Origin: Lewinella sp. 4G2
Lineage (GTDB): Bacteria > Bacteroidota > Bacteroidia > Chitinophagales > Saprospiraceae
Direction: 5' to 3'
Assembly: GCF_001625015.1 (NCBI RefSeq)
Contig: NZ_LVWJ02000014.1
Span: 3,410,001 to 3,474,000, forward strand
Length of the DNA stretch: 64,000 bases
Shown here: positions 1 to 64,000 of the stretch, piece by piece
Position numbering within the stretch: the first letter of the stretch is position 1
Layout: each line of letters begins with the position of its first letter
Made by a program: the position numbers and the translations under genes
Notes under the pieces: generated by a model
Databases searched by the model: none
Told to the model about the DNA's origin: nothing
Seen by the model: the letters and a program-made list of their open reading frames with translations, nothing else

Positions 1-217
1 GGGCGCGTATGGCCAACCGCAAAACTTTGATCGTTCCAAAGCTTCCCAGCTTGGTGCGCTCGAAACGCGCAACCGCGGCAACATAACCCTGTTCCTGATC
101 GGCGGTCTGAATAGCATCGGTGAAGCCAACACCATGAAGGCCCGCGCCCGCTCCATGGGTTACGATGGTGCTTTCGTTCTCGAAGAGGTAAACGGACAGC
201 TTGTAAAACTGCAGTAG
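1..217 (+). CDS. C-terminal fragment of a SPOR-like domain protein (5' end outside window)
   Basis: An open frame enters at position 2 and stops with TAG at 215-217, leaving about 71 residues. The tail reads TLFLIGGLNSIGEA, then MKARARSMGYDGAFVLEEVNG. This spacing (beta strand, Ala-rich helix, G-x-AFV strand, then a strand ending in NG) resembles SPOR domains, which bind denuded peptidoglycan glycan strands and often end Bacteroidota envelope proteins. The rest of the gene is missing, so the full architecture is unknown. A strong hairpin terminator follows 40 nt after the stop. The frame is certain; the SPOR assignment is a tentative family resemblance. Confidence 0.55.
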   Translation, partial: GAYGQPQNFDRSKASQLGALETRNRGNITLFLIGGLNSIGEANTMKARARSMGYDGAFVLEEVNGQLVKLQ

Positions 218-257
218 AACTCAAGTACAGATCCAAAGCAACCAACCGGTTGTGTTG

Positions 258-297
258 AAAGCCAGCTCATCGCCATCGCGCCGTGAGCTGGCTTTTT
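258..297 (+). terminator. Rho-independent terminator after the SPOR-like gene
   Basis: A perfect 12-bp inverted repeat (AAAGCCAGCTCA at 258-269, TGAGCTGGCTTT at 284-295) encloses a 14-nt loop and runs into five T residues. It follows the upstream stop codon by 40 nt. Confidence 0.85.
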
Positions 298-435
298 CGT
301 TACTTACAAGCAGCGAAAGCTGCACTTCCCGGTAAATGGGATTCAGTGGTATTAGAACTACTTACAATTTTTAAGCTCCTACTGCACAGGTCCGTCCAAG
401 CACAAGCTGCTCCCTCAGAAATTGTAATTTCCATC

Positions 436-469
436 GTCCAAAATCTAAAGTCCAACATCTAACGTCTCT
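436..469. repeat. Degenerate heptad-period repeat upstream of the dehydratase
   Basis: The tract can be split into 7-nt units of the type AAATCTA / AAGTCCA / ACATCTA / ACGTCTC, ending just before the ATG at 476. It nearly matches the reverse complement of the tract at 59851-59884. The remainder of 298-475 shows no gene or other clear signal. Confidence 0.6.
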
Positions 470-475
470 AAAAAA

Positions 476-1444
476 ATGATTGAACTCCGCCCCCTAACCC
501 AACCACCCAACCAGGCAGACCTACTACTCACCCACGAAGCCATCCAACCGTTCATTCACCGCACCCCGATTATGCGTTGCGAAAGCCTGGACGAGATGGC
601 TGGTTGTCACCTACACTTTAAGTGCGAAAACTTTCAGAAAATTGGCGCCTTTAAGATGCGGGGAGCAGCAAGTGCAGCATTGCGGTTTGGCCCGGAGGAA
701 ATCAAGGCGGGGTTGGCCACTCATAGTTCGGGGAACCACGCCCAGGCCGTCGCTCGGGCAGCCCGTACGCTCGGTGTGCCAGCCTATATCGTAATGCCAC
801 ACGATGCGCCAAAGGTCAAGATCGCAGCGGTCCAGGGCTATGGAGCGCAGATCTCTTTTTGCAACAACACCCCGGAGGAACGTCAGGCTGCATTGAACGA
901 CGTAGTTGCGGCAACGGGGGCCGCCTTTATTCACCCATTCAATGACTTCGGCGTAGTCGCCGGGCAGGCAACCGCGGGCATCGAGTTGATCCGTGATACC
1001 AAAACCACGCTGGATTACATCCTGGCACCCGTCGGTGGTGGCGGATTACTCGCCGGTACCGCCCTTGCCGCCCGATACTTTAGCTTGCAAGCCACCGTCT
1101 GGGGCGCCGAGCCGGAAAACGTCGATGACGCACACCGTTCCCTTCAGACGGGGCGGATCGAAGCAAACGTAGATAACCGGACCGTAGCGGATGGGCTTCG
1201 CACTAACCTCGGCGAGCGCACCTTCCAGATCATCCAAAAACGAGTGCCGAAGATCTTACTGGTCTCCGAGCAAGAGATCATCGAAGCAACCCGACTCATC
1301 TGGGAGAGAATGAAGATCATTATTGAACCCAGCTGTGCCGTCCCTTTCGCCGCAGTCCTCCGCTACCGGGAGGCTTTTGCAAATAAACATGTAGGAATCA
1401 TTCTAACGGGCGGAAACGTGGACGTTACGGCGCTTCCTTTTTAA
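476..1444 (+). CDS. PLP-dependent threonine/serine dehydratase family enzyme
   Basis: This is a 322-aa fold-type II PLP enzyme. It carries the lysine motif FKMRGA (Schiff-base Lys near residue 61), the substrate loop SSGNHAQA and the PLP-phosphate glycine loop GGGGLLAG. Family members deaminate threonine or serine, or act as serine racemase or hydroxyaspartate ammonia-lyase. There is no C-terminal ACT-like regulatory domain, so this is the short catabolic/racemase-like form rather than the classical allosteric IlvA. Exact substrate cannot be read from sequence. It starts with ATG directly after a heptad-repeat tract and is followed 44 nt later by the TIR-like/TPR/SDR gene on the same strand. 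Confidence 0.88.
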   Translation: MIELRPLTQPPNQADLLLTHEAIQPFIHRTPIMRCESLDEMAGCHLHFKCENFQKIGAFKMRGAASAALRFGPEEIKAGLATHSSGNHAQAVARAARTLGVPAYIVMPHDAPKVKIAAVQGYGAQISFCNNTPEERQAALNDVVAATGAAFIHPFNDFGVVAGQATAGIELIRDTKTTLDYILAPVGGGGLLAGTALAARYFSLQATVWGAEPENVDDAHRSLQTGRIEANVDNRTVADGLRTNLGERTFQIIQKRVPKILLVSEQEIIEATRLIWERMKIIIEPSCAVPFAAVLRYREAFANKHVGIILTGGNVDVTALPF

Positions 1445-1488
1445 GCCAAACCTATCAATTTCCTGCGGGGCCGCGCTACCTTGCGCGC

Positions 1489-3900
1489 ATGTTGAGTATC
1501 TCCCTCGCTTATTCCATCGAAGACCAACCCGCGGCCCAGCAAATTGCGGATGACCTGGAAGGTTTCGTCACCATAAATCACTTCGGCGTCGAGACCACCA
1601 CCGGCGGCGCGCTGATGGCTGGTATGTTGGACGCCGAGTCCGGGCCACTCATCGTACTCCTCAGCGATCATTTTCTGCGCAACGCTAACTGTTTGTTCGG
1701 CGCGTCATCCTTTCTAATCGGTCGGCGGGACACCCTCCTGGTTTCTTTGAAAACCCGGACGTACGATGAAGACTTGCAGGAAATTGTCGTCGTACAAACC
1801 GATCTGTCGGATGATGAGCAACGGGCTGTCTACGAGAATTACTGGAATGATTCCTTCCGGGATCTAACCGACAAGACCAAAGACCTCAACCTTAATCAAA
1901 ACAATCCTTTCCGCCGCTACCTCGACCGGGTCCGTACCATCCAGCAGGAGTTGCCCGAAATACTGAACCACCTCGCTGATTCTCCGCACACCACTCAGTC
2001 TGATCTGGAATCCGGGGCCTACGCAGACCTGTTTTCTCTCATCAAAGCTCCCGAGGTCCATCACTCTTTTGCGGCGCACCAGGCGGAGCAATTTGCTGGT
2101 GTTCCCGGCATCCAACTGCTATCCAATCAGGGCGCTGACGCAGGTGCAGAGGAAGTGAGTGGGGAAGGTCCGCCAAAAGTTGAAACGGCTCCTCTGGCTA
2201 AAAATAAATCCCCTAAGAAAAAGGCAAGTATCCCCAAGCAAGAGCTGCCGTTGGAGGAAGAAAGTGATGCACCCGTTTACGATGTCGATCCGGACACCCA
2301 AGCAAAACTTTGGATCAGCCGCGCGTGGAACCTATACGAAGATGGCGATGCGGAGGCCGGACTCGCCCTGCTGGCCGGCGGGCGCGAACAACTCCCCGAT
2401 TACCCCGACGTGGCCTACAACTACGCCTTAATGCTGGCCATGGACTCGGAGTCACCCGAGATCGCCCTCCTCGAGCTTAATAAAATGCTGGAGGACTTCC
2501 ACGACCACAAGGGCGCGCTATTCCTCAGCGGAGAATTAAGCCTGCTGTTGGAAGACTACGAGAGCGCTTACCTGGATTGGCTGCAACTTAGGGACGTTGA
2601 TCCCCTGTACCCCGACCTCAATTACCGGCTCGGCTGCCTCGTTAGTGAGCAGTTTCCCAACCGGAGTACGGAGGCCATCACTTACTTCCGCCGGGCAGTC
2701 CGGGATGAGCCCCAAAATGGTGACGCCCGCTACCGCTACGGGATGATGTTGTACACTCACCAGGGATCCACGAAAAAAGCCATCAAATGGCTGAAGCGTG
2801 CCATCGACATTACGCCGGGGCACGCAGCGGCTCATTACGCCCTGGCCGTGCTCATGCACCGGCGGGGTAAACTAACGGCTGCCAGGAATTTCTACCGCAC
2901 GGCCGTTCACCTGGATTCGACTTACGATACGGCGGTGAACCAGCAGGCCTTCGCTCAGAAACTGCGCTTTAAGTCAGATACGTCCAACCGGGGCAAGAAG
3001 GCCATCGAACGGATGCAGGCTCGAATTGAAGAGTTGGAGGCGGCCCTTTTGCGGGAGGGTGGGGTAGCCCCTTCCCATCTCACGGCACCCGCGTCAGCGC
3101 CCAAAACGAAAGGACTGGAAGGTAAAACCGCCCTTATTAGTGGTGCCACTTCGGGTATTGGACGGGCAACTTCAGTCAGACTCGCCGCAGCGGGTTGCCG
3201 ACTGATCCTGCTCGCCAGAAGAACCGCCCGGCTGGAAGAACTGGCAGCAGAACTTGACGCCAACTACGGCACCGAATGCCACCTCATCACGGCGGATGTG
3301 CGGGACCGTGAAAAACTCTCAAGAAAGCTTAGCGCTCTCCCGGAAGACTGGAAAAAAATCGATCTGCTGCTAAATAACGCCGGAAAGGCTAAGGGATTTG
3401 ACCCCATCCACGAAGGCGATTATGACCACTGGGATGAGATGATTGACGTCAACCTAAAGGGTCTCCTGACACTTACTCGGGAGGTGAGCCCACTAATGGT
3501 CTCGCGCGGAGCAGGTACAATTATCAATGTCTGTAGCACGGCTGGTAAGGAAGTATACCCAAATGGTAACGTGTATTGTGCCACCAAACACGCCGTGGAT
3601 GCCCTCACGTACGCAATGCGCCTCGATTTGGTGAAATACGGGATCCGCGTCGGCCAGATCTGCCCCGCACACGTCGAAGAAACTGAATTTGCGGTGGTGC
3701 GCTTCGACGGCGATCGCCAACGCGCCAAGATCTACGAGGACTTCCAACCACTGCGCTCGCGGGACGTTGCCGATGCCGTATACTTCATGTTCGCTCAACC
3801 GGCGCACGTGAATATCATGGACGTAGTTCTGCAGGGTACCCAGCAAGCCAGCTCGACGGTGGTGGACCGCAGTGGTAGAGAAAAATTTAAGCCAGCATAA
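1489..3900 (+). CDS. TIR-like / TPR / short-chain dehydrogenase fusion protein
   Basis: This 803-aa protein has three parts. Residues 1-95 look TIR-like: a strand SISLAYS followed by ED, an amphipathic helix, then GPLIVLLSDHFLRNANCL. The usual WCxxE of TIR NADases aligns with NCLFG (67-71), so the catalytic Glu appears absent. After a low-complexity linker (about 212-262) come tetratricopeptide-type helical repeats (about 270-490) and a short coiled coil. Residues 545-790 are a complete classical SDR resembling YdfG: SGATSGIG (551-558) for NAD(P), NNAG (629-632), Ser683 and YCATK (Tyr696, Lys700). All SDR catalytic residues are present, so an active oxidoreductase is expected; substrate unknown. 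The SDR and TPR calls are firm, the TIR call is by resemblance. A copy of the GCGCTG..GCAGGTGC repeat lies in the linker. tmk starts 10 nt downstream. Confidence 0.82.
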   Translation: MLSISLAYSIEDQPAAQQIADDLEGFVTINHFGVETTTGGALMAGMLDAESGPLIVLLSDHFLRNANCLFGASSFLIGRRDTLLVSLKTRTYDEDLQEIVVVQTDLSDDEQRAVYENYWNDSFRDLTDKTKDLNLNQNNPFRRYLDRVRTIQQELPEILNHLADSPHTTQSDLESGAYADLFSLIKAPEVHHSFAAHQAEQFAGVPGIQLLSNQGADAGAEEVSGEGPPKVETAPLAKNKSPKKKASIPKQELPLEEESDAPVYDVDPDTQAKLWISRAWNLYEDGDAEAGLALLAGGREQLPDYPDVAYNYALMLAMDSESPEIALLELNKMLEDFHDHKGALFLSGELSLLLEDYESAYLDWLQLRDVDPLYPDLNYRLGCLVSEQFPNRSTEAITYFRRAVRDEPQNGDARYRYGMMLYTHQGSTKKAIKWLKRAIDITPGHAAAHYALAVLMHRRGKLTAARNFYRTAVHLDSTYDTAVNQQAFAQKLRFKSDTSNRGKKAIERMQARIEELEAALLREGGVAPSHLTAPASAPKTKGLEGKTALISGATSGIGRATSVRLAAAGCRLILLARRTARLEELAAELDANYGTECHLITADVRDREKLSRKLSALPEDWKKIDLLLNNAGKAKGFDPIHEGDYDHWDEMIDVNLKGLLTLTREVSPLMVSRGAGTIINVCSTAGKEVYPNGNVYCATKHAVDALTYAMRLDLVKYGIRVGQICPAHVEETEFAVVRFDGDRQRAKIYEDFQPLRSRDVADAVYFMFAQPAHVNIMDVVLQGTQQASSTVVDRSGREKFKPA
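2131..2162 (+). repeat. Interspersed GCGCTGCCGCAGGTGC-type repeat, intragenic copy
   Basis: GGCGCTGACGCAGGTGC followed by AGAGGAAGTGAGTGGGG matches the copies at 16455 and 60797 over about 32 nt. Here it lies in frame within the linker of the TIR-like/TPR/SDR gene and encodes GADAGAEEVSGE. Confidence 0.7.
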
Positions 3901-3910
3901 CCCCTGCAAT

Positions 3911-4534
3911 ATGAGCCGACCCTTATTTATCGTCGTGGAAGGACTCGACGGCAGTGGTAAAACCACCCAGATTGAATTGTTGCGAGACCAGCTGCAGGGT
4001 CTGGGCCAAGCCTGCTACCTGACGGGAGAGCCGACTGATTTACCCACGGGAAAATTCCTTCGCTCCATCTTAAGTGGCGCCATTGAAGCCGACATGAAAA
4101 CGGTAGCCGCTCTCTTTGCTGCCGATCGCATTGAACACCTATTTCACCCCACCGAAGGCATTCTGGCTAAATTGGAAGCTGGCTACCACGTGATCGCCAG
4201 CCGCTATTATTTCTCTAGCCTGGCGTACCAAAGTGAATACGCGAATCCAAACTGGATTGCTTCCATCAACGCCCTGGCGAAGCAAACTTTGCCGGCGGAT
4301 CTTACCCTCTTCCTGGACCTCGACCCGGAAGTGAGTCTGCAAAGAATTGACGCTAGAGGGGGAGACAAAGAGATCTACGAGACCCGCGAGAAATTGCAAC
4401 ACGTACGCGAAAGCTTCCATTTGGCCTTCGAACATTTTGGAGTGGGAGAGAATATTCGTACAGTCGATGCTAGCGGCTCAGTACCCGAAGTAGCGGATGC
4501 TATTTGGTCGGCGGTTACGGCCGTGCTTGACTAA
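3911..4534 (+). CDS. tmk: Thymidylate (dTMP) kinase
   Basis: This 207-aa P-loop kinase phosphorylates dTMP to dTDP in the cytosol. The Walker A GLDGSGKT is at residues 11-18, SRYYFSSLAYQ matches the DR(Y/H)..S..AYQ substrate motif, and LDLDPEVSLQRI..RGG fits the LID/base region. In the first motif the usual Asp of DR is Ser. The frame is open upstream to 3872 but that would overlap the preceding gene; ATG 3911 gives the normal family length and puts the P-loop in its usual place. It lies 10 nt after the fusion gene and probably shares its transcript. A large hairpin begins at its stop codon. Confidence 0.93.
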   Translation: MSRPLFIVVEGLDGSGKTTQIELLRDQLQGLGQACYLTGEPTDLPTGKFLRSILSGAIEADMKTVAALFAADRIEHLFHPTEGILAKLEAGYHVIASRYYFSSLAYQSEYANPNWIASINALAKQTLPADLTLFLDLDPEVSLQRIDARGGDKEIYETREKLQHVRESFHLAFEHFGVGENIRTVDASGSVPEVADAIWSAVTAVLD

Positions 4535-4585
4535 CGGCCGCGCTAATGGACTGCGGCGACAACAAAATGCCGCCATTGGCCGTTA
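4532..4585 (+). terminator. Large stem-loop between tmk and pncA
   Basis: TAACGGCC (4532-4539) pairs with GGCCGTTA (4578-4585), and inside it ATGG..GCGGC pairs with GCCGC.CAT. The hairpin starts at the tmk stop codon. There is no T-run, so it may be a factor-dependent terminator or an mRNA-stabilising 3' structure. Confidence 0.5.
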
Positions 4586-4609
4586 CTTAGTTTGATAAAT
4601 AAACTAACT

Positions 4610-5239
4610 ATGTTTTCTGAAGAGACCGCTCTAATTCTTGTCGACCTGCAGGTGGACTTCATGCCCACCGGCATGCTTCCCGTACTGGAAGCCGACCAGG
4701 TAATCCCGCTGGCCAACGCTGCTATGCAGAAATACCGTACGGTGGTGGCTACGCAGGATTGGCACCCGGCAAACCATGGCAGTTTTGCGGCGAACCATCC
4801 GTGGCGTAAACCCGGTCAGGTAATTGATCTGCACGGATTGCCACAAGTGTTGTGGCCCATACACTGCGTACAGGATACCTGGGGATCTGAATTCGTTGCG
4901 GAGCTAAACGTTGACGGGATTACCAAGGTGTTTCGAAAGGGTACCGACCCGGAAATCGATAGCTACAGCGGTTTCTACGACAATGGTCACCGCAAAGCCA
5001 CGGGAATGGGGGAGTGGCTGCGCGAACAAGGAATTACGGAAGTTCACGTCCTCGGAGTAGCGACTGACTACTGCGTAAAATTCACCGCGCTGGATGCCGT
5101 CGGAGAGGGATTCAATACCGTCTTACTTGAGGACGCCTGCCGTGGGGTAAATATGAACGCTGGTGACGTTGAAGCAGCCATCGAGGAAATGACAGAAGCG
5201 GGGGTGAGCATTAGCTCAACAGTTGCTATAACTGCCTAG
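4610..5239 (+). CDS. pncA: Nicotinamidase
   Basis: This 209-aa isochorismatase-fold hydrolase converts nicotinamide to nicotinate in NAD salvage. From ATG 4610 the catalytic triad is Asp12 (VDLQVDF), Lys109 (FRKGTD) and Cys154 (ATDYCVKF); metal ligands are Asp49, His51 and His55 (DWHPANH). An in-frame TTG at 4592 would add six residues, but ATG fits the family better. The gene overlaps the convergent hydrolase by 14 nt at its 3' end. Location close to a TIR-like protein is noteworthy because TIR NADases release nicotinamide. Confidence 0.94.
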   Translation: MFSEETALILVDLQVDFMPTGMLPVLEADQVIPLANAAMQKYRTVVATQDWHPANHGSFAANHPWRKPGQVIDLHGLPQVLWPIHCVQDTWGSEFVAELNVDGITKVFRKGTDPEIDSYSGFYDNGHRKATGMGEWLREQGITEVHVLGVATDYCVKFTALDAVGEGFNTVLLEDACRGVNMNAGDVEAAIEEMTEAGVSISSTVAITA

Positions 5240-6059
5240 TGATCCAGTCATGTACGAATTTCGCTACCTCGGGCCACGTGGGCTCGTTGTGCAACTCGTG
5301 GTAGTAGCCGGGCCAGGATTTAAAGGTCTCCACAAGACCATTTCGACGGCTAAAGGCCTCGCTGGCTGCGTGGGAGGTAATTCCATCCGCCGTACCGTGC
5401 ATCATCAGGGTAGGAACCGGTAGGGTGCCGGTCCAGGCATTCAGTTCTTCCGCCCTCTCTAATAAATCCAACCCCAATTGCGCACTGACCTGCCGGTGAA
5501 CGAGTGGGTCCTGCTGATAGGCTACGGCCACTTGCGGGTCTCGGCTGAGTTTGCTTAGATCCAAGGGAGTAGGTTGCGTAAAATCCGGCTTGATCTTGCG
5601 CATGAGCCGGCCCAGACCAACCTGGAATGGGTTAGGTTTTTCCGGCAACTGGATGTGCGGAGCGGAAACGATGGCACCCGACACTTCAGGCTTCCGCTGA
5701 ATTAAGTATTGTAAGAGCAACTGCCCACCCATACTGTGACCGTAGAGAAATACAGGGAGTCCGGGATAGGCTTCCCGGCACTGGTCAAGTATCACCTCAA
5801 TCTCATCTAAAAGTTGGTCGTACTGCTTGGCGTGCCCACGTTTCCCTTCGCTTTTGCCGTGGCCCACGCGATCGTATCCCAACACGGCAAACCCCGCCTC
5901 GTTAAAAGAGGCCACGTAATGGTCGTAGCGCCCGGCGTGTTCGCCGATGCCGTGGATCACGCCGATGACTGCGCGTGGGGTCGGTATACTCCAGTGTGTG
6001 CCCACAATACGCTGGCCATCCTGATTTACCCAGCTAAATTCTTTTCGTTCCTGCTCCAT
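5226..6059 (-). CDS. Alpha/beta hydrolase, monoacylglycerol-lipase/lysophospholipase-like
   Basis: This protein of about 277 aa has the serine-hydrolase signature GHSMGG, an oxyanion region VIHGIGEHAGRY and DRVGHGKSEG, the pattern of the Hydrolase_4 / monoglyceride lipase group. Catalytic Asp is probably in MHGTADGITS and His in GYYHELHNE near the C-terminus. No signal peptide is seen, so it should be cytosolic. A TTG at 6089 is in frame, but ATG 6059 (MEQERKEF) is the more natural start. It is divergent from fmt (ATG 6099) and convergent with pncA. Substrate (glycerides or lysolipids) is inferred from family only. Confidence 0.87.
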   Translation of the reverse strand: MEQERKEFSWVNQDGQRIVGTHWSIPTPRAVIGVIHGIGEHAGRYDHYVASFNEAGFAVLGYDRVGHGKSEGKRGHAKQYDQLLDEIEVILDQCREAYPGLPVFLYGHSMGGQLLLQYLIQRKPEVSGAIVSAPHIQLPEKPNPFQVGLGRLMRKIKPDFTQPTPLDLSKLSRDPQVAVAYQQDPLVHRQVSAQLGLDLLERAEELNAWTGTLPVPTLMMHGTADGITSHAASEAFSRRNGLVETFKSWPGYYHELHNEPTWPEVAKFVHDWITRQL

Positions 6060-6098
6060 TACCGGTGGTCTTTGGCGAAAAATAGTCAAATTCGCGGC

Positions 6099-7034
6099 AT
6101 GAAGCCACGCATCGTTTTTATGGGTACGCCCGAATTTGCCGTCCCCAGTCTGGAGATCCTCATCGCAGCCGATTATCCGGTGGTGGGCGTCATCACCGCA
6201 ACTGATAAAATGGGCGGGCGGGGTAACAAGAAGTTATTGGAGTCCGCCGTAAAGAAATGTGCGGTCCGTCACGGCATCCCCGTCCTTCAACCACGCAACT
6301 TGAAGTCTCCGGAATTTCAGGACGAGCTTCGCGCTTTACGGGCGGACCTGCAAATCGTGGTGGCCTTTCGGATGCTACCCGAGGCGGTTTGGAATATGCC
6401 TCGTCTGGGCACCTTCAACCTTCACGGATCCCTTTTGCCGAAGTACCGTGGCGCTGCCCCCATCAACTGGGCGGTGATCAATGGCGAGGCAGAAACGGGC
6501 TGTACCACCTTCAAGATCACGCACCAAATTGATACCGGCGATATGCTCGCCCAGCGTACCATTCCCATTGGACCAAATGACACCGCAGGGGATGTCCACG
6601 ACCGCATGATGCTGGAAGGAGCGGAATTGCTACTCGATACCGTTAAGATGCTCGAGACCGGTGAATACGAGTTGAAGGTCCAGGATGCCTCCCTGGCGTG
6701 TCCGGCACCAAAGCTTTTCCGGGAAAATTGCCGCATCAATTGGGAACAGCCCGGCCAGACCATCCACAACTTCGTTCGCGGCCTCAGCCCGTACCCGGCG
6801 GCCTGGACAATGCTGAACAACGCCCAGGTGAAGATCATCAAGGCTACATTCCAAGAACACGACCATCAGGATCCGGCTGGATTAATCTTATCCGACGACA
6901 AGACCTTTTTGAAAGTAGCCGTCAGTGGGGGCTATCTTTTCCTCCATGAGCTCCAGATGGCGGGCCGCAAAAGAATGACTACGGACGACTTCCTGCGTGG
7001 ATCATCCCTGCCACCGCTGGCTGCTTTCCAGTAG
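6099..7034 (+). CDS. fmt: Methionyl-tRNA formyltransferase
   Basis: This 311-aa enzyme formylates initiator Met-tRNA using 10-formyl-tetrahydrofolate. It starts IVFMGTPEFAVPSL at the N-terminus and contains the formyl-transfer signature NLHGSLLPKYRGAAPINW with its catalytic Asn/His, plus TGCTTFKI..IDTGDML. The C-terminal OB-like domain includes FVRGLSPYPAAW. The reading frame stays open upstream to 5814 but that part lies antisense to the hydrolase; ATG 6099 gives the expected N-terminus and length. Confidence 0.95.
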   Translation: MKPRIVFMGTPEFAVPSLEILIAADYPVVGVITATDKMGGRGNKKLLESAVKKCAVRHGIPVLQPRNLKSPEFQDELRALRADLQIVVAFRMLPEAVWNMPRLGTFNLHGSLLPKYRGAAPINWAVINGEAETGCTTFKITHQIDTGDMLAQRTIPIGPNDTAGDVHDRMMLEGAELLLDTVKMLETGEYELKVQDASLACPAPKLFRENCRINWEQPGQTIHNFVRGLSPYPAAWTMLNNAQVKIIKATFQEHDHQDPAGLILSDDKTFLKVAVSGGYLFLHELQMAGRKRMTTDDFLRGSSLPPLAAFQ

Positions 7035-7074
7035 GGTTAATTTAATATCTCTGCAGAAAAACCGTGATTACTTC

Positions 7075-8829
7075 TCATTCATCGGTTGCCAGCTCCAGCA
7101 GATTGGGCATGGCGACCTCTGCGGTGAGTTGGCGACGCACGCGGTGGTTTCCACCGGCAACGGAGAATTCAAGTTCCAGCCGGACCGGCTGAGAAGGCAT
7201 CGTGCTGTCATCGATGCGGTCCAACGGCCAACTGCCGTAGGTCTGTAAGACTACCTCGACCAGGCCACGGCGCTCATCTATTTCTGCACTGATTGCGCGT
7301 ACGGCGATGGCGTCACCTGGCTCTCCTAAATTCACTGCCGTGACCCGCATTCCTTCATCTGCATCTATGGGGTTCAAATCGTCCGTTACCGCGTAGTGGA
7401 GGTGCCATCTCAGGGCGTAGGCACCGTTGTTTTCCCGTTGCAACTCAAAGCGGGAAGGGAGGGCTTGCAGCAAAGGGTGCTGGGTCACCGGAAGTTGTAC
7501 CTCCACCGGAAAGCCAAGGGAGGGAAGGCCTCCTTGGTTGGGAAGTACCATCGTAAAATTAGCGGGAACAACTTCAACACCGGAGACCAGCGGATTGGTG
7601 AACTGATCTCCGTTTACCGCTGCGGTCATTTCTACTACGAGACCGGTTCTGTCGGGTTTGCAAAAGACCTTAAGATCACTGACGGATTCGTAGCAACTGC
7701 CGTCAATATCCTGGACACGCCAGCTGGCCCCCGCCAGGTTTGCGGGTAGGCCTGGCAGCTCAAACTGAAACCGGTGCGGTGCTCCTGTCCGCACGGCTTC
7801 CACTGTTGCGTTGGACACTTCCGCGATCGAACGTTTGGCGAAATAGCGACGAATGGCCCCCGCCGTGGGTAGTGGTGCAAATAGGTCTTCCCGCCGGTAC
7901 TGAGTATTGAAGTCGCTGAAGACCAGCGTCTGCCAATCAGTCCCCGAGAACTCTTCCTCGTTGCTTTTGGTGATGGTCAAGTCCCCACCAAGGTGGCCCG
8001 CCAGGGGAAGGCTTACGTTAGCACCGATACCCCGTTCGAGTTGACGAATGGATCCGGCTTCGGTCAGGTGCTTCACGAGTAGCCCATCAAAGCCGGCGAG
8101 GTAATAAGCTTGCCCTTCGAATTGGGGATTGCCGGCGTAGAATTGCCACAGCTCCATGAGGAGTTCGGTGGTGCGTTCATCGTTGGCCGCGAGGATCTCC
8201 GTAAGCGGGCTGATAAAACTACCCGCTACGGCAACCACGGTGCTATTCCGCTGGTCGTCCGCCTCCAACGCTGCCGTGAGGCTAACGTAGGGTGGTTTAA
8301 AGCCAGCGTCAATCGAAGCCTTGAGGTAGCCACCGCAGTTTTTTGTCAGGACGAAAGCGTCGAATCCGGGTCGCGGTTGCGGGTTAAGATCCACTCCGGT
8401 AGAAGTGGTAAACAACAGGTGGTCCGGGCGAAATTGTATAGCGTCGAAGCGGACTTGTACCTCTTCGGCTGAGAATACGTAGTTCAGTAGGTTTCCTCCG
8501 TTTACGTTTGCTTCCTCAACGTGGCTGCGCAGGCTGCGTTTCCCCAAGAAGTTTTCGATGGAGGGTGGGGTGTAATCACGCTTGCCTTCAGCTTTACCAA
8601 AACCACAGACGTCATAGTGGCGGTGGAAGACTTGCTGGAGGGAATGGCCCAGTGTAGTGCGCCCGTAGCCACGGGTCGGAGGCCAGGTTTCCGAGTTGCC
8701 TTTAGTACTACGATTTCTCTGCGCCATCAGATCGGTAGAGCCCAAACAGATTAGGATGAGCAGCATGAGGGCCACAAAGGGGCGGCGCGACAAGTGAATT
8801 GTCTTCAAACGGATGGTAGTCGGTAACAT
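7075..8829 (-). CDS. Unrecognised secreted protein (about 584 aa)
   Basis: From ATG 8829 the protein begins with a basic stretch and the hydrophobic core FVALMLLILICLGS, ending in MAQ, a typical signal peptide. The mature part is long, without membrane segments, rich in beta-forming residues, with a few Cys (DVCGFGK, KNCGGY, GSCYES, KVFCK). An in-frame TTG at 8856 is less likely. I recognise no catalytic motif or known domain. The middle region contains DLTITKSN and VFSDFNTQYRRED; the C-terminal third looks like two beta-sandwich segments. It is a probable periplasmic or exported protein of unknown function. Confidence 0.75.
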   Translation of the reverse strand: MLPTTIRLKTIHLSRRPFVALMLLILICLGSTDLMAQRNRSTKGNSETWPPTRGYGRTTLGHSLQQVFHRHYDVCGFGKAEGKRDYTPPSIENFLGKRSLRSHVEEANVNGGNLLNYVFSAEEVQVRFDAIQFRPDHLLFTTSTGVDLNPQPRPGFDAFVLTKNCGGYLKASIDAGFKPPYVSLTAALEADDQRNSTVVAVAGSFISPLTEILAANDERTTELLMELWQFYAGNPQFEGQAYYLAGFDGLLVKHLTEAGSIRQLERGIGANVSLPLAGHLGGDLTITKSNEEEFSGTDWQTLVFSDFNTQYRREDLFAPLPTAGAIRRYFAKRSIAEVSNATVEAVRTGAPHRFQFELPGLPANLAGASWRVQDIDGSCYESVSDLKVFCKPDRTGLVVEMTAAVNGDQFTNPLVSGVEVVPANFTMVLPNQGGLPSLGFPVEVQLPVTQHPLLQALPSRFELQRENNGAYALRWHLHYAVTDDLNPIDADEGMRVTAVNLGEPGDAIAVRAISAEIDERRGLVEVVLQTYGSWPLDRIDDSTMPSQPVRLELEFSVAGGNHRVRRQLTAEVAMPNLLELATDE

Positions 8830-8949
8830 AGTGAGCAATGGGCGCGGCGAGTGCAATGATCTCCGAATTAGCTACGAATCTGCACTAACGGCTTAAGTCA
8901 TTCTAAACCAACAGCGGGGTGCTTTATTGCGTGGTAATTAGGTGAAGGG

Positions 8950-10584
8950 CTAATTCTTACGTGCTTCCGCAATTGGATCGTTCGTCATCATCAGACGTAG
9001 CGCTTCGTTCACGATATCATCGCGCTCATTCAGGATCTCGTAGTAGGCGGAGTTCCCAAACAGTTGCTTGGCTAAGCGGGCGCGGAAAAAGTGAGTCAGC
9101 TCTGATGTCGACCGGTTATCAAGCGGCTGCAGGGCGCTACGTTGCTCCTCCTCCAAGCGAGCACTCAGGCCCGCTAGCAATTCGCGCTCATCAATTTTAA
9201 AATCCTTGAAGTCCTCAACTCCTTCATAGTCGGCTAACTCGGTGTGTTTGCGGATATAACTAAAGAGGTAGGCGGGTACCTGTTGGCGTAGGCGCAAGAA
9301 GCTTTCATCGTTCAGGGTAGTATCCAACGGAACGAAGTAATCCGGTGTAATGCCACCACCTCCGAATACCGGGTGGCCATTGTCGGTGTAGAACAGTTCG
9401 GAGCTATCCTGGGAGAAGTCGCTTTCCCCCGTCAACTCCCCGTTGTTGTAGCGTCGGTGGATATCCGAACGGTACTGGTCTTCCCCCTCTTCGTAGGAGC
9501 GCTGAATACTGCGGCCTGACGGCGTGTAGTAACGGGCAATAGTTAATCGTAAGGCCGATTCATCTTGCAGAGGGTACTGCTCCTGTACGAGTCCCTTTCC
9601 GAAAGTGCGGCGGCCGACGATGATGCCTCGGTCGTGGTCCTGGATGGCACCCGCCACGATTTCACTGGCGCTGGCCGAGCTCTCATCCACCAGCACGGCA
9701 ATCTTCTGAATATTGTAGAACGCGCGCCCGTTCGTCTTGTACTCGGCCCGGCGGGAGCTTCTGCCTTCGGTATACACCAGTAAGAGATTCTTCTCCACGA
9801 AAAGCTGGCTCAGCATCTTGGTGGCTTCCTGAAGGTAGCCACCGGGGTTGCCGCGCAGGTCAATCACCAGGTTGTGGGCATCCTTTTTCTCCAGTTGGCT
9901 TTCGAGGGCCTTGACGAATTCATCGTAGGTGTCACGGCTAAAACGATTGATCTTTACGTAGGCCGTTTTGGGCTCCAGTAAATAGGCCGCATCGACGCTG
10001 AACAGCGGGATGGGCGCCCTGGTAATACTGAATTCCTGAGCTTCAAATACGCCGGGCCGACGAATCGTCACCGCCACCTGCGAGCCCTGCTCGCCACGCA
10101 TCAAGGATGCCGGGTCGATGCCGTAGGTGGACACACCGGTCACCACGCTGTCTTCAACCATAATGATCTGGTCACCGGATAGAATACCTGCCGCGTCACT
10201 TGGCCCACCCGATAGTGCGGAAATGACGTTGATGGTATCGTCAACCACGAGAAATTCGATTCCGATGCCATCGAAATTGCCCTGCATGGACTCATCTATC
10301 GCCTTAAGTTCGTCCGCCGGAATGTAGCTGCTGTGCGGGTCCAGACCCTCCATCAACGCGTTGATGGCAGTTTCCTGAAGTTCTTCGATATCCGCGTCGT
10401 CCACGTAGCGGGCGTCGACGTAATTCAGGATCTCCTCCAGCCGGCCGCCACCGATCCCTCCCTGGTCTCCGTTGCTGGCAATCAGCGGGCCATCGTAGTT
10501 CAGCCGGTAGCCCAGGAACAGGCCCGCCACCAGGGTAAGGGCGAAGAGAACGGGTATCCAGTAATTGGTCTTTGAATCGGGCAT
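8950..10584 (-). CDS. S41 family C-terminal processing peptidase with PDZ domain
   Basis: This 544-aa protein has an N-terminal membrane anchor/signal (IPVLFALTLVAGLFLGY), an S41 N-terminal helical region (DPHSSYIP), a PDZ domain at about 100-190 and the protease core with IDLRGNPGG. The Ser/Lys dyad lies in ESSASASE (301-308) and TFGKGLV (Lys330). CtpA/Prc-type enzymes trim or degrade exported proteins from the C-terminus in the periplasm. The C-terminal 150 residues form a helical extension common in Bacteroidota homologues. ATG 10584 is well supported. Upstream lies a 163-nt gap holding an interspersed repeat copy. Confidence 0.93.
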   Translation of the reverse strand: MPDSKTNYWIPVLFALTLVAGLFLGYRLNYDGPLIASNGDQGGIGGGRLEEILNYVDARYVDDADIEELQETAINALMEGLDPHSSYIPADELKAIDESMQGNFDGIGIEFLVVDDTINVISALSGGPSDAAGILSGDQIIMVEDSVVTGVSTYGIDPASLMRGEQGSQVAVTIRRPGVFEAQEFSITRAPIPLFSVDAAYLLEPKTAYVKINRFSRDTYDEFVKALESQLEKKDAHNLVIDLRGNPGGYLQEATKMLSQLFVEKNLLLVYTEGRSSRRAEYKTNGRAFYNIQKIAVLVDESSASASEIVAGAIQDHDRGIIVGRRTFGKGLVQEQYPLQDESALRLTIARYYTPSGRSIQRSYEEGEDQYRSDIHRRYNNGELTGESDFSQDSSELFYTDNGHPVFGGGGITPDYFVPLDTTLNDESFLRLRQQVPAYLFSYIRKHTELADYEGVEDFKDFKIDERELLAGLSARLEEEQRSALQPLDNRSTSELTHFFRARLAKQLFGNSAYYEILNERDDIVNEALRLMMTNDPIAEARKN

Positions 10585-10691
10585 AGGCTATTGCTTCGTC
10601 AGCAAAAGTAATGCGCAGCAAAGCAACAAGTTGTCCCGGCGGGGATCGCATTGACGCTCCTTCATCGAAGTGATCAATGTTGACAAATTTG

Positions 10692-10729
10692 GGCGCTGCC
10701 GCGGGTGCCGGGCAAAGGGCAAGTAACAC
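10692..10729 (+). repeat. Interspersed GCGCTGCCGCAGGTGC-type repeat, intergenic copy
   Basis: GGCGCTGCCGCGGGTGCC is followed by GGGCAAAGGGCAAGTAACAC, matching the 16455 copy (...GTGGGCGAGTAACAC) across the unit. It lies between the S41 protease and the AI-2E permease genes. Confidence 0.7.
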
Positions 10730-10747
10730 GGATAGTTCTGCCCAAAC

Positions 10748-11824
10748 TTAGGCGCTCTTTCCACCAAAGTCCTGCCCCATCATTTCCCAAAACGTGATGA
10801 ATAAAGCTGCCAGCGTAGGACCGATCACAAAACCGCTGAGGCCAAAGTAAGAGATTCCCCCCAGCGTAGAGATGAGCACCAGGTAGTCCGGCATTTCCGT
10901 ATCTCTCCCGACGAGCAGGGGCCGAAGCAAGTTATCGACTAGCCCGATAATTAAGGAACCCACCGCCACGATGATGACGGACTCGAGTACACTGCCTTCG
11001 ATAAAGAGAATGACCGCAGCCGGTACCCAGATGATCGCGCTACCACCAACGGGTAACAAGGCCAGGAAGGTCATCGCTACCCCCCACAACAGAGGCGCCT
11101 GAATGCCAACAGCCCAGAAAAGAATCCCACCAATTGCGCCTTGCGTCATCGCAACAATGACCGTTCCCTTCAGGGTAGCCCTACTAACCTGGGAGAAGCG
11201 GCGGACGATTTTCCGTTCCCGCACGTTGCCCAGCGGGATGGTATCGATCATCTTTCTAACAATCGACCGACCGTCCTTCAGAAAGAAGAACAACAAGTAG
11301 AGCATGAGCGTGAATTGCACGAAGGTGTTGATGAGGTTACCGGTAAAACTCAGGGCACTACCCGCGATTGATTGCCCCGTACTCACGATGAATTCAGTTA
11401 CCCGCGTACGTACGTCGTTAACTTCAATACCGTACTTACTGAGTTGGTCGGTAAGGGCCGGTAGCCGCTCCTCAGCGTAGTTGATGACCACGTTGGGGTC
11501 GACCTCACCGGCTTGAATCGCCACAAAAAGATCGGTCGCCTGTCCAACCAGGGCAAACCCTAAAAGGGTGAACGGGACGATGACAAAAAGAAACACGAGC
11601 ACACAGGTTACCCCTGCCGCCAGTGCCTGCCGCTTCACGCCAAAACCCTTCAGGATCCACCGGTACAAACCGTAAAAGATGATCGATAGCACAACCGCCC
11701 AGAGAACGGTCAGGATGAACGGTCCGATCATGCCGAAGAAGACCGCCGTTACCAAGGCAACGAGGATGAAGAAAATGTTGCGATGCACCTTCCCTTCGGT
11801 GATGTCTCGTTTGCCGGCTGCCAT
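10748..11824 (-). CDS. AI-2E family (PerM-type) membrane permease
   Basis: This 358-aa polytopic protein has two N-terminal hydrophobic segments (IFFILVALVTAVFFGM; FILTVLWAVVLSIIFYGLY), a soluble middle region, and a C-terminal bundle ending PDYLVLISTLGGISYFGLSG, typical of the AI-2E transporter (UPF0118) family. Members export small molecules or act as Na+/H+ antiporters; the substrate here cannot be told. It starts 14 nt after the stop of the HEPN-domain gene on the same strand, so the two are probably co-transcribed. Confidence 0.9.
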   Translation of the reverse strand: MAAGKRDITEGKVHRNIFFILVALVTAVFFGMIGPFILTVLWAVVLSIIFYGLYRWILKGFGVKRQALAAGVTCVLVFLFVIVPFTLLGFALVGQATDLFVAIQAGEVDPNVVINYAEERLPALTDQLSKYGIEVNDVRTRVTEFIVSTGQSIAGSALSFTGNLINTFVQFTLMLYLLFFFLKDGRSIVRKMIDTIPLGNVRERKIVRRFSQVSRATLKGTVIVAMTQGAIGGILFWAVGIQAPLLWGVAMTFLALLPVGGSAIIWVPAAVILFIEGSVLESVIIVAVGSLIIGLVDNLLRPLLVGRDTEMPDYLVLISTLGGISYFGLSGFVIGPTLAALFITFWEMMGQDFGGKSA

Positions 11825-11838
11825 ATTCTTTTACTTTC

Positions 11839-13251
11839 TCAGTCTTCGTCAATGTCCAGCTCCTCCTCCGCCGGAAAGCGTACGGCCTTGATCTTATGGC
11901 CCTCTGCATTCTCGATGTCGTACAATTCCACCACGCCTTGCTCAATCAAAATATTGACCAGGGAATAGGTGGGGCCTACGGCAAATCCCTTGTTGCTCAG
12001 AAACTGGGTAACAAACCACTTCAGGCCAACGTAATCGGTATAACTTAACTCCCGGGCAATCTGCAATTCATCCAGGATCTCCTCTTCGGTGATGATGATG
12101 TACCCCGGCGCAGCAGTCTTGTGGTAGGTCTTGACCTTGCGCTCGAGTTTGATCTTACCAATTACCCGCGGGCCGGTCAGTTTGACGCGGTTATCAAAGT
12201 CGTCCAGTTTCTGGTTCGTCGGCGCCTGGTGGCCCATTTGCTGAACGGGAGCCGCCTGACCTACGTTGACGGCCCTATCCTGAACGGCAGCGGCTTCTTC
12301 CTCTTCCTCCTGGACCACCGTGATGGCCGCTTGGTGAATGGCCTTCTTCTCCTTCAAACTGAGGACAATCTCGTCAATGTGTTGCTCAGCGTCTACGATG
12401 ATGCGGGTCAGCTCACTGGATAGTGCCTTCCCCTTCAGCAATTCCGCGTGGAAAAAGGTAGCCTGGTGGGCTACCTTGTTACGGATGCGGGACATCTCCT
12501 TCCACAACTTCTCGAAGTTCTTATCGCGGAAGAACGTCTTGAAGTATTTTGTGTAATTACCCTGCAGATTCTGTTTAAGGGTGTTGAGATCCTCCATCGA
12601 ATTGATCTCGTCGAGCATTTCCAACACACGTTCCGGGTCGTTGAAACCAGTGGATTGCTTGTAGATCAGCAAACCCAGGTCATCAAAGTCGGCGAACTCG
12701 ATGTCGCTGTTGATAAAGTGGCTGAACTGGTTGGAGCGGTTCCTTTGGCGGCCCCGCACCTTATCGATCATCTTGGGCGTTGCCGTCACATCCCACCAGG
12801 CGATGCCTACGCGCTGAAAGAAGAATTTGATGAGGTAGCGCCGTAGCAGGTTCTCCACCGCGTTGATCTTCGGGTAGAGCTGGTTGGCAATTTCCGACGA
12901 AATGTCGTCCTGCAATATCCGTATGTGGGCAAACTTCAGCGTCTCCCGGAAGTGGCGCAGCATCCGCTGACGCAATGGTTCCAGCTCTTCAAAATACCGA
13001 CTCTCAACGCGGACGATAAAGGCACTTTCTACTAACTCGGTGATGATTTTACTGGTGTCAATGGGGACGATATGGACAAACAATTCATTCTCCCCCTTTA
13101 TGTAGGGGACACCGTCGAGGTTCTGCGTGATGATGGGTGTTTTACCATTGAAGATGGCGCCGCTGTAGCTGATCGCACGGATAAATCCTTCGTGGTTGAC
13201 AATGTCATCGGGGTCAATACAGAGTAGTTCGAAAGTGAAGTTTCCCGACAT
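11839..13251 (-). CDS. HEPN-domain (Swt1-like) protein with C-terminal winged-helix-like region
   Basis: This is a 470-aa soluble protein. Residues 125-300 are helical and resemble HEPN proteins: VENLLRRYLIKF, then a WW pair, and MSRIRNKVAH with Arg257 and His262 forming the RX4H motif of HEPN ribonucleases. An acidic/Gln-rich linker (about 312-350) leads to a C-terminal segment (385-460, IIITEEEILDELQIARELSY ...) that looks like a small winged helix. HEPN proteins are often RNases or toxin/defence components, but some are only scaffolds. No partner nucleotidyltransferase is next to it; the downstream neighbour is an AI-2E permease (14 nt). The HEPN call rests on motif and helix pattern; function is unknown. 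Confidence 0.68.
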   Translation of the reverse strand: MSGNFTFELLCIDPDDIVNHEGFIRAISYSGAIFNGKTPIITQNLDGVPYIKGENELFVHIVPIDTSKIITELVESAFIVRVESRYFEELEPLRQRMLRHFRETLKFAHIRILQDDISSEIANQLYPKINAVENLLRRYLIKFFFQRVGIAWWDVTATPKMIDKVRGRQRNRSNQFSHFINSDIEFADFDDLGLLIYKQSTGFNDPERVLEMLDEINSMEDLNTLKQNLQGNYTKYFKTFFRDKNFEKLWKEMSRIRNKVAHQATFFHAELLKGKALSSELTRIIVDAEQHIDEIVLSLKEKKAIHQAAITVVQEEEEEAAAVQDRAVNVGQAAPVQQMGHQAPTNQKLDDFDNRVKLTGPRVIGKIKLERKVKTYHKTAAPGYIIITEEEILDELQIARELSYTDYVGLKWFVTQFLSNKGFAVGPTYSLVNILIEQGVVELYDIENAEGHKIKAVRFPAEEELDIDED

Positions 13252-13341
13252 GGTAGATATATTTTGGCCATTGCTAAATGGTTTAGTGATTAGTGGGCCA
13301 ATATACCAATTGTCGGGCCATCTCTACGAAAGGAAATCGCC

Positions 13342-15615
13342 TCAATCCAGCCAGGTGCGGTAAAACTTTTCCAGCTCCATCGCGGCCGATTTCCCACCTG
13401 GTGTGAAGCCGGTGGCCTCCCTTCCCCGTCCGCCTTCGTACCCTAAGTAGGACGGCCATTTCCAGATGAAAACACCCGTAAATCCTGGGTTTTCCCGTAA
13501 CGCTTGGGTCAGCGCTCGGTAGCAACGCGCTTGGTCTTCGTCGCTTTGCGGCCGCCCGTTGGTCTCCGCGTGCGGGTTTTTCCAGGCTTGGCTGACGGAC
13601 CGGTAGCCGGTTTCCGTGAGCCAAATGGGTTTGCCGGTGCGTTGTGCAAGGGAAGTTGCCATGGTCACCCATTCCCGGGCGCCGGTAAGCAGTTCTTCAT
13701 CGCTGGGTTTATCCTGGTCGCTGAGCGGATAATAGGAGTTCAGGCCAATTATGTCCAGGTCTTCCCAGAAAGTGAGTTGCTCGAATTCTTCCCCCCAGTT
13801 TGCTGCGTAGGTCAAATGGCCGGAGTACACTTTACGGATATCAGCGATGAGCCGTCGCCAAGCATCGGGGTAACCCAGCGTCATCCGTACGAGCTCGGTA
13901 CCGATTACTAACCCGTCCACTTGCTCGGCTTCAGCCATCAGGGCGTAGTGCATGATCCAGTAGCCGTAATTCTCGAACCACTGGTTGGCGTCTTCGTTGT
14001 CCTTCACGTTGATGGAGCCCGGCCAGCCGTCACCCACCCAGATCTGGGGTTTGAGGAGGGTGTACCAACCACGGCGTTTCGCTTCTCTGAGGGAATGGAT
14101 CGTGGCCGCATCGTTCTCTCCACCAGCGCTCTGGCTGATGTGAAAGCCAGCCGTTCGCTCGGCGTGGCGCTGAAAGGTGTAGGGAACGACCGATAGCGCA
14201 TTAACGCCCAGTTTGGCCAGGCTGTCCAGTGACGGCCCCACCTTGGTGCCACCGTACCCATTATGAATTCGGTAGCCCTCGTGGGCGAAGGTCATTCCCG
14301 CCAGTATATTGGGCAGTGGTGGGGTCGGGCCCAATTTCTTCAGGTCCGACGCTTCCGGAATCAGTTGGGTTGGAAATACTTGCTCATCGGCCGGTACTGA
14401 ACGTAGAAGGTCGGCGTAAGCCATTCCGTCCGTACCCCGCACCCGCGCCAGCGCCCGCATCCTGATGGCATTGGTGGATCTATGATCTGCCCGCTGTGGA
14501 TACGGCTGCTTCGCCACATTTGTGGTAGCATATTGTAAAGCCCTGTCTTGCAGCTGGTTGTAAATGCTGGTTTGCAAGCTATTCTTACCGGCCTTTTCTT
14601 GTGCGAAGGCGACGAGCGCTGCACTCTGGTCGGCGGTGAGTACCTGCTTCAGGCATCCTTCGGTGTAGACGCGCCAGATCTCCGGTTCAAAAATTAAGGT
14701 TTGCTCGGTAAAGAAAGGAGCCACCAAATGCAGGATTCCACGGGCTTCGTCATACTGAGCTGGTTGCATTGAGCCGGTGCGTAAGCCAATCCGCTCGAGG
14801 TTGGGGTAGAGACGGACTTCGGTATTACCACCGCATTCGCTGCCAAACGTACGCCGAACCTGAGCCGCCACGTAAGCAAGCGTTTGTTTGAGGAGGGTAG
14901 TGTCGGCGCCTGCTTCGTAGCCGTCCATCGCGAAGAGCTGAAAGTCGCCATCGGATACGAGCGGGTCGGTGGCGTTGGACAAAGTGATCTCTGCCTCCGC
15001 GTCGAAGTTCCAGGTGGAATCTTTAAAACTTCCGTAGACGCGTCCACCCGCCGGCTGGTGGATCTCGAAGGCCCACGGAGCGTAGAAAAAGCCGTTATCG
15101 CGGCTCGCCATTTCTTCCCGCAGGACCTCAACTAATCTAGGTAGCGAGGCACTGTAGTAGATGCCGGCGGAACTGCGTCCATTGTTCCACGGGTTGCGGT
15201 AGTAGGGGAGCAATAAAACGTCTTCGGGGGCCAGCGTTTTGGATTGGTCGAATACGGCTCCTTTACCTCCCAGCTGCAGCACCGAGGCGGCGCCCAAGGG
15301 AAGCTGGTTGCCAATTATACTGATGTGCCCACTAGCCAGGGAATCGGTCGATATGCCAGCACAGCTAATGACCTCGATCCGCTTGCCCTGTGGTTGAGAG
15401 CTTGCAATTTGGTGCAACAGGTTAACCAATTCAGCAGCGTCCTTATCCTGATCCACGCAGTAGATAAAACGGTGCGTAGCGGATTGATACAAACCCCTCC
15501 GCACGCTGCGGCGTGGTGGTGCATCTTTTTCTGTATTGGCCACTTGGGGTGGGGGGGTACAGGCACTGGTTAGCAGGAGAAAAGCCATTCCTACCAAAGG
15601 AAATAGCAGTCTCAT
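13342..15615 (-). CDS. GH113-like glycoside hydrolase lipoprotein
   Basis: This 757-aa protein has a lipoprotein signal (FLLLTSAC), so it is probably anchored in a membrane facing the periplasm or surface. Residues about 30-420 form an unrecognised N-terminal domain. The C-terminal 330 residues resemble GH113 TIM-barrels (beta-mannanase-like): MTFAHEGYR, LLKPQIWVGDGWPG, GTELVRM (probable acid/base Glu), IGLNSYYP and WLTETGYRS (probable nucleophile Glu), ending VFIWKWPSYLG. Its ATG overlaps the upstream glycerophosphodiesterase TGA (ATGA, 15612-15615), implying translational coupling. Substrate is inferred only. Confidence 0.82.
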   Translation of the reverse strand: MRLLFPLVGMAFLLLTSACTPPPQVANTEKDAPPRRSVRRGLYQSATHRFIYCVDQDKDAAELVNLLHQIASSQPQGKRIEVISCAGISTDSLASGHISIIGNQLPLGAASVLQLGGKGAVFDQSKTLAPEDVLLLPYYRNPWNNGRSSAGIYYSASLPRLVEVLREEMASRDNGFFYAPWAFEIHQPAGGRVYGSFKDSTWNFDAEAEITLSNATDPLVSDGDFQLFAMDGYEAGADTTLLKQTLAYVAAQVRRTFGSECGGNTEVRLYPNLERIGLRTGSMQPAQYDEARGILHLVAPFFTEQTLIFEPEIWRVYTEGCLKQVLTADQSAALVAFAQEKAGKNSLQTSIYNQLQDRALQYATTNVAKQPYPQRADHRSTNAIRMRALARVRGTDGMAYADLLRSVPADEQVFPTQLIPEASDLKKLGPTPPLPNILAGMTFAHEGYRIHNGYGGTKVGPSLDSLAKLGVNALSVVPYTFQRHAERTAGFHISQSAGGENDAATIHSLREAKRRGWYTLLKPQIWVGDGWPGSINVKDNEDANQWFENYGYWIMHYALMAEAEQVDGLVIGTELVRMTLGYPDAWRRLIADIRKVYSGHLTYAANWGEEFEQLTFWEDLDIIGLNSYYPLSDQDKPSDEELLTGAREWVTMATSLAQRTGKPIWLTETGYRSVSQAWKNPHAETNGRPQSDEDQARCYRALTQALRENPGFTGVFIWKWPSYLGYEGGRGREATGFTPGGKSAAMELEKFYRTWLD

Positions 15616-16520
15616 TGGCGGGGGATTCGGTTTGGATAATCCGTGATGATGCCGTCCACGCCAAGCGCCAACAGCGTCTGCATTCGAGTCGTGTCATTGA
15701 CGGTCCAGGGGATCACTTGCATACCGAGCGTCTTGGCTTCTTCCATCAGTTGGGCGTCAATGTGAATCTCGTAGGGGCTGTAGATCTGGGGTACAAAACC
15801 AAGCGTATCCATCTTAGTGCTTAGGTCACCGGGGAACTCATCCAGATACGCCAGCGTGATTGCGGAATTCTGCCGTTTGATCTCCGCCAGGGTAGGGGGA
15901 TCGAAACACTGTAGCGTGACCAATTCAGGGTGCCCCCAGGTATCCAGATCCTGCAATACAAGCGAAGCAAATGCGGATCTGCCGGGTACGTAGTCCGGCT
16001 CTAGAGCCGGCTCGTACTTCAGCTCGACATTGAAGCGGGGTAGGGTACGATCATGCTCCTTGCAGTAGGCTTCCACCGCTGCGAACACAGCCAAAAGGGT
16101 CGGTTTTGCCGCCGGTCGGTTGGCCTGTTCGGGGAAGCGTGGATGCTGTTTCGTACCACAATCATACTCCGCAATCTCCGCTGCGGTCAGGCTCCGTAGG
16201 CTGATCTTTTCGTCGGTCAACTCTTCACCATTCGCGCTGCGGCAAATTTCCGTACTCAGCCAGGGCTCGTGGCTCACAATCACCTTATTGTCTTTCGAGA
16301 TCACCACGTCCAATTCCAGGGTCTGTATTTCCTGGTAGGTCAGCGCGTGCAGGAAAGCCGGAATGGTATTTTCGGGCAACAGGCCACGGCAGCCGCGGTG
16401 CCCCTGCCAGTCAATTGTATGCTTTTGTGCCATTGGTGAAGCGGAGGATTTTTCGGCGCTGCCGCAGGTGCAGAGGAAGTGGGCGAGTAACACCAACACT
16501 AAGCAGGGAGGGAAACGCAT
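15612..16520 (-). CDS. Glycerophosphodiester phosphodiesterase family lipoprotein
   Basis: This protein of about 302 aa has an N-terminal hydrophobic signal with AHFLCTCGS as a possible lipobox. The GDPD core is clear: GHRGCRGLLPENT (His/Arg/Glu/Asn), ELDVVISKD (Glu, Asp metal ligands), VSHEPW (catalytic His), FNVELKYE and the late VIPWTVND and DGIITDYP. These enzymes cleave glycerophosphodiesters to glycerol-3-phosphate and an alcohol. ATG 16520 is preferred over an in-frame GTG at 16547. It is translationally coupled to the GH113-like gene. An interspersed repeat copy lies in its signal-peptide-coding region. Confidence 0.91.
   Translation of the reverse strand: MRFPPCLVLVLLAHFLCTCGSAEKSSASPMAQKHTIDWQGHRGCRGLLPENTIPAFLHALTYQEIQTLELDVVISKDNKVIVSHEPWLSTEICRSANGEELTDEKISLRSLTAAEIAEYDCGTKQHPRFPEQANRPAAKPTLLAVFAAVEAYCKEHDRTLPRFNVELKYEPALEPDYVPGRSAFASLVLQDLDTWGHPELVTLQCFDPPTLAEIKRQNSAITLAYLDEFPGDLSTKMDTLGFVPQIYSPYEIHIDAQLMEEAKTLGMQVIPWTVNDTTRMQTLLALGVDGIITDYPNRIPRQ
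16455..16493 (+). repeat. Interspersed GCGCTGCCGCAGGTGC-type repeat, inside a signal-peptide region
   Basis: GGCGCTGCCGCAGGTGC continues with AGAGGAAGTGGGCGAGTAAC, a reference-quality copy of the unit. It overlaps the 5' coding part of the glycerophosphodiesterase on the opposite strand, where it encodes AHFLCTCGSA. Confidence 0.75.
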
Positions 16521-16646
16521 GGGGAAAAGTTTCCCCAAAGTAAGCACGCCAGCGAGTATGTACGCTTCAGCGATGAAGGATCAGTGAGCAATGTGATATG
16601 GTGACAGACCGGCAGATACCAATGGCGCACTAATTGGCTAACTCAT

Positions 16647-16677
16647 TTGTATTTTTAACGCATAATGTTTATTTTTG
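16647..16677 (+). promoter_or_regulatory. Bacteroidota-type promoter for the 73-aa protein gene
   Basis: TTG at 16647-16649 and TATTTTTG (TAnnTTTG) at 16670-16677, separated by 20 nt, match the Bacteroidota primary sigma factor consensus. The start codon is 18 nt downstream of the -7 box. Confidence 0.75.
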
Positions 16678-16695
16678 CTTTAAATAACAAACAAA

Positions 16696-16917
16696 ATGCA
16701 GCTCAAACTAATTTCTTGCGACGCCGATCGCCCCGACAAACGTGCCATCGCCCGCACCCTCTCCGACATTGGTGACGATATCGACCAGAACCTCGGTGCT
16801 GAGTTGACCGACATTCTTCTTGAAGGTTCTCCCGTAGAAGTCGAGGTCTCCTTCAACGAAAGTTCCGCCTTCCGCTCCCTCCGTAAGCTGAAGATCGATT
16901 ACGAAATTGTAGAGTAG
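16696..16917 (+). CDS. Small acidic protein of unknown function (73 aa)
   Basis: It starts with ATG 18 nt downstream of a near-perfect promoter. The protein is acidic with two similar halves: helix-forming DKRAIARTLSDIGDDIDQNL and a strand-helix-strand VEVEVSFNESSAFRSLRKL..DYEIVE. There is no signal peptide or membrane segment and one Cys. The alternation of short strands and helices suggests a small ferredoxin-like or ribosome-associated fold, but I do not recognise a family. Strong promoter and clean start argue for a real, well-expressed gene. Confidence 0.7.
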   Translation: MQLKLISCDADRPDKRAIARTLSDIGDDIDQNLGAELTDILLEGSPVEVEVSFNESSAFRSLRKLKIDYEIVE

Positions 16918-16967
16918 GAGTAGACCAAGCGTTGCCTTCACGATCGACATTCGCTCGCCCCCCTAGA

Positions 16968-18320
16968 TTACTTCCGCTTCTTCTTTTTCTTGCCCCTGGG
17001 TTTTGCGCCCCGGGTAATGGGTTTGCTGTACTTGGCCATCATCTTATCGCGGCGACCTTTGCGGACATTTACCTTGGAATTTTTGGCGCTTTTTTCGTGG
17101 TAGGCTTGCTGATTTACCTCGGGTCGTAGCCAACTGACCTCCTCCTCGATGTAGGCGGGGTCTTTCTCCAGGTCGATTAGCTCTTCCGTGAAGTTTACGA
17201 CTTCGGGTACCTCCCGATCCGGAATCGTGGTGCCCATCAATTCTTCTATTTCCTGGCGGTACGGCAGTTCGGTTTCGGACACGAAGGAGATGGCTACCCC
17301 TTTTTGTTCCGCCCGCCCCGTGCGGCCAATGCGGTGGATGTGCTTCTCCGGATTATCGGATAGGTCGAAATTGATGACGTGGGTGACCGCGCTTACGTCG
17401 ATTCCTCGGGCGACTAGGTCCGTTGCGATCATTACCCGAAAGGTGCCGTCGTCAAAACTCCGAATAGAATTGATCCGGTAGTTCTGCGATTTGGAACTGT
17501 GAATGACGCCGATGGACTCCCCAAAAACGGGTTCCATGCGTTCGTACAGCGCGTCAGCAAGCCGGCGGGTAGCGCAGAAGACGAGGACTTTTTTCATGTC
17601 TAAATCTTCCCGCAGCAGGTGCTCCAGTAAATTGGCTTTACCGTTGAAGTTCGGAGCTGAGTAAACGTATTGCTCAATGTTGGCCAGGGGAGCTCCCGAT
17701 GGCGCCGTCTCAATCACCTCGTAGTACTCCGTGAACTGGTTGATGGTCTGCATCACTTCGGGCACCATCGTTGCCGAGAAGAATAGGTGCTGCCTCTTCT
17801 TGGGTAGAAAATCCACGATGTCATTCAACTGGGTCTTAAAACCCTGGTCGAGCATTTCGTCGACCTCATCCAGTATTAGACGCTTGACCTCCTTGAGCTT
17901 CAGGACGCCATCTCGCAACAGGTCCACCAATCTGCCGGGAGTGCCAACGACGACGTCCGTTCCGACCTCAATTTCTGCTTTGTGCGTTTTGATGTTGGTG
18001 CCACCGTACACGCCGACGATCTCTACGTTCATGTAGCCGCAAAGTTTCTCGGCCTCCTGCACCACCTGAATAACGAGCTCCCGCGTAGGGACAATGATGA
18101 GGATCTGCGGATAAGCCGACTTGGTGAACTTCCACAAACGCAGTGAAGGCAGCAGGTAAGCAAATGTCTTACCCGTACCGGTTTGGGCAATACCGATCAC
18201 GTCCCGCCCCGCCATGATGGGCGAGAACACTTTTTCCTGAATGGCGGTCGGGCTGGAAATGCCGAGATCATCGAGGGCATTCAGGAGTGGGTTGGAGAGG
18301 TTCAGATCAGCAAAGGTCAT
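16968..18320 (-). CDS. DEAD-box RNA helicase
   Basis: This 450-aa protein begins with the Q-motif region (FADLNLSNPLLNALDDLGI, SPTAIQEKVF) and has motif I AQTGTGKT, Ia PTRELVIQ, GG, TPGRL, motif II DEVD (variant of DEAD), III SAT, IV LVFC, V ATDLVARGID and VI HIGRTGRA. The C-terminal 40 residues are very basic (KGRRDKMMAKYSK and a GKKKKKRK tail), likely RNA binding. It probably acts in ribosome assembly or RNA turnover. The DEVD variant of motif II is worth noting, but the two acidic residues that bind Mg are kept. Confidence 0.95.
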   Translation of the reverse strand: MTFADLNLSNPLLNALDDLGISSPTAIQEKVFSPIMAGRDVIGIAQTGTGKTFAYLLPSLRLWKFTKSAYPQILIIVPTRELVIQVVQEAEKLCGYMNVEIVGVYGGTNIKTHKAEIEVGTDVVVGTPGRLVDLLRDGVLKLKEVKRLILDEVDEMLDQGFKTQLNDIVDFLPKKRQHLFFSATMVPEVMQTINQFTEYYEVIETAPSGAPLANIEQYVYSAPNFNGKANLLEHLLREDLDMKKVLVFCATRRLADALYERMEPVFGESIGVIHSSKSQNYRINSIRSFDDGTFRVMIATDLVARGIDVSAVTHVINFDLSDNPEKHIHRIGRTGRAEQKGVAISFVSETELPYRQEIEELMGTTIPDREVPEVVNFTEELIDLEKDPAYIEEEVSWLRPEVNQQAYHEKSAKNSKVNVRKGRRDKMMAKYSKPITRGAKPRGKKKKKRK

Positions 18321-18554
18321 GGCGTAAAGGTAGTTCTGAATACTGGAGGAGGAAGGGATCTAGCATCCTTCCGGGTTATCTAATTCTCTTCAATTCAGGT
18401 AGTGGTAGTTTAAGCCTTCTTTAAGAACCGACGGTGGCCGTCAGCCGTTATTCCTTCGTTTTGCAGCCTAATTGTGGTGCGGCGACGCATCATCGACGGC
18501 ATTCACCCCGTTTTCCGCATTTCTAACTTTCTTTGCGGGAACTAACCAAATAAT

Positions 18555-20180
18555 ATGAGACAGTATTTCCTCCTGGCAGCGCTCCTTTGCAGCGTCGCCC
18601 TCTCCGCCCAGACCGAAACCCCTAAGAATTGGTGGGACCTCGACCGTGAGTCCGACAACTACCCTGGCGTAAGCGCCCAGAAAGCACACAACTACCTTGC
18701 CGGTAAGAAAGCCAAGAAGGTTGTCGTCGCCGTCATTGACTCTGGCGTAGACATCGAGCATGAGGACCTCAAAGATGTCATCTGGACCAATGAGGATGAG
18801 ATTCCCGGCAACGGTATCGACGACGATCGCAACGGTTACGTAGACGACGTCCATGGCTGGAACTTCATTGGTGGCGCCGATGGCCGCAACATCAACTACG
18901 AAAACCTGGAAGTCGTTCGCCTCTACAATACGTACAAGGCCAAGTACAATAACCGCAACCGCGATGGTCTCTCCAAGAAGGAGAAGAAGGAGTACGATGC
19001 GTACAAGGAATACGAGAAGATCGTTACCGATAAGATGGCTGAAGTTGGCCCTCAGTACGAGCAGTACAAAGCCATCCAGGAGGGCATCAAATCTATCGTC
19101 GCTAAGACGGGTAAGCCCATCGAAAAGGTTACCGCCGCCGACGTGGCCGCCATTAAGGATAAGGACATGATGACGACCCGCATCCAGGGCGTCGTCGCCA
19201 ACGCAACGACTAACGGTGCCACAGTACAGGAACTGTACGAAGACCTCAACGGTGCCGTAGAGTACTTCGCCAGCCAGGCTGAGTACAATTACAACCCCGA
19301 CTTCGACGCCCGCAATATTGTAGGTGACAACCCCGGCGACCTTGACGACCGTAACTACGGTAACAGCGACGTAACCGGCCCCGATGCCGGACACGGCACC
19401 CACGTAGCCGGTATCATTGCCGCCGTACGCGACAACAACCTCGGCGTGAATGGTGTCGGTGGTGCGAAGGTCGAGATCATGTCCATCCGTACCGTCCCCA
19501 ACGGTGACGAGCGGGATAAGGACGTGGCTAATGCCATCCGTTATGCCGTTGACAACGGTGCTTCCGTGATCAACATGAGCTTTGGTAAGGGTTACAGCCC
19601 CTACAAGAAGGCTGTCGACGCCGCCATGAAGTATGCGGAAAAGAACGACGTCATCCTCGTCCACGCAGCTGGTAACGACGGTAAGATGCTGACGCTGACC
19701 AATAACTTCCCCAATGACACTTACCAGGGCAAAAAGCGCACCGGTAAGACCTGGATAACCGTCGGTGCCGCCAGTGCCTTTTACGACGAGAACCTACCCG
19801 CCAGCTTCTCCAACTACAATAAGAAGATGGTGGACGTCTTTGCACCCGGCCGCGATATCTACTCTACTATTCCTGGATCTGAATACGCTTCCTTCAATGG
19901 TACTTCTATGGCCGCGCCGATGGTAGCGGGTATCGCTGCGCTCGTACGTAGCTACTTCCCCGACCTGAAAGCTAAGCAGGTGAAGCAGATCATTCTGGAA
20001 AGTGCCCTCCCCGTGAACCTGGAAGTGACGAAGCCCGGTAGCGAAGAGACCGTGAAGTTCTCCGACCTCTCCGCTACGGGTGGTCTTGCCAATGCTTACG
20101 CTGCCATCAAACTGGCGGAACGCACCAAGGGTAAGAACCGCAAAGCGGGCAAGCGCGACGAAAGCCTGATGATGTACTAA
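18555..20180 (+). CDS. S8 (subtilisin) family serine peptidase, secreted
   Basis: This 541-aa protein has a signal peptide (YFLLAALLCSVALSAQ). The catalytic triad is Asp62 (VIDSGVD), His280 (GHGTHVAG) and Ser451 (NGTSMAAPM), with oxyanion Asn374 (AAGND). About 218 residues separate Asp and His, far more than in subtilisin; the insert is mostly charged helix (about 115-245, Lys/Glu/Tyr rich). The C-terminus is short, ending in a basic tail, with no clear T9SS signal. The gene is followed by a strong terminator. The long antisense frame across this gene is a codon-usage artefact. Confidence 0.94.
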   Translation: MRQYFLLAALLCSVALSAQTETPKNWWDLDRESDNYPGVSAQKAHNYLAGKKAKKVVVAVIDSGVDIEHEDLKDVIWTNEDEIPGNGIDDDRNGYVDDVHGWNFIGGADGRNINYENLEVVRLYNTYKAKYNNRNRDGLSKKEKKEYDAYKEYEKIVTDKMAEVGPQYEQYKAIQEGIKSIVAKTGKPIEKVTAADVAAIKDKDMMTTRIQGVVANATTNGATVQELYEDLNGAVEYFASQAEYNYNPDFDARNIVGDNPGDLDDRNYGNSDVTGPDAGHGTHVAGIIAAVRDNNLGVNGVGGAKVEIMSIRTVPNGDERDKDVANAIRYAVDNGASVINMSFGKGYSPYKKAVDAAMKYAEKNDVILVHAAGNDGKMLTLTNNFPNDTYQGKKRTGKTWITVGAASAFYDENLPASFSNYNKKMVDVFAPGRDIYSTIPGSEYASFNGTSMAAPMVAGIAALVRSYFPDLKAKQVKQIILESALPVNLEVTKPGSEETVKFSDLSATGGLANAYAAIKLAERTKGKNRKAGKRDESLMMY

Positions 20181-20208
20181 GCCGAAATGCTTACCATTAC
20201 CCACCAGT

Positions 20209-20247
20209 CGAGCGGGCGTCCTTATACGAGGGCGCCCGCTCGTTTTT
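20209..20247 (+). terminator. Rho-independent terminator after the S8 peptidase
   Basis: CGAGCGGGCG (20209-20218) pairs with CGCCCGCTCG (20233-20242), followed directly by five T residues; it begins 28 nt after the stop codon. Confidence 0.88.
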
Positions 20248-20306
20248 GTAGAAGCCCACGCGAACAAAGTATATGCGGGCGTGGCTATACCTTCCGTAGC
20301 TCCGGC

Positions 20307-20314
20307 TACGTTTG
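20307..20314 (+). promoter_or_regulatory. Putative -7 box (TACGTTTG) for the DUF4421-like gene
   Basis: Matches TAnnTTTG exactly and lies 27 nt before the ATG at 20341. No TTG at the expected -33 distance, so only moderate support. Confidence 0.4.
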
Positions 20315-20340
20315 GTTCGACGGATTATCCATTGTTACCT

Positions 20341-21270
20341 ATGCTCCGGTTAATTGTACTATGTTGGTTGATGATTAGCGTTGCGCAAATGGGTGCCCAA
20401 CGTTGGGATTCGATCTACGTGGAGGATCTACCGTTCCGCTATCGAATCAATGGTGGCCTAAGAGTCATCAACGACTTCGCCGAATTCACCACGGCGCAAG
20501 GGGAAACCTTTCAGTTGGATAACCGTAACCTGGCCCTCCGGCTGGGCGGTCGGTACGGATTTGCCAGCTACACCTTCTCTTATGCGATCAGTGACTTGGG
20601 AACGGCCCCAGAAGATGAGCCGACCAAAAACTTCGGGCTGGGGCTGCGCCTCTTTCGACGCTATGGATTTGTGCAGACCCGCTTCCAAATTACCGAAGGG
20701 TTTCGCCTAACTGGCCCCGAAAACGAAAGTGTATTTCGGCCGGACGTGAAGTTGTTCACCGCCTTCCTCCATGGCTACCACATCATGGGTAAGCGGCGGG
20801 TGAGTATGCGGTCCAGCTTCAACCAGCGCGAACGACAATTGAAATCTCGTGGCGGCTGGCTTCTGGGTGGGACGGCAATTTACAATCAACTCCGCGCGGA
20901 TGGGCTCAACCTCCGACCAGCAAATGATGATGTTGAATTACTAACGGGATACAATCAAATTCGCCTGAGCGTCGGTGGCGGTTACGTGTACAATTATATT
21001 TTCAAGGAGCGGTACTTCATCACGCCCGTAGTATTCCTGGGGCCGGAATTGCGCTCTACTCGCATCGACCGGTTTGGTAGCAGCGTCCCCAGTACCGACC
21101 GGCTTTCGGTGGGCTTACAAACCCGTAGTTCACTTTCGGTCGGTTGGCATGGCAGCAAAAAGTTCGCGGCTTTGATCGGCCATTACGTCCCGGGTAAGGA
21201 CCAGACCGAGCAACTTTCGACGCAATCCCTCCGCTCACGGATGGAACTCCGCCTGGGGGTGCAATGGTAG
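20341..21270 (+). CDS. DUF4421-like outer-membrane beta-barrel protein
   Basis: From ATG 20341 this protein of about 309 aa has a signal peptide (LRLIVLCWLMISVAQMGAQ) and then amphipathic beta strands separated by polar turns (RYGFASYTFSYAIS, FVQTRFQITEGF, IRLSVGGGYVYNYIF), ending with aromatic residues VQW. This pattern and the start of the mature part resemble the DUF4421 family of Bacteroidota outer-membrane proteins. Function is unknown. An in-frame GTG at 20281 would lengthen the N-terminus without a sensible signal, so the ATG is preferred. The next gene starts 12 nt downstream. Confidence 0.75.
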   Translation: MLRLIVLCWLMISVAQMGAQRWDSIYVEDLPFRYRINGGLRVINDFAEFTTAQGETFQLDNRNLALRLGGRYGFASYTFSYAISDLGTAPEDEPTKNFGLGLRLFRRYGFVQTRFQITEGFRLTGPENESVFRPDVKLFTAFLHGYHIMGKRRVSMRSSFNQRERQLKSRGGWLLGGTAIYNQLRADGLNLRPANDDVELLTGYNQIRLSVGGGYVYNYIFKERYFITPVVFLGPELRSTRIDRFGSSVPSTDRLSVGLQTRSSLSVGWHGSKKFAALIGHYVPGKDQTEQLSTQSLRSRMELRLGVQW

Positions 21271-21282
21271 TACCTTTAGCCA

Positions 21283-21639
21283 ATGCTCACTCTCTTCACC
21301 TATGCTTTCGGTGTTATCCTGGTTCTAGCTGGGGCCTACCATTTTATCAATCCAGCCTTTTACGATGCCTTCATGCCCAATTGGTTTCCGAAACTGACCG
21401 CTAATTACGCCGCTGGACTGGCGGAGATTGGGATCGGGTTGGGGCTTTTCTTTCCGGGTACCCTCCGTTGGTCTGCATGGCTAGCCCTTGCGCTGATGCT
21501 CATATTCCTTCCGCTTCACGTGTTGGATTTGCTTAAGGAAAGACCAGTAATTGGAAGCCATACGATTGCTACCGTCCGCTTGGTCGTGCAGTTTGTGTTG
21601 ATCTATCTGTTGTATTTGGTGGCCAAAGGAGCACCATGA
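21283..21639 (+). CDS. DoxX-like small integral membrane protein
   Basis: 118 aa with four predicted membrane segments (FTYAFGVILVLAGAYHF; YAAGLAEIGIGLGLFF; WLALALMLIFLPLHVL; LVVQFVLIYLLYLV). The NPAFYDAFMPNWFP region and overall pattern fit the DoxX/DoxD-like group. Function in this group is poorly defined (redox or thiosulfate links in some members). It lies 12 nt after the DUF4421-like gene and probably shares its transcript. Confidence 0.8.
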   Translation: MLTLFTYAFGVILVLAGAYHFINPAFYDAFMPNWFPKLTANYAAGLAEIGIGLGLFFPGTLRWSAWLALALMLIFLPLHVLDLLKERPVIGSHTIATVRLVVQFVLIYLLYLVAKGAP

Positions 21640-21878
21640 CCGAATATGATATTATTACTGTGAGATGAGCTTTAAAAAGGTAGGGCAGTGATGCATTTCA
21701 GATTTGGGTGACGTCCAAATTATACATCAAACCTCCTTCTAAGCCCTATTTCTATTTTCTTTCCACACTAATGTGCATTCTCACGTAGTTTTACATCCAA
21801 GTGCCGTACGAAAGACTGAATAAACTCGTACAGTCACCCGAGCCTATCAAAACGGAGGCTACTGAAACCACTCGCACT

Positions 21879-22877
21879 ATGCAAGAGCTAACTGCAGCAG
21901 AAATTAGAGGAGATCGTCAGGGTAAGGTCGGTGCCATCATCGGGCTGATCCTATTTCTTTTGCTTCTGATCATTCCCATCTTCTTTACTACGCTCCCCAA
22001 ACCGGGCCAGCCAGGCATCCTGGTGAATCTGGGGATGATCGACGTGGGCCAGGGCGACAACAATGCTCCACCACCGGCTGCTGCTGAGCCAACTCCTCCG
22101 CGCGAAGAAGTAGAACCGACGCCAGCTACCCCTCCACCACCGCCACCCCCAACGGCTGCTGAACCGGAGCCCGTTCCCGTACAGCGCGAGGTTGTCGTCA
22201 CGGAAACGCCACAGGAGATCGCCATTCGTAAGCAGAAAGCCAAGGAAGAAGCGCGCAAAAAAGCTGAAGCCGAACGCCAGCGTCAGGAGCAACAGCGCAT
22301 CAACCAACAAAAGGAGACTGAACGCCAGCAGCGGGAAGCCGAATTACGCGAACAGCGCCGTCAGCAAGAATTAGCCGATGAACGCCGCCGCAAAGCCGAA
22401 GCCGCGGAAGCTGCCCGACGCCAGGCAGAGGCAGAAGAGGCCGCCCGTAAAAAAGCGGAAGCAGACGCCGCCGCCGCACGCGTGGCCGGTGCCCTCGGTG
22501 GAACGGGAAGCGGCAGAGGCACCACCGGAACTCCCGGCAACCAGGGCGTTGAGAACGGTGATCCCAACGCCGACCGACTGGAAGGAATCTCTACGGGCAA
22601 CGGCATGGTATCCGGCGGCCTCGGCGGCCGTGGGGTCCTCTCCAGCCCCCGGGTAAGGGAAAACACCCAGAAGACGGGAACCGTAGTCGTCCGTGTTTGC
22701 GTGGGTCCCGACGGAAACGTTGTGAGCGCCGAACGCCAACTGACGGGATCGACAACCACCGATGCCCAGCTACTTCGGTCCGCTGAGCGCAACGCGGCCA
22801 CCTGGAAGTTTAAGCCCAACCCAACGGCACCGGCCCGTCAGTGTGGTGAGATCACCTACCGATTTAAAGTACAATAG
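21879..22877 (+). CDS. TonB-like energy transducer protein
   Basis: About 332 aa from ATG 21879: a short cytosolic part, one membrane helix (IIGLILFLLLLIIPIFF), a Pro-rich periplasmic spacer (PPPPPPPTAAEPEP), a long Arg/Glu/Gln/Ala coiled coil (RKAEAERQRQEQQR type), a Gly-rich stretch, and a TonB-type C-terminal domain (GTVVVRVCVGPDGNVVSAER, ATWKFKPNP, ITYRFKVQ). Such proteins couple the proton-motive force (ExbB/ExbD) to outer-membrane transporters. A GTG at 21801 is in frame and would add 26 polar residues; start uncertain. The upstream gap 21640-21878 shows only a weak TAGTTTTA box. Confidence 0.85.
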   Translation: MQELTAAEIRGDRQGKVGAIIGLILFLLLLIIPIFFTTLPKPGQPGILVNLGMIDVGQGDNNAPPPAAAEPTPPREEVEPTPATPPPPPPPTAAEPEPVPVQREVVVTETPQEIAIRKQKAKEEARKKAEAERQRQEQQRINQQKETERQQREAELREQRRQQELADERRRKAEAAEAARRQAEAEEAARKKAEADAAAARVAGALGGTGSGRGTTGTPGNQGVENGDPNADRLEGISTGNGMVSGGLGGRGVLSSPRVRENTQKTGTVVVRVCVGPDGNVVSAERQLTGSTTTDAQLLRSAERNAATWKFKPNPTAPARQCGEITYRFKVQ

Positions 22878-22913
22878 CAGCGGAGACGGCGGCCCACTCT
22901 GTTAGTTCCCTAG

Positions 22914-24899
22914 TTAGTGGCCCAGGATATAAACCTTGGCCTCTTTACCGGCCAATTCCAGATTAAATCCTTCAAGAGCTGTCGTGCCCCCTGCGCCCGA
23001 CAGCTCTTTTGCTGTCCGGAATCCACCCGTGATCTCCGCAAATGGCGTCCAATCATCCAGCACCCTTGGGGTCGAATTGCCATTAAAGATTGTCATTACC
23101 GTCTCGCTGCCGGAGCGGCGGAAGTAAACGTAGACCCCATCACGTGGTACGAATTGGGTGAGTGTCCCGATCGTCAGTGCCGCGCTGTTTTTGCGGTAGT
23201 TCGCCAGGGTTTTAATGTGTATGTAGATGGCATTTTGGTCGACGGACCGGTCGCTCTCTTCAAATAAATTGGTTGGGTCACCGGGGAATCCGCCCGGAAA
23301 ATCCAGCCTGCCAGCTTCACCGAACGCGCCGCCGGAACCTTCCAGTAGGGCTTCTGTCCCGTAATAGATACTGGGGATACCGCGCATCGTCAGCAGCAGA
23401 GACATGGCGCTTTTCATTTTATTCAGGTCCTTACCAAAGGTGGAGTAAAGGCGGCTGATATCGTGGTTATCAAGAAAAACGACGTTGTTTTCCGGGTTAG
23501 GGTAGAGGTGATCTTGCGCCAGCGTATAGTAGAGGCGCATCACCCCATCCGTCCAAGTTGGGTCTTTCGCCATCGCCTCGTGGAGGGCGTAATAAATTTG
23601 AAAATCCGTAACGCCGGGGAGGTTGGTATTGATGTCCTGATGCAACTTCTCTCCGCCTACGTACCAACTTTGGATGCCGATGTGGGGCACCCAAGTCTCT
23701 CCAAATAGCCCGACGTGGGGCACCTCCTCGAGCAAGCGTTGGTTCCAACGAGCCATGAATTTTGTGTCCGGGTAAGTATAAGTGTCAATCCGAAACGCAT
23801 CCTGATCGGAATAGAGTGTCCACCAGATACTGTTGTTGATCAGGTAGTTCGCGAGGTGTTCATTCTCCTGGTTGAGGTCCGGCATGTGGTTATCGAACCA
23901 ACCGTCGAGCATCTTCCGCTTGTCCGCCTCGGAGCCGTGGGGGTCAAAAATGGTCGTCGCCCGAAAGTTGCTCTGGGTATAGGTCGGCCACTGGTGGATC
24001 CAATCGCTGGATGGGATGTCTTTAATTTGGTAGTGTTGGTCACCACAGTGGTTGAAGATCACGTCCATCACGATCTTGATCCCCCTGCTGTGCGCAGCCT
24101 TCACCAACTCCCGGTACTTTTCATTGTTCCCAAACCGTGGGTCAATCTGGTAGTGATCACTCACGGCGTACCCGTGGTAGCTGGCGTAGGGCTGGTCATT
24201 TTCCAGCACCGGATTCAGCCAGAGGGCCGTCACGCCAAGTTCTTCCAGGTAATCCAGTCGGTCAATTACACCCTGGAGGTCGCCTCCGTGGCGGAAGAGC
24301 AATTTATCCCGATTCAAAAGGGTATCGGTTGCAGTGTACACTTTGTCATTACTTTCATCTCCGTTGGCGAAGCGGTCCGGCATGATGAGGTAGATCAGAT
24401 CTTTAGAGCTCAAGGGTTCGCGGCCCTCCCAGGTATTTCTGGGGTGAGGGGCCAGACGGTACTCCACCAGTTTTTCGCCGCGCATTGCCTTATTACCCAG
24501 GGCGCTGCCGCTGGATGCCAGGCGGATGGGGAAGGCGCCAGGTTGAGTACCGGCAGCCACGTATAAACCGACAAAAAGATAATTGGGGTTCTCCAGTCTT
24601 TTGACGTATTCGACCGTCACCCCGGGGTGATCGACGCTTGCTTCCGTGTAGTTAGCGACGCCCTCATCGTAAATGAGCACCTCCACCCGTGGGTCGACCA
24701 TTCCAACCCACCAGTTGGGCGGCTCTACCCGCATGTCGACGTCCGCCAGCCCCGTAGGTTCGCGGATGATGTATTTCGATTTCTCCATCCCCAGCGGTAA
24801 GTGTTGCATGGGGTCGTCATCGAATACGGATTCCTGCTGACCATAGAGTGAAGAGGCCATAAGGATTGCAAAGAAGGCGAGGTACAAGTTGCGCTGCAT
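22914..24899 (-). CDS. GH13 alpha-amylase / cyclomaltodextrinase-type enzyme, exported
   Basis: This 661-aa protein has a signal peptide (LAFFAILMASSLYGQ). An N-terminal beta-sandwich (about 30-140) typical of neopullulanase/cyclomaltodextrinase precedes the GH13 barrel with region I DVIFNHCG, region II FRIDTYTYP (nucleophile Asp), region III GETW (acid/base Glu) and region IV FLDNHD (Asp). A C-terminal beta domain follows. It should cleave alpha-1,4 (and perhaps alpha-1,6) glucans or cyclodextrins in the periplasm, like SusA. No SusC/D-like pair is adjacent. It is divergent from the 195-aa membrane protein gene. Confidence 0.93.
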   Translation of the reverse strand: MQRNLYLAFFAILMASSLYGQQESVFDDDPMQHLPLGMEKSKYIIREPTGLADVDMRVEPPNWWVGMVDPRVEVLIYDEGVANYTEASVDHPGVTVEYVKRLENPNYLFVGLYVAAGTQPGAFPIRLASSGSALGNKAMRGEKLVEYRLAPHPRNTWEGREPLSSKDLIYLIMPDRFANGDESNDKVYTATDTLLNRDKLLFRHGGDLQGVIDRLDYLEELGVTALWLNPVLENDQPYASYHGYAVSDHYQIDPRFGNNEKYRELVKAAHSRGIKIVMDVIFNHCGDQHYQIKDIPSSDWIHQWPTYTQSNFRATTIFDPHGSEADKRKMLDGWFDNHMPDLNQENEHLANYLINNSIWWTLYSDQDAFRIDTYTYPDTKFMARWNQRLLEEVPHVGLFGETWVPHIGIQSWYVGGEKLHQDINTNLPGVTDFQIYYALHEAMAKDPTWTDGVMRLYYTLAQDHLYPNPENNVVFLDNHDISRLYSTFGKDLNKMKSAMSLLLTMRGIPSIYYGTEALLEGSGGAFGEAGRLDFPGGFPGDPTNLFEESDRSVDQNAIYIHIKTLANYRKNSAALTIGTLTQFVPRDGVYVYFRRSGSETVMTIFNGNSTPRVLDDWTPFAEITGGFRTAKELSGAGGTTALEGFNLELAGKEAKVYILGH

Positions 24900-24956
24900 G
24901 AAAGAGGGTTAAGCTTCGAAGGGCAAGATAATGAAGGGACCAGCTTAACTTGCGAC

Positions 24957-25544
24957 ATGCGCGCAATCTTCCGCTATTTACTCCTCTTCGCCGGTATCGT
25001 ATTCATGATCAATGGTTGCAACGGCCTCGTGAGTAGCCGCTTTGGCACCCACAGCCTCCGAACGCTGGACCTGGCTACGCTCGCCAACGACGGACTAGGC
25101 GATGCGGATTACATCGCCGTCACTAATGCCTACTTAGGGAGTGCTAAACTTGCGACGGAGTCCGGTGGCTTTTGGGCCGCGCCCACCATCCAGCGTCCCT
25201 TACTGACGGGGGAGCAAACGGAGGCCGTAGCTCGGGGTGAAACCGCTACGCCGGTCCTGATTGCTTGGTCCGATTACCCGGCACCTGCGACAGCGCAAAA
25301 TGCTCGGGAAGTACTGGTACAAACCAAGGATTTTAAAGGTCTCGTGGCAACGCCCGCGATCACTAACCCCGCGCATTGGGAAGAAAATGGTGTTCTCGTA
25401 GATGAGGAAACGCGCTACCTGAAGATTGGGGAAGAACCAATGGCCTGGTACTGGAATTTACTGCTCTTCCTGGGTGGCCTTACTCTCGCCGCCCTGCCGG
25501 AAGCAATGACATTCAGGCAACAGCAGCGAAATTCGGAGGCGTGA
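24957..25544 (+). CDS. Unrecognised membrane protein (195 aa)
   Basis: One N-terminal hydrophobic segment (FRYLLLFAGIVFMINGC) and one near the C-terminus (WYWNLLLFLGGLTLAALP) flank a polar domain of about 130 residues, so the middle probably sits in the periplasm. INGC could be a weak lipobox. The central part has no motif I know. A one-mismatch copy of the interspersed GC-rich core occurs at about 25281-25296 in reverse (encoding PAPATAQ). Convergent with ppk, whose stop codon begins on the next base. Confidence 0.7.
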   Translation: MRAIFRYLLLFAGIVFMINGCNGLVSSRFGTHSLRTLDLATLANDGLGDADYIAVTNAYLGSAKLATESGGFWAAPTIQRPLLTGEQTEAVARGETATPVLIAWSDYPAPATAQNAREVLVQTKDFKGLVATPAITNPAHWEENGVLVDEETRYLKIGEEPMAWYWNLLLFLGGLTLAALPEAMTFRQQQRNSEA

Positions 25545-27617
25545 TTACAAGGATGTCTCCTCCTGCATGGCGACCAGTTCGCGCTTGATCATGTGGTAGG
25601 TTTCCTCCTGCGCACGAATGCGGAGGTCACTGCCGCCACGGTAATATTTGTTCGCGTTCTGGTCATTTAGCAGCCTGGCTTTGACGTTGTCCTGGAGTTG
25701 AACCTGCATAAATTCGAGTATCCGCGTTTTGATGGCTGGGTCCAGTACCGGGAAGGTCGTTTCGATCCGGTAACTCAGGTTGCGGGTCATAAAATCGGCG
25801 GAGGACATGTAGAGTTTGTCCTCACCACTGTGGTGAAAATGGAATACCCGCGCGTGCTCTAAGTAACGATCGACAATGCTGATGGCGCGGATGTTTTCGC
25901 TGATGCCAGGCATGCCGGGAACGAGACAACAGATCCCGCGGATGATGAGGTCAATTTCGACCCCCGCTCGTCCCGCCTTGTAGAGTAGATCGATCATGCG
26001 GGGATCCTGCAGGCTGTTCATTTTCAACATCATGTAGCCTTTCCGGCCGGCCTTGGCTTCGGCCACCTCGTAAGCGATGAGTTCCTCCAAGCCATCCCGC
26101 AGATTGAATTGACCGACCAACAATTGCTCGAAGGGAAGGTCCGGATCCTGTACATTTTCGAGGTAGCTGAAGATGCGGGAGACTTCGGTGGTCAGGCGCT
26201 TGTCCGCCGTGAAGATGCCGAAGTCGGAATAGACCTTGGCCGTGTCTTCGTGGAAGTTACCCGTGGCTAAGTAGCAGTAAATGCTTTCCTTCCCTTCCGT
26301 AAAGCGCCGGACGAGCGCCAACTTGGAGTGGACCTTCACACCGGGAAAACTGTAGTTGACGTGGACGCCCGCAGCCTCCAATTTTTCCCCCCACCGAAGG
26401 TTAGCCTCTTCGTCGAATCGCGCCTTCACTTCAATGAAAACGCTGACTTGCTTACCGGCCTTAACTGCGCGCATGAGCGCCTTCATGATCCGGCTCTTCC
26501 GGGCTACCCGGTACTGCACGATCTTGATGTGGGTAACGTCAGGGTCATCCGCAGCGGTCTCGAAAAACCGAACGACGCTCTCATAACTCTGGTAAGGTAC
26601 GTGCAGTAAATGATCGCGCTCCTGAATGGCACCCCAGTAGTCGCTAGTATCCTCCAATGGTGGATAGGGCAGGGGCGGTTGCGCAGGATTCTTCAGCTTA
26701 GTGAGGCCAAAATCGGGGAAGCCAAAAAAGTCGAAATTATTATGGTAGCGCCCCTCGGCCAGGATATCGTAGCGCTCTAACTGGAAACTGTGGGTCAGGT
26801 AATCCAGCAGTTTGGGCGCCATCGTCCGGTCGTAGACGAAGCGGCTGGCGGGGCCGACGTGACGGCGTTTGAGGCTGGTCTTAATTTTCTCAAGTAGGTC
26901 TCCACTGAACTCATCGTCGATGTACAACTCCGCGTCTCGCGTCAACTTGATGCTGTAGGTATCGTCAATGTTGTAGCCAGGGAACATCATACTGACGGAG
27001 TGGCGTACGATGTCGTCCAGCATGATGAGGTTGCGGAAACCGTCCGTTTCGGGCAGTTCAATGAAGCGCGGCAGGTGATCGCTGGGGATCTTGACGATGG
27101 CGTAGGCCGCTTTCTTGCTGCCCTTTTCGTGCATCAGAATGGAGAGGTACAGCTGGGCATTGTTGAGGAAGGGGCGCACCATGTCCTTATTCAGCAATAC
27201 CGGCTGTACGTAGGGCAGCATGTTTTGGCGGAAGTAGTCTTCGACAAAGTTGCTTTCCTCCTCGTTCATGTCCAGCCGTCGCTTGAGCCGAATCCCGTTC
27301 TTCTGCAGCTTGGGGATGATCTTATTTTCAAAGATCCGACTGAACTCCGCCTGCTGCCGATTGACCGTCCGTTGGATATTCTTGACGGTATCCTTGGGGC
27401 TGATGTCGAGTTCCTTTTTCGTTTTCTTACCTACCCGGACCAAATTGCGGTGGTTGGCCATCCGGACGCGGAAGAACTCATCCAAATTGCTACTGTAAAT
27501 GGCCAAAAATTTGATCCGCTCGAAGAGGGGGACGGTGGGGTCCTTGGCTTCCTGCAGTACACGGTGGTTAAAGGATAACCAGGAAATATCGCGGGGAATG
27601 CTGGGGAATTTGGACAT
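25545..27617 (-). CDS. ppk: Polyphosphate kinase 1
   Basis: 690 aa with all four PPK1 domains: N-terminal RDISWLSFNHRVLQEA, SSNLDEFFRVRMA, the phospholipase-D-like repeats with KIVQYRVARKSRIMKAL, VHSKLALVRR (autophosphorylated His of the VHxK motif) and YLATGNFHEDTAKVYSD, and the C-terminal SADFMTRNLSYRIET. It makes polyphosphate reversibly from ATP. ATG 27617 is clear. Upstream lies a 475-nt gene-free stretch containing three copies of a structured repeat. Confidence 0.97.
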   Translation of the reverse strand: MSKFPSIPRDISWLSFNHRVLQEAKDPTVPLFERIKFLAIYSSNLDEFFRVRMANHRNLVRVGKKTKKELDISPKDTVKNIQRTVNRQQAEFSRIFENKIIPKLQKNGIRLKRRLDMNEEESNFVEDYFRQNMLPYVQPVLLNKDMVRPFLNNAQLYLSILMHEKGSKKAAYAIVKIPSDHLPRFIELPETDGFRNLIMLDDIVRHSVSMMFPGYNIDDTYSIKLTRDAELYIDDEFSGDLLEKIKTSLKRRHVGPASRFVYDRTMAPKLLDYLTHSFQLERYDILAEGRYHNNFDFFGFPDFGLTKLKNPAQPPLPYPPLEDTSDYWGAIQERDHLLHVPYQSYESVVRFFETAADDPDVTHIKIVQYRVARKSRIMKALMRAVKAGKQVSVFIEVKARFDEEANLRWGEKLEAAGVHVNYSFPGVKVHSKLALVRRFTEGKESIYCYLATGNFHEDTAKVYSDFGIFTADKRLTTEVSRIFSYLENVQDPDLPFEQLLVGQFNLRDGLEELIAYEVAEAKAGRKGYMMLKMNSLQDPRMIDLLYKAGRAGVEIDLIIRGICCLVPGMPGISENIRAISIVDRYLEHARVFHFHHSGEDKLYMSSADFMTRNLSYRIETTFPVLDPAIKTRILEFMQVQLQDNVKARLLNDQNANKYYRGGSDLRIRAQEETYHMIKRELVAMQEETSL

Positions 27618-27727
27618 TTTGAGGCGGGAGGTTTTGGAGGGGGAAGGTACTGCTTTTGGAGACTCCGCAGTGGGTATTTTCTCTTGCCTTGGCGTGGTTC
27701 TGTTTTGCTTCGCAGTACTTCGTGCAC

Positions 27728-27800
27728 GCAGGAGTAGGGGAGGATGGGGAGATGGAGAGGCCTGCGGCGCTACGGTTTCGGACCTCTGGTCCGGATTTTT
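27728..27800 (-). repeat. Structured interspersed repeat, copy 4 (diverged)
   Basis: Read on the minus strand: hairpin CGGACC-AGA-GGTCCG, then GAAACCGTAGCGCCGCAGGC, then a CT-rich tract ending in CTCCTGCG. On the plus strand the hairpin (27779-27793) is followed by GATTTTT, like a terminator. It shares order and core with the copies at 27840, 28021 and 47658. Confidence 0.7.
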
Positions 27801-27839
27801 ATATTGATAACTACACTGTTTGCCAGACAGTACTTCTAT

Positions 27840-27915
27840 TTCGCAAGAGAAGGGGAGGTTGGAGAGTTTTAGAGGCCTGCGGCGCTACGGTTTCGGACTC
27901 TGGTCTGGATTTTAG
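27840..27915 (-). repeat. Structured interspersed repeat, copy 3 (diverged)
   Basis: Minus strand: a weaker hairpin (27894-27907), then GAAACCGTAGCGCCGCAGGC, a CT-rich tract and TCTTGCGAAA. It is a tandem neighbour of copy 4 in the same orientation. Confidence 0.7.
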
Positions 27916-28020
27916 GTAATGACCGTACTGTATCACTCTGTAAAACACTTTTCAGAATCAAGTTTGCCTGGAAAATTTACAATTATTGAAAAGCTACGAT
28001 TTTCAATTAAACGTTCTAAC

Positions 28021-28084
28021 AATCCCGGCCAGAGGCCGGGAACCAGCGCCGCAGGCCTCCCCAACCTCTCCTGCTCCTGCGAAA
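28021..28084 (+). repeat. Structured interspersed repeat, copy 1
   Basis: Perfect 7-bp hairpin CCCGGCC-AGA-GGCCGGG (28024-28040) followed by a 40-nt tract (28045-28084) from AGCGCCGCAGGCCTCC to CTCCTGCGAAA that is identical to the copy at 47687-47726. It lies 8 nt downstream of the DUF72 gene's stop. The remaining part of 27618-28092 holds no gene. Confidence 0.8.
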
Positions 28085-28092
28085 TATATTCA

Positions 28093-29001
28093 CTAGAACA
28101 ACGACTGCTGCCCCAACCCACTCAAATCCACCGGCCCCCGCACTTCCGCAAAGCCCATCTCCCGCAGATGCCCAGCAAACCAGGCACTGGCATCCGGCGC
28201 AAGCACGTTTTCCGGCTCGTGGGGGAAGAAGTAGGTTTCGGGTAAATTCCATTCCCGCAACTTATCCCCCCAAACCTTCAACCGTTCGTAGTCGGAGGTC
28301 ACGAGACCGTTTCCAACGAAGCGGACCATTGCGCGCGGAGCCGTTACGTAATTGTGGAGGACGTCACGTCGGCCAGAGACATCCGTAATCACCGCTGCGG
28401 TGCCGTGAGCGGCCAATGTATCCATCAACTCTTCCGTGACGAACGGGTCGGCGAACCAACTTTCGTGGCGCAACTCTACGGCCAGGGGTAGAAGCCGGGG
28501 CCAACGGCTCAGCAAAACTTTCAGCTGATCCAGGCGCGCGTAATCAAAGTAGGGGGGCAGTTGAGCAAAGGCGCAACCCATCTTTTCACCCATCCCGTCA
28601 AGTGCCGCAACGAAGTTGGTGAGGTGGCCTTCCCGGTGGCCAAAATCCGTACGGTGGCTGATGTGTTGCGGTAGTTTGGGGCAAAACCTAAAGTCAGCGG
28701 GAACGGCTTCTACCCAGCGGCGGACCAGGTCCGCGTCCGGGATTCGGTAGTGAGTGGTATTAAGCTCAATGGTATTGAATTGCTTGCCGTATTCCCGTAA
28801 GTACTCCGCAGACTTTGTTCCCTTGGGGTACCACTTTCCTACCCATTCGCGCATGGACCAACCCGTTGCGCCCAGGTAGATCCGGGGCTTTCCTTCGGTG
28901 GGGCCGAGCTCGAACCGATCCAATCGCGCCCGATTGGCCAGCGGATCGATGGGGAATTCGAAGTTTACCTTGCTGAGGTCAACGGCGGCGCCAAATTTCA
29001 T
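28093..29001 (-). CDS. DUF72 (YecE-like) family protein
   Basis: 302 aa with the DUF72 hallmarks: IYLGATGWSMREWVGKWYP, FNTIELNTTHYRIP, FCPKLPQHISH, LPPYFDYARL, VELRHESWF and YFFPHEP. The family has a TIM-barrel fold related to endonuclease IV, with no settled function. No signal peptide. It starts 46 nt downstream of the lon stop and could be in the same transcript. Its 3' end abuts a structured repeat copy. Confidence 0.92.
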   Translation of the reverse strand: MKFGAAVDLSKVNFEFPIDPLANRARLDRFELGPTEGKPRIYLGATGWSMREWVGKWYPKGTKSAEYLREYGKQFNTIELNTTHYRIPDADLVRRWVEAVPADFRFCPKLPQHISHRTDFGHREGHLTNFVAALDGMGEKMGCAFAQLPPYFDYARLDQLKVLLSRWPRLLPLAVELRHESWFADPFVTEELMDTLAAHGTAAVITDVSGRRDVLHNYVTAPRAMVRFVGNGLVTSDYERLKVWGDKLREWNLPETYFFPHEPENVLAPDASAWFAGHLREMGFAEVRGPVDLSGLGQQSLF

Positions 29002-29046
29002 GCAGTTGTTCGTTGAGTCGGTCGTAAGATTGGGTCGTGAGACAAA

Positions 29047-31455
29047 TCAGCTTGGGATATAGCCTTTTACGGCCACCTCCAGCACATCTTCGAATCTGCT
29101 GGCAAAAGTAGCGCTGATTCCTTCCTTGATGTAGTCGTCCAGATCTTCCCAGTCTCGCAGGTTTTCGTCGGGGAAGATCAGGTTTTTGATGCCGACCCGG
29201 CGGGCGCCAATGGTCTTTTCCTTGACGCCACCGATGGGCAGTACGCGTCCGGTGAGGGTAAGCTCTCCCGTCATGGCGAGGTTGCCCATTGGCGCTTGAT
29301 CGGTTGCTAAGGTGTACAGCGCGAGGGCAATTGTGATGCCTGCACTCGGTCCATCTTTCGGCGTTGCGCCAGCCGGGACGTGGAGGTGGACCTGATGGGT
29401 ATCGAAGTAATCCTCCCCCTGTTTGCTGAGTAAGGATTTGACGTAGCTCAGCGCAATCTGAGCACTTTCCTTCATCACGTCGCCCAGTTGGCCGGTCAGC
29501 CGGAAGCCGCCGCCGGCATGTGGGATGCCGCGGGCCTCGATGTACAAGGTGGCTCCTCCCATACTGGTGTAGGCTAAGCCCAGCACGACGCCGGCGCTGG
29601 GTTTCTTGTACAGCTTTTCGGTTTGGAACCGCGGTTTACCGAGCATTGCTTTCACGCTGTCCACCGTAACGGTGAAGGAGGTAGCGTCAGATTCCGCCTC
29701 CCGCAGTACCAATTTGCGAATGATCTTCCGCAATTGTTTCTCCAGGTTCCGAACGCCGGCCTCGCGCGCGTAGCGGTCAACCAGGAAGTGGAGAGCTTCG
29801 TCGTCAAAGGTCACCTCGTCACTGGCGAAGCCGTGCTCTTTGAGTTGTTTCGGGATGAGGTAGCGCTTCGCGATCTCCAACTTTTCTTCCAGTACGTATC
29901 CACTGAGGCGGATTACTTCCATGCGGTCCAGCAAAGGGCCGGGAATGGTGTCCAGCTGATTGGCCGTACAAACGAAAAGCACGTTCGATAGGTCGTAGGG
30001 AACGTCCAGGTAGTGATCCACGAAAGTCTCGTTCTGTTCCGGGTCGAGGACTTCCAGGAGGGCGGAGGCGGGGTCGCCCTGGCTGCCGGCACTGATCTTA
30101 TCGATCTCATCGAGCATGATGACCGGGTTACTCGTTTCCGCCCGGTTGAGGGCTTGAATAAGCTTACCAGGTAAGGCGCCGATGTAAGTGCGGCGGTGAC
30201 CTTTGATCTCTGCCTCATCCCGCATCCCACCGACACTGAAACGGTAGAATTTCCTACCCAGCGATCGGGCGATGGATTGACCAATCGAAGTTTTACCCAC
30301 ACCCGGAGGGCCTACCATACAGATGATGGAACCCGCCACGCTACTACGCTTCAGGATGGTGGCCAAAAACTCCAGAATGGTGTCTTTGACATCCCCCAAC
30401 CCATAATGATCCTCGTTCAGGATTTCCCTCGCTTCGGGGATGGACGTGGCGTCCGGTGAAAAGATGCCCCAGGGTAAGCCGGCGAAGGTTTCCAGATAGG
30501 TACGGGTGACGTTGAACTCCGGGCTCTGCGTATTGAGCGTCTTCAGTTTCTTGAGCTCCCGGTCGAACTGTTCGCGGGCTTCGGCGGGGACGGTCTTGTC
30601 TCCCAGTTGCTGCAAAATCCTTTCGGTGATGGATTCGCCGTCCTCTTTTTCTTCCCCAAGTTCGCGGCGGATGGCTTTTAGCTGTTCCCGCAGGAAGTAT
30701 TCCTTTTGCTGGGTCGCGACGCCTTCTTCGATCTGCTTGTTGATCCGTTGCTGGATCTTGGCAACCTGAAGTTCTTCTTTGATGACGGCGAGCAATAGCT
30801 TTGCCCGTTCGCCGATGTCCCAGGTGTCCAGCAATGTTTGCAGCTTCTCCCGGTCGGCGCTGATGAGATTGGACACGATGTCCATCGTCTGGCCCGGATT
30901 ATCGTAGTTGAGTTGGCTAACAACCATGTTCACCTGCTCCTTAAAGAGTGGGTTGAGTGCCAGTAATTGTTGAATTTCGGAACTGATGGCCAGCATGTAG
31001 GCTTTCATTTCCTGGTCCGGCTTCGTTTTTGGTTGGTTGTCGTAAGTCACCCGCCACCGCAGTTGGGGCTCCGTTTGTACCACCCGTTCGCGGCGAAAGC
31101 GTTTGATGGGGTTGACGATCACCTGTGCGTTGCCCGGTCCGGTCTCAATGGTTTTCACCACCTGGCAAACGACACCGGTGTTGTAGTAGATAGATTCCCG
31201 ATAATCTTCCTCATTCTCCTCTTCGGCGAGTACGATGCCGATGTAGCCATCGTGTTGCTCCGTTGCCAATTTGAGGGAGATGAGCAGGGGCCGCCCCCCA
31301 AAACCTAGAGGGAGGGGCATACCCGGAAAAATCGGCCGCTGAACGACGGGCAGAATTGTCATTAATTGGGGTAATGTGGGGTCGACCAGTTCCAGGGATT
31401 GATCGTTCAGCGCTTCCATGATGATGTCTTCGTTCAGCTCTAGGTCGTCGTTCAT
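29047..31455 (-). CDS. lon: ATP-dependent protease Lon
   Basis: 802 aa with a LON N-terminal substrate domain (LPVVQRPIFPGMPLPL), coiled-coil middle (EYFLREQLKAIRRELGEE), AAA+ module with Walker A GPPGVGKT, Walker B VIMLDEIDK, and the Ser/Lys protease domain (KDGPSAG with catalytic Ser; GGVKEKTIGARR with Lys). It degrades misfolded and regulatory proteins in the cytosol. A short inverted repeat GCCAA-AAA-TTGGC lies upstream at about 31498, but I see no CIRCE element. Confidence 0.97.
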   Translation of the reverse strand: MNDDLELNEDIIMEALNDQSLELVDPTLPQLMTILPVVQRPIFPGMPLPLGFGGRPLLISLKLATEQHDGYIGIVLAEEENEEDYRESIYYNTGVVCQVVKTIETGPGNAQVIVNPIKRFRRERVVQTEPQLRWRVTYDNQPKTKPDQEMKAYMLAISSEIQQLLALNPLFKEQVNMVVSQLNYDNPGQTMDIVSNLISADREKLQTLLDTWDIGERAKLLLAVIKEELQVAKIQQRINKQIEEGVATQQKEYFLREQLKAIRRELGEEKEDGESITERILQQLGDKTVPAEAREQFDRELKKLKTLNTQSPEFNVTRTYLETFAGLPWGIFSPDATSIPEAREILNEDHYGLGDVKDTILEFLATILKRSSVAGSIICMVGPPGVGKTSIGQSIARSLGRKFYRFSVGGMRDEAEIKGHRRTYIGALPGKLIQALNRAETSNPVIMLDEIDKISAGSQGDPASALLEVLDPEQNETFVDHYLDVPYDLSNVLFVCTANQLDTIPGPLLDRMEVIRLSGYVLEEKLEIAKRYLIPKQLKEHGFASDEVTFDDEALHFLVDRYAREAGVRNLEKQLRKIIRKLVLREAESDATSFTVTVDSVKAMLGKPRFQTEKLYKKPSAGVVLGLAYTSMGGATLYIEARGIPHAGGGFRLTGQLGDVMKESAQIALSYVKSLLSKQGEDYFDTHQVHLHVPAGATPKDGPSAGITIALALYTLATDQAPMGNLAMTGELTLTGRVLPIGGVKEKTIGARRVGIKNLIFPDENLRDWEDLDDYIKEGISATFASRFEDVLEVAVKGYIPS

Positions 31456-31588
31456 ACTGTGGCGCGTCTTAGGTTATTAGCGATGTCAAGCATAGCCAAA
31501 AATTGGCGCTATTGTTCACCCTCCGGTACCGAATTTACCAAGGCCAGGCCACTTCGTATCTTTACCTAAGCCCGCACGCCGCTGCGCC

Positions 31589-34500
31589 ATGGTACGTACT
31601 TACATCGTGATGCTCGCTTTATTCGTCCTGGCCGGCACCGGCCGGGCGCAGCGTTGTGGGGTAACGGATACGATCGATATCGCGCAGTTAGGGGAGACCC
31701 GCCTCGTCGTGCCCATCTCCGGCTACCTAAACGGGAATTTGGCCGCTACCAACCAATCATTGTGTAACGTCAAGGTCTACTTCCAGCATACCTACGTTTA
31801 TGGGTTGACGCTTTCGCTAGTTTCACCAGCCGGAGATACGGTGCAGCTGGTCGGTCCGCAAACGGATCAGTCCCGGCCCCCCACGAGCCTAGCCCGGTGG
31901 TTCATCGACTTCCAACGTTGTAGCGACCCAGCCGCGCCGGACCCCGGAGCGCCGCTGCGCTGGAACAATGCGAACCCATTCAATTGGCCCGCCTTTGGCA
32001 CTTTTACTGGTTCCTATTACCCATCACGCCAGTGTCTCACCTCCTTCAACGAAGGAAGCCTGAACGGGGACTGGGAACTCCTCATCAACAACAGCCGGGA
32101 CGGGCAGCAGGGGATAATGACCTTTCTTCAACTCGAGTTCTGCGATGACCGCCACAGCGATGGCCCCTGCTGCCTGGCCGACGCCGGGGAATTTCCTGAT
32201 TTGGAAGATATCTCAACCTGTGCCGAGCCTAGCACCTTGCCGCTAAATCTGCGCCCCCGCTACCGACAGCCCCGGCCGAATGCCCTGGAATACGGGTACA
32301 CCTACGCAGTGTTTCGTAACGACTCTTTGATTGATCTGCAGACCGATCCCAATTTGGCCGGAAGTCCCGCCGGGCGATACGAGATCTGTGGCCTGAGTCA
32401 CCGCCGTAGCGAACTAGGTCTGCTCCCACTGGATGGTTTTTTTTCGCCCGAGAGCCTGCGGAACAATCTGGAGGGTAGCGCTCCGATACTCTGTGGCAAC
32501 CTCGCTACCGAGTGCCAGGTAGTCAATCTTGTACCTCCGCCGGACACTACCTTCCTGCTCCGTACAATCTGTAGTAGCGGTTCCACGAGCGTCGGCAATT
32601 CCAACTACTCCGCACCAGGACTTTACCGTGATGTGGTCAGAGGACAGTTCGACTGCGACAGTGTCATCGTACTTGATCTGCGGGTGGTCGATACGCTTCG
32701 CCAGACCGTCGATGCGACCATCTGCGCGGAGGACTTTTTCCCTCTGGGAGATCGGTTCATCAACACGAGTGGTCGCTTTCAGGATACCCTAAGCTCTCAG
32801 TTTGGCTGCGATAGCATTGTTACCCTCAACCTGACCGTCAATCCACCCATCCGTAGTTCGGTGGCGACGGCAGTTTGTGCTGGGGAGGTCTTTTCAATCG
32901 GTGACGAAGCATTCTCGAACTCCGGCGTCTTCACCAGGACCATCACGGCGGCGGATGGGTGTGATTCCACCGTTACGCTCGATTTGATCGCACTTGCCCC
33001 TTCAATCCAGTACGAACCCTTTACCCCCCAGCTGGATTGCCGTGCCGATTCCGTGGTGTTGGACGCCGGGCCAAGTCAATTAGCATTCACCGAAGATTTT
33101 GGATGGTACGATATCACGGGTCAATTAATTACGAATGAACTGGCCATTACGGTGCGGGAACCAGGCGCTTACGTTTTCCGTCTGTCCGTCGCTACGCGGG
33201 GCATCCGTTGCGAAGCAGCCGATACGGTGATGATTGCCGAAGCCCGCCAACCCCTCGAGGCCGACCTGGGTTTCGTAACACCTGCCGGTGGGGCGCTGCC
33301 GCCGGTGCCGTGTACGGAGGTTGGGGATAACTGCAACGTCATCACCTGTCGCCATCCGGTGATTGGGGTGGACGTAAGTCTCGTGCCGATCCGTCCGGGA
33401 GATCAGTTCAGTTGGCAAAGCCCCAGTGGAATGGGGATCAACAGCGGAGCGGATAGTTCCCTAGTTTTCTTCGACCAGCCAGGGCGTTACAACTTGCGGA
33501 TTACCAGCCCGAGTACGGGGTGTACCTTGGACACTTTCGTGGATATTCTCGAGGACGTCGAAGTTCCAAGAGCTACGGTGTTCGGAAATGAGGTGATCAC
33601 TTGCGCAAACCCCGCCATCACCCTCAATGCGGATACCCTCCAGGATGATAATGATCAACTCTCCTATCGATGGACGCCACTCAACGGGGGGATGGAAATC
33701 ATTGGTTCAGTCCTCCCAACTCAGCACGGGGGTACTTACCGTTTGTCCGTAGAAAACAGGGAGTCCGGTTGCTCGAACGATACGACGTTCACCGTACCGG
33801 TTGATACCGTACCCGTCCTACTCAACCTGGCACCTGCGGCAGCGCCCATTACTTGCTTTGAACCGGAACGAATACTCTCCGGCGGCAACTTCACCGCCGG
33901 CCATGAAGTAAACTACGTTTGGACGGAAGCCGCTTCAACCGAGATCATCGGCCAGGAACAGCGCCTCACCGTGCGGCAGGGTGGACTTTACGAACTGGTC
34001 ATCACCGACATCGTAAATGGCTGTGCGGATAGTGGACAAATTGCGGTGCCCATCGATACCCTCACACCCATCGCCGACGCTGGGCCACCCGAATTAACAC
34101 TCAATTGCTTCCTCTCGGCAGCGACCCTGGGTGGTCAGAATACGAGTACTGGGGTTGATATCGAATACGCTTGGCGAAGTGTCGACCAGGGGCTAGCTAC
34201 AGTCAGCACCGATCGATTTTTACCGGTCACCGCGACTGATGATATCTATCTGTTTTCAGCTACCAATAGCCGAAATGGTTGCGCAAACGAGGATACCATC
34301 CGCGTCCGAACCGACCTCAACCAACCGATCGTTGAATTATCGCAACCCATTGACTTTGACTGTTTTGTGGAAGAAGTCTTACTGGAGGATGATGGGAATT
34401 CCTCTCCCTTTACTGCGCTTAGATCTTGGACCGGTCCCTGCCTCCCTGAGAACGCAAATCAGTCTTCCGTGAGGGTTGCTTGCCCGGGAATCTATACCCA

Positions 34501-37500
34501 CCGCGTGCTGAACCTGGACAATGGCTGCGAAACCTCCGCCTCCGTAGAAGTTTTTCTGGCCGACAATAGCGTGGTGGCCATTCTGCCCGATACGCTCCTG
34601 CTGGATTGTACTACGGGAACCGTGCAACTCAACGCCCGTAACAGCTCTCCGGCTGCCTCCGTGCGGTGGCTACGGGAAGGCCGGGAGGTCGACCTGACGG
34701 GCCTGGCCCCGGAGGTAGACGTACCGGGCAACTACCAATTGATCCTGGGTAATTTCGATGGCTCCTGCCTCGACACGGCCTCCGTTTTTGTGACCGCGGA
34801 CTGCCCGTTACTGGCCCTCCTTCTGCCGGTGGATAGCATCACTTGTAATCGACCCTTCGTTACTGCGGACGCCACGTTCGCTCAACCCGCAAGCGAGAAT
34901 TCTATAATCGACTGGCTGATTCCTGCGGATATGATCACTCAAGAAGTCCCTGGTGTCCGGCAACTGAATGTCTTTACCGAAGGCCGCCTTGGGCTCGTGG
35001 TGACAAATACGATATCGGGATTATCCGACACCGCCTACGTGGACGTAATCCGCAACCAGCAACGACCAATCGCCGATGCAGGATTACGTGATACTATTGA
35101 CTGCTACAGACCACGCATCACCCTGGATGGGACGGGAAGTAGCCAGGGGCTGCTGCTGCAATACCTCTGGACGGATACCAACGCCGACACGATTGGCTTC
35201 GGTCAGCGAGTCGATGTGACCGTCCCTGGTACTTATCTGCTGGAAGTTACCCAGACCGAAACGGGTTGCTCCCGACTCGACAATGTCGTCATTATTGACG
35301 ATCGGGAGACACCGCAGGCCACGGCCTCCAGCGACGGCTTCCCCTGTGACGGTACGAGCTCAGTGGTCCGCGTAATCGCCACGCGGGGGGATGAATTCAC
35401 TTACGAATGGTCCGGACCAAACCTCATCGGGCCAACTGACCTCGACTCCCTCACGATTGGGTCTGCCGGGACCTTTTTAGCCACCGTCACCCGGGTGAAT
35501 AATGGCTGTTCGGCTACGGCGGAGGTAGCCATTCCTCAACTTCCCTGCCCGCCGTTTCCCGCGTTGTCGGATACGGTGTTGACCTGTGCGCCCGGTGGAT
35601 TGGTCCTGCGGCCTACCTTCCGTGACGGCTGTGCGGACTGTACATTTCGGTGGTCGCGCAATGGCGTTCGCTTGCGAACGGAGCGAGATAGTACGTTGTC
35701 CGTAAGCCGGGTTGGCACCTACGAAATCGTTGCTACCAACGAGTTTGGCCTCACCAACAGTGTGGCGGTAAACGTAATGGATGCCCGCAGTTTGCCGAGC
35801 TCGTCCGCGGGAGACGACCGGATAATTACTTGCCGGGAAATGGAGGTGTTGCTCGGGCGGGACACCAGCTACGCAGGAAGAGATTTTGAATACAATTGGT
35901 CGCTATTTGGGACATCAATTCCCAACGGAAATAATCAATTGTTAGCCACCTCAACGCCCGGCACTTACACCGTCCAGGTCGTGGATCGGTTCAGCCTGTG
36001 TAGTACTACGGATACGGTTACCGTCGGCATTGACACCCTTACCCCGCGCTCGGTGGCGGGGCCGATGCGTACCATTAATTGCGACGCCAAACGGCGGGTA
36101 CTGGATGGCACCGACAGCGATTTCGGCCGCCGGCTGACCTATGCCTGGACCAGCGAAATCGCTCCTGCCTGTATTGACGGTGGCGCAACACTTAACCCAA
36201 TCGTCAGGTGTGAAGGGACCTACGAACTAACGGTCCGGGATACGGTGAATGGTTGCTCGGCAACGTCCTCCACCGAAGTGGCCCGGGACGAAGCACTGCC
36301 GGCAATCGTTCCCCTCCTGGACACCACGCTCAACTGTTCCGCCCGTGCCGTTGAACTGATCGGCGGAGTCATCGGCGTTCCAGCCGTAGAGTATGGTTGG
36401 GAAGAGATCATCGAAGGAGTTGGCAATCCAGTTCCGGAAATTGCTCCGGGTACCATTGCCGTTAGCGGTCCGGGCTTGTTTCGGTTCCAGTTGGTCAATA
36501 CCAGGTCGGGCTGCACCAATGAGTTTGAGGTAAACGTGTCCGCCGATTTGCTGGAACCCGTTGTGGATGCAGGACTCCCCGATACCTTCCAGTGTGATCT
36601 GAATAGCCTTGCACTCGATGGTCGCATTCTTGAAAACGGAGCGTCCTCCGTAGCGTATACCTGGACTTCCAGGGTAGGGTTTGCGATCGATGAAGCCAAT
36701 ACACTAGGGCCAACCATCTTTCAGCCGGATCGGTATTTTCTGACGGCCTTCAACACCCGCAACCAGTGTTCGGACGTCGATAGCGTCGACATCATCCGCG
36801 ATGAGCGTGCTCCAATCGTTGATGCTGGGCTTCCGGATACCGTCACCTGTGCGCTGCCGCAGGTGCCACTAAATGGGTCATTCGGATCAATCTCTGACCA
36901 GGGAATTATCCATTGGACTACGGTGGATGGAGAACTATTAGGATTGCCCCCGGTGCTTGATCCGACGGTCAGCCGACCGGGAACGTACCAACTAAATATT
37001 ACCGACCCCTCCAACGGCTGCTCGGGGGCGGATCTCGTTACCATCGCCGCTGACACCGTATCACCAACAAGTTCCATCCTTGCACCGGACGGGCTGACAC
37101 TCACCTGTAACCAGCCGCAACTAGTACTTCGGTCCACTCTTGAAAGTGCAGGCCGGCCCGTGACACGAAGGTGGTTCCTGAACGACGGCCAACTTGGTGA
37201 AGCGCCTACCCAGGCTTTTACTGGTGGGGGTTCGGTTCAACTTCGGGTAACGGACGTTGAAAATGGATGCCTGGATACTTCAGCGTTAGAAATTACCGAG
37301 GACCTTACTCCGCCAGTATTTGCGACGGAGCCAATTCCCGTCCTCAATTGCCTTCGGGATACTGCAGTTGTCCGCGTGGCGGATGCGGATTTTACCCAAG
37401 CGTATAGCTGGCTGAATGCTACCGATAGCCTACTGGGCGTAGGACGAAGTATAGCGTTGACGGTTGCTGGTCAGTACCAATTAGTCAGTAGGCTACTAAG

Positions 37501-38578
37501 AAATGGGTGTGCCGATACGATCGTAGTTCCCCTCATCTCCGATCGCGTCCAGCCCAGGTTACAATTTGCGGAGCCTGAACCCCTGAATTGTGAGCGGCAG
37601 GTGACCATATTGGATGCGCGTGGCAGCAGCCAGGGGGAACGTTTCATCTTAACCTGGACTGCTCCCGAAGGGGACGGTGGGCTGCTCCCTGATCCGTACC
37701 GGTATCGATCCACCGAACCAGGCACGCACCGGCTGACCATTACTGACATCGTTAATGGTTGCCAGCGCGGAGAGACCGTTGAAGTGGAGCGGGTAGCTAC
37801 GCCGATTGATTCCTTTCTTTTCGAACTTACCCAACCGGAATGCCCGGAGGATGACGACGGGGAACTACTCATCACTGGGGTAAGCGGTGGCAACGGACCT
37901 TTCCGTTATCGCATCAACGGAGGTTTGCTGACGGACCGCTTATTCTACGAAGACCTCCCCCTCGGCGACTACCAACTGACGGCCCAGGGTAGCGACGGGT
38001 GTACTACGGACGCGAATTTTTCCCTCCTCAGGCCAGACGCTGCAACGTTGGAATTCCGTCAGGATACGCTCATTAGTTTGGGGGATAGCCTGCAACTTAA
38101 TTACACCACTACCATGGCGGATTTCACGGCAATATGGTCAACGGAAGGTACAGTCTTACCGTCAATTGGAATGGAGCCCATTTGGGTCCGCCCCTTCGAA
38201 GCCACCCGTTTCGTCCTGGAGTTGGAAAGCCCCGAAGGCTGCCGCCTGCGCGACGCCGTGTTCGTGGAGGTTGAAGACTTAGCAGATATCTACGTTCCCA
38301 CCGCCTTCAGCCCGAATGCGGACGGGACGAACGATCTATTCCGCCCCTTCACCGGCGGCCAGGTTCAAAGCATTGACCGTTTCACCATCTACAACCGCTG
38401 GGGGGCAAGGCTATACGACAGCCAGTACGACCCGGTTGCCACCTCGCGAGAATGGGGATGGGATGGCACCGTCAGCGGACGTAATATTCAGCCACAAACA
38501 CTGGTGTGGAAGCTTGAGGCTACGTTGGTGGATGGACGGGCGGTGGTGCGGCAGGGGAGTGTGATCCTTTTGAGGTAG
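31589..38578 (+). CDS. Giant secreted multi-repeat protein with T9SS type B C-terminal signal
   Basis: 2,329 aa. Signal peptide (VMLALFVLAGTGRAQ), then a proprotein-convertase P-like beta domain (about 25-200; LTLSLVSPAGDTVQL, LNGDWELLINNSRDGQQG). Next come about three repeats ending GCDSxVTLxLxV, then roughly 18-19 Ig/PKD-like repeats of about 85-90 aa. Each begins with PIADAGLxDTxxC-like text and ends G(Y/T)(Y/F)xLxxTxxxxGC. The C-terminus has a short SprB-type repeat (DDDGELLITGVSGGNGPFRY) and the gliding-motility C-terminal domain (YVPTAFSPNADGTNDLF, IYNRWG, WDGT). It should be exported by the type IX system and held at, or shed from, the surface, probably as an adhesin. Paired Cys in the repeats suggest disulfides. 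It stands alone, with a heptad-repeat hairpin downstream. Confidence 0.93.
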   Translation: MVRTYIVMLALFVLAGTGRAQRCGVTDTIDIAQLGETRLVVPISGYLNGNLAATNQSLCNVKVYFQHTYVYGLTLSLVSPAGDTVQLVGPQTDQSRPPTSLARWFIDFQRCSDPAAPDPGAPLRWNNANPFNWPAFGTFTGSYYPSRQCLTSFNEGSLNGDWELLINNSRDGQQGIMTFLQLEFCDDRHSDGPCCLADAGEFPDLEDISTCAEPSTLPLNLRPRYRQPRPNALEYGYTYAVFRNDSLIDLQTDPNLAGSPAGRYEICGLSHRRSELGLLPLDGFFSPESLRNNLEGSAPILCGNLATECQVVNLVPPPDTTFLLRTICSSGSTSVGNSNYSAPGLYRDVVRGQFDCDSVIVLDLRVVDTLRQTVDATICAEDFFPLGDRFINTSGRFQDTLSSQFGCDSIVTLNLTVNPPIRSSVATAVCAGEVFSIGDEAFSNSGVFTRTITAADGCDSTVTLDLIALAPSIQYEPFTPQLDCRADSVVLDAGPSQLAFTEDFGWYDITGQLITNELAITVREPGAYVFRLSVATRGIRCEAADTVMIAEARQPLEADLGFVTPAGGALPPVPCTEVGDNCNVITCRHPVIGVDVSLVPIRPGDQFSWQSPSGMGINSGADSSLVFFDQPGRYNLRITSPSTGCTLDTFVDILEDVEVPRATVFGNEVITCANPAITLNADTLQDDNDQLSYRWTPLNGGMEIIGSVLPTQHGGTYRLSVENRESGCSNDTTFTVPVDTVPVLLNLAPAAAPITCFEPERILSGGNFTAGHEVNYVWTEAASTEIIGQEQRLTVRQGGLYELVITDIVNGCADSGQIAVPIDTLTPIADAGPPELTLNCFLSAATLGGQNTSTGVDIEYAWRSVDQGLATVSTDRFLPVTATDDIYLFSATNSRNGCANEDTIRVRTDLNQPIVELSQPIDFDCFVEEVLLEDDGNSSPFTALRSWTGPCLPENANQSSVRVACPGIYTHRVLNLDNGCETSASVEVFLADNSVVAILPDTLLLDCTTGTVQLNARNSSPAASVRWLREGREVDLTGLAPEVDVPGNYQLILGNFDGSCLDTASVFVTADCPLLALLLPVDSITCNRPFVTADATFAQPASENSIIDWLIPADMITQEVPGVRQLNVFTEGRLGLVVTNTISGLSDTAYVDVIRNQQRPIADAGLRDTIDCYRPRITLDGTGSSQGLLLQYLWTDTNADTIGFGQRVDVTVPGTYLLEVTQTETGCSRLDNVVIIDDRETPQATASSDGFPCDGTSSVVRVIATRGDEFTYEWSGPNLIGPTDLDSLTIGSAGTFLATVTRVNNGCSATAEVAIPQLPCPPFPALSDTVLTCAPGGLVLRPTFRDGCADCTFRWSRNGVRLRTERDSTLSVSRVGTYEIVATNEFGLTNSVAVNVMDARSLPSSSAGDDRIITCREMEVLLGRDTSYAGRDFEYNWSLFGTSIPNGNNQLLATSTPGTYTVQVVDRFSLCSTTDTVTVGIDTLTPRSVAGPMRTINCDAKRRVLDGTDSDFGRRLTYAWTSEIAPACIDGGATLNPIVRCEGTYELTVRDTVNGCSATSSTEVARDEALPAIVPLLDTTLNCSARAVELIGGVIGVPAVEYGWEEIIEGVGNPVPEIAPGTIAVSGPGLFRFQLVNTRSGCTNEFEVNVSADLLEPVVDAGLPDTFQCDLNSLALDGRILENGASSVAYTWTSRVGFAIDEANTLGPTIFQPDRYFLTAFNTRNQCSDVDSVDIIRDERAPIVDAGLPDTVTCALPQVPLNGSFGSISDQGIIHWTTVDGELLGLPPVLDPTVSRPGTYQLNITDPSNGCSGADLVTIAADTVSPTSSILAPDGLTLTCNQPQLVLRSTLESAGRPVTRRWFLNDGQLGEAPTQAFTGGGSVQLRVTDVENGCLDTSALEITEDLTPPVFATEPIPVLNCLRDTAVVRVADADFTQAYSWLNATDSLLGVGRSIALTVAGQYQLVSRLLRNGCADTIVVPLISDRVQPRLQFAEPEPLNCERQVTILDARGSSQGERFILTWTAPEGDGGLLPDPYRYRSTEPGTHRLTITDIVNGCQRGETVEVERVATPIDSFLFELTQPECPEDDDGELLITGVSGGNGPFRYRINGGLLTDRLFYEDLPLGDYQLTAQGSDGCTTDANFSLLRPDAATLEFRQDTLISLGDSLQLNYTTTMADFTAIWSTEGTVLPSIGMEPIWVRPFEATRFVLELESPEGCRLRDAVFVEVEDLADIYVPTAFSPNADGTNDLFRPFTGGQVQSIDRFTIYNRWGARLYDSQYDPVATSREWGWDGTVSGRNIQPQTLVWKLEATLVDGRAVVRQGSVILLR
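33830..33847 (-). repeat. Core of the GCGCTGCCGCAGGTGC repeat inside the giant gene
   Basis: The exact 16-nt core in reverse orientation, encoding APAAAP. Flanks do not match the longer unit, so this could be a short copy or chance. Confidence 0.4.
36851..36867 (+). repeat. Second core copy inside the giant gene
   Basis: GCGCTGCCGCAGGTGCC in forward orientation, encoding ALPQVP; only the core is shared. Confidence 0.4.
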
Positions 38579-38580
38579 TA

Positions 38581-38647
38581 ATTAGTCTGTAGTCTATAGT
38601 CTGTAGTCTCCCGACTCTAGAATACAGACTGTAGACTACAGACTATT
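38581..38647. repeat. Inverted heptad-repeat arrays forming a long hairpin between convergent genes
   Basis: Left arm 38581-38604 (TAGTCTG/TAGTCTA units) is the reverse complement of right arm 38624-38647 with two mismatches. It sits between the giant gene and sulP, and its right arm runs into the sulP stop codon. It could serve as a two-way terminator. Confidence 0.75.
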
Positions 38648-40199
38648 CAAAGTCCGTCATCACCTTATAAGTCGGATCCTCCGTGACGTTGATGTCAATC
38701 AGGTCTTCTGCGTTGTTCAGGAGCCGGCGGGAGTCCGGGCTGAGGTGTTTGATGGTTACGTGCTTTCCCACCTTTTCGTAACGCTCCGTCAGACGGTTGA
38801 GGGCTTCGATGGCGGACATGTCCACGACGCGGCTTTCCATGAAGTCGATCACGATATTGTCGGGGTCACCGAGGACGTCGAATTTGGTATTGAAGGTTTG
38901 TACGGAGCCGAAGAAGAGGGGGCCGTAGATCTCGTAGACTTTTGAGCCATCCGCTTCGATGCGCTTGCGGGCGCGGATCATCTTCGCATTTTCGTAGGCA
39001 AACACCAGGGACGCGACCACTACGCCAGCAATCACGGCGTACGCCAGGTTATGAATAACGATGGTGATGACCGTGACTAGAACCATTACAAACAGGTCCC
39101 ATTTAGGCATTTTACCAAACGTCTTCAGGCTGGCCCACTCGAAGGTGCCAATGGCCACCATGATCATGATCCCAGTCAGTGCAGCCATGGGTAGACGTTC
39201 AATCAGGCTGGCCCCGAACATGATGAAGATGAGGAGCATGATGGCGGCGAAAATGCCGGAAAGCCGGGCTCGAGCACCGGAGCTAATATTGATCAGCGAC
39301 TGGCCGATCATCGCGCAACCACCCATACCGCCAGTGAAGCCGCTGAGGATGTTGCCGAGCCCCTGAGCGACGGCTTCCTTGTTGCCCCGACCGCGGGTTT
39401 CAGTGATCTCATCCACGATGTTGAGGGTGAGCAAACTCTCAATCAAACCGACCAAGGCGACGACGAGGGCGTAGGGCATGAGCATTTTGAGGGTATCGAA
39501 GCTCCAGGCAATCTCGGGAACGGCCGGCATTGGGAATCCTCCTTCGATGGAGGCGATGTCGCCCACCGTCTTAGTATCAATATCAAAGCCAACCACGATG
39601 GCGAAGACGACTAGAATACCTACGAGGCCGGAAGGGACCGCTTTACTGATCTTCGGCAAGCCCCACATGATGAACATCACGAGTCCGACCAGAGCTAGGG
39701 AAATGAAGAGTGGCATCCCAGTGGCCCACTCTCCGGTGTCGGTCTTGAATTGGCCCAACTGGGCGGTGAAAATGATGATGGCCAAGCCATTTACAAAGCC
39801 GAATACGACGGGGTGGGGGACGAGGCGCATCAGTTTACCCAACCTCAGCACTCCCGCTAGGACTTGCAGCAATCCCGCCAGGATGATGGCGGCAAAGACG
39901 TAATACGCGGCCTGGCTATTATCCATTCCACTGGCCACCAGGGTGGTTACCAGTGGAGCGATAACGACCGCCACGGCACCGGTTGCTCCGGAGATCATAC
40001 CTGGCCGGCCACCCAGAACGGCAGTCACGAGACCCATCACGAAAGCGGCGTAGAGACCAATCAATGGATCCAGGCCGGCAATCAAGGCGAAGGCGACGGC
40101 TTCGGGAATCAGCGCCAGCGCTACCGTCAAACCAGAAAGGATTTCCGTGCGGTAATCAACTTCCTGAGAGAAGTCGAACAGGTTAAGGTACTTAGTCAT
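38643..40199 (-). CDS. SulP family inorganic anion transporter with STAS domain
   Basis: About 518 aa from ATG 40199 (MTKYLNLFDFSQEVDYRTE); a further ATG at 40235 adds 12 residues. The membrane part has the SulP signatures GLTVALALIPEAVAFA and GLIGLYAAF-type (DPLIGLYAAFVMGLVTAVLGG), and about 12 hydrophobic segments. The cytosolic C-terminal STAS domain includes DIVIDFMESRVVDMSAIEALNRL. Members carry sulfate, bicarbonate or other anions; NKEAVAQGLGNILSGFTGGMGG is typical of the bicarbonate/sulfate group, but the substrate is not certain. Confidence 0.93.
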   Translation of the reverse strand: MTKYLNLFDFSQEVDYRTEILSGLTVALALIPEAVAFALIAGLDPLIGLYAAFVMGLVTAVLGGRPGMISGATGAVAVVIAPLVTTLVASGMDNSQAAYYVFAAIILAGLLQVLAGVLRLGKLMRLVPHPVVFGFVNGLAIIIFTAQLGQFKTDTGEWATGMPLFISLALVGLVMFIMWGLPKISKAVPSGLVGILVVFAIVVGFDIDTKTVGDIASIEGGFPMPAVPEIAWSFDTLKMLMPYALVVALVGLIESLLTLNIVDEITETRGRGNKEAVAQGLGNILSGFTGGMGGCAMIGQSLINISSGARARLSGIFAAIMLLIFIMFGASLIERLPMAALTGIMIMVAIGTFEWASLKTFGKMPKWDLFVMVLVTVITIVIHNLAYAVIAGVVVASLVFAYENAKMIRARKRIEADGSKVYEIYGPLFFGSVQTFNTKFDVLGDPDNIVIDFMESRVVDMSAIEALNRLTERYEKVGKHVTIKHLSPDSRRLLNNAEDLIDINVTEDPTYKVMTDFE

Positions 40200-40282
40200 G
40201 GTCGGAGAGAATGGACCAATCCTGCCAGCTACCATTTAGTCATTAAACAGTTGAGGCGGAGGGGCTTTGCTTAAAAATGGCG

Positions 40283-40290
40283 CAAAGGTA
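40283..40290 (-). promoter_or_regulatory. Putative -7 box (TACCTTTG) for the SulP gene
   Basis: Minus-strand exact match to TAnnTTTG in the gap upstream of sulP. No TTG at the -33 distance. Confidence 0.4.
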
Positions 40291-40342
40291 CGCTTTATTC
40301 CAGCGCCGGGGAAGGAGTTACCCGTCCGCCCCCAAATTCAAA

Positions 40343-40381
40343 GTGGCCCATCCAAAGCACCAAAGCACCAACGCACCATAA
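40343..40381. repeat. Short 8-bp-period repeat (CAAAGCAC units)
   Basis: CAAAGCAC-CAAAGCAC-CAACGCAC-CATAAGAG lies in the gap between sulP and the DMT transporter. No gene is seen in 40236-40468. Confidence 0.55.
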
Positions 40382-40451
40382 GAGATTCCGTCTAGCTACT
40401 CTCAGGCCCTGGTTCCAAACCCCTACGTTAAATCCGAACCCCAATCATTCT

Positions 40452-40469
40452 GCACCCGCGGCAGCGCCC
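40452..40469 (-). repeat. Interspersed GCGCTGCCGCAGGTGC-type core next to the DMT stop codon
   Basis: In reverse orientation GGCGCTGCCGCGGGTGC lies directly after the stop codon of the minus-strand DMT gene. Confidence 0.55.
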
Positions 40470-40930
40470 TAATCCACAATGGTTTGCTGCGTCCTTACAA
40501 TGACGACTCCCGCAACGATCAGAAAGACGCCGAGTACCCGCATCCAGTTGATGGGAGACTCGCGGACGCCCAGCCAGCCGTAGTGGTCCATGATGACGCC
40601 AAAGACCATTTGGGCGGCGACGGTGAGGCCGAACGTAAGCGCAATGCCGAGCCGCGGCGTAAGGACAATGATGGCCGCGACGTAAACGGCGCCGAGCAAG
40701 CCGCCCGTCCAGTAATACCAGGGGAGGGTGCCGGCTTCCTTGATGGCCCCCCAATCCTCACGGGTGAATAGGAGGTAAAGAATTAGGCCAATGGAACCCA
40801 CGGCAAACGACACCAACGTGGCGTACATCGGGCTATCCAGTTTGCGACCAATCTCCGTGTTGAGGCCGGCCTGAATGGGGAGCATCACACCCGCAACGAT
40901 CGCGAAGAGAAAATAAATAGCTTGTTGCAT
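40469..40930 (-). CDS. DMT family transporter (DUF606/YdcZ-like)
   Basis: 153 aa with five hydrophobic segments; the N-terminus AIYFLFAIVAGVMLPIQAGLNTEIGRKL is the hallmark of the single-domain DUF606/YdcZ branch of drug/metabolite transporters. Such proteins usually act as dimers of inverted topology. Substrate is unknown. It is divergent from the TerB-like gene, with a dyad-rich 55-nt region between the starts. Confidence 0.88.
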   Translation of the reverse strand: MQQAIYFLFAIVAGVMLPIQAGLNTEIGRKLDSPMYATLVSFAVGSIGLILYLLFTREDWGAIKEAGTLPWYYWTGGLLGAVYVAAIIVLTPRLGIALTFGLTVAAQMVFGVIMDHYGWLGVRESPINWMRVLGVFLIVAGVVIVRTQQTIVD

Positions 40931-40935
40931 GATGT

Positions 40936-40981
40936 GGTCGTTTTTGACGCACCGCGTCTATATTTGCGACAAAGAACGACC
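40936..40981. promoter_or_regulatory. Divergent promoter region with nested inverted repeats
   Basis: Outer dyad GGTCGTT (40936-40942) / AACGACC (40975-40981) and inner dyad GACGC-ACC-GCGTC (40946-40958) surround the -7 box TATATTTG at 40959-40966 that faces the TerB-like gene. The arrangement suggests an operator. Confidence 0.45.
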
Positions 40982-40985
40982 AAAT

Positions 40986-41480
40986 ATGCTTAAAGAATTC
41001 AATAACCTCTCCAAGGCCGAAGAACAGGCCATGTACGACGCTATCCCCCTCATCACGATCCTCGTAGCCGGGGCAGATGACGATATGGATGAGGTAGAAC
41101 TCGCCGAAGCTAAACGACTGGCCAACATCCGAGGCTTTAACAACCTGGGTAACCTGATCGCCTACTACGAAATCGTGGGCGAAAATCTGGGTGAGCGCAT
41201 CAACGCACTGAGCGTCGAACTGCCCGCCGAACTGAACGCGCGCCAGGCAGCCATCGCCGAACGACTGGGCAAACTGAACGACGTGCTGGCCAAATTGCCC
41301 GCCCCATTTGGCTATCTCTACTATAAAGATTTCAAGAGCTTCGCCCACCACGTTGCCGAATCTCACGGCGGGTTCCTGCGGTTCATGACGGTTGGCCCGA
41401 AGGAAGCCAAGGTGGTTGATCTACCCATGATCACGCCAATCGAAAAACCTTCAGCGGTTGACTTCCCAAATCTGCCCTAA
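40986..41480 (+). CDS. TerB-like small cytosolic protein
   Basis: 164 aa from ATG 40986; the frame is open upstream but the extension overlaps the promoter. The N-terminal half is helical with ITILVAGADDDMDEVELAEA, which resembles the acidic metal-binding loop of TerB-like domains. The second half (YLYYKDFKSFAHHVAESHGGF) is not familiar. No signal peptide. TerB-like proteins appear in stress and defence contexts, but nothing else here supports such a role. Confidence 0.7.
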   Translation: MLKEFNNLSKAEEQAMYDAIPLITILVAGADDDMDEVELAEAKRLANIRGFNNLGNLIAYYEIVGENLGERINALSVELPAELNARQAAIAERLGKLNDVLAKLPAPFGYLYYKDFKSFAHHVAESHGGFLRFMTVGPKEAKVVDLPMITPIEKPSAVDFPNLP

Positions 41481-41523
41481 GGCAGCCAGGTTATCAAGCT
41501 ACGTACCAGCAAATAATTGAGTG

Positions 41524-42741
41524 ATGAGTAGGATAATGATCATCGGCGCGGGCGGAGTTGCCCGGGTTGCTGCCTTTAAGTGTGCCCAACACCCGGAAGT
41601 GTTTTCGGAATTCATGATCGCCAGCCGCACCGTAAGTAAGTGCGATGCCATAGCTGCCGACATCCGACAACAGTTGGGTTACGACAAGATCACAACACGT
41701 GCCATTGATGCAGAGGATGTGCCAGCCCTGACGGCGCTTCTTCAGGAATACCAGCCGAAACTGGTAGTACACCTGGCGCTTCCGTATCAGGACCTCACCA
41801 TTATGGATGCCTGCCTCAACGCCGGCGTCCACTACCTCGATACGGCTAACTACGAGCCGAAGGAGGAAGCCAAGTTCGAATACGGCCACCAGTGGGCCTA
41901 CCAGGAGCGTTTTAAGGAAGCCGGGCTGACGGCCATTCTCGGGTGTGGATTTGATCCAGGCGTTACGCAGGTATTTACGTCCTACGCAGCCAAGCACCAT
42001 TTTGATGAGATCCACTACCTGGATATCGTGGATGCAAACGCTGGCGACCACGGAAAGGCCTTCGCCACCAACTTCAACCCGGAAATAAATATTCGGGAGA
42101 TCACCCAGAACGGGAAGTACTGGGAAAACGGCGAGTGGGTAGAAATTTCGCCATTCAGCATCAAAAAAGACCTGAACTATCCGGACGTCGGCCCCAAGGC
42201 TAGTTACGTGCTATACCACGAAGAATTGGAGAGCCTGGTAAAGAACTTCCCCACCATCAAGAGGGCTCGTTTCTGGATGACCTTTGGCGAAGAATACCTG
42301 ACCCATCTACGGGTCATCCAAAATATCGGAATGGCTGGCATTGAGCCGGTGATGCACCAGGGCCACGAGATCATTCCTCTGGAATTCCTAAAAACCGTGC
42401 TGCCCGACCCCGGCAGCCTAGGTGACAACTATACCGGGCAAACCTCCATCGGCTGCCGGATTAAGGGCATCAAAGACGGAAAGGACAAAACCTATTACAT
42501 CTGGAACAATTGTTCCCACGCCGCCGCCTTCGAAGAGACGGGCGCTCAGGGCGTAAGCTACACCACCGGGGTGCCGGCGATGACCGGTGCGATGATGTTC
42601 CTTACCGGAGAGTGGACCGGTGCGGGCGTTTTCAACGTAGAGGAATTTAATCCCGACCCCTTCCTGGAAAAACTCGGCCCGCACGGGTTGGAGTGGCACG
42701 AAGCCGTAGGCATCGATACGGAGATGGAGTACCCGAATTAG
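41524..42741 (+). CDS. Carboxynorspermidine synthase (saccharopine dehydrogenase family)
   Basis: 405 aa with Rossmann start IMIIGAGGVARVAAFKCA and ALPYQDLTIMDACLNAGVHY, then LGCGFDPGVTQVFTSYA, a segment typical of carboxynorspermidine/carboxyspermidine dehydrogenases. These reductively condense aspartate semialdehyde with diaminopropane or putrescine on the way to norspermidine/spermidine, the common polyamine route in Bacteroidota. The partner decarboxylase is not in the window. GTG 41521 directly precedes the chosen ATG. Confidence 0.85.
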   Translation: MSRIMIIGAGGVARVAAFKCAQHPEVFSEFMIASRTVSKCDAIAADIRQQLGYDKITTRAIDAEDVPALTALLQEYQPKLVVHLALPYQDLTIMDACLNAGVHYLDTANYEPKEEAKFEYGHQWAYQERFKEAGLTAILGCGFDPGVTQVFTSYAAKHHFDEIHYLDIVDANAGDHGKAFATNFNPEINIREITQNGKYWENGEWVEISPFSIKKDLNYPDVGPKASYVLYHEELESLVKNFPTIKRARFWMTFGEEYLTHLRVIQNIGMAGIEPVMHQGHEIIPLEFLKTVLPDPGSLGDNYTGQTSIGCRIKGIKDGKDKTYYIWNNCSHAAAFEETGAQGVSYTTGVPAMTGAMMFLTGEWTGAGVFNVEEFNPDPFLEKLGPHGLEWHEAVGIDTEMEYPN

Positions 42742-42794
42742 GAATTCTAACTCAACTTATCTAAGTCGTACGCTTTCTTGCAGAAACACACGCC

Positions 42795-43214
42795 ATGACC
42801 ATCAATCTTCACCGCATCGATGATGCCTTCAACCTTGAGGCAACCAACGCAGACGGGCTTACCGTCGTTTCCGACGGCAGCCCAGCGATTGGAGGCAACA
42901 ATAACGGTATGCGGCCGATGGAAATGGTCCTATCCGCCGTCGGTGCCTGCAGCTCGATTGACATTATCCTCCTGCTTAAGAAGCAGCGTCAGGACCTCAA
43001 AGACATCCGCATCGCCGTAACCGGAGAACGACGCGATGAAGAACCGCGCATCTTTACCGGCATCCACGTCAGCTACGAATTAGTCGGCGACATCGACGAG
43101 AAAAAAGCCGAACGCGCCTGCCGCCTGAGTATGGAAAAAATGTGCAGCGTCAGCCTAATGCTGAAAGCCGGCGGCGTAGAAGTAACCTGGGACTATAAAG
43201 TAGTCAGTGAGTAG
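42795..43214 (+). CDS. OsmC family protein
   Basis: 139 aa with the two reactive Cys in the family positions: AVGACSSIDI and MEKMCSVSLML, and MRPMEMVLSAVGAC. OsmC/Ohr-like proteins reduce organic peroxides through these thiols; some YhfA-like members have other roles. It is convergent with the S24-type regulator, with a short direct-repeat tract between. Confidence 0.9.
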   Translation: MTINLHRIDDAFNLEATNADGLTVVSDGSPAIGGNNNGMRPMEMVLSAVGACSSIDIILLLKKQRQDLKDIRIAVTGERRDEEPRIFTGIHVSYELVGDIDEKKAERACRLSMEKMCSVSLMLKAGGVEVTWDYKVVSE

Positions 43215-43218
43215 CGAC

Positions 43219-43252
43219 TTAACTACCCGACTACCCGACTACGCTACTAAAA
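43219..43252. repeat. Direct repeat (ACTACCCG units) between convergent genes
   Basis: ACTACCCG-ACTACCCG-ACTACG..., then AAAGACTAC, fills almost all of the 40-nt gap between osmC-like and the S24-type regulator stop codons. Confidence 0.55.
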
Positions 43253-43254
43253 GA

Positions 43255-44085
43255 CTACTTCCGAGACAACTTATCCACCGCCGTAGTCAAATTATTCAGC
43301 ATCTGGCTCTGCTTGAGGACCGTTTCCTTCAGTTGGCTCATCTCATCGTGCGCGTAACGCTGTACGTTTTGGGGGGAGGGGAGGAAGGGGGTGATCCGCG
43401 CTCGGACGTACCAGATCTCCCGTAGTTCCGCCAGGCTAACCCGGTTGGGCTCGTAAAACTTGTTCTCGGGAAGCAACTCCAATTCCTTGCTCTCCTCGAT
43501 CAGGTTTTTGACGCGCCGGACGACCACATCGCTGCGGGTGACAATGACGTAGGCAAAGTTGTCCTTGATGCCCGAGGCCCAGAGCGTCGGTTCGAGGAAG
43601 GAGCAGACCACCTTATCGCCCTCAAACAGCGTTGGTTCCATGCTATCACCGGGTACGTCAAAACTTCGGTGCGTACCCACTTTGTACTTGTAATCCGGAA
43701 GGCTGTAGGCGGGGAGTTCCTGAATGAAAGAGGGGTCTCCCAAATCATTCGCGTAGCTTGATTGGGCGGGTTGAGGGACGTGTACGATCAGTTCTTCATC
43801 CTGGGTTGTACGTATGGTACTGAGCACTCGGAAACTCTTGTTGGTTTCGTCGGTCATGAACATCGGTCCGTCACCGGTCATGATGTAAACGGGGTTGATC
43901 TTGTACTTGGCGATCGCCTTACGTAGTAGTTCGATGGTTACGTCGCGCCGGCCCTTCAGTATTTCTGAGAGAGACTGTGGTAGGTACTCCAGCGACAAAG
44001 CAAAAGCTCGACTACTCCGTACCGTTTTGTCTTCCCGCAGTTTGTTGTGGCATTTGATGAAGCGCTGCGAGACGACATTATTCAT
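43255..44085 (-). CDS. LexA/CI-like transcriptional regulator with S24 peptidase-like domain
   Basis: 276 aa from ATG 44085. N-terminal helix-turn-helix (about 5-65; LPQSLSEILKGRRDVT), linker, and a C-terminal S24 domain with GDSMEPTLFEGD (Ser148) and ELELLPEN. In LexA the general-base Lys lies in VTVKRLKK; here the aligned text is VVVRRVKN, so Arg190 replaces Lys, which argues against normal self-cleavage. A short C-terminal coiled coil (QLKETVLKQSQMLNNL) may add oligomerisation. Probable DNA-binding regulator; targets unknown. A TAnnTTTG box lies upstream. Confidence 0.85.
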   Translation of the reverse strand: MNNVVSQRFIKCHNKLREDKTVRSSRAFALSLEYLPQSLSEILKGRRDVTIELLRKAIAKYKINPVYIMTGDGPMFMTDETNKSFRVLSTIRTTQDEELIVHVPQPAQSSYANDLGDPSFIQELPAYSLPDYKYKVGTHRSFDVPGDSMEPTLFEGDKVVCSFLEPTLWASGIKDNFAYVIVTRSDVVVRRVKNLIEESKELELLPENKFYEPNRVSLAELREIWYVRARITPFLPSPQNVQRYAHDEMSQLKETVLKQSQMLNNLTTAVDKLSRK

Positions 44086-44118
44086 GAGGGAAGATCTGGT
44101 GGAGTGGACGGCGGCCGA

Positions 44119-44126
44119 CAAAGATA
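44119..44126 (-). promoter_or_regulatory. Putative -7 box (TATCTTTG) for the S24-type regulator
   Basis: Exact TAnnTTTG match on the minus strand, 33 nt upstream of the chosen ATG 44085; no clear -33 element. Confidence 0.45.
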
Positions 44127-44216
44127 CTTTCCCTTAACAACACTACCTGCTTAGAAATCCAAATTTGCCAACTTTTTGCGAACACGGATTGAAATTCTTT
44201 TGCATCCAACGTCAGA

Positions 44217-45326
44217 TTATCCTTCTACTGCTGAAGCGACCGTGTCTTCTTCTTTTTTCTTGGCTTTAGCGATGGTTTCATCAGCCTCGTCGTGATCTTC
44301 CTGATCAGCCGTCGGCCCCTCCTCTTCGTTTTCCTGCGGCTCGTAGCTTAATTCTACCAGGATCGGGAAGTGATCGCTGCCTACGTAGGGCAGTCGTTGC
44401 AAGGATACCAGGGCCAGGTCCGGCGTATGGAAGAGGTGATCCAGTGGCCAGCGCGCCAGCCAATATTCGGCGTGGAAGGTAGCGAAGAGGCCGCGGCCGA
44501 TTCTCGGGTCTAGCAAGCCACTCAGACGTTGAAACAGGCGGGTAGAGTGGGACCAGGCAACGTCGTTCAAGTCGCCGGCTACGATTGAAGTACCCCCATG
44601 CTCCTTTACTTGCTTACCCACCAGGGCCAGTTCCGCGTCCCTGCCGGTCGAAGCGTATGCTTCCGTTGGCGACGGTGGCATTGGGTGAACGAAATACATA
44701 AATACCTCGTGACCACACCCCAGCTTTATGCTGGTATTGATACCGGGGATGTCTTCCGTAATCCGGTAGGTGATTTCGGGATCGATTAATTCAAGTTTGG
44801 AGTAGAGGTGGATGCCATATAAATTCTCCAGTGGTACGGCCACTTTGTGAGGGTAGTCCGAGAGGATCGCTTTGTCGAGTTGTGCTTCCCACCAGCCGTT
44901 GGTCTCTAGCGTCACCAACATATCCGGTTGGTGTTTCTGCACCAGCGCGATGACTTTGTCTGATTGCTCATTGGTTTGTAACACATTACAAACCATTAGG
45001 CGCAGGTGCTTCTCATCGTGTTCCCGGTGCTGAGCGTTACGGCTCTGGGTGGACCATAACTTCGTGTAGGGAAGTATTCGGTAGGCTTGATATAGTGTTG
45101 CCGTGGACAGCAAGATTCCGACGGCCGTGTTCCAGCCAATCAACGTTACGTCCGTGGCCAGGACCCAGCACAGGGCACTGACGCCAAGGATGAAGGTCAA
45201 TTGAAGGCGTGGGTAGTCCCAACCTCTGATCCAATAATCGTCTTTCGGAATGAATGGCATCAGCGTACCGACTACGCCAATGAGCCCTAACGTTACGGCA
45301 GCGAAGTAGAGAACGGTTTCGATTAT
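44217..45326 (-). CDS. Membrane-anchored endonuclease/exonuclease/phosphatase (EEP) family protein
   Basis: The EEP domain has LVTLETNGWWE, FVHPMPPSP, IVAGDLNDVAWS (Asp/Asn) and VGSDHFPILVEL (Asp/His), followed by an acidic, Lys-rich tail. Two membrane segments follow IRGWDYPRLQ. The first ATG is at 45260 (347 aa), but the frame continues upstream for 22 codons, including a hydrophobic helix (TVLYFAAVTLGLIGVVGTLM) typical of the family's N-terminus. This extension has no ATG, GTG or TTG before a TGA at 45329, so a rare start (ATA/ATC/ATT) or a lesion is possible. I give the outer limit; the safe start is 45260. Substrate unknown. Confidence 0.8.
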   Translation of the reverse strand: MIETVLYFAAVTLGLIGVVGTLMPFIPKDDYWIRGWDYPRLQLTFILGVSALCWVLATDVTLIGWNTAVGILLSTATLYQAYRILPYTKLWSTQSRNAQHREHDEKHLRLMVCNVLQTNEQSDKVIALVQKHQPDMLVTLETNGWWEAQLDKAILSDYPHKVAVPLENLYGIHLYSKLELIDPEITYRITEDIPGINTSIKLGCGHEVFMYFVHPMPPSPTEAYASTGRDAELALVGKQVKEHGGTSIVAGDLNDVAWSHSTRLFQRLSGLLDPRIGRGLFATFHAEYWLARWPLDHLFHTPDLALVSLQRLPYVGSDHFPILVELSYEPQENEEEGPTADQEDHDEADETIAKAKKKEEDTVASAVEG

Positions 45327-45348
45327 TCAGTCAGGTAATGGTTGAAAA

Positions 45349-45356
45349 CAAAAGTA
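45349..45356 (-). promoter_or_regulatory. Putative -7 box (TACTTTTG) for the EEP gene
   Basis: Minus-strand TAnnTTTG match. It would place the transcript start about 15 nt before the hydrophobic N-terminal extension, supporting translation of that extension. Confidence 0.4.
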
Positions 45357-45465
45357 GCCCTCAGGTCTCGGGCGCATCTTGTTTAGAAATATTAATTCCC
45401 TCCTCCCATGGGGCGCTGACGTAGATGCAGGGTCTCGTCGTAGATTGCCCTCTAAATTATGGACT

Positions 45466-46347
45466 ATGCAGGTAAGTACGATTGATCTCCAATTTTTGGG
45501 AGAGGAAGCTGCCATCGCCAGTTTTGCCGTCCAGGACGACGCTGGTTACACCCTCGTTGAATGTGGCCCCTTCGCCAGCCACGAGCGCCTGCTTGCCGGA
45601 CTAGAGGAAGCCGGAATAAGCCCCGACGATGTACATACGCTATTGCTGACCCACATCCACTTCGATCACGCTGGGGCCGCCTGGTGGTGGGCCAATCGTG
45701 GCGTAAAGGTCTACGTTCACCCCCGGGGTCTCAAGCACATGATTGACCCTACGCGCTTATACAATTCCGCTGCCCGGATCTACGGTGAAGCCAACATGGA
45801 ACGCCTCTGGGGCAAGATGGAGCAAATTGAGCCGAATCGCATTGCTGCGGTTGCCGATCGCGAGCAACTCAGTATTGGCGGCAATAATTGGACTGCTCAT
45901 CATACCCCTGGGCACGCCTCTCACCACATCGCGTGGCAAGTCGGAGACATTGTCTTTACGGGAGACGTCGGAGGTGTGATGATCAAAGGAGGCCCGGTAG
46001 TTCCCCCCTGTCCTCCACCGGATATCGACGTCGTAGCGTGGGATGCTTCACTGGATCGCCTGGCCTCCCTGAATGCGAATGCCTTTTACTTAACCCACTA
46101 CGGCAAAGTCAGTCCCGAAGGCCACCTCGAAGCGCTCGGGAAAAGGCTGCATAGCTACGTCGATTGGATTGCAGAGAGAAAAACACCAACAACGAAGACG
46201 GAAGACCTCGTCCCAGGTTTCACTAAGATGCTGGAAGAGGAGCTTCGATCCGAAGGGGTAGAGGAAGCAGTGATTGGTGCTTACCGGGCGGCGAACCCGC
46301 CGTATATGAGTGTGGCGGGGATAGTTAGGTGGCTAGATAGTCTATAG
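45466..46347 (+). CDS. MBL-fold metallo-hydrolase
   Basis: About 293 aa from ATG 45466 (MQVSTIDLQFLGEE); the frame is open upstream but the extension is not protein-like. Metal-site motif LLLTHIHFDHAG (HxHxDH), then HHTPGHASHH, FTGDVGG and FYLTHYG. It belongs to the glyoxalase II/beta-lactamase superfamily; the substrate is not predictable. Its last codons (CTA GAT AGT CTA TAG) are already part of a heptad-repeat array. Confidence 0.9.
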   Translation: MQVSTIDLQFLGEEAAIASFAVQDDAGYTLVECGPFASHERLLAGLEEAGISPDDVHTLLLTHIHFDHAGAAWWWANRGVKVYVHPRGLKHMIDPTRLYNSAARIYGEANMERLWGKMEQIEPNRIAAVADREQLSIGGNNWTAHHTPGHASHHIAWQVGDIVFTGDVGGVMIKGGPVVPPCPPPDIDVVAWDASLDRLASLNANAFYLTHYGKVSPEGHLEALGKRLHSYVDWIAERKTPTTKTEDLVPGFTKMLEEELRSEGVEEAVIGAYRAANPPYMSVAGIVRWLDSL

Positions 46348-46370
46348 TCTATAGTCTGGAGTCTGTAGTT
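46334..46370. repeat. Heptad-repeat array (TAGTCTA type) at the 3' end of the MBL gene
   Basis: Units GATAGTC-TATAGTC-TATAGTC-TGGAGTC-TGTAGTT. The array overlaps the stop codon of the MBL-fold gene. Confidence 0.75.
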
Positions 46371-46383
46371 GACGAAATACGCT

Positions 46384-46433
46384 CTCCACGCGGCGCCAAA
46401 ACCGAGCGAAGCGACAATTTTGGGTTCTTGGAG
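46384..46433. other. Stem-loop between two heptad arrays
   Basis: CTCCA (46384-46388) pairs with TGGAG (46429-46433) and CCAAAA (46396-46401) with TTTTGG (46418-46423). It lies between convergent MBL and folE genes and may end transcription on both strands. Confidence 0.5.
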
Positions 46434-46449
46434 CGGCCGCGTCATTTAA

Positions 46450-46483
46450 GTCTGTAGTCTGCAGTCTGTAGTCTATAGTCTAC
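46450..46483. repeat. Heptad-repeat array adjoining the folE stop codon
   Basis: Units GTCTGTA-GTCTGCA-GTCTGTA-GTCTATA-GTCTA in the same orientation as the array at 46334; the last unit contains the complement of the folE stop. Confidence 0.75.
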
Positions 46484-47076
46484 GTCAAATCGCTCGTGAT
46501 CAACTTTAGGAACTCGTTCCGCGTACGCTCGCTTTTGAAGGCTCCAGTAAAAGCGGAGGTCGTGGTGACAGAAGCCTGCTTTTGCACGCCGCGCATCATC
46601 ATGCACATGTGTTGGGCTTCAATGACTACGGCGACGCCCATTGGGTTGAGGGTCTTTTGGATGGAGTTCAGGATCTGATCCGTTAAGCGTTCCTGCACCT
46701 GGAAGCGGCGGGCGAATACGTCAACTACACGCGGGATCTTACTGAGGCCAACGATGTAGCCTTCAGGAATGTAGGCGATGTGGGCCTTCCCGAAGAAGGG
46801 GAGTAGGTGGTGTTCACAGAGGCTGTAGAACTCGATATTCTTAACGATGACCATCTCCGAGTAATCCTCCGCGAACATGGCGCCCTTGAGAATGGCTTCC
46901 GCGTCCTGCTCGTAGCCCTGGGTGAGAAACTGCATCGCTTTAGATGCCCGTTCCGGGGTCTTGAGCAATCCTTCGCGGTTTACGTCTTCGCCGGCCCCTT
47001 CGATGATGGAGGTGTAATTCTCGGCCAGCGCTTCGGTAATGGCGGGGTCGTACTTTAAATCTTTGCTAAAGGGCAT
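46480..47076 (-). CDS. folE: GTP cyclohydrolase I
   Basis: 198 aa with [14 protein letters not shown], the Zn-binding region [22 protein letters not shown] (Cys and His ligands), and the C-terminal [18 protein letters not shown] with its Cys-independent MRGV motif. It makes 7,8-dihydroneopterin triphosphate from GTP for folate and preQ0 synthesis. It begins 2 nt after the queD stop, so both form an operon. Confidence 0.97.
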
Positions 47077-47078
47077 GC

Positions 47079-47504
47079 TTACTTTCCGTTGGGGCCAAAA
47101 TATTCGGCGTAAATGTTTTCGGTTTCGTGGAGGCGAACGGAGTACAACTGAGCGCCTAGTTCATTGACTTGGGCTTCGATCCGCTCAAAAATTCTGATGG
47201 CAATGTTCTCCGTGGTGGGCTGCACATCTTTCGGCATCCAGTCTACGTCGAGATTCAAATTGGAGTGGTCAAGATCATCCGTCACCTCTTTTTTAATCAG
47301 ATCACGCAGCGCCTTGGCATCCAGAACAAAACCAGTAAGCGGGTCAGGTTGGCCCTTTACGGTGACGAACAGCTCGTAATTGTGGCCATGCCAATTCTTA
47401 TTGGAACACTTGCCAAATATGGAACGGTTCTTCTCTTCGGACCACCCCTCGACGTGAAGTTTGTGAGCCGCGTTAAAGGTTACGCGGCGGGTTAAATATA
47501 CCAT
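47079..47504 (-). CDS. queD: 6-carboxytetrahydropterin synthase / PTPS-like
   Basis: 141 aa with Zn ligands in FNAAHKL and WHGHNYEL, Cys in [20 protein letters not shown] and the late [12 protein letters not shown]. It converts dihydroneopterin triphosphate to 6-carboxytetrahydropterin in queuosine synthesis; coupling with folE fits. The motif alone does not exclude a PTPS-III folate role. Confidence 0.92.
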
Positions 47505-47523
47505 GGGGCGAAGGTAAGTGTTT

Positions 47524-47606
47524 AATGATTCTCGATACTCGAATCTCGATTAGTGAGGACTGATTTGCTTCGCGTTTACTATGTGGTAGATATCCGTAAC
47601 TCGAAA
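47524..47606. repeat. Degenerate heptad tract (ATTCTCG units) upstream of queD
   Basis: ATTCTCG-ATACTCG-AATCTCG-ATTAGTG and a weaker TATCCGT-AACTCGA group. No gene is seen in 47505-47740 apart from this and the structured repeat. Confidence 0.45.
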
Positions 47607-47657
47607 TTCTCCGGATGAAGTAGAATGGGCCACCTAACGGTGTGCCATCGCTACTCA

Positions 47658-47727
47658 AGCCGGCCCTTCGGGACGGAATGTCATACAGCGCCGCAGGCCT
47701 CCCCAACCTCTCCTGCTCCTGCGAAAC
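47658..47727 (+). repeat. Structured interspersed repeat, copy 2
   Basis: A hairpin with CCC-TTC-GGG tip (47660-47676), then the 40-nt tract at 47687-47726 identical to 28045-28084. It lies 14 nt downstream of the dynamin-like gene's stop codon, the same position relative to the gene as copy 1. Confidence 0.8.
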
Positions 47728-47740
47728 AATGCATCACTTG

Positions 47741-49459
47741 CTACTTCATCGCTGCCCCCATAACCGTCAACTCCTCCCGAATTTCCTGGTGGCTGCCTTC
47801 AAGAATGAGCAACGTATTCTCCTCCCGCTTCAGGTTTTCGTCGAAACGGCCGAAGTTGGCTTCGATCTTTTTACGGAGGGATTCGATGTAGGCTTTGAGC
47901 TTGTCTTCCAGCTCAGCGGAGAGTTTGTTGCGGCCGACGGCGATCTCCGCTTCGAAACCGTCCACGATGCGGCGGCGCTTACCGCGGGTGCTGAAGCCGG
48001 CGAACAGCAGGCCCACGGTGGTCAGGATCCCGCCGGTGATGTCAAAAACCGAGCCTGTGGTAACTGTAGCGAGGATGACGCCAAGCGCCGCAATCCCACC
48101 ACCCGCAGCGATATTGGGTGTCAGATTGCCACGGTCGGCGAAGATGGATTCATCCGTGAAATTCTCCGTGTTGCTGACGAAGCGGTTGAATTGGTCCTGC
48201 AAGTCCCGCAGTACGTTTTCTCTACGCTCGGCGATGTCGGAAAACAGTTCGTGGTCATTTTTGAGGATGGTCTCGCTATTGCGGATCTTCAGGTCAATCA
48301 TCTTGACCATCTGCTGAATAGACTCGGCTAGGTCTACCACGTTTTCGTTGAGGCGGGCCTTTAGCTTGCCGTTGAGTTCTTCTTCTAATCCACTGGCCAG
48401 GTTGCTCAACCAATCTTCTGCGTTAGGGGTAGAGCCGAAGGTGGAGGCGAAACTGCGTTTGACCAGGCCAAACATCGAGAGGCCGCTACGAAGTTCCTCC
48501 AACCGCGTACGGGTAATGTTATCGTAAGTAAGGAGGATGTTCTCGACCATCAGATCAACCTGCTTTTTGCTCTGGGCCGTTTGCTCCGTTAGCGTTTCCT
48601 CAATCTCACGGCGGAACTCCGTATCCGCTTCGAACTGGCGGCGACGCAGGAGCAGACCATCCGCGATCTTTTCGTTGATGGTCTCGGCGGTGATGATGCT
48701 ATTCCCGAGTTTCAGGCGTGGTGCCTTACCTCCGGTGATGTTTTGGCTGATGTACTCACGCAGGGGCCCAAATCCGCTGTCACCAGTTTTCTCTTGCTCT
48801 AGCTTGGCGCTGACGGCGAAAACCTTCGGGGCCTCGATGCCTTCCTTGATGGCCTTTTCTGCAACGCCGCCGAGATTGGTCGTGAGTTCGTTCTCGCTAG
48901 CCAAATCTTTTTGCTGGAGGACGAAGATGGTCTTCTTGCGCCAGTCTCCGTGGATGTATTTGAAGAAATCCCAAGCCGATTGGCGGTACGGATTCTTGGC
49001 TTCAAACACAAAAACGATCAGATCGCTGGCCGGGATAAATTGCTCGGTAATCTCCTGGTGGTGCTCGACGATCGTGTTGGTCCCCGGCGTATCGACAATG
49101 GCTATTTCCTTGAGGATTTCCACCGGTAGAAAGATCTTCTTCAGAAAGGGATTGACCATCACTTCCCGGTGTTCCTCGCCATAGATGATTTGCTGGATCG
49201 TATCCGTCATCGGTTGGGGGGCGGCCTTGGCTATTTCTTGCCCGGTATCCAGGAGGGCGTTGACGAAGCTGGATTTGCCGGCTTTCACTTCCCCCACGAT
49301 GACGAACATGAAGGGTTCGAAGATGCGGTTGCGGAGATCGCTCACCGTGTTTGCCATTTCCTCGTGACCGATACGTAGCGTCAGTTCGTGGAGGTTCTTG
49401 ATGATCTCTTCGAGCCTGGCCCGCGTCGCCTGTAGATCGGCATCTAATAGTGGGGTCAT
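47741..49459 (-). CDS. Dynamin-like GTPase
   Basis: 572 aa with G1 GEVKAGKSS (56-64), G2 Thr near 85-87, G3 DTPGTN (123-128) and G4-like QQKD (182-185). A helical stalk follows, then two hydrophobic segments at about 448-498 (AAGGGIAALGVILATV; GILTTVGLLFAGF) that could insert in membrane, then a Lys/Glu-rich coiled coil. This is the layout of bacterial dynamin-like proteins, which remodel or repair membranes and in some cases protect from phage. It follows the WbqC-like gene by 9 nt, suggesting co-transcription. Confidence 0.88.
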   Translation of the reverse strand: MTPLLDADLQATRARLEEIIKNLHELTLRIGHEEMANTVSDLRNRIFEPFMFVIVGEVKAGKSSFVNALLDTGQEIAKAAPQPMTDTIQQIIYGEEHREVMVNPFLKKIFLPVEILKEIAIVDTPGTNTIVEHHQEITEQFIPASDLIVFVFEAKNPYRQSAWDFFKYIHGDWRKKTIFVLQQKDLASENELTTNLGGVAEKAIKEGIEAPKVFAVSAKLEQEKTGDSGFGPLREYISQNITGGKAPRLKLGNSIITAETINEKIADGLLLRRRQFEADTEFRREIEETLTEQTAQSKKQVDLMVENILLTYDNITRTRLEELRSGLSMFGLVKRSFASTFGSTPNAEDWLSNLASGLEEELNGKLKARLNENVVDLAESIQQMVKMIDLKIRNSETILKNDHELFSDIAERRENVLRDLQDQFNRFVSNTENFTDESIFADRGNLTPNIAAGGGIAALGVILATVTTGSVFDITGGILTTVGLLFAGFSTRGKRRRIVDGFEAEIAVGRNKLSAELEDKLKAYIESLRKKIEANFGRFDENLKREENTLLILEGSHQEIREELTVMGAAMK

Positions 49460-49468
49460 GTCTTTGTT

Positions 49469-50128
49469 TTAGCTGGTCGTCCTTGGTGTGAGGTTGGTCT
49501 TATTCGGTCCTTGCACCGCACCTGCGGCAGCGCCCTCGTGCATGTCGTTCGTATCCTGGATCAGAGTAGGGTGCGTGGTCAGGCTTGGCCCGAGGCAGAA
49601 GAGTGCGTCTAGAATTGACAGGTCGCTGCGGAAGCCATGGCGATCCGTAAAGACTTGTTGGTACGGCGCGAGGCGGGGTAGATTTTGGGTACGAGGAAGG
49701 GCTTGAAAGTTGGCGGTTTTGTGGAGCTTAATGTTCATGCCCAAACCGTCAATAATGAGCTGAATCAGTTCATAATTTAGCTCAAAGAGATTATCGCTTG
49801 CGGCGGTAATGGCTTGGAGGATCGGGTCGGCGTAGTATTCATAAAAAGGCGCTCGCCCGTAAGCTGCACGAATGGAGGCTACGTGTTCCCGCCGCCAATC
49901 ATCTTCGGTACCCACGCTTACTTCGCGAATTGGCATGCGCTGGTTCTTGCCTTTTTGTAGAGGCACGGACAGGTAAAGGAGCCCGTTTGGCCCCGCAATT
50001 TGCGCCCGGTTGCGAAACCCCTTCCGCTGGTAATTTTCGTGAGCTTCCAGCTGCCATTCACCCGCTTTGGCTGCGGCGACAAACCAGTGGGCCGGGGGGA
50101 AATAAGCCGTCGGGGTGATTAGTGGCAT
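49469..50128 (-). CDS. WbqC-like family protein
   Basis: 219 aa with the WbqC pattern: N-terminal YFPPAHWF, EAHENYQRKGFRNRAQI, LSVPLQKG, and IRAAYGRAPFYEYYADPI. Family members sit in polysaccharide or sugar-modification gene sets; the activity is not established. Its C-terminal tail (HEGAAAGAVQG) is encoded by a copy of the interspersed GC-rich repeat, so the last 20 or so residues may be a recent addition. Confidence 0.85.
   Translation of the reverse strand: MPLITPTAYFPPAHWFVAAAKAGEWQLEAHENYQRKGFRNRAQIAGPNGLLYLSVPLQKGKNQRMPIREVSVGTEDDWRREHVASIRAAYGRAPFYEYYADPILQAITAASDNLFELNYELIQLIIDGLGMNIKLHKTANFQALPRTQNLPRLAPYQQVFTDRHGFRSDLSILDALFCLGPSLTTHPTLIQDTNDMHEGAAAGAVQGPNKTNLTPRTTS
49519..49536 (-). 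repeat. Interspersed GCGCTGCCGCAGGTGC-type core in the wbqC-like 3' end
   Basis: Exact core in reverse orientation, preceded by GAG as in the 60797 copy, and encoding EGAAAGA. Confidence 0.65.
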
Positions 50129-50181
50129 GGAATGATAACCTTAATCGTAAGTCTACGTTACACCCACGAAAGTAGTGCATT

Positions 50182-50640
50182 ATGGCAGAGACCTCCATTT
50201 TTGAAAAGAAGATTGACCCCATCTACCAGGCCGGCGGTGTTCTGCTGGCCGTTTTCCTGTTTCAGGCAGTTGGGACGGGCGTCAGCGCCAGCACGGAAGA
50301 TGTGGTGAATAACCGGTGGGCCTGGCTGTGCGCGGCGAGTTTCTTACTCTTTTACGCGCTGTTCAACGCCATCATGAGTGCCACGACCAAGAACATCCTC
50401 AAATACTGGGGGCGAAGTATTTACAGTTTTATGGGCCTGGCCTTGCTTTCTGGCCTGTCCGCCTGGGCCTTCAGCGGCGTTCCGATCGGCGAAGCCGGTT
50501 CCTACACATGGATCTTTTTTGTCGTCACGTTCGGCTACCTGGTCTTCATGTCCATGATCGCCATCATGAAGAACGTGGTGGAGTTTGCCCAGAAAGAGGA
50601 ATGGAATAAGCCGAAAATGCGGTCCAAAAAGCGGCAATAG
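50182..50640 (+). CDS. Small integral membrane protein (152 aa), unrecognised
   Basis: Four hydrophobic segments (GGVLLAVFLFQAVGTG; WLCAASFLLFYALFNAIM; FMGLALLSGLSAWAF; TWIFFVVTFGYLVFMSMIAIM) with a basic cytosolic tail (KPKMRSKKRQ). No known motif; function unknown. Confidence 0.82.
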   Translation: MAETSIFEKKIDPIYQAGGVLLAVFLFQAVGTGVSASTEDVVNNRWAWLCAASFLLFYALFNAIMSATTKNILKYWGRSIYSFMGLALLSGLSAWAFSGVPIGEAGSYTWIFFVVTFGYLVFMSMIAIMKNVVEFAQKEEWNKPKMRSKKRQ

Positions 50641-50687
50641 AGATTATTGCTCTTCTGTGCAAAGTGTCACATCCCTAAGCGAGATGC

Positions 50688-51242
50688 TTAGTTATAATTA
50701 GGGCTGTCCTCAATTTCGGCGATTACGCTGAAATTATGTCCCTTGTCGCTCATGATTTTTTTCCAGAGCTCATCCGGACTAGTTTTGAAGAGGTAGTTGG
50801 CGTCCATCTGTGCGGTTACCCAACTACCAATCTCCATTTCTTCCTCTAGTTGGTTTTCGCTCCAGCCACTGTAACCGACGTAGAAACGTATGTCATTCGG
50901 CGTTATCAACTTGTTGTTGATGAGCGTTTTAAGTTTCTCGTAGTCACCACCCCAATATACGCCGCGAGATATCTCATCGGCTCCTTCAATCAAATCACCC
51001 TTACAGTGGAGGTAATGAACGGTGTCGGAGCCAACTGGTCCGCCAAAGTAAACGGGGGCGTCAAAGTCTTCCAGATCATCCACGAGTTCGGTTACGGAGA
51101 GCTCCATTTTGCGATTCAGGATGAATCCTACGCTACCGTCGTGGCTGTGGTCCACCAGCAGCACGGTGGAGCGCTTAAAATTACCGTCTAACATGAATGG
51201 TTCAGCGAGCAGAATCGTGCCGGTTCGGAGTTGCTGGGACAT
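50688..51242 (-). CDS. YqgE/AlgH family protein
   Basis: 184 aa with GTILLAEPFMLDGNFKRSTVLL, HSHDGSVGFILNR, PVYFGGPVG and FYVGYSGWSENQLEEEME, the full YqgE signature. The family's role is not settled (linked to alginate regulation in Pseudomonas). ATG 51242 is clear. Confidence 0.94.
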   Translation of the reverse strand: MSQQLRTGTILLAEPFMLDGNFKRSTVLLVDHSHDGSVGFILNRKMELSVTELVDDLEDFDAPVYFGGPVGSDTVHYLHCKGDLIEGADEISRGVYWGGDYEKLKTLINNKLITPNDIRFYVGYSGWSENQLEEEMEIGSWVTAQMDANYLFKTSPDELWKKIMSDKGHNFSVIAEIEDSPNYN

Positions 51243-51300
51243 GGCTTTACGTGTTTACACATTACTGCAACGCGAGTTATGTCACTCTGTTCTTCATTTT

Positions 51301-51317
51301 TGCGCTGCCGCAGGTGC
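51301..51317 (+). repeat. Interspersed GCGCTGCCGCAGGTGC core, intergenic copy
   Basis: TGCGCTGCCGCAGGTGC lies between yqgE and argS; flanks differ from the longer unit. Confidence 0.55.
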
Positions 51318-51471
51318 AAGGTATGGAATCAAGCATACGGGAGTTCGTGCCAAACCCGGATAAACATTGATCTGGAGTGGAAAACCAGGATTGAGGAGTG
51401 CCCCAAAAAAATTTTGGGTTCGGACCTTATCCACAGCCCTTAGCGTTACAAGCCCTAAATTCGCCCCGCCT

Positions 51472-53325
51472 ATGAAAAAGTCCCTCACTACCATTCTCAC
51501 TGAAGCCGTCCAACGGGCACTTTCGGAACTCTATGCCACCGACGCCAGCGGCCAGGAAGTTACCCTACAGACTACCCGCCGGGAGTTCGAAGGCGAGTAC
51601 ACGATTGTAACCTTTCCCTTAACGCGAATCGCCCGGAAAAAGCCAGACGTAATCGCCGAAGAACTAGGAGCACACCTGAAAGAAAACGTAGCGGAAGTAG
51701 CCGACTACAACGTTATCAAAGGCTTCCTTAACCTCGTCATCGCGGATAATTATTGGAAAGAGTTTGTGCTGGACGGGCCGCAGAACGCTGACTTCGGCCA
51801 GGCACCCGCCAACGGCGAAAAGGTAGTGGTGGAATTCGCCAGCCCCAACACCAATAAGCCGCTCCACCTTGGGCACATCCGAAACATCCTCCTGGGTTGG
51901 TCCTCCAGCCAGTTGCTAAAGAAGGCTGGCTACGACGTGAAAAATGTACAAATCATTAACGATCGGGGCATCGCGATCTGTAAATCCATGCTCGCCTGGA
52001 AGAAGTTTGGGGAGGGAGCAACGCCCGAGAGTACTGGAAAGAAGCCCGACCATTTTGTCGGTGATTTTTACGTCCTCTTCGAACAGAAGTTCCAGGCGGA
52101 ATACAAGGCTTGGCAATCCACGGAAGAAGGACAGCAGGTTTACCAAAGCTTGGCTAAGGAAGGCGTCTCCGAGGAGAAGTTCTTCAAAGGCTATTCCAAA
52201 AAGTACTTCAACGACTACAGCCAGTTGGGCGCAGAAGCCAAGCAGATGCTCCTCGACTGGGAAGCCGGGGAGGCGGATACCGTCGCCCTCTGGAAAAAAA
52301 TGAATGGCTGGGTCTACGAAGGCTTCGAGGAAACCTACCAGAACCTCGGCGTCACTTTCGATAAACTCTACTACGAATCCGATACCTACAAGCTAGGTAA
52401 GGACATGATCGACCGCGGCCTCGAAAAGGAAGTGTTCCAAAAGCGGGAGGACGGCTCGATTTTTGCCGACCTGACCGACGCCAAGCTCTCCGAAAAAACC
52501 CTCATGCGGGCCGACGGTACGAGTATCTACATTACCCAGGATCTGGGAACGGCCCGGTTACGGTACGACGACTTCGGTGCCAAGCGCATGATCTACGTTG
52601 TGGGTGACGAACAGAACCATCACTTCGCCACGCTCTTCGAACTCCTCAAACGCCTGGAAGAACCCTACGCCAACGGACTCTACCACCTCAGCTACGGCAT
52701 GGTCGACTTACCCACGGGCCGGATGAAAAGCCGGGAGGGCACCATCGTCGACGCTGATGACCTAATGAAAGAGGTCGTCCTGGAAGCTAAACTCGCCAGC
52801 CAGGAACGGGCCGCCACCGAAGGCCTCTCGCAGGAGGAGCAGGACGCGATCATCCGGCAAATCGGGATGGCCGCGCTGAAGTTTCACATCATTAAAGTTG
52901 GCCCCCAGAAACGGATGACCTTCGACCCGAAAGAGTCGGTGGATATGCAGGGGCAAACCGGCCCCTACGTACAGAACGCCTACGTACGGACCCAAGCCGT
53001 ATGGCGGAAAGCGGGATTGGATTATGACGTTTCCGCTGCAGCGGAATACACTGATCTTGCCCCGGCGGAGCGGGAACTGGCCAATCAGTTGTACGCTTTC
53101 CCGGAGCTGATCAAGGACGCCGCGGAGAATAACGACCCTAGCGTCATTGCCATGTACTGCTACGATCTGGCCAAGAGCCTACACAAGTTCTGGCACGATC
53201 ATTCAATCCTGAAAGCGGAGACCCCGGCAGCGATTGCCTTCCGTTTACAATTATGTCGGGCAGTAGGCCACGCGCTTAAATCCGGTATGAACTTGCTTGG
53301 GATCGAGATGCCCACCCGCATGTAG
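51472..53325 (+). CDS. argS: Arginyl-tRNA synthetase
   Basis: 617 aa from ATG 51472. The N-terminal additional domain is followed by class I HLGHIRN (HIGH) after ASPNTNKPL, and GRMKSREGTIV as the KMSKS equivalent. The C-terminal anticodon-binding domain (ELANQLYAFPELIK, RLQLCRAVGHALKSGMNLLGI) is complete. The upstream open frame to 51367 is probably not translated. Confidence 0.97.
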   Translation: MKKSLTTILTEAVQRALSELYATDASGQEVTLQTTRREFEGEYTIVTFPLTRIARKKPDVIAEELGAHLKENVAEVADYNVIKGFLNLVIADNYWKEFVLDGPQNADFGQAPANGEKVVVEFASPNTNKPLHLGHIRNILLGWSSSQLLKKAGYDVKNVQIINDRGIAICKSMLAWKKFGEGATPESTGKKPDHFVGDFYVLFEQKFQAEYKAWQSTEEGQQVYQSLAKEGVSEEKFFKGYSKKYFNDYSQLGAEAKQMLLDWEAGEADTVALWKKMNGWVYEGFEETYQNLGVTFDKLYYESDTYKLGKDMIDRGLEKEVFQKREDGSIFADLTDAKLSEKTLMRADGTSIYITQDLGTARLRYDDFGAKRMIYVVGDEQNHHFATLFELLKRLEEPYANGLYHLSYGMVDLPTGRMKSREGTIVDADDLMKEVVLEAKLASQERAATEGLSQEEQDAIIRQIGMAALKFHIIKVGPQKRMTFDPKESVDMQGQTGPYVQNAYVRTQAVWRKAGLDYDVSAAAEYTDLAPAERELANQLYAFPELIKDAAENNDPSVIAMYCYDLAKSLHKFWHDHSILKAETPAAIAFRLQLCRAVGHALKSGMNLLGIEMPTRM

Positions 53326-53332
53326 AGCAGGT

Positions 53333-53363
53333 TTGTTATTCTCCGTTAGCTGGACTACATTTG
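53333..53363 (+). promoter_or_regulatory. Promoter of the trp leader/operon
   Basis: TTG (53333-53335) and TACATTTG (53356-53363) with 20-nt spacing match the Bacteroidota promoter consensus. The leader ATG is only 4 nt after the -7 box, so the transcript is probably leaderless or nearly so. Confidence 0.75.
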
Positions 53364-53367
53364 CACC

Positions 53368-53427
53368 ATGCACTTATTTACGCACAACACAATTTGGTGG
53401 CAGCATCCTCACTCCCGAGCGATCTGA
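53368..53427 (+). CDS. trpL: trp operon leader peptide (19 aa, tandem Trp codons)
   Basis: MHLFTHNTIWWQHPHSRAI is read from an ATG just after a good promoter and stops with TGA at 53425-53427. Two adjacent TGG codons at 53395-53400 are the hallmark of a ribosome-mediated tryptophan attenuator. It is followed by a small hairpin and then a strong terminator ahead of trpE. No leader peptide of this kind has to be conserved, so the case rests on position, Trp codons and terminator together. Confidence 0.85.
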   Translation: MHLFTHNTIWWQHPHSRAI

Positions 53428-53435
53428 TGCGGCCC

Positions 53436-53451
53436 TGGTTTGCGTAAAACC
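53436..53451 (+). promoter_or_regulatory. Intermediate hairpin of the trp attenuator
   Basis: TGGTTT and AAACCA form a 6-bp stem between the leader peptide and the terminator. It is a candidate for part of the alternative (antiterminator) pairing, which I could not resolve fully by eye. Confidence 0.45.
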
Positions 53452-53462
53452 ATAAAATATTT

Positions 53463-53495
53463 AAGCCCGTCGGTTAGCTCCGGCGGGCTTTTTTT
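53463..53495 (+). terminator. trp attenuator terminator
   Basis: An 11-bp stem (AAGCCCGTCGG with CCGGCGGGCTT, one G-T pair) with loop TTAGCT is followed by seven T residues. It lies 57 nt before the trpE start. Confidence 0.88.
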
Positions 53496-53551
53496 GTGGT
53501 CCTGCAGCTCCACTTAGACCCACCGGCGACTTCCGACATTAATTATTCTCC

Positions 53552-54991
53552 TTGACTGACACAGCTTCCCCGACTACCAAAACAAAGATCACCGTCCGGA
53601 CCACCCGGATGACGGCGGACCACCTGACCCCGGTGCTGCTCTACCTGGCCCTCCGGGATGATTTTACGGACCCCGTTTTGCTGGAATCCAACGAGAGTCG
53701 GGACAACGAACATTACTACTCAGTCATCGGGCTGGAAACACTGGCTTCCTTCCGGGTAGCGGACGGCGTGATCCGAACCGAGGTTGTTGGCCAGCCACTA
53801 GAGACTAAACTGGCAGCTAAGGGTGTCAATACGGTATCCGATACCTTGCAGGCATTTCTGGGCAGTTTTGAGCTGCGGGGAGACGATGCGGATCCGCTCA
53901 TTCAGCAGTTCAACGGCCTGGTGGGGCACACCAATTTTGAAGGGGTCCAGTACTTCGATACCCTCAAGTTTAATAACCCTAAGGTGCTGCGTGCGCCAGA
54001 CATCCGCTACCATCTCTACCGGTACGTATTGGTCTTCCACCACTACCGGGATGAGTTGATGATCATCGAAAACCTGCCCGCTGGTGCTGCCAGCGAGGTC
54101 GAAAAGGTCAAGGCCGCCATCAAACGGGGTGGGGGAGTGCATCCCTTTCGCCGGCTTGGCGAAGAGTCATCTAACCTGTCCGATCAGGACTTTAAAAACA
54201 TGGTGGCGAAAGGGAAATACCACTGCCGCCGTGGGGACGTTTTTCAATTGGTCCTCAGCCGCCAGTTCATGCAGCATTTTCGGGGGGATGAATTCCAGGT
54301 CTACCGTGCCCTCCGCAGTATTAATCCCAGCCCATACCTCTTCTACTTCGACTACGGAGATTACCGGATCATGGGGTCGAGCCCCGAGAGCCAAATGGTA
54401 ATTGCAAAGGGGCGGGCAACGGTCAATCCCATCGCGGGTACCTACCGCAGGACTGGTAACCCCGCCGAAGACAAACGCGCAACCGAAAAACTACTGGCGG
54501 ACCCCAAAGAAAATGCCGAGCACGTCATGCTGGTGGACCTGGCTCGTAACGACTTGAGCCGCCATACCAAAAAGGTACGCGTTGAAAGTTTACGGGAGGT
54601 GCACTATTACAGCCACGTCATTCACCTCGTCTCTACGGTTGTTGGGGACTTGGAATCAACCAATGAGACAGTCCGGATTTTTGGCGACACTTTTCCCGCC
54701 GGAACGCTTTCCGGCGCGCCAAAATATCGGGCGATGGAACTGATCAATCAGTACGAGAACCAGCAACGTGGCTTCTACGGTGGCGCAATTGGTTTGATCA
54801 CTTTTGACGGTGGGATGAACCAGGCGATCCTGATCCGCTCCTTCTTTAGCCAGGATAATACGCTGTACTACCAGGCGGGGGCGGGAATAGTAGCTGCCTC
54901 CAACGAGGAGAGTGAATGTCAGGAGGTCTACAACAAGTTGGGAGCCCTCACGAAGGCGTTAGATAAGGCGGAAGATTTACCATTGATCTAA
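53552..54991 (+). CDS. trpE: Anthranilate synthase component I
   Basis: 479 aa from a TTG start; the only other option, ATG 53609, would cut into the conserved N-terminus, and a TAA lies just upstream. The feedback-site motif LLES is present (VLLESNES), and the chorismate-binding core has FQLVLSRQF, IAGTYRRTGNP, HVMLVDLARNDL, FPAGTLSGAPK and YYQAGAGIVAAS. It forms anthranilate from chorismate with TrpG in the cytosol. First gene of the attenuated operon. Confidence 0.95.
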   Translation: MTDTASPTTKTKITVRTTRMTADHLTPVLLYLALRDDFTDPVLLESNESRDNEHYYSVIGLETLASFRVADGVIRTEVVGQPLETKLAAKGVNTVSDTLQAFLGSFELRGDDADPLIQQFNGLVGHTNFEGVQYFDTLKFNNPKVLRAPDIRYHLYRYVLVFHHYRDELMIIENLPAGAASEVEKVKAAIKRGGGVHPFRRLGEESSNLSDQDFKNMVAKGKYHCRRGDVFQLVLSRQFMQHFRGDEFQVYRALRSINPSPYLFYFDYGDYRIMGSSPESQMVIAKGRATVNPIAGTYRRTGNPAEDKRATEKLLADPKENAEHVMLVDLARNDLSRHTKKVRVESLREVHYYSHVIHLVSTVVGDLESTNETVRIFGDTFPAGTLSGAPKYRAMELINQYENQQRGFYGGAIGLITFDGGMNQAILIRSFFSQDNTLYYQAGAGIVAASNEESECQEVYNKLGALTKALDKAEDLPLI

Positions 54992-55054
54992 TTTAGTTGC
55001 CGCCGATATTCAATAGATGGCACATTTGTTTTACTCATCCAAAATTTTCTCATT

Positions 55055-55657
55055 TTGAAAATACTTGTTCTTGATAATTACGACTCGTTTGTCTACAACC
55101 TCGTCCAGTACATCGAGGAAGAGGTAGGGGAGTCCATCGATGTCTTTAGAAACGATGAGATTGATCTTGATGAAATAGCGAAGTATGATCTCATCGTACT
55201 TTCTCCAGGGCCTGGAATTCCGGAGGAAGCCGGCATCATGCCCAACCTGATCAAAAACTACGCTGCTGAAAAAGTCATCTTTGGTGTTTGCCTCGGCCAT
55301 CAGGCGATTGGAGAAGCCTTTGGCGGTGAGCTCGTGAATTTGGACCAGGTGTACCACGGTATTGAAACCACCATGGAACGCTCGACTGATGACGACGTGA
55401 TCTTTGCGGAAATTCCAAAAGCCTTCAACGCCGGCCGTTACCACAGCTGGGTGATTGATCCGCAAACGATGCCCGCCGAATTGGTGCAAACTGCCACCGG
55501 CGAATTTGGCGGCGTGATGGCCCTCCAGCACCGTGAGTATCCAATATTCGGCGTGCAGTTTCACCCCGAGAGCATTATGACGGAACACGGACGGGTGATG
55601 ATCAAAAATCTCATCAACTTTACCAAAAGCAGAATGGCTTCGCTCATCAAAGCTTAG
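55055..55657 (+). CDS. trpG: Anthranilate synthase component II (glutamine amidotransferase)
   Basis: 200 aa from TTG 55055 (ILVLDNYDSFVYNLVQYI). Class I amidotransferase motifs: LSPGPGIPEEAG, FGVCLGHQAIGEAFGG with the catalytic Cys, and FGVQFHPESI with His/Glu. It supplies ammonia to TrpE and might also serve PabB. It lies 63 nt after trpE and 26 nt before trpB. Confidence 0.95.
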   Translation: MKILVLDNYDSFVYNLVQYIEEEVGESIDVFRNDEIDLDEIAKYDLIVLSPGPGIPEEAGIMPNLIKNYAAEKVIFGVCLGHQAIGEAFGGELVNLDQVYHGIETTMERSTDDDVIFAEIPKAFNAGRYHSWVIDPQTMPAELVQTATGEFGGVMALQHREYPIFGVQFHPESIMTEHGRVMIKNLINFTKSRMASLIKA

Positions 55658-55683
55658 TAGTAAGTGCAAGTAAATAAACTACC

Positions 55684-56889
55684 ATGACAAAGAGACCCCA
55701 CATCGACGTTGACGAGCGCGGCTACTACGGTCGGTTCGGTGGCGCCTACATCCCAGAGATGTTGCACCCCAACATTGAAGAGCTGCGTAAAACCTACCGC
55801 GAAATGACGGCGGACCCCGCCTTCAAGCAGGAATTTGACGACTTGCTCAAGGACTACGTCGGGCGGCCAAGTCCACTCTATTTTGCCAAGCGTATGAGTG
55901 AGCACTTTGGCACACAGATCTACCTGAAAAGGGAAGACCTTAACCACACCGGCGCCCACAAGATCAACAATACCATCGGGCAAATTCTTGTTGCCCAGCG
56001 CCTCGGTAAGAAGCGCATCATCGCCGAAACCGGTGCGGGGCAACACGGCGTTGCCACGGCTACGGTATGTGCCCTCGTCGGTCTCCAGTGCATCGTATAC
56101 ATGGGAGAGGTCGACATCGCCCGCCAGGCACCTAACGTTGCCCGCATGCGGATGCTCGGTGCGGAAGTTCGCCCTGCCATGAGTGGTTCCCGGACCCTCA
56201 AGGATGCCACAAATGAGGCCATTCGCGACTGGATCAACAACCCGGAGGATACCCACTACATCATCGGCTCCGTGGTTGGTCCGCATCCGTATCCGGATAT
56301 GGTAGCGCGTTTCCAATCCGTCATCTCCGAAGAGATGAAATGGCAGCTTCAAGAAAAGCTGGGCCGCGATTATCCGGATGCCGTTGTCGCCTGCGTTGGG
56401 GGCGGGAGCAACGCCGCCGGCGCATTCTACCACTACCTCAACGACGACCGGGTGCGCCTCGTCTCCGTGGAAGCGGCTGGCCTTGGTGTTCACTCCGGTG
56501 AAAGCGCGGCTACCTCCGTCCTCGGCACGGAAGGGATCATTCACGGATCACGCACCCTGCTCATGCAGACGGACGATGGCCAAATCGTGGAACCCTACAG
56601 CATCTCCGCAGGCCTGGATTATCCCGGCATCGGGCCGCTCCACGCGTTCCTGATTGACAGCAAACGGGCGGAAGCCATTGCGGTTACCGACGAAGATGCG
56701 CTCGCCGCCGCTCTGTTCTGTTCCCGTACCGAAGGCATCATCCCCGCCCTTGAAACGGCCCACGCTTTCGCTGCTCTGGATCAGATGGAGTATGGCCCGG
56801 ACGACGTCATCGTGGTTTGCCTCAGTGGTCGCGGGGATAAGGACCTCGCCGCCTTTTCTACTTACCTCGATCAAAGCGATGCCCAATGA
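55684..56889 (+). CDS. trpB: Tryptophan synthase beta chain
   Basis: 401 aa TrpB1-type: [28 protein letters not shown] (PLP Lys), [21 protein letters not shown], and [12 protein letters not shown]. It joins indole with serine. Its stop overlaps the trpA start by 4 nt (ATGA). Confidence 0.97.
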
Positions 56890-57668
56890 ATCGACTCACA
56901 AAACTCTTTCAGGAGAAATCCAGCAACCTGCTAAACGTCTACTTCACGGCTGGCTACCCAAAATTGAATGATACCGTCGAGATCATCACCAGTTTGGCTG
57001 ATGCGGGGGCAGATCTCATCGAAGTCGGGGTCCCGTACTCCGACCCGATGGCCGACGGCGAGACTATTCAGAAGAGTAGCATGCAAGCGCTGAATAACGG
57101 CCTTACGCTGGACATACTTTTCCAGCAACTCAAAGAAGCCCGCGCCAAAACGCAGGTCCCAATGGTCTTGATGGGCTACTTCAACCAAGTGATGCAATAC
57201 GGAATGGAGCGCTTCGCCAAAGCCGCCAAGGAAGCTGGTGCGGATGGACTGATTTTACCCGATCTACCCGTATTCGAGTACGAACAAGAATTCCGGCCCA
57301 TCGCGGAGAAGTATGATCTCCAGGTGACCTTTCTCATCACGCCTCAGACTACGGAGGAGCGTATTCAGCAAATCGGTGCGCTTTCCACGGGCTTCATCTA
57401 CGTGGTATCGAGCAGCAGCATCACCGGTAAGGCAGGAGAGATTACGGAGGAGCAGAAAGCCTATTTCGCGCGTATTGCCGCGCTCGATCTACCTCAACCG
57501 AAACTCATCGGCTTTGGAATTAGTGACGCCAAATCATTCCGGACCGCCTGTGAATACGCGAACGGTGCCATCATCGGAAGTGCCTTCATTCGTGCGCTTG
57601 CGGGGCAGGAAGACGTCGCCACAGCAACGGAACGCTTCGTCCACGGCATTCTGGAACCCGTTGCTTAG
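56886..57668 (+). CDS. trpA: Tryptophan synthase alpha chain
   Basis: 260 aa TIM barrel with [25 protein letters not shown] (catalytic Glu/Asp), [21 protein letters not shown], and SSSSITGK. It releases indole from indole-3-glycerol phosphate. It is coupled to trpB by ATGA overlap and to miaA by a one-base overlap (TAGTG). Confidence 0.97.
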
Positions 57669-58561
57669 TGGACCAACGCACCAAGCTAATCGTCGTTGGT
57701 GGGCCCACCGCTAGTGGGAAGACCAGGCTCGCCATCGAACTCGCTCAGCATTACGGGACGGAGATCATCAGCGGTGATAGTCGGCAGTTCTACCGGGAGA
57801 TGTCCATCGGTAACGCGCGGCCGAATGCATCAGAATTAGCGGCTGCGCCCCATCATTTTATCGCGGACCGAAGCGTCACGGAGCCACTCGCTGCCGGCCG
57901 GTTCGCCGCCGAAGCGCTCGAACTGTACCAACAAAAGTTTACTACCGTCAGTCACCTCATCCTCGTGGGGGGCAGTGGTTTATTTCTCCGCGCGTTTGCC
58001 GAAGGCCTGGACGAATTTCCTGCAGTGACCAATGCGGCGCGGTCGCAGGTGCAAAGCTGGTGGGATGGGGGAGGCCTCGAAGAATTGTTGACCCACCTGA
58101 ATACGCTGGATCCGAACTACGCGAAGGTAGTTGACCGCCAAAATCAGCGACGGGTACAAAGGGCGCTCGAAGTAAGTGTGACGGCGGGTCTACCTTACTC
58201 CTCCTTCCTGGGGAAGCGCCCACAGCGGCCCTTCCAACCCATCTACCTGACGACAGATCTTCTCCGACCGGAGCTGTACGACCGGATCAACCGCCGCGTA
58301 GATCTGATGCTGGAGGCTGGACTACAGGAGGAGGTTAAGTCCCTCAGTAAATACCGCCAACTAGCTTCCCTGCAAACCGTCGGCTACCGGGAGTGGTGGC
58401 CCTACTTTGCTGGGGAGTATGATCTAGAGCGAACGGTTGAACTCATCAAACAGAACAGCCGCCGCTACGCTAAGCGACAGGTGACCTGGTTCAAGAAAGA
58501 TAACCTCTACGCACCTGTGCAAAATCTGGCGGAGGCCGTTCGTATTATTGACAAAACTTAA
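57668..58561 (+). CDS. miaA: tRNA dimethylallyltransferase
   Basis: 297 aa from GTG 57668, sharing its first G with the trpA TAG. P-loop GGPTASGKT, DSRQFYREMSIG, PHHFIAD and KRQVTWFKKD. It adds a dimethylallyl group to A37 of tRNAs reading UNN codons, including tRNA-Trp. Its position as the last gene of the trp operon puts it under the same attenuation. Confidence 0.95.
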   Translation: MDQRTKLIVVGGPTASGKTRLAIELAQHYGTEIISGDSRQFYREMSIGNARPNASELAAAPHHFIADRSVTEPLAAGRFAAEALELYQQKFTTVSHLILVGGSGLFLRAFAEGLDEFPAVTNAARSQVQSWWDGGGLEELLTHLNTLDPNYAKVVDRQNQRRVQRALEVSVTAGLPYSSFLGKRPQRPFQPIYLTTDLLRPELYDRINRRVDLMLEAGLQEEVKSLSKYRQLASLQTVGYREWWPYFAGEYDLERTVELIKQNSRRYAKRQVTWFKKDNLYAPVQNLAEAVRIIDKT

Positions 58562-58568
58562 CGAAGGT

Positions 58569-59777
58569 CTATTCGCCTCCCTTGCTGTAGCTTTCGAGGT
58601 ACCCGTACTTCGGTCCTAGCTCTCCACCGACGGTGATGCTGGCGCGATCCAGAATGTCGGATTGGTCCTTTTCAAACTCAGGCAGGATCTTCTTGATGAA
58701 GGTAGCCCCGAAGGCTGCACTGGCATCGCGCGGCAATTCGCTGGGCAGGTTATCGATGGACATGACGTCGATGCAATCATCCCGGTAGGCATCCGTAGCC
58801 TTACCGGTTTGGGGATCATAACCGAAAACCGGCTCCGCAATCGTGGAAGCATACAACGTTGAGGGAACCGATGCTGCCGGCGCAATGTCACAGGTGACGT
58901 CACCGATCACTTTGATACGGAAATCATCACCTTTCATTTCCTCTTTGGTGAAGAAGGCCGGAGCCTTACCATCCCAGAAAATGCCGTTCACGAATACATC
59001 CGACATGGCGGCAAAGGGGGCAAATTTACTGATGAATGCTTCCCCGTCAGCGTAGAACTCCTGCTTGGTGAAGTCTTCGCCGTTGGGTAAAGCTGCGTAG
59101 TCTTTTACTTTCAGCTGAGTAAACACAGATTTGCCTTTTCCGTCCAGATAGTCCTCGGGAGTCACCTTTTCGAATCCTATGTCGGTGAGTACCTGAGCCG
59201 CACCTTTTCCAACTCTTCCGGTACCGGTGAGTACGACCCGTATAGGCGGTAATTCCAGTTTAGCGTAGGCTTCCTTAGCGGCTTCGTAATCAAACAGGTC
59301 TTTGAGGCGGGGGAGGAAGAAGGCTCCGGTCCGGTTGCCGTAGGTCCAAATAGCGTTGTGGGCGCCCACCATGCCAGCCCAGTAGCCAAAGGCGATCAGG
59401 CGCCGCCCTCGGTCATCAGTAAGGTATTCGTAATCGATCATCCGGATGCCTTTATCCAAGAGGGCCCGCATCAGCTTCTGGTTATACGGTTGCTCTTTAG
59501 CGACGTGGGCGAAAAAGCAGTAGGTCTTCCCCGGAATGAGTTGATCGATCGGTACTTCCTTTACGCCTAGTAGCAACTCCCGGTCATTGATGTCCTCAAC
59601 GATGGGGACGCCCAAATCCGCGTATTCACTGTCTTTGAAGACGCGCCCTTCGCTGGGTTGCACTACGATGTCGATACCCCGACTTTTTAGTTCCGCTACC
59701 TGTTCGGGAGTTAACGGCACCCGGCTATCTGGTGGGACTTTTCCTTCTCGGATTACGGCGATGGTAGGGTAGGGCAT
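58569..59777 (-). CDS. AlaDH/PNT-type NAD-dependent dehydrogenase (saccharopine dehydrogenase Lys1-like)
   Basis: 402 aa from ATG 59777 (PYPTIAVIREGKVPPDSRVP). The N-terminal half is the AlaDH/PNT N-domain (LTPEQVAELKSRG, FFAHVAKEQPYNQ). The NAD domain is marked by RVVLTGTGRVGKGAAQVL, and IGDVTCDIAPAASVPSTL is the C-terminal signature. Sequence fits the lysine-forming saccharopine dehydrogenase-like branch more than true alanine dehydrogenase, but the substrate is not proven. Confidence 0.85.
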   Translation of the reverse strand: MPYPTIAVIREGKVPPDSRVPLTPEQVAELKSRGIDIVVQPSEGRVFKDSEYADLGVPIVEDINDRELLLGVKEVPIDQLIPGKTYCFFAHVAKEQPYNQKLMRALLDKGIRMIDYEYLTDDRGRRLIAFGYWAGMVGAHNAIWTYGNRTGAFFLPRLKDLFDYEAAKEAYAKLELPPIRVVLTGTGRVGKGAAQVLTDIGFEKVTPEDYLDGKGKSVFTQLKVKDYAALPNGEDFTKQEFYADGEAFISKFAPFAAMSDVFVNGIFWDGKAPAFFTKEEMKGDDFRIKVIGDVTCDIAPAASVPSTLYASTIAEPVFGYDPQTGKATDAYRDDCIDVMSIDNLPSELPRDASAAFGATFIKKILPEFEKDQSDILDRASITVGGELGPKYGYLESYSKGGE

Positions 59778-59798
59778 TGTTAGTCTTTTTACTGCCGC

Positions 59799-59806
59799 CA
59801 AAGGTA
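59799..59806 (-). promoter_or_regulatory. Putative -7 box (TACCTTTG) for the AlaDH/PNT gene
   Basis: Exact TAnnTTTG on the minus strand, 21 nt before the ATG 59777; no -33 TTG at the proper distance. Confidence 0.5.
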
Positions 59807-59850
59807 ATTGCTTTGGGACAAGGATGCCTTTTCCATTTATGATTGTTGGA

Positions 59851-59884
59851 GAGACTTTAGACGTTGGATTTTAGATTTTAGACA
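59851..59884. repeat. Degenerate heptad-period repeat
   Basis: AGACTTT-AGACGTT-GGATTTT-AGATTTT-AGAC; the reverse complement nearly matches the tract at 436-469. It lies between two minus-strand genes. Confidence 0.6.
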
Positions 59885-59924
59885 GCGCCGTCTGAGCTTT
59901 AAAATCTAACTTAATAAGGTCTCA

Positions 59925-60701
59925 TTACGGGACGGGCACCTGCCCTTGCACCGGCGGGAGCTTTCGAAACCTATCCGCCCAACCAATGTCAAGCAGTGTG
60001 TACCTGCTTGAGAGGCGGTCTTGAAGGTAATAGACGGAGATGGCTACGAGCAGGCCCAGGACGGCTCCAGCGGTCACGTCTCGCAAGAAATGATAGAGCA
60101 GGTACATTCGGCTGAAGCCTACCATGACCGCGATGGCTAGACAGACCAAAGACACGCTCAATTTGCCGCGGCGGGCGTTGAAGGCGAGAAATCCATACAG
60201 CGCAAAAGCGGAGGCGGTATGCCCGCTGGGGAAGCTGCTGAAGGCGTCCCAACTGCGCCATTCTTCTTCGAAGTGGTTCAGGCCGTGCCAGACCTCCTCG
60301 TAATTATCGAAGAACCAACGCATGGGGCGGGCCTGGCCGAAGTATAGTTTCGCTAAGCCCGCCAGGATGCCGGCGACCGCGCCACTCACCACGGAAAAGA
60401 TCGCCTTCCGGTAGCTGAAGGCACTTACAATCAGAACGACGGCAACGTAAGCGACAGGCTCGGCGAAGTGAGTCCCAACCTTAAAAAAGACATCGTAAGC
60501 AGGGCGGCGTAGCTGATTGATGGCAATTAGGGCATCCCCCTGGTTGGAAGTGAACAACAAGTAAGAGTTACCCAGCACCAGCAGAAGCGCCACCACCAGA
60601 AAAGGCCAGTTTTGCTTAGCAAACTGACTGGGCCAGCGTTCCGTCCGGACTTGGGGTTTGGGGGCGATCATCGGGTCGCAATATCGGGCTTCCGTGAGCA
60701 T
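59925..60701 (-). CDS. PAP2 family phosphatase, membrane-bound
   Basis: 258 aa with five or six membrane segments and the three PAP2 motifs: KLYFGQARPMR, FPSGHTASAF and SRMYLLYHFLRDVTAG (Arg/His/Asp). Members dephosphorylate phosphatidate, undecaprenyl pyrophosphate or related lipids. ATG 60671 is an alternative start. Substrate undetermined. Confidence 0.91.
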   Translation of the reverse strand: MLTEARYCDPMIAPKPQVRTERWPSQFAKQNWPFLVVALLLVLGNSYLLFTSNQGDALIAINQLRRPAYDVFFKVGTHFAEPVAYVAVVLIVSAFSYRKAIFSVVSGAVAGILAGLAKLYFGQARPMRWFFDNYEEVWHGLNHFEEEWRSWDAFSSFPSGHTASAFALYGFLAFNARRGKLSVSLVCLAIAVMVGFSRMYLLYHFLRDVTAGAVLGLLVAISVYYLQDRLSSRYTLLDIGWADRFRKLPPVQGQVPVP

Positions 60702-60796
60702 TCCCCTGCAACAACCTCCCCGTGTTGTTCCCTGTCCGTCACTTCAGGTATCCTACTAAGTATCCGCTACCGTCCACCGTTTGGTAATTACCCTTT

Positions 60797-60835
60797 GTTA
60801 CTTGCTCACTTCCTCGGCACCTGCGGCAGCGCCCT
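60797..60835 (-). repeat. Interspersed GCGCTGCCGCAGGTGC-type repeat at the LptF/G stop codon
   Basis: On the minus strand GGGCGCTGCCGCAGGTGC continues with CGAGGAAGTGAGCAAGTAAC. It encodes the last residues EGAAAGAEEVSK and provides the TAA stop of the permease gene. Confidence 0.75.
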
Positions 60836-62501
60836 CATCTTTCTTACCGAAAATCCGCTTGAAGAAGTTTTTGATGGGTGCCAAGGCAGCATCTGTGTCC
60901 ACCAACTTGGCGTCCTTCATGGCGCGGGAGGTGATGTAGAGGCTGACCGGAAAGAGGATGATGCAGGGGAGCCACCCGGCCAAAGCGGCATCTACCACGA
61001 AGCTTTCCGCGAGTTTGCGACAAAAGATCGTGAGGATGATGAAAATGACGAAGAAGATGATGCTGACGAGAATCGGATAACCGAACCCTCCTTTTCGAAC
61101 AATGGCACCCATGGGTGCGCCAATGAAAATGAAGATGATGCAGACCAGGGCCATGCTGTACTTCATGTGCATGTCGTAGATGTACTTGACCCGCGTTTCG
61201 TAGATGCTGGGCAAAATCCGCTGGACCGAACTGGCCTGACTGACAACGGACCGCATGGCGGAGCGGCTACGATTGTAGATGCGCGAACGCGATTCCCACT
61301 TCACCGAATCCACCAGGCGCTCAATGCCGGGCCAATCTTTGGAGGCTACCACCAGTACGTTGAGGCGGGCTTTGGCCAATCGAGCCGAATCCTTCTCGAC
61401 CTCCGTTTGGGTGACGACTTCCATGTTCTCCTGGTCGGCCAGTTCCTCCGTTACCGTCCGCTGCGCTTGGGCATTAAGGGCAGCGTTGGCGATGGAATCA
61501 GCCCGCGCTTTGCTGCTCTTCACGGATTCTGGTGCCGTCCCCTCCAAGGTTTTATCGACGAACTTCGGCGCATCCTTTTCTCGGTAGACCACCGTATCCC
61601 GCCGGAGTTGCGGTAGATAGCTGACGGTATGGTTGCTGATGGTCTGCTTACGCACTTTGATGTCTGTATCGATAGAGTCAACCCCTGCCTGCAGCTGCCA
61701 GGTCGCCAGCATGGACCGGTTGGTCGCAAACAATGATGGGTCCGTTTCATTGAGGGCGAACTCACTGAGGTCGAACACTTTGCGGTATTCATCGAAGTAG
61801 GTACGGACGTAGGGAAGGGATTTCCGGGCCTTGCCGGTCGGCCGCCGTTCGGAATACTGCACACCGGAATCGAGCCGCATGATCATCTCCTGGCCGTCGT
61901 CGGTGGTAAACATTTCTCCGGTCTCCGCGGTGATCTGAGCGAGTTCACCGGTTGCTGCTTTGGTGTGGTCGTAGATGAGGACATCGGCAATATCGCGGCC
62001 ATTCGTGTTGCGCTCACCGAGGCGGATGGCGAATTGGCTGAAGTCGGTATTGAACAAGCCGGCCTCCATATTGAGCGTGGGCTTCTTCTGGTTGATGTCG
62101 TACATCCGGGCCCCAAATTGCAAATTGGCGGCGGGGATGACGTAATCCGATACCGCAAAGCTGGCCCCGGCGGCGAGGACGCCGAAAACGATCAGCGGTG
62201 CCATGATCCGCAGCAAGCTGGTGCCCGCACTCTTGATGCTGGACAACTCATAGTGCTCGGCCATCCCACCCAGCACCATCACGGAAGAGATCAGTAAACC
62301 TAATGGCAGCGCCAACGGGACGAGCCCGACGCACTTATAGGATAGCAACTCCATTACTGTAAAGAAACTCAGCCCCTTACCGGCGATCCGCTCCAGGTAC
62401 TGCCAGAGCGCCTGCATGATGAGGACGAACATGGCAATGGCAAAGGTCACCAGGAAGGGACCAATGAATTGCCGCGTCATGAGTTTATCGAGTTTCTTCA
62501 A
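60798..62501 (-). CDS. LptF/LptG family lipopolysaccharide export permease
   Basis: 567 aa from TTG 62501 (MKKLDKLMTRQFIGPF, the usual family N-terminus); ATG 62480 is alternative. Three N-terminal and three C-terminal membrane segments (VPLALPLGLLISSVMVLG; SMALVCIIFIFIGAPMGAIVRKGG) enclose a large periplasmic region of about 350 residues with a Lys/Glu/Ala-rich insert (about 315-400), longer than in proteobacterial homologues. With LptB it would move LPS out of the inner membrane. Its C-terminal 12 residues derive from an interspersed repeat. Confidence 0.92.
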   Translation of the reverse strand: MKKLDKLMTRQFIGPFLVTFAIAMFVLIMQALWQYLERIAGKGLSFFTVMELLSYKCVGLVPLALPLGLLISSVMVLGGMAEHYELSSIKSAGTSLLRIMAPLIVFGVLAAGASFAVSDYVIPAANLQFGARMYDINQKKPTLNMEAGLFNTDFSQFAIRLGERNTNGRDIADVLIYDHTKAATGELAQITAETGEMFTTDDGQEMIMRLDSGVQYSERRPTGKARKSLPYVRTYFDEYRKVFDLSEFALNETDPSLFATNRSMLATWQLQAGVDSIDTDIKVRKQTISNHTVSYLPQLRRDTVVYREKDAPKFVDKTLEGTAPESVKSSKARADSIANAALNAQAQRTVTEELADQENMEVVTQTEVEKDSARLAKARLNVLVVASKDWPGIERLVDSVKWESRSRIYNRSRSAMRSVVSQASSVQRILPSIYETRVKYIYDMHMKYSMALVCIIFIFIGAPMGAIVRKGGFGYPILVSIIFFVIFIILTIFCRKLAESFVVDAALAGWLPCIILFPVSLYITSRAMKDAKLVDTDAALAPIKNFFKRIFGKKDEGAAAGAEEVSK

Positions 62502-62595
62502 TGCTTGGAGCAGTCAGTAATTGGTAGACGCCGCGCGGACGAATTTAGTCGCCGCCACCAGTCTTAAAACTTTCTTAATTGTGGGATAATGGAAA

Positions 62596-62623
62596 GCCCG
62601 CCGTCACGGTTGTAACGGCGGGC
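62596..62623 (-). terminator. Hairpin downstream of the 106-aa protein gene
   Basis: GCCCGCCGT and ACGGCGGGC form a 9-bp stem with a 10-nt loop. On the minus strand it is followed by only three T residues, so it is a weak intrinsic terminator or 3' stabiliser. Confidence 0.5.
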
Positions 62624-62652
62624 CAAAGGTAGATTAGTTTCAGGCGTTTCGA

Positions 62653-62973
62653 TCAAGCTTTGCTCAGATCATCTTTAATCGCGTTGTACTCCGCCCGGGT
62701 CGGTACTTGTTCGGTTTCCTTCAAGGTAGAAACCGCGTTGCGCGCCTCGGTGGGCGACATTTCTTCGGTTCGATGCCCATCCATGCCCTCCCGAGCGATA
62801 TTGTAATTGGAATCATTGACAACGTGGCTGCGGGGATCGTGCTGGGCAGCAGCGCGCTCGGCCTGTTCGCGTTTTACCTTTAGGTAGTAGAGAACCATGC
62901 CGAGTAGAATTACGGCAATTCCAAGTAGGTAGGGCCAGTCAGCGGCCAGGTTGGTATCGTAGAGGAGGTACAT
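62653..62973 (-). CDS. Small membrane protein (106 aa), unrecognised
   Basis: One membrane helix (WPYLLGIAVILLGMVLYYL) followed by a basic, then mixed charged cytosolic tail (KVKREQAERAAAQHD; EMSPTEARNAVSTLKE). No motif recognised. ATG 62973 is clear. Confidence 0.75.
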   Translation of the reverse strand: MYLLYDTNLAADWPYLLGIAVILLGMVLYYLKVKREQAERAAAQHDPRSHVVNDSNYNIAREGMDGHRTEEMSPTEARNAVSTLKETEQVPTRAEYNAIKDDLSKA

Positions 62974-63047
62974 GCACTCGTAGTTTAGTCACTACTAAAA
63001 CCCATACGCTAAACCCCATGTTTGCTTTTGTCCGCGTCAGCATCGTG

Positions 63048-64000
63048 TTAGCCCGCTAAACCAGCTTGATTTAGCACCCAAGCGTAGTCCCGCGCCACTT
63101 CTTTGATGGCGTCGAAACGGCCTGAGGCGCCGCCGTGGCCCGCTTCCATGTTGGTGTTCATCACGAGTTCGTTATCGTTGGTGCGAAGTTCGCGGATCTT
63201 GGCGATCCACTTAGCGGGCTCCCAGTATTGGACCTGGCTGTCGTGCAGACCAGTCGTGATCAGTAGGTTGGGGTAGTCCTGAGCTTTGACCTGGTCGTAG
63301 GGGCTGTAACTGAGCATGTATTCGTAATACTCCTTTTCATTGGGGTTACCCCACTCATCGTATTCCCCCGTGGTAAGGGGGATGCTGTCATCGAGCATGG
63401 TCGTCACCACGTCCACGAAGGGGACCTGGGCGACTACGCCGGCCCAGAGATCGGGGCGCTGGTTGATGATGGCGCCCATCAGCAAACCACCGGCGCTGCC
63501 ACCCATGGCGAAGAGATTTTCCCTGCGGGTGTAGTTGTTGGCAATCAGCCATTCCCCGGCGTCGATGAAGTCATTGAAGGTGTTCTTTTTCTTGAGGAGC
63601 TTGCCGTCTTCGTACCAGTGGCGGCCCATTTCTTCGCCGCCGCGGATGTGGGCGATCACGAAGATGAAGCCGCGGTCCAGCAGCGAAAGTCGGGTGGAGG
63701 AGAAGTAGGGGTCCATACTGTGGCCGTAGCTACCGTAGGCGTAGAGTAGGAGGGGGGCTTCCCCGTTTAGTTCGGTGCCCTTTTTGTAGACGATGCTTAG
63801 CGGCACCTGGGTTCCGTCCCGACTTTCGGAGAAGCGGCGTTCGCCTACGTAATTGTCCGGGCTGAAGGTGCCCAGAACCGGTTGCTGCTTAAGTAAGACT
63901 TGCTCGCGCGTCTCCAGGTCGTAATCATACGTCGAGGCCGGCGTAGTCATCGATTGGTAGCCGTAGCGCAGGGTAGTAGAGTCAAAATCCGGGTTCTTTC
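63048..64000 (-). CDS. S9 family prolyl oligopeptidase / protease II (5' end outside window)
   Basis: The frame runs past the window edge (upstream reads NPDFDSTTLRYGYQS before Met at 63950), so this is the C-terminal part of about 317 residues. The catalytic domain has GGSAGGLL (Ser), LITTGLHDSQVQYWEP (Asp) and EAGHGGASGRF (His), with YGSYGHSMDPYFSS and AHIRGGEEMGRHWY typical of oligopeptidase B. It cuts short peptides after basic or proline residues depending on the subgroup; here the oligopeptidase B branch is favoured. Confidence 0.93.
   Translation of the reverse strand, partial: KNPDFDSTTLRYGYQSMTTPASTYDYDLETREQVLLKQQPVLGTFSPDNYVGERRFSESRDGTQVPLSIVYKKGTELNGEAPLLLYAYGSYGHSMDPYFSSTRLSLLDRGFIFVIAHIRGGEEMGRHWYEDGKLLKKKNTFNDFIDAGEWLIANNYTRRENLFAMGGSAGGLLMGAIINQRPDLWAGVVAQVPFVDVVTTMLDDSIPLTTGEYDEWGNPNEKEYYEYMLSYSPYDQVKAQDYPNLLITTGLHDSQVQYWEPAKWIAKIRELRTNDNELVMNTNMEAGHGGASGRFDAIKEVARDYAWVLNQAGLAG

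Follow-up and report, generated by a model that had tools for sequence, protein, structure and literature searches.

Bacterial TIR domains are known mainly as the NAD-cleaving parts of defence systems. In the passages of the TIR survey PMC7075850 searched here, MyD88 is presented as an adapter and the word "dehydrogenase" has no occurrence (0). Among the open-licence PMC papers listed by our searches there was no description of a TIR-SDR or of a TIR-TPR-SDR protein. Here we analyze a protein of this kind, in which a TIR domain and tetratricopeptide repeats (TPR) precede a short-chain dehydrogenase (SDR). It is encoded in the window, i.e., the whole analyzed stretch of 64,000 nucleotides from Lewinella sp. 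4G2.

Domain organization of the fusion protein

The protein is read from a single open frame of 803 aa with an ATG start (ORF listing). The first-pass annotation had proposed that this one frame joins a TIR-like domain, TPR and an SDR, and this make-up was confirmed by the frame itself (1489-3900), by the Pfam matches adh_short and TPR_16 and by the TIR matches of the relatives. The features are as follows:

1489..3900, + strand: whole gene of the TIR-TPR-SDR fusion, 803 aa (ORF; 8 full-length relatives)
1489..2097, + strand: TIR domain with C-terminal helices, residues 1-203, without the catalytic Glu
1699..1701, + strand: codon of Gly71 at the TIR catalytic Glu column, N-C-L-F-G (codon read; family alignment)
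2125..2280, + strand: linker, residues 213-264, predicted to be disordered (pLDDT mostly <50 in the model)
2290..2952, + strand: TPR superhelix, residues 268-488 (Pfam TPR_16 and others; model helices)
2992..3057, + strand: single predicted helix at the TPR/SDR junction, residues 502-523 (structure model)
3121..3897, + strand: SDR domain, residues 545-803 (Pfam adh_short, 187 bits; catalytic residues in 52/52 rows of alignment A2)
3535..3588, + strand: SDR active site with Ser683 (3535-3537), Tyr696 (3574-3576) and Lys700 (3586-3588), codons read
3911..4534, + strand: thymidylate kinase gene, next downstream of the fusion (Pfam Thymidylate_kin)

The TPR assignment is clear, with 56.8 bits for TPR_16 against a Pfam cut-off of 32.7. 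Eight relatives are full length (identity 44-61%, query coverage 100%), and the one from N. antarctica is named SDR family oxidoreductase by NCBI. The model of the full-length fusion has a pTM of 0.41 and places the three domains relative to each other without confidence.

The N-terminal part is a TIR domain

With Pfam alone the TIR domain is missed: the TIR_2 score is 14.8 bits for the full window protein and 17.5 bits for residues 1-200, both below the cut-off of 28, and scanning the complete own genome with PF13676 gave 0 matches. A Foldseek search alone also gave 0 matches at E <= 0.001. The assignment was settled through the relatives. TIR_2 matches 33 of 47 relatives' N-termini at E <= 0.1 (best 8e-7), the family profile finds the MyD88 TIR in the PDB, and with hhalign it matches canonical Glu-bearing bacterial TIRs with an E of 5.2e-21 over 180 columns. 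The N-terminus is moreover predicted with high confidence to fold as a TIR; a prediction of another fold had been named beforehand as what would speak against the assignment. Thus both the flavodoxin-like TIR fold and sequence homology to known TIRs were found, and the N-terminal part is a TIR domain.

Loss of the catalytic glutamate

The sequence NCLFG had been noted to lack the catalytic Glu of TIR NADases, and the family bears this out. In the window protein the C-x-x-E region of the NADases carries Gly71 instead, and 71 of the 75 family members have no Glu there (54/57 in the first set, 5/5 further fused proteins and 12/13 further members). Among the 57 sequences the column is occupied by Gly (25), Arg (15), Asn (5), Glu (3), Asp (3), His (2), Gln (2), Ser (1) and Thr (1). 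The four members with Glu are P0005, L062, L064 and L210, and four members have Asp (3 among the 57, 1 among the 13 further). In contrast, all 12 other TIR proteins which the same profile found in the same bacterial family retain the Glu (Fisher p 1e-11, the rows not being independent). None of these 12, all of which were checked, has an SDR match or an SDR domain. Glu is also present in three canonical TIRs from other families (L082, L084 and L085), which are not part of the 12/12 count. In the TIR alignment A3, which leaves out L059 and L077 and includes no P proteins, Tyr115 and Trp119 are the only invariant residues, and none of the acidic residues is conserved throughout. Judged from the sequences, the TIR domain of the fusion is probably catalytically dead and not an NADase.

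We also estimated dN/dS of the TIR part, which was computable in five of seven pairs and gave 0.03, 0.13, 0.07, 0.06 and 0.16, values that are rough because dS exceeds 1 in three of the five pairs. For the SDR part the values were 0.04-0.10 in five pairs. The TIR domain is under purifying selection and does not have the look of a relic.

The SDR module

As had been claimed, the SDR is complete, with Ser683, Tyr696 and Lys700 at their expected positions. The Pfam family adh_short matches residues 546-735 well above its cut-off of 26.6 bits. Gly552, Gly556, Gly558, Asn655, Ser683, Tyr696 and Lys700 are invariant in all rows of A2 (one fused locus, L062, is left out of this alignment), and the domain is thus a classical SDR. 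The earlier designation as YdfG-type holds in part: YdfG is the nearest NCBIfam model, but with 207.1 bits the protein stays far under the equivalog cut-off of NF007829 (411), and we therefore call it YdfG-like and not YdfG.

The nearest PDB matches (E 7.6e-52 to 1.5e-46) are 2nwq, 3rku (YMR226C), 3asu and 6ixj (sulfoacetaldehyde reductase). Since the nearest solved relatives are YdfG-like enzymes, YMR226C and sulfoacetaldehyde reductase, the SDR is likely to act on small hydroxy acids or aldehydes. By similarity to the YdfG-like enzymes, 3-hydroxy acids in particular are putative substrates. After the second strand the protein has Arg-Arg (577-578) and no Asp, which we take to indicate a preference for NADP(H), and by these residues the SDR is probably NADP(H)-dependent.

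Within the own genome the closest other SDR shares just 35% identity with it. Of the 164 family genomes that match this SDR at E <= 1e-70, 163 do so exactly once. In the phylum, 169 of 296 genomes contain it at E <= 1e-60, and most of the matches listed are frames of about 250-330 aa. Three loci outside the family with long SDR frames (L219-L221, among the matches listed) gave 0 matches with the TIR and TPR profiles.

Distribution of fused, split and single forms

Of 298 genomes of the order, 50 contain the N-terminus, each with one match and all within the window's own family. A profile search of that family matched 119 of 199 genomes, 113 of them strongly (E <= 1e-20). Of 395 phylum genomes nine matched, three from the own family and six from outside; the three outside matches that were read are the canonical Glu-bearing proteins mentioned above, namely AlbA-TIR, TIR-TPR and TIR-NB-ARC. 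Two weak matches outside the phylum cover the TPR part alone. Within the own family we also observed canonical Glu-bearing TIRs with the effector-associated domain EAD11 (L112, L113, L115 and L119) and one with LRR-Roc-COR (L118).

Homologues with the same domain order, a search for which had been proposed, are common. The relatives in named records (48 loci) belong to Neolewinella, Lewinella, Phaeodactylibacter, Flavilitoribacter and other Saprospiraceae and Bacteroidota. The SDR is in the same frame in 44 of 48 fetched loci, these 44 coming from separate genomes; two are cut by a contig end (L058, L077). In the remaining two (L067 and L076, one genus) the TIR-TPR and the SDR are adjoining genes on the same strand, 8 and 11 bases apart. 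In the census of the 199 family genomes TIR and SDR share one frame in at least 85 of the 113 with a strong TIR match, among the matches listed. These counts, together with fused genes in genomes of few contigs (one in G170, four in G179), rule out a fusion produced by sequencing error.

The other genomes of the 113 comprise, among the matches listed, 2 split cases, 2 with two pieces on one contig, 4 with pieces on two contigs and 20 without an SDR. The genes in two pieces on one contig are interrupted by a run of N (L213) and by one in-frame stop (L214), and were taken as they stand. From the 20 genomes without an SDR among the matches listed we read 15. Six of them are in fact fused (L217, L073, L120, L122, L123 and L124), and six end at a contig edge, one of which (L210) nevertheless still has part of the SDR. 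The other three are L207, L208 and L209. In L209 the SDR frame stops before the catalytic Tyr, and L208 is the only one of the 15 without any SDR.

Two of these exceptions, L208 and L207, deserve a closer description. In G356, a complete genome (completeness 100) that carries L208, an intact TIR-TPR gene lies behind the redoxin lipoprotein described below and is followed by a gene on the opposite strand; no orthologous SDR was found there at 1e-70, and the best SDR anywhere in this genome is 34% identical. In G323 (L207) the TIR-TPR is joined to an SDR with degraded cofactor and catalytic motifs, i.e., a pseudo-TIR on a pseudo-SDR. TIR-TPR can therefore occur in proteins that lack a functional SDR.

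Conversely, no strong TIR match was present in 57 of 150 genomes with the SDR, among the matches listed, and 56 of these 57 have an SDR frame of 311 aa or less. In a quick SDR tree, whose support is weak, the fused state needs six changes and several fused rows are deepest; an AU test did not reject a single clade of all fused and split rows (p 0.093). This weakly supported tree would suit one early fusion and hints at a fused ancestry with several later losses.

Gene neighbourhood

A PALP-family gene precedes the fusion gene by 44 bases. On the other side lies the thymidylate kinase gene, which occupies the +1 position in the window and in each of the 14 loci fetched from the window's genus. 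Outside this genus, 30 of 34 loci with the fused gene encode a redoxin-domain lipoprotein (Trp-Cys-Pro-Asn-Cys; Pfam Redoxin, AhpC-TSA) upstream in the same orientation. In 29 it is the immediate neighbour; in L057 a gap of 1176 bases lies between. The same lipoprotein gene lies upstream of the standalone SDR in 19 of 22 loci. Since it precedes both the fused gene and the standalone SDR, TIR-TPR sits between the lipoprotein gene and the SDR in an operon that also exists without TIR-TPR. In the window's own genus this link was found in 0 of 14 loci; the own genome encodes its lipoprotein elsewhere (G000:C11:33682-34980, 54% identical to the protein of L045).

The upstream lipoprotein is short in L051, L060 and L066 (271-289 aa) and seems to have lost its redoxin part there; that of L051 has no Pfam match. 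A further conserved gene of about 175-180 aa, exemplified by L049:4114-4647 and without a Pfam match there, is located two places upstream of the SDR or the fusion, in 16 of 22 standalone-SDR loci and in 18 relatives' loci of the fusion. Two genes downstream of the fusion in the window there is an isochorismatase-family, nicotinamidase-like (NAD salvage) gene (4592-5239, + strand). A link to NAD by way of this gene was considered and dropped, as it did not form a cluster shared by four or more of the relatives' loci, and we treat its position as probably due to chance. The same applies to the upstream PALP gene as a functional neighbour.

Possible function of the fusion

From the sequences and models we know the domain make-up, the loss of the TIR Glu, the kept SDR residues, the purifying selection on the TIR, the kept operon position and the existence of fused and split forms. 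As the TIR Glu is usually lost and the fusion is kept under selection, the TIR domain is probably there to assemble or regulate a metabolic enzyme rather than to destroy NAD. Our preferred explanation, to which we assign a probability of roughly 0.55, is that of a core short-chain oxidoreductase with a catalytically dead TIR and TPR as accessory modules which would assemble, place or switch the SDR. Control of an oxidoreductase by a TIR-TPR sensor, as originally proposed, is the most likely reading. The SDR would be the catalytic part of the protein. The TIR would be a non-catalytic module, acting by TIR-TIR assembly, as the MyD88 scaffold does, or by binding a nucleotide without cleaving it, and the TPR could bind a partner and supply the surface for it, so that both together would assemble, place or switch the oxidoreductase. 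Against this accessory control speak G356 and G323, the four Glu and four Asp members, the lipoprotein link of 0/14 in the own genus and the pTM of 0.41. More tentatively, and with less than even odds, a bacterial pseudo-TIR may have moved from immunity to the role of a scaffold or ligand-sensing switch of a metabolic oxidoreductase, with the TPR choosing the partner, as a counterpart of the MyD88 type.

TIR-TPR might also have a function of its own, the SDR being attached for co-expression or stability only and not controlled. The genome without an orthologous SDR, the degenerate SDR of G323, the split genes at L067 and L076 and the many relatives with the SDR alone are in favour of such independence. 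We nevertheless consider it doubtful, because one frame is kept in at least 85 of the 113 genomes and two more have neighbouring genes, and because the 15 loci read for want of an SDR among the matches listed turned out to be fused (6) or to end at contig edges (6), with only L208 devoid of an SDR. That the TIR part is a decaying relic would agree with the lost Glu and with the lower identity to the window of the TIR (18-35%) than of the SDR (53-77%). Its dN/dS of 0.03-0.16, the open frame kept in at least 85/113 genomes and the high-confidence predicted TIR fold, however, make decay hardly credible.

Defence proteins often contain TIR and TPR parts, and the nearest canonical TIRs carry EAD11, NB-ARC or Roc-COR partners. 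One could thus imagine an anti-phage protein whose TIR-TPR senses infection and whose SDR is a toxic NAD(P)-consuming effector. Such a role is improbable given the single match per genome, the same upstream gene across genera, the lost Glu and the relationship of the SDR to the standalone enzyme of 169/296 phylum genomes. In addition, none of six proteins (the fusion, both proteins of the split pair and the lipoprotein from L067, and two neighbours from L049) matched any family of PADLOC-DB 2.0.0 at E <= 0.1. We give similarly little credence to a TIR which is still an enzyme or nucleotide-transfer domain by means of another residue and feeds or senses NAD for the SDR. The 8 of 75 members with Glu or Asp at this column and the intact predicted fold would fit such a TIR, but 40 of 57 members have Gly or Arg there, and apart from Tyr115 and Trp119 no residue is invariant in A3, neither of these being acidic.

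A mostly Glu-less TIR family fused to an otherwise standalone dehydrogenase is a clean natural case for the role of a bacterial TIR that does not cleave. Natural controls exist within one bacterial family, in the form of fused, split, SDR-only and TIR-TPR-only genomes.

Comparison with known systems

Compared with the bacterial TIR NADases (PdTIR, 3h16; BtTir, 7uxr; AbTIR, 8g83/7uwg) the fusion family is without the catalytic Glu in 71/75 members and is joined to an SDR. It resembles the TIR of the animal scaffold MyD88, which is the top PDB sequence match of the family profile (E 1.8e-5), but the fusion is bacterial, has no death domain and is joined to an enzyme; the match points to TIR homology and not to a common role. 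The TIR-TPR protein L084 from another family of the phylum has the same order of TIR and TPR and carries Tyr-Gln-Tyr-Trp where the fusion family has Tyr115 and Trp119. Unlike the fusion family it keeps the Glu (N-C-M-Y-E) and is without an SDR. With the YdfG-like SDRs (2nwq, 3rku, 3asu and 6ixj) the protein shares the classical SDR domain with its catalytic residues, and it differs from them by the N-terminal TIR-TPR and, with 207 against 411 bits, from the YdfG equivalog.
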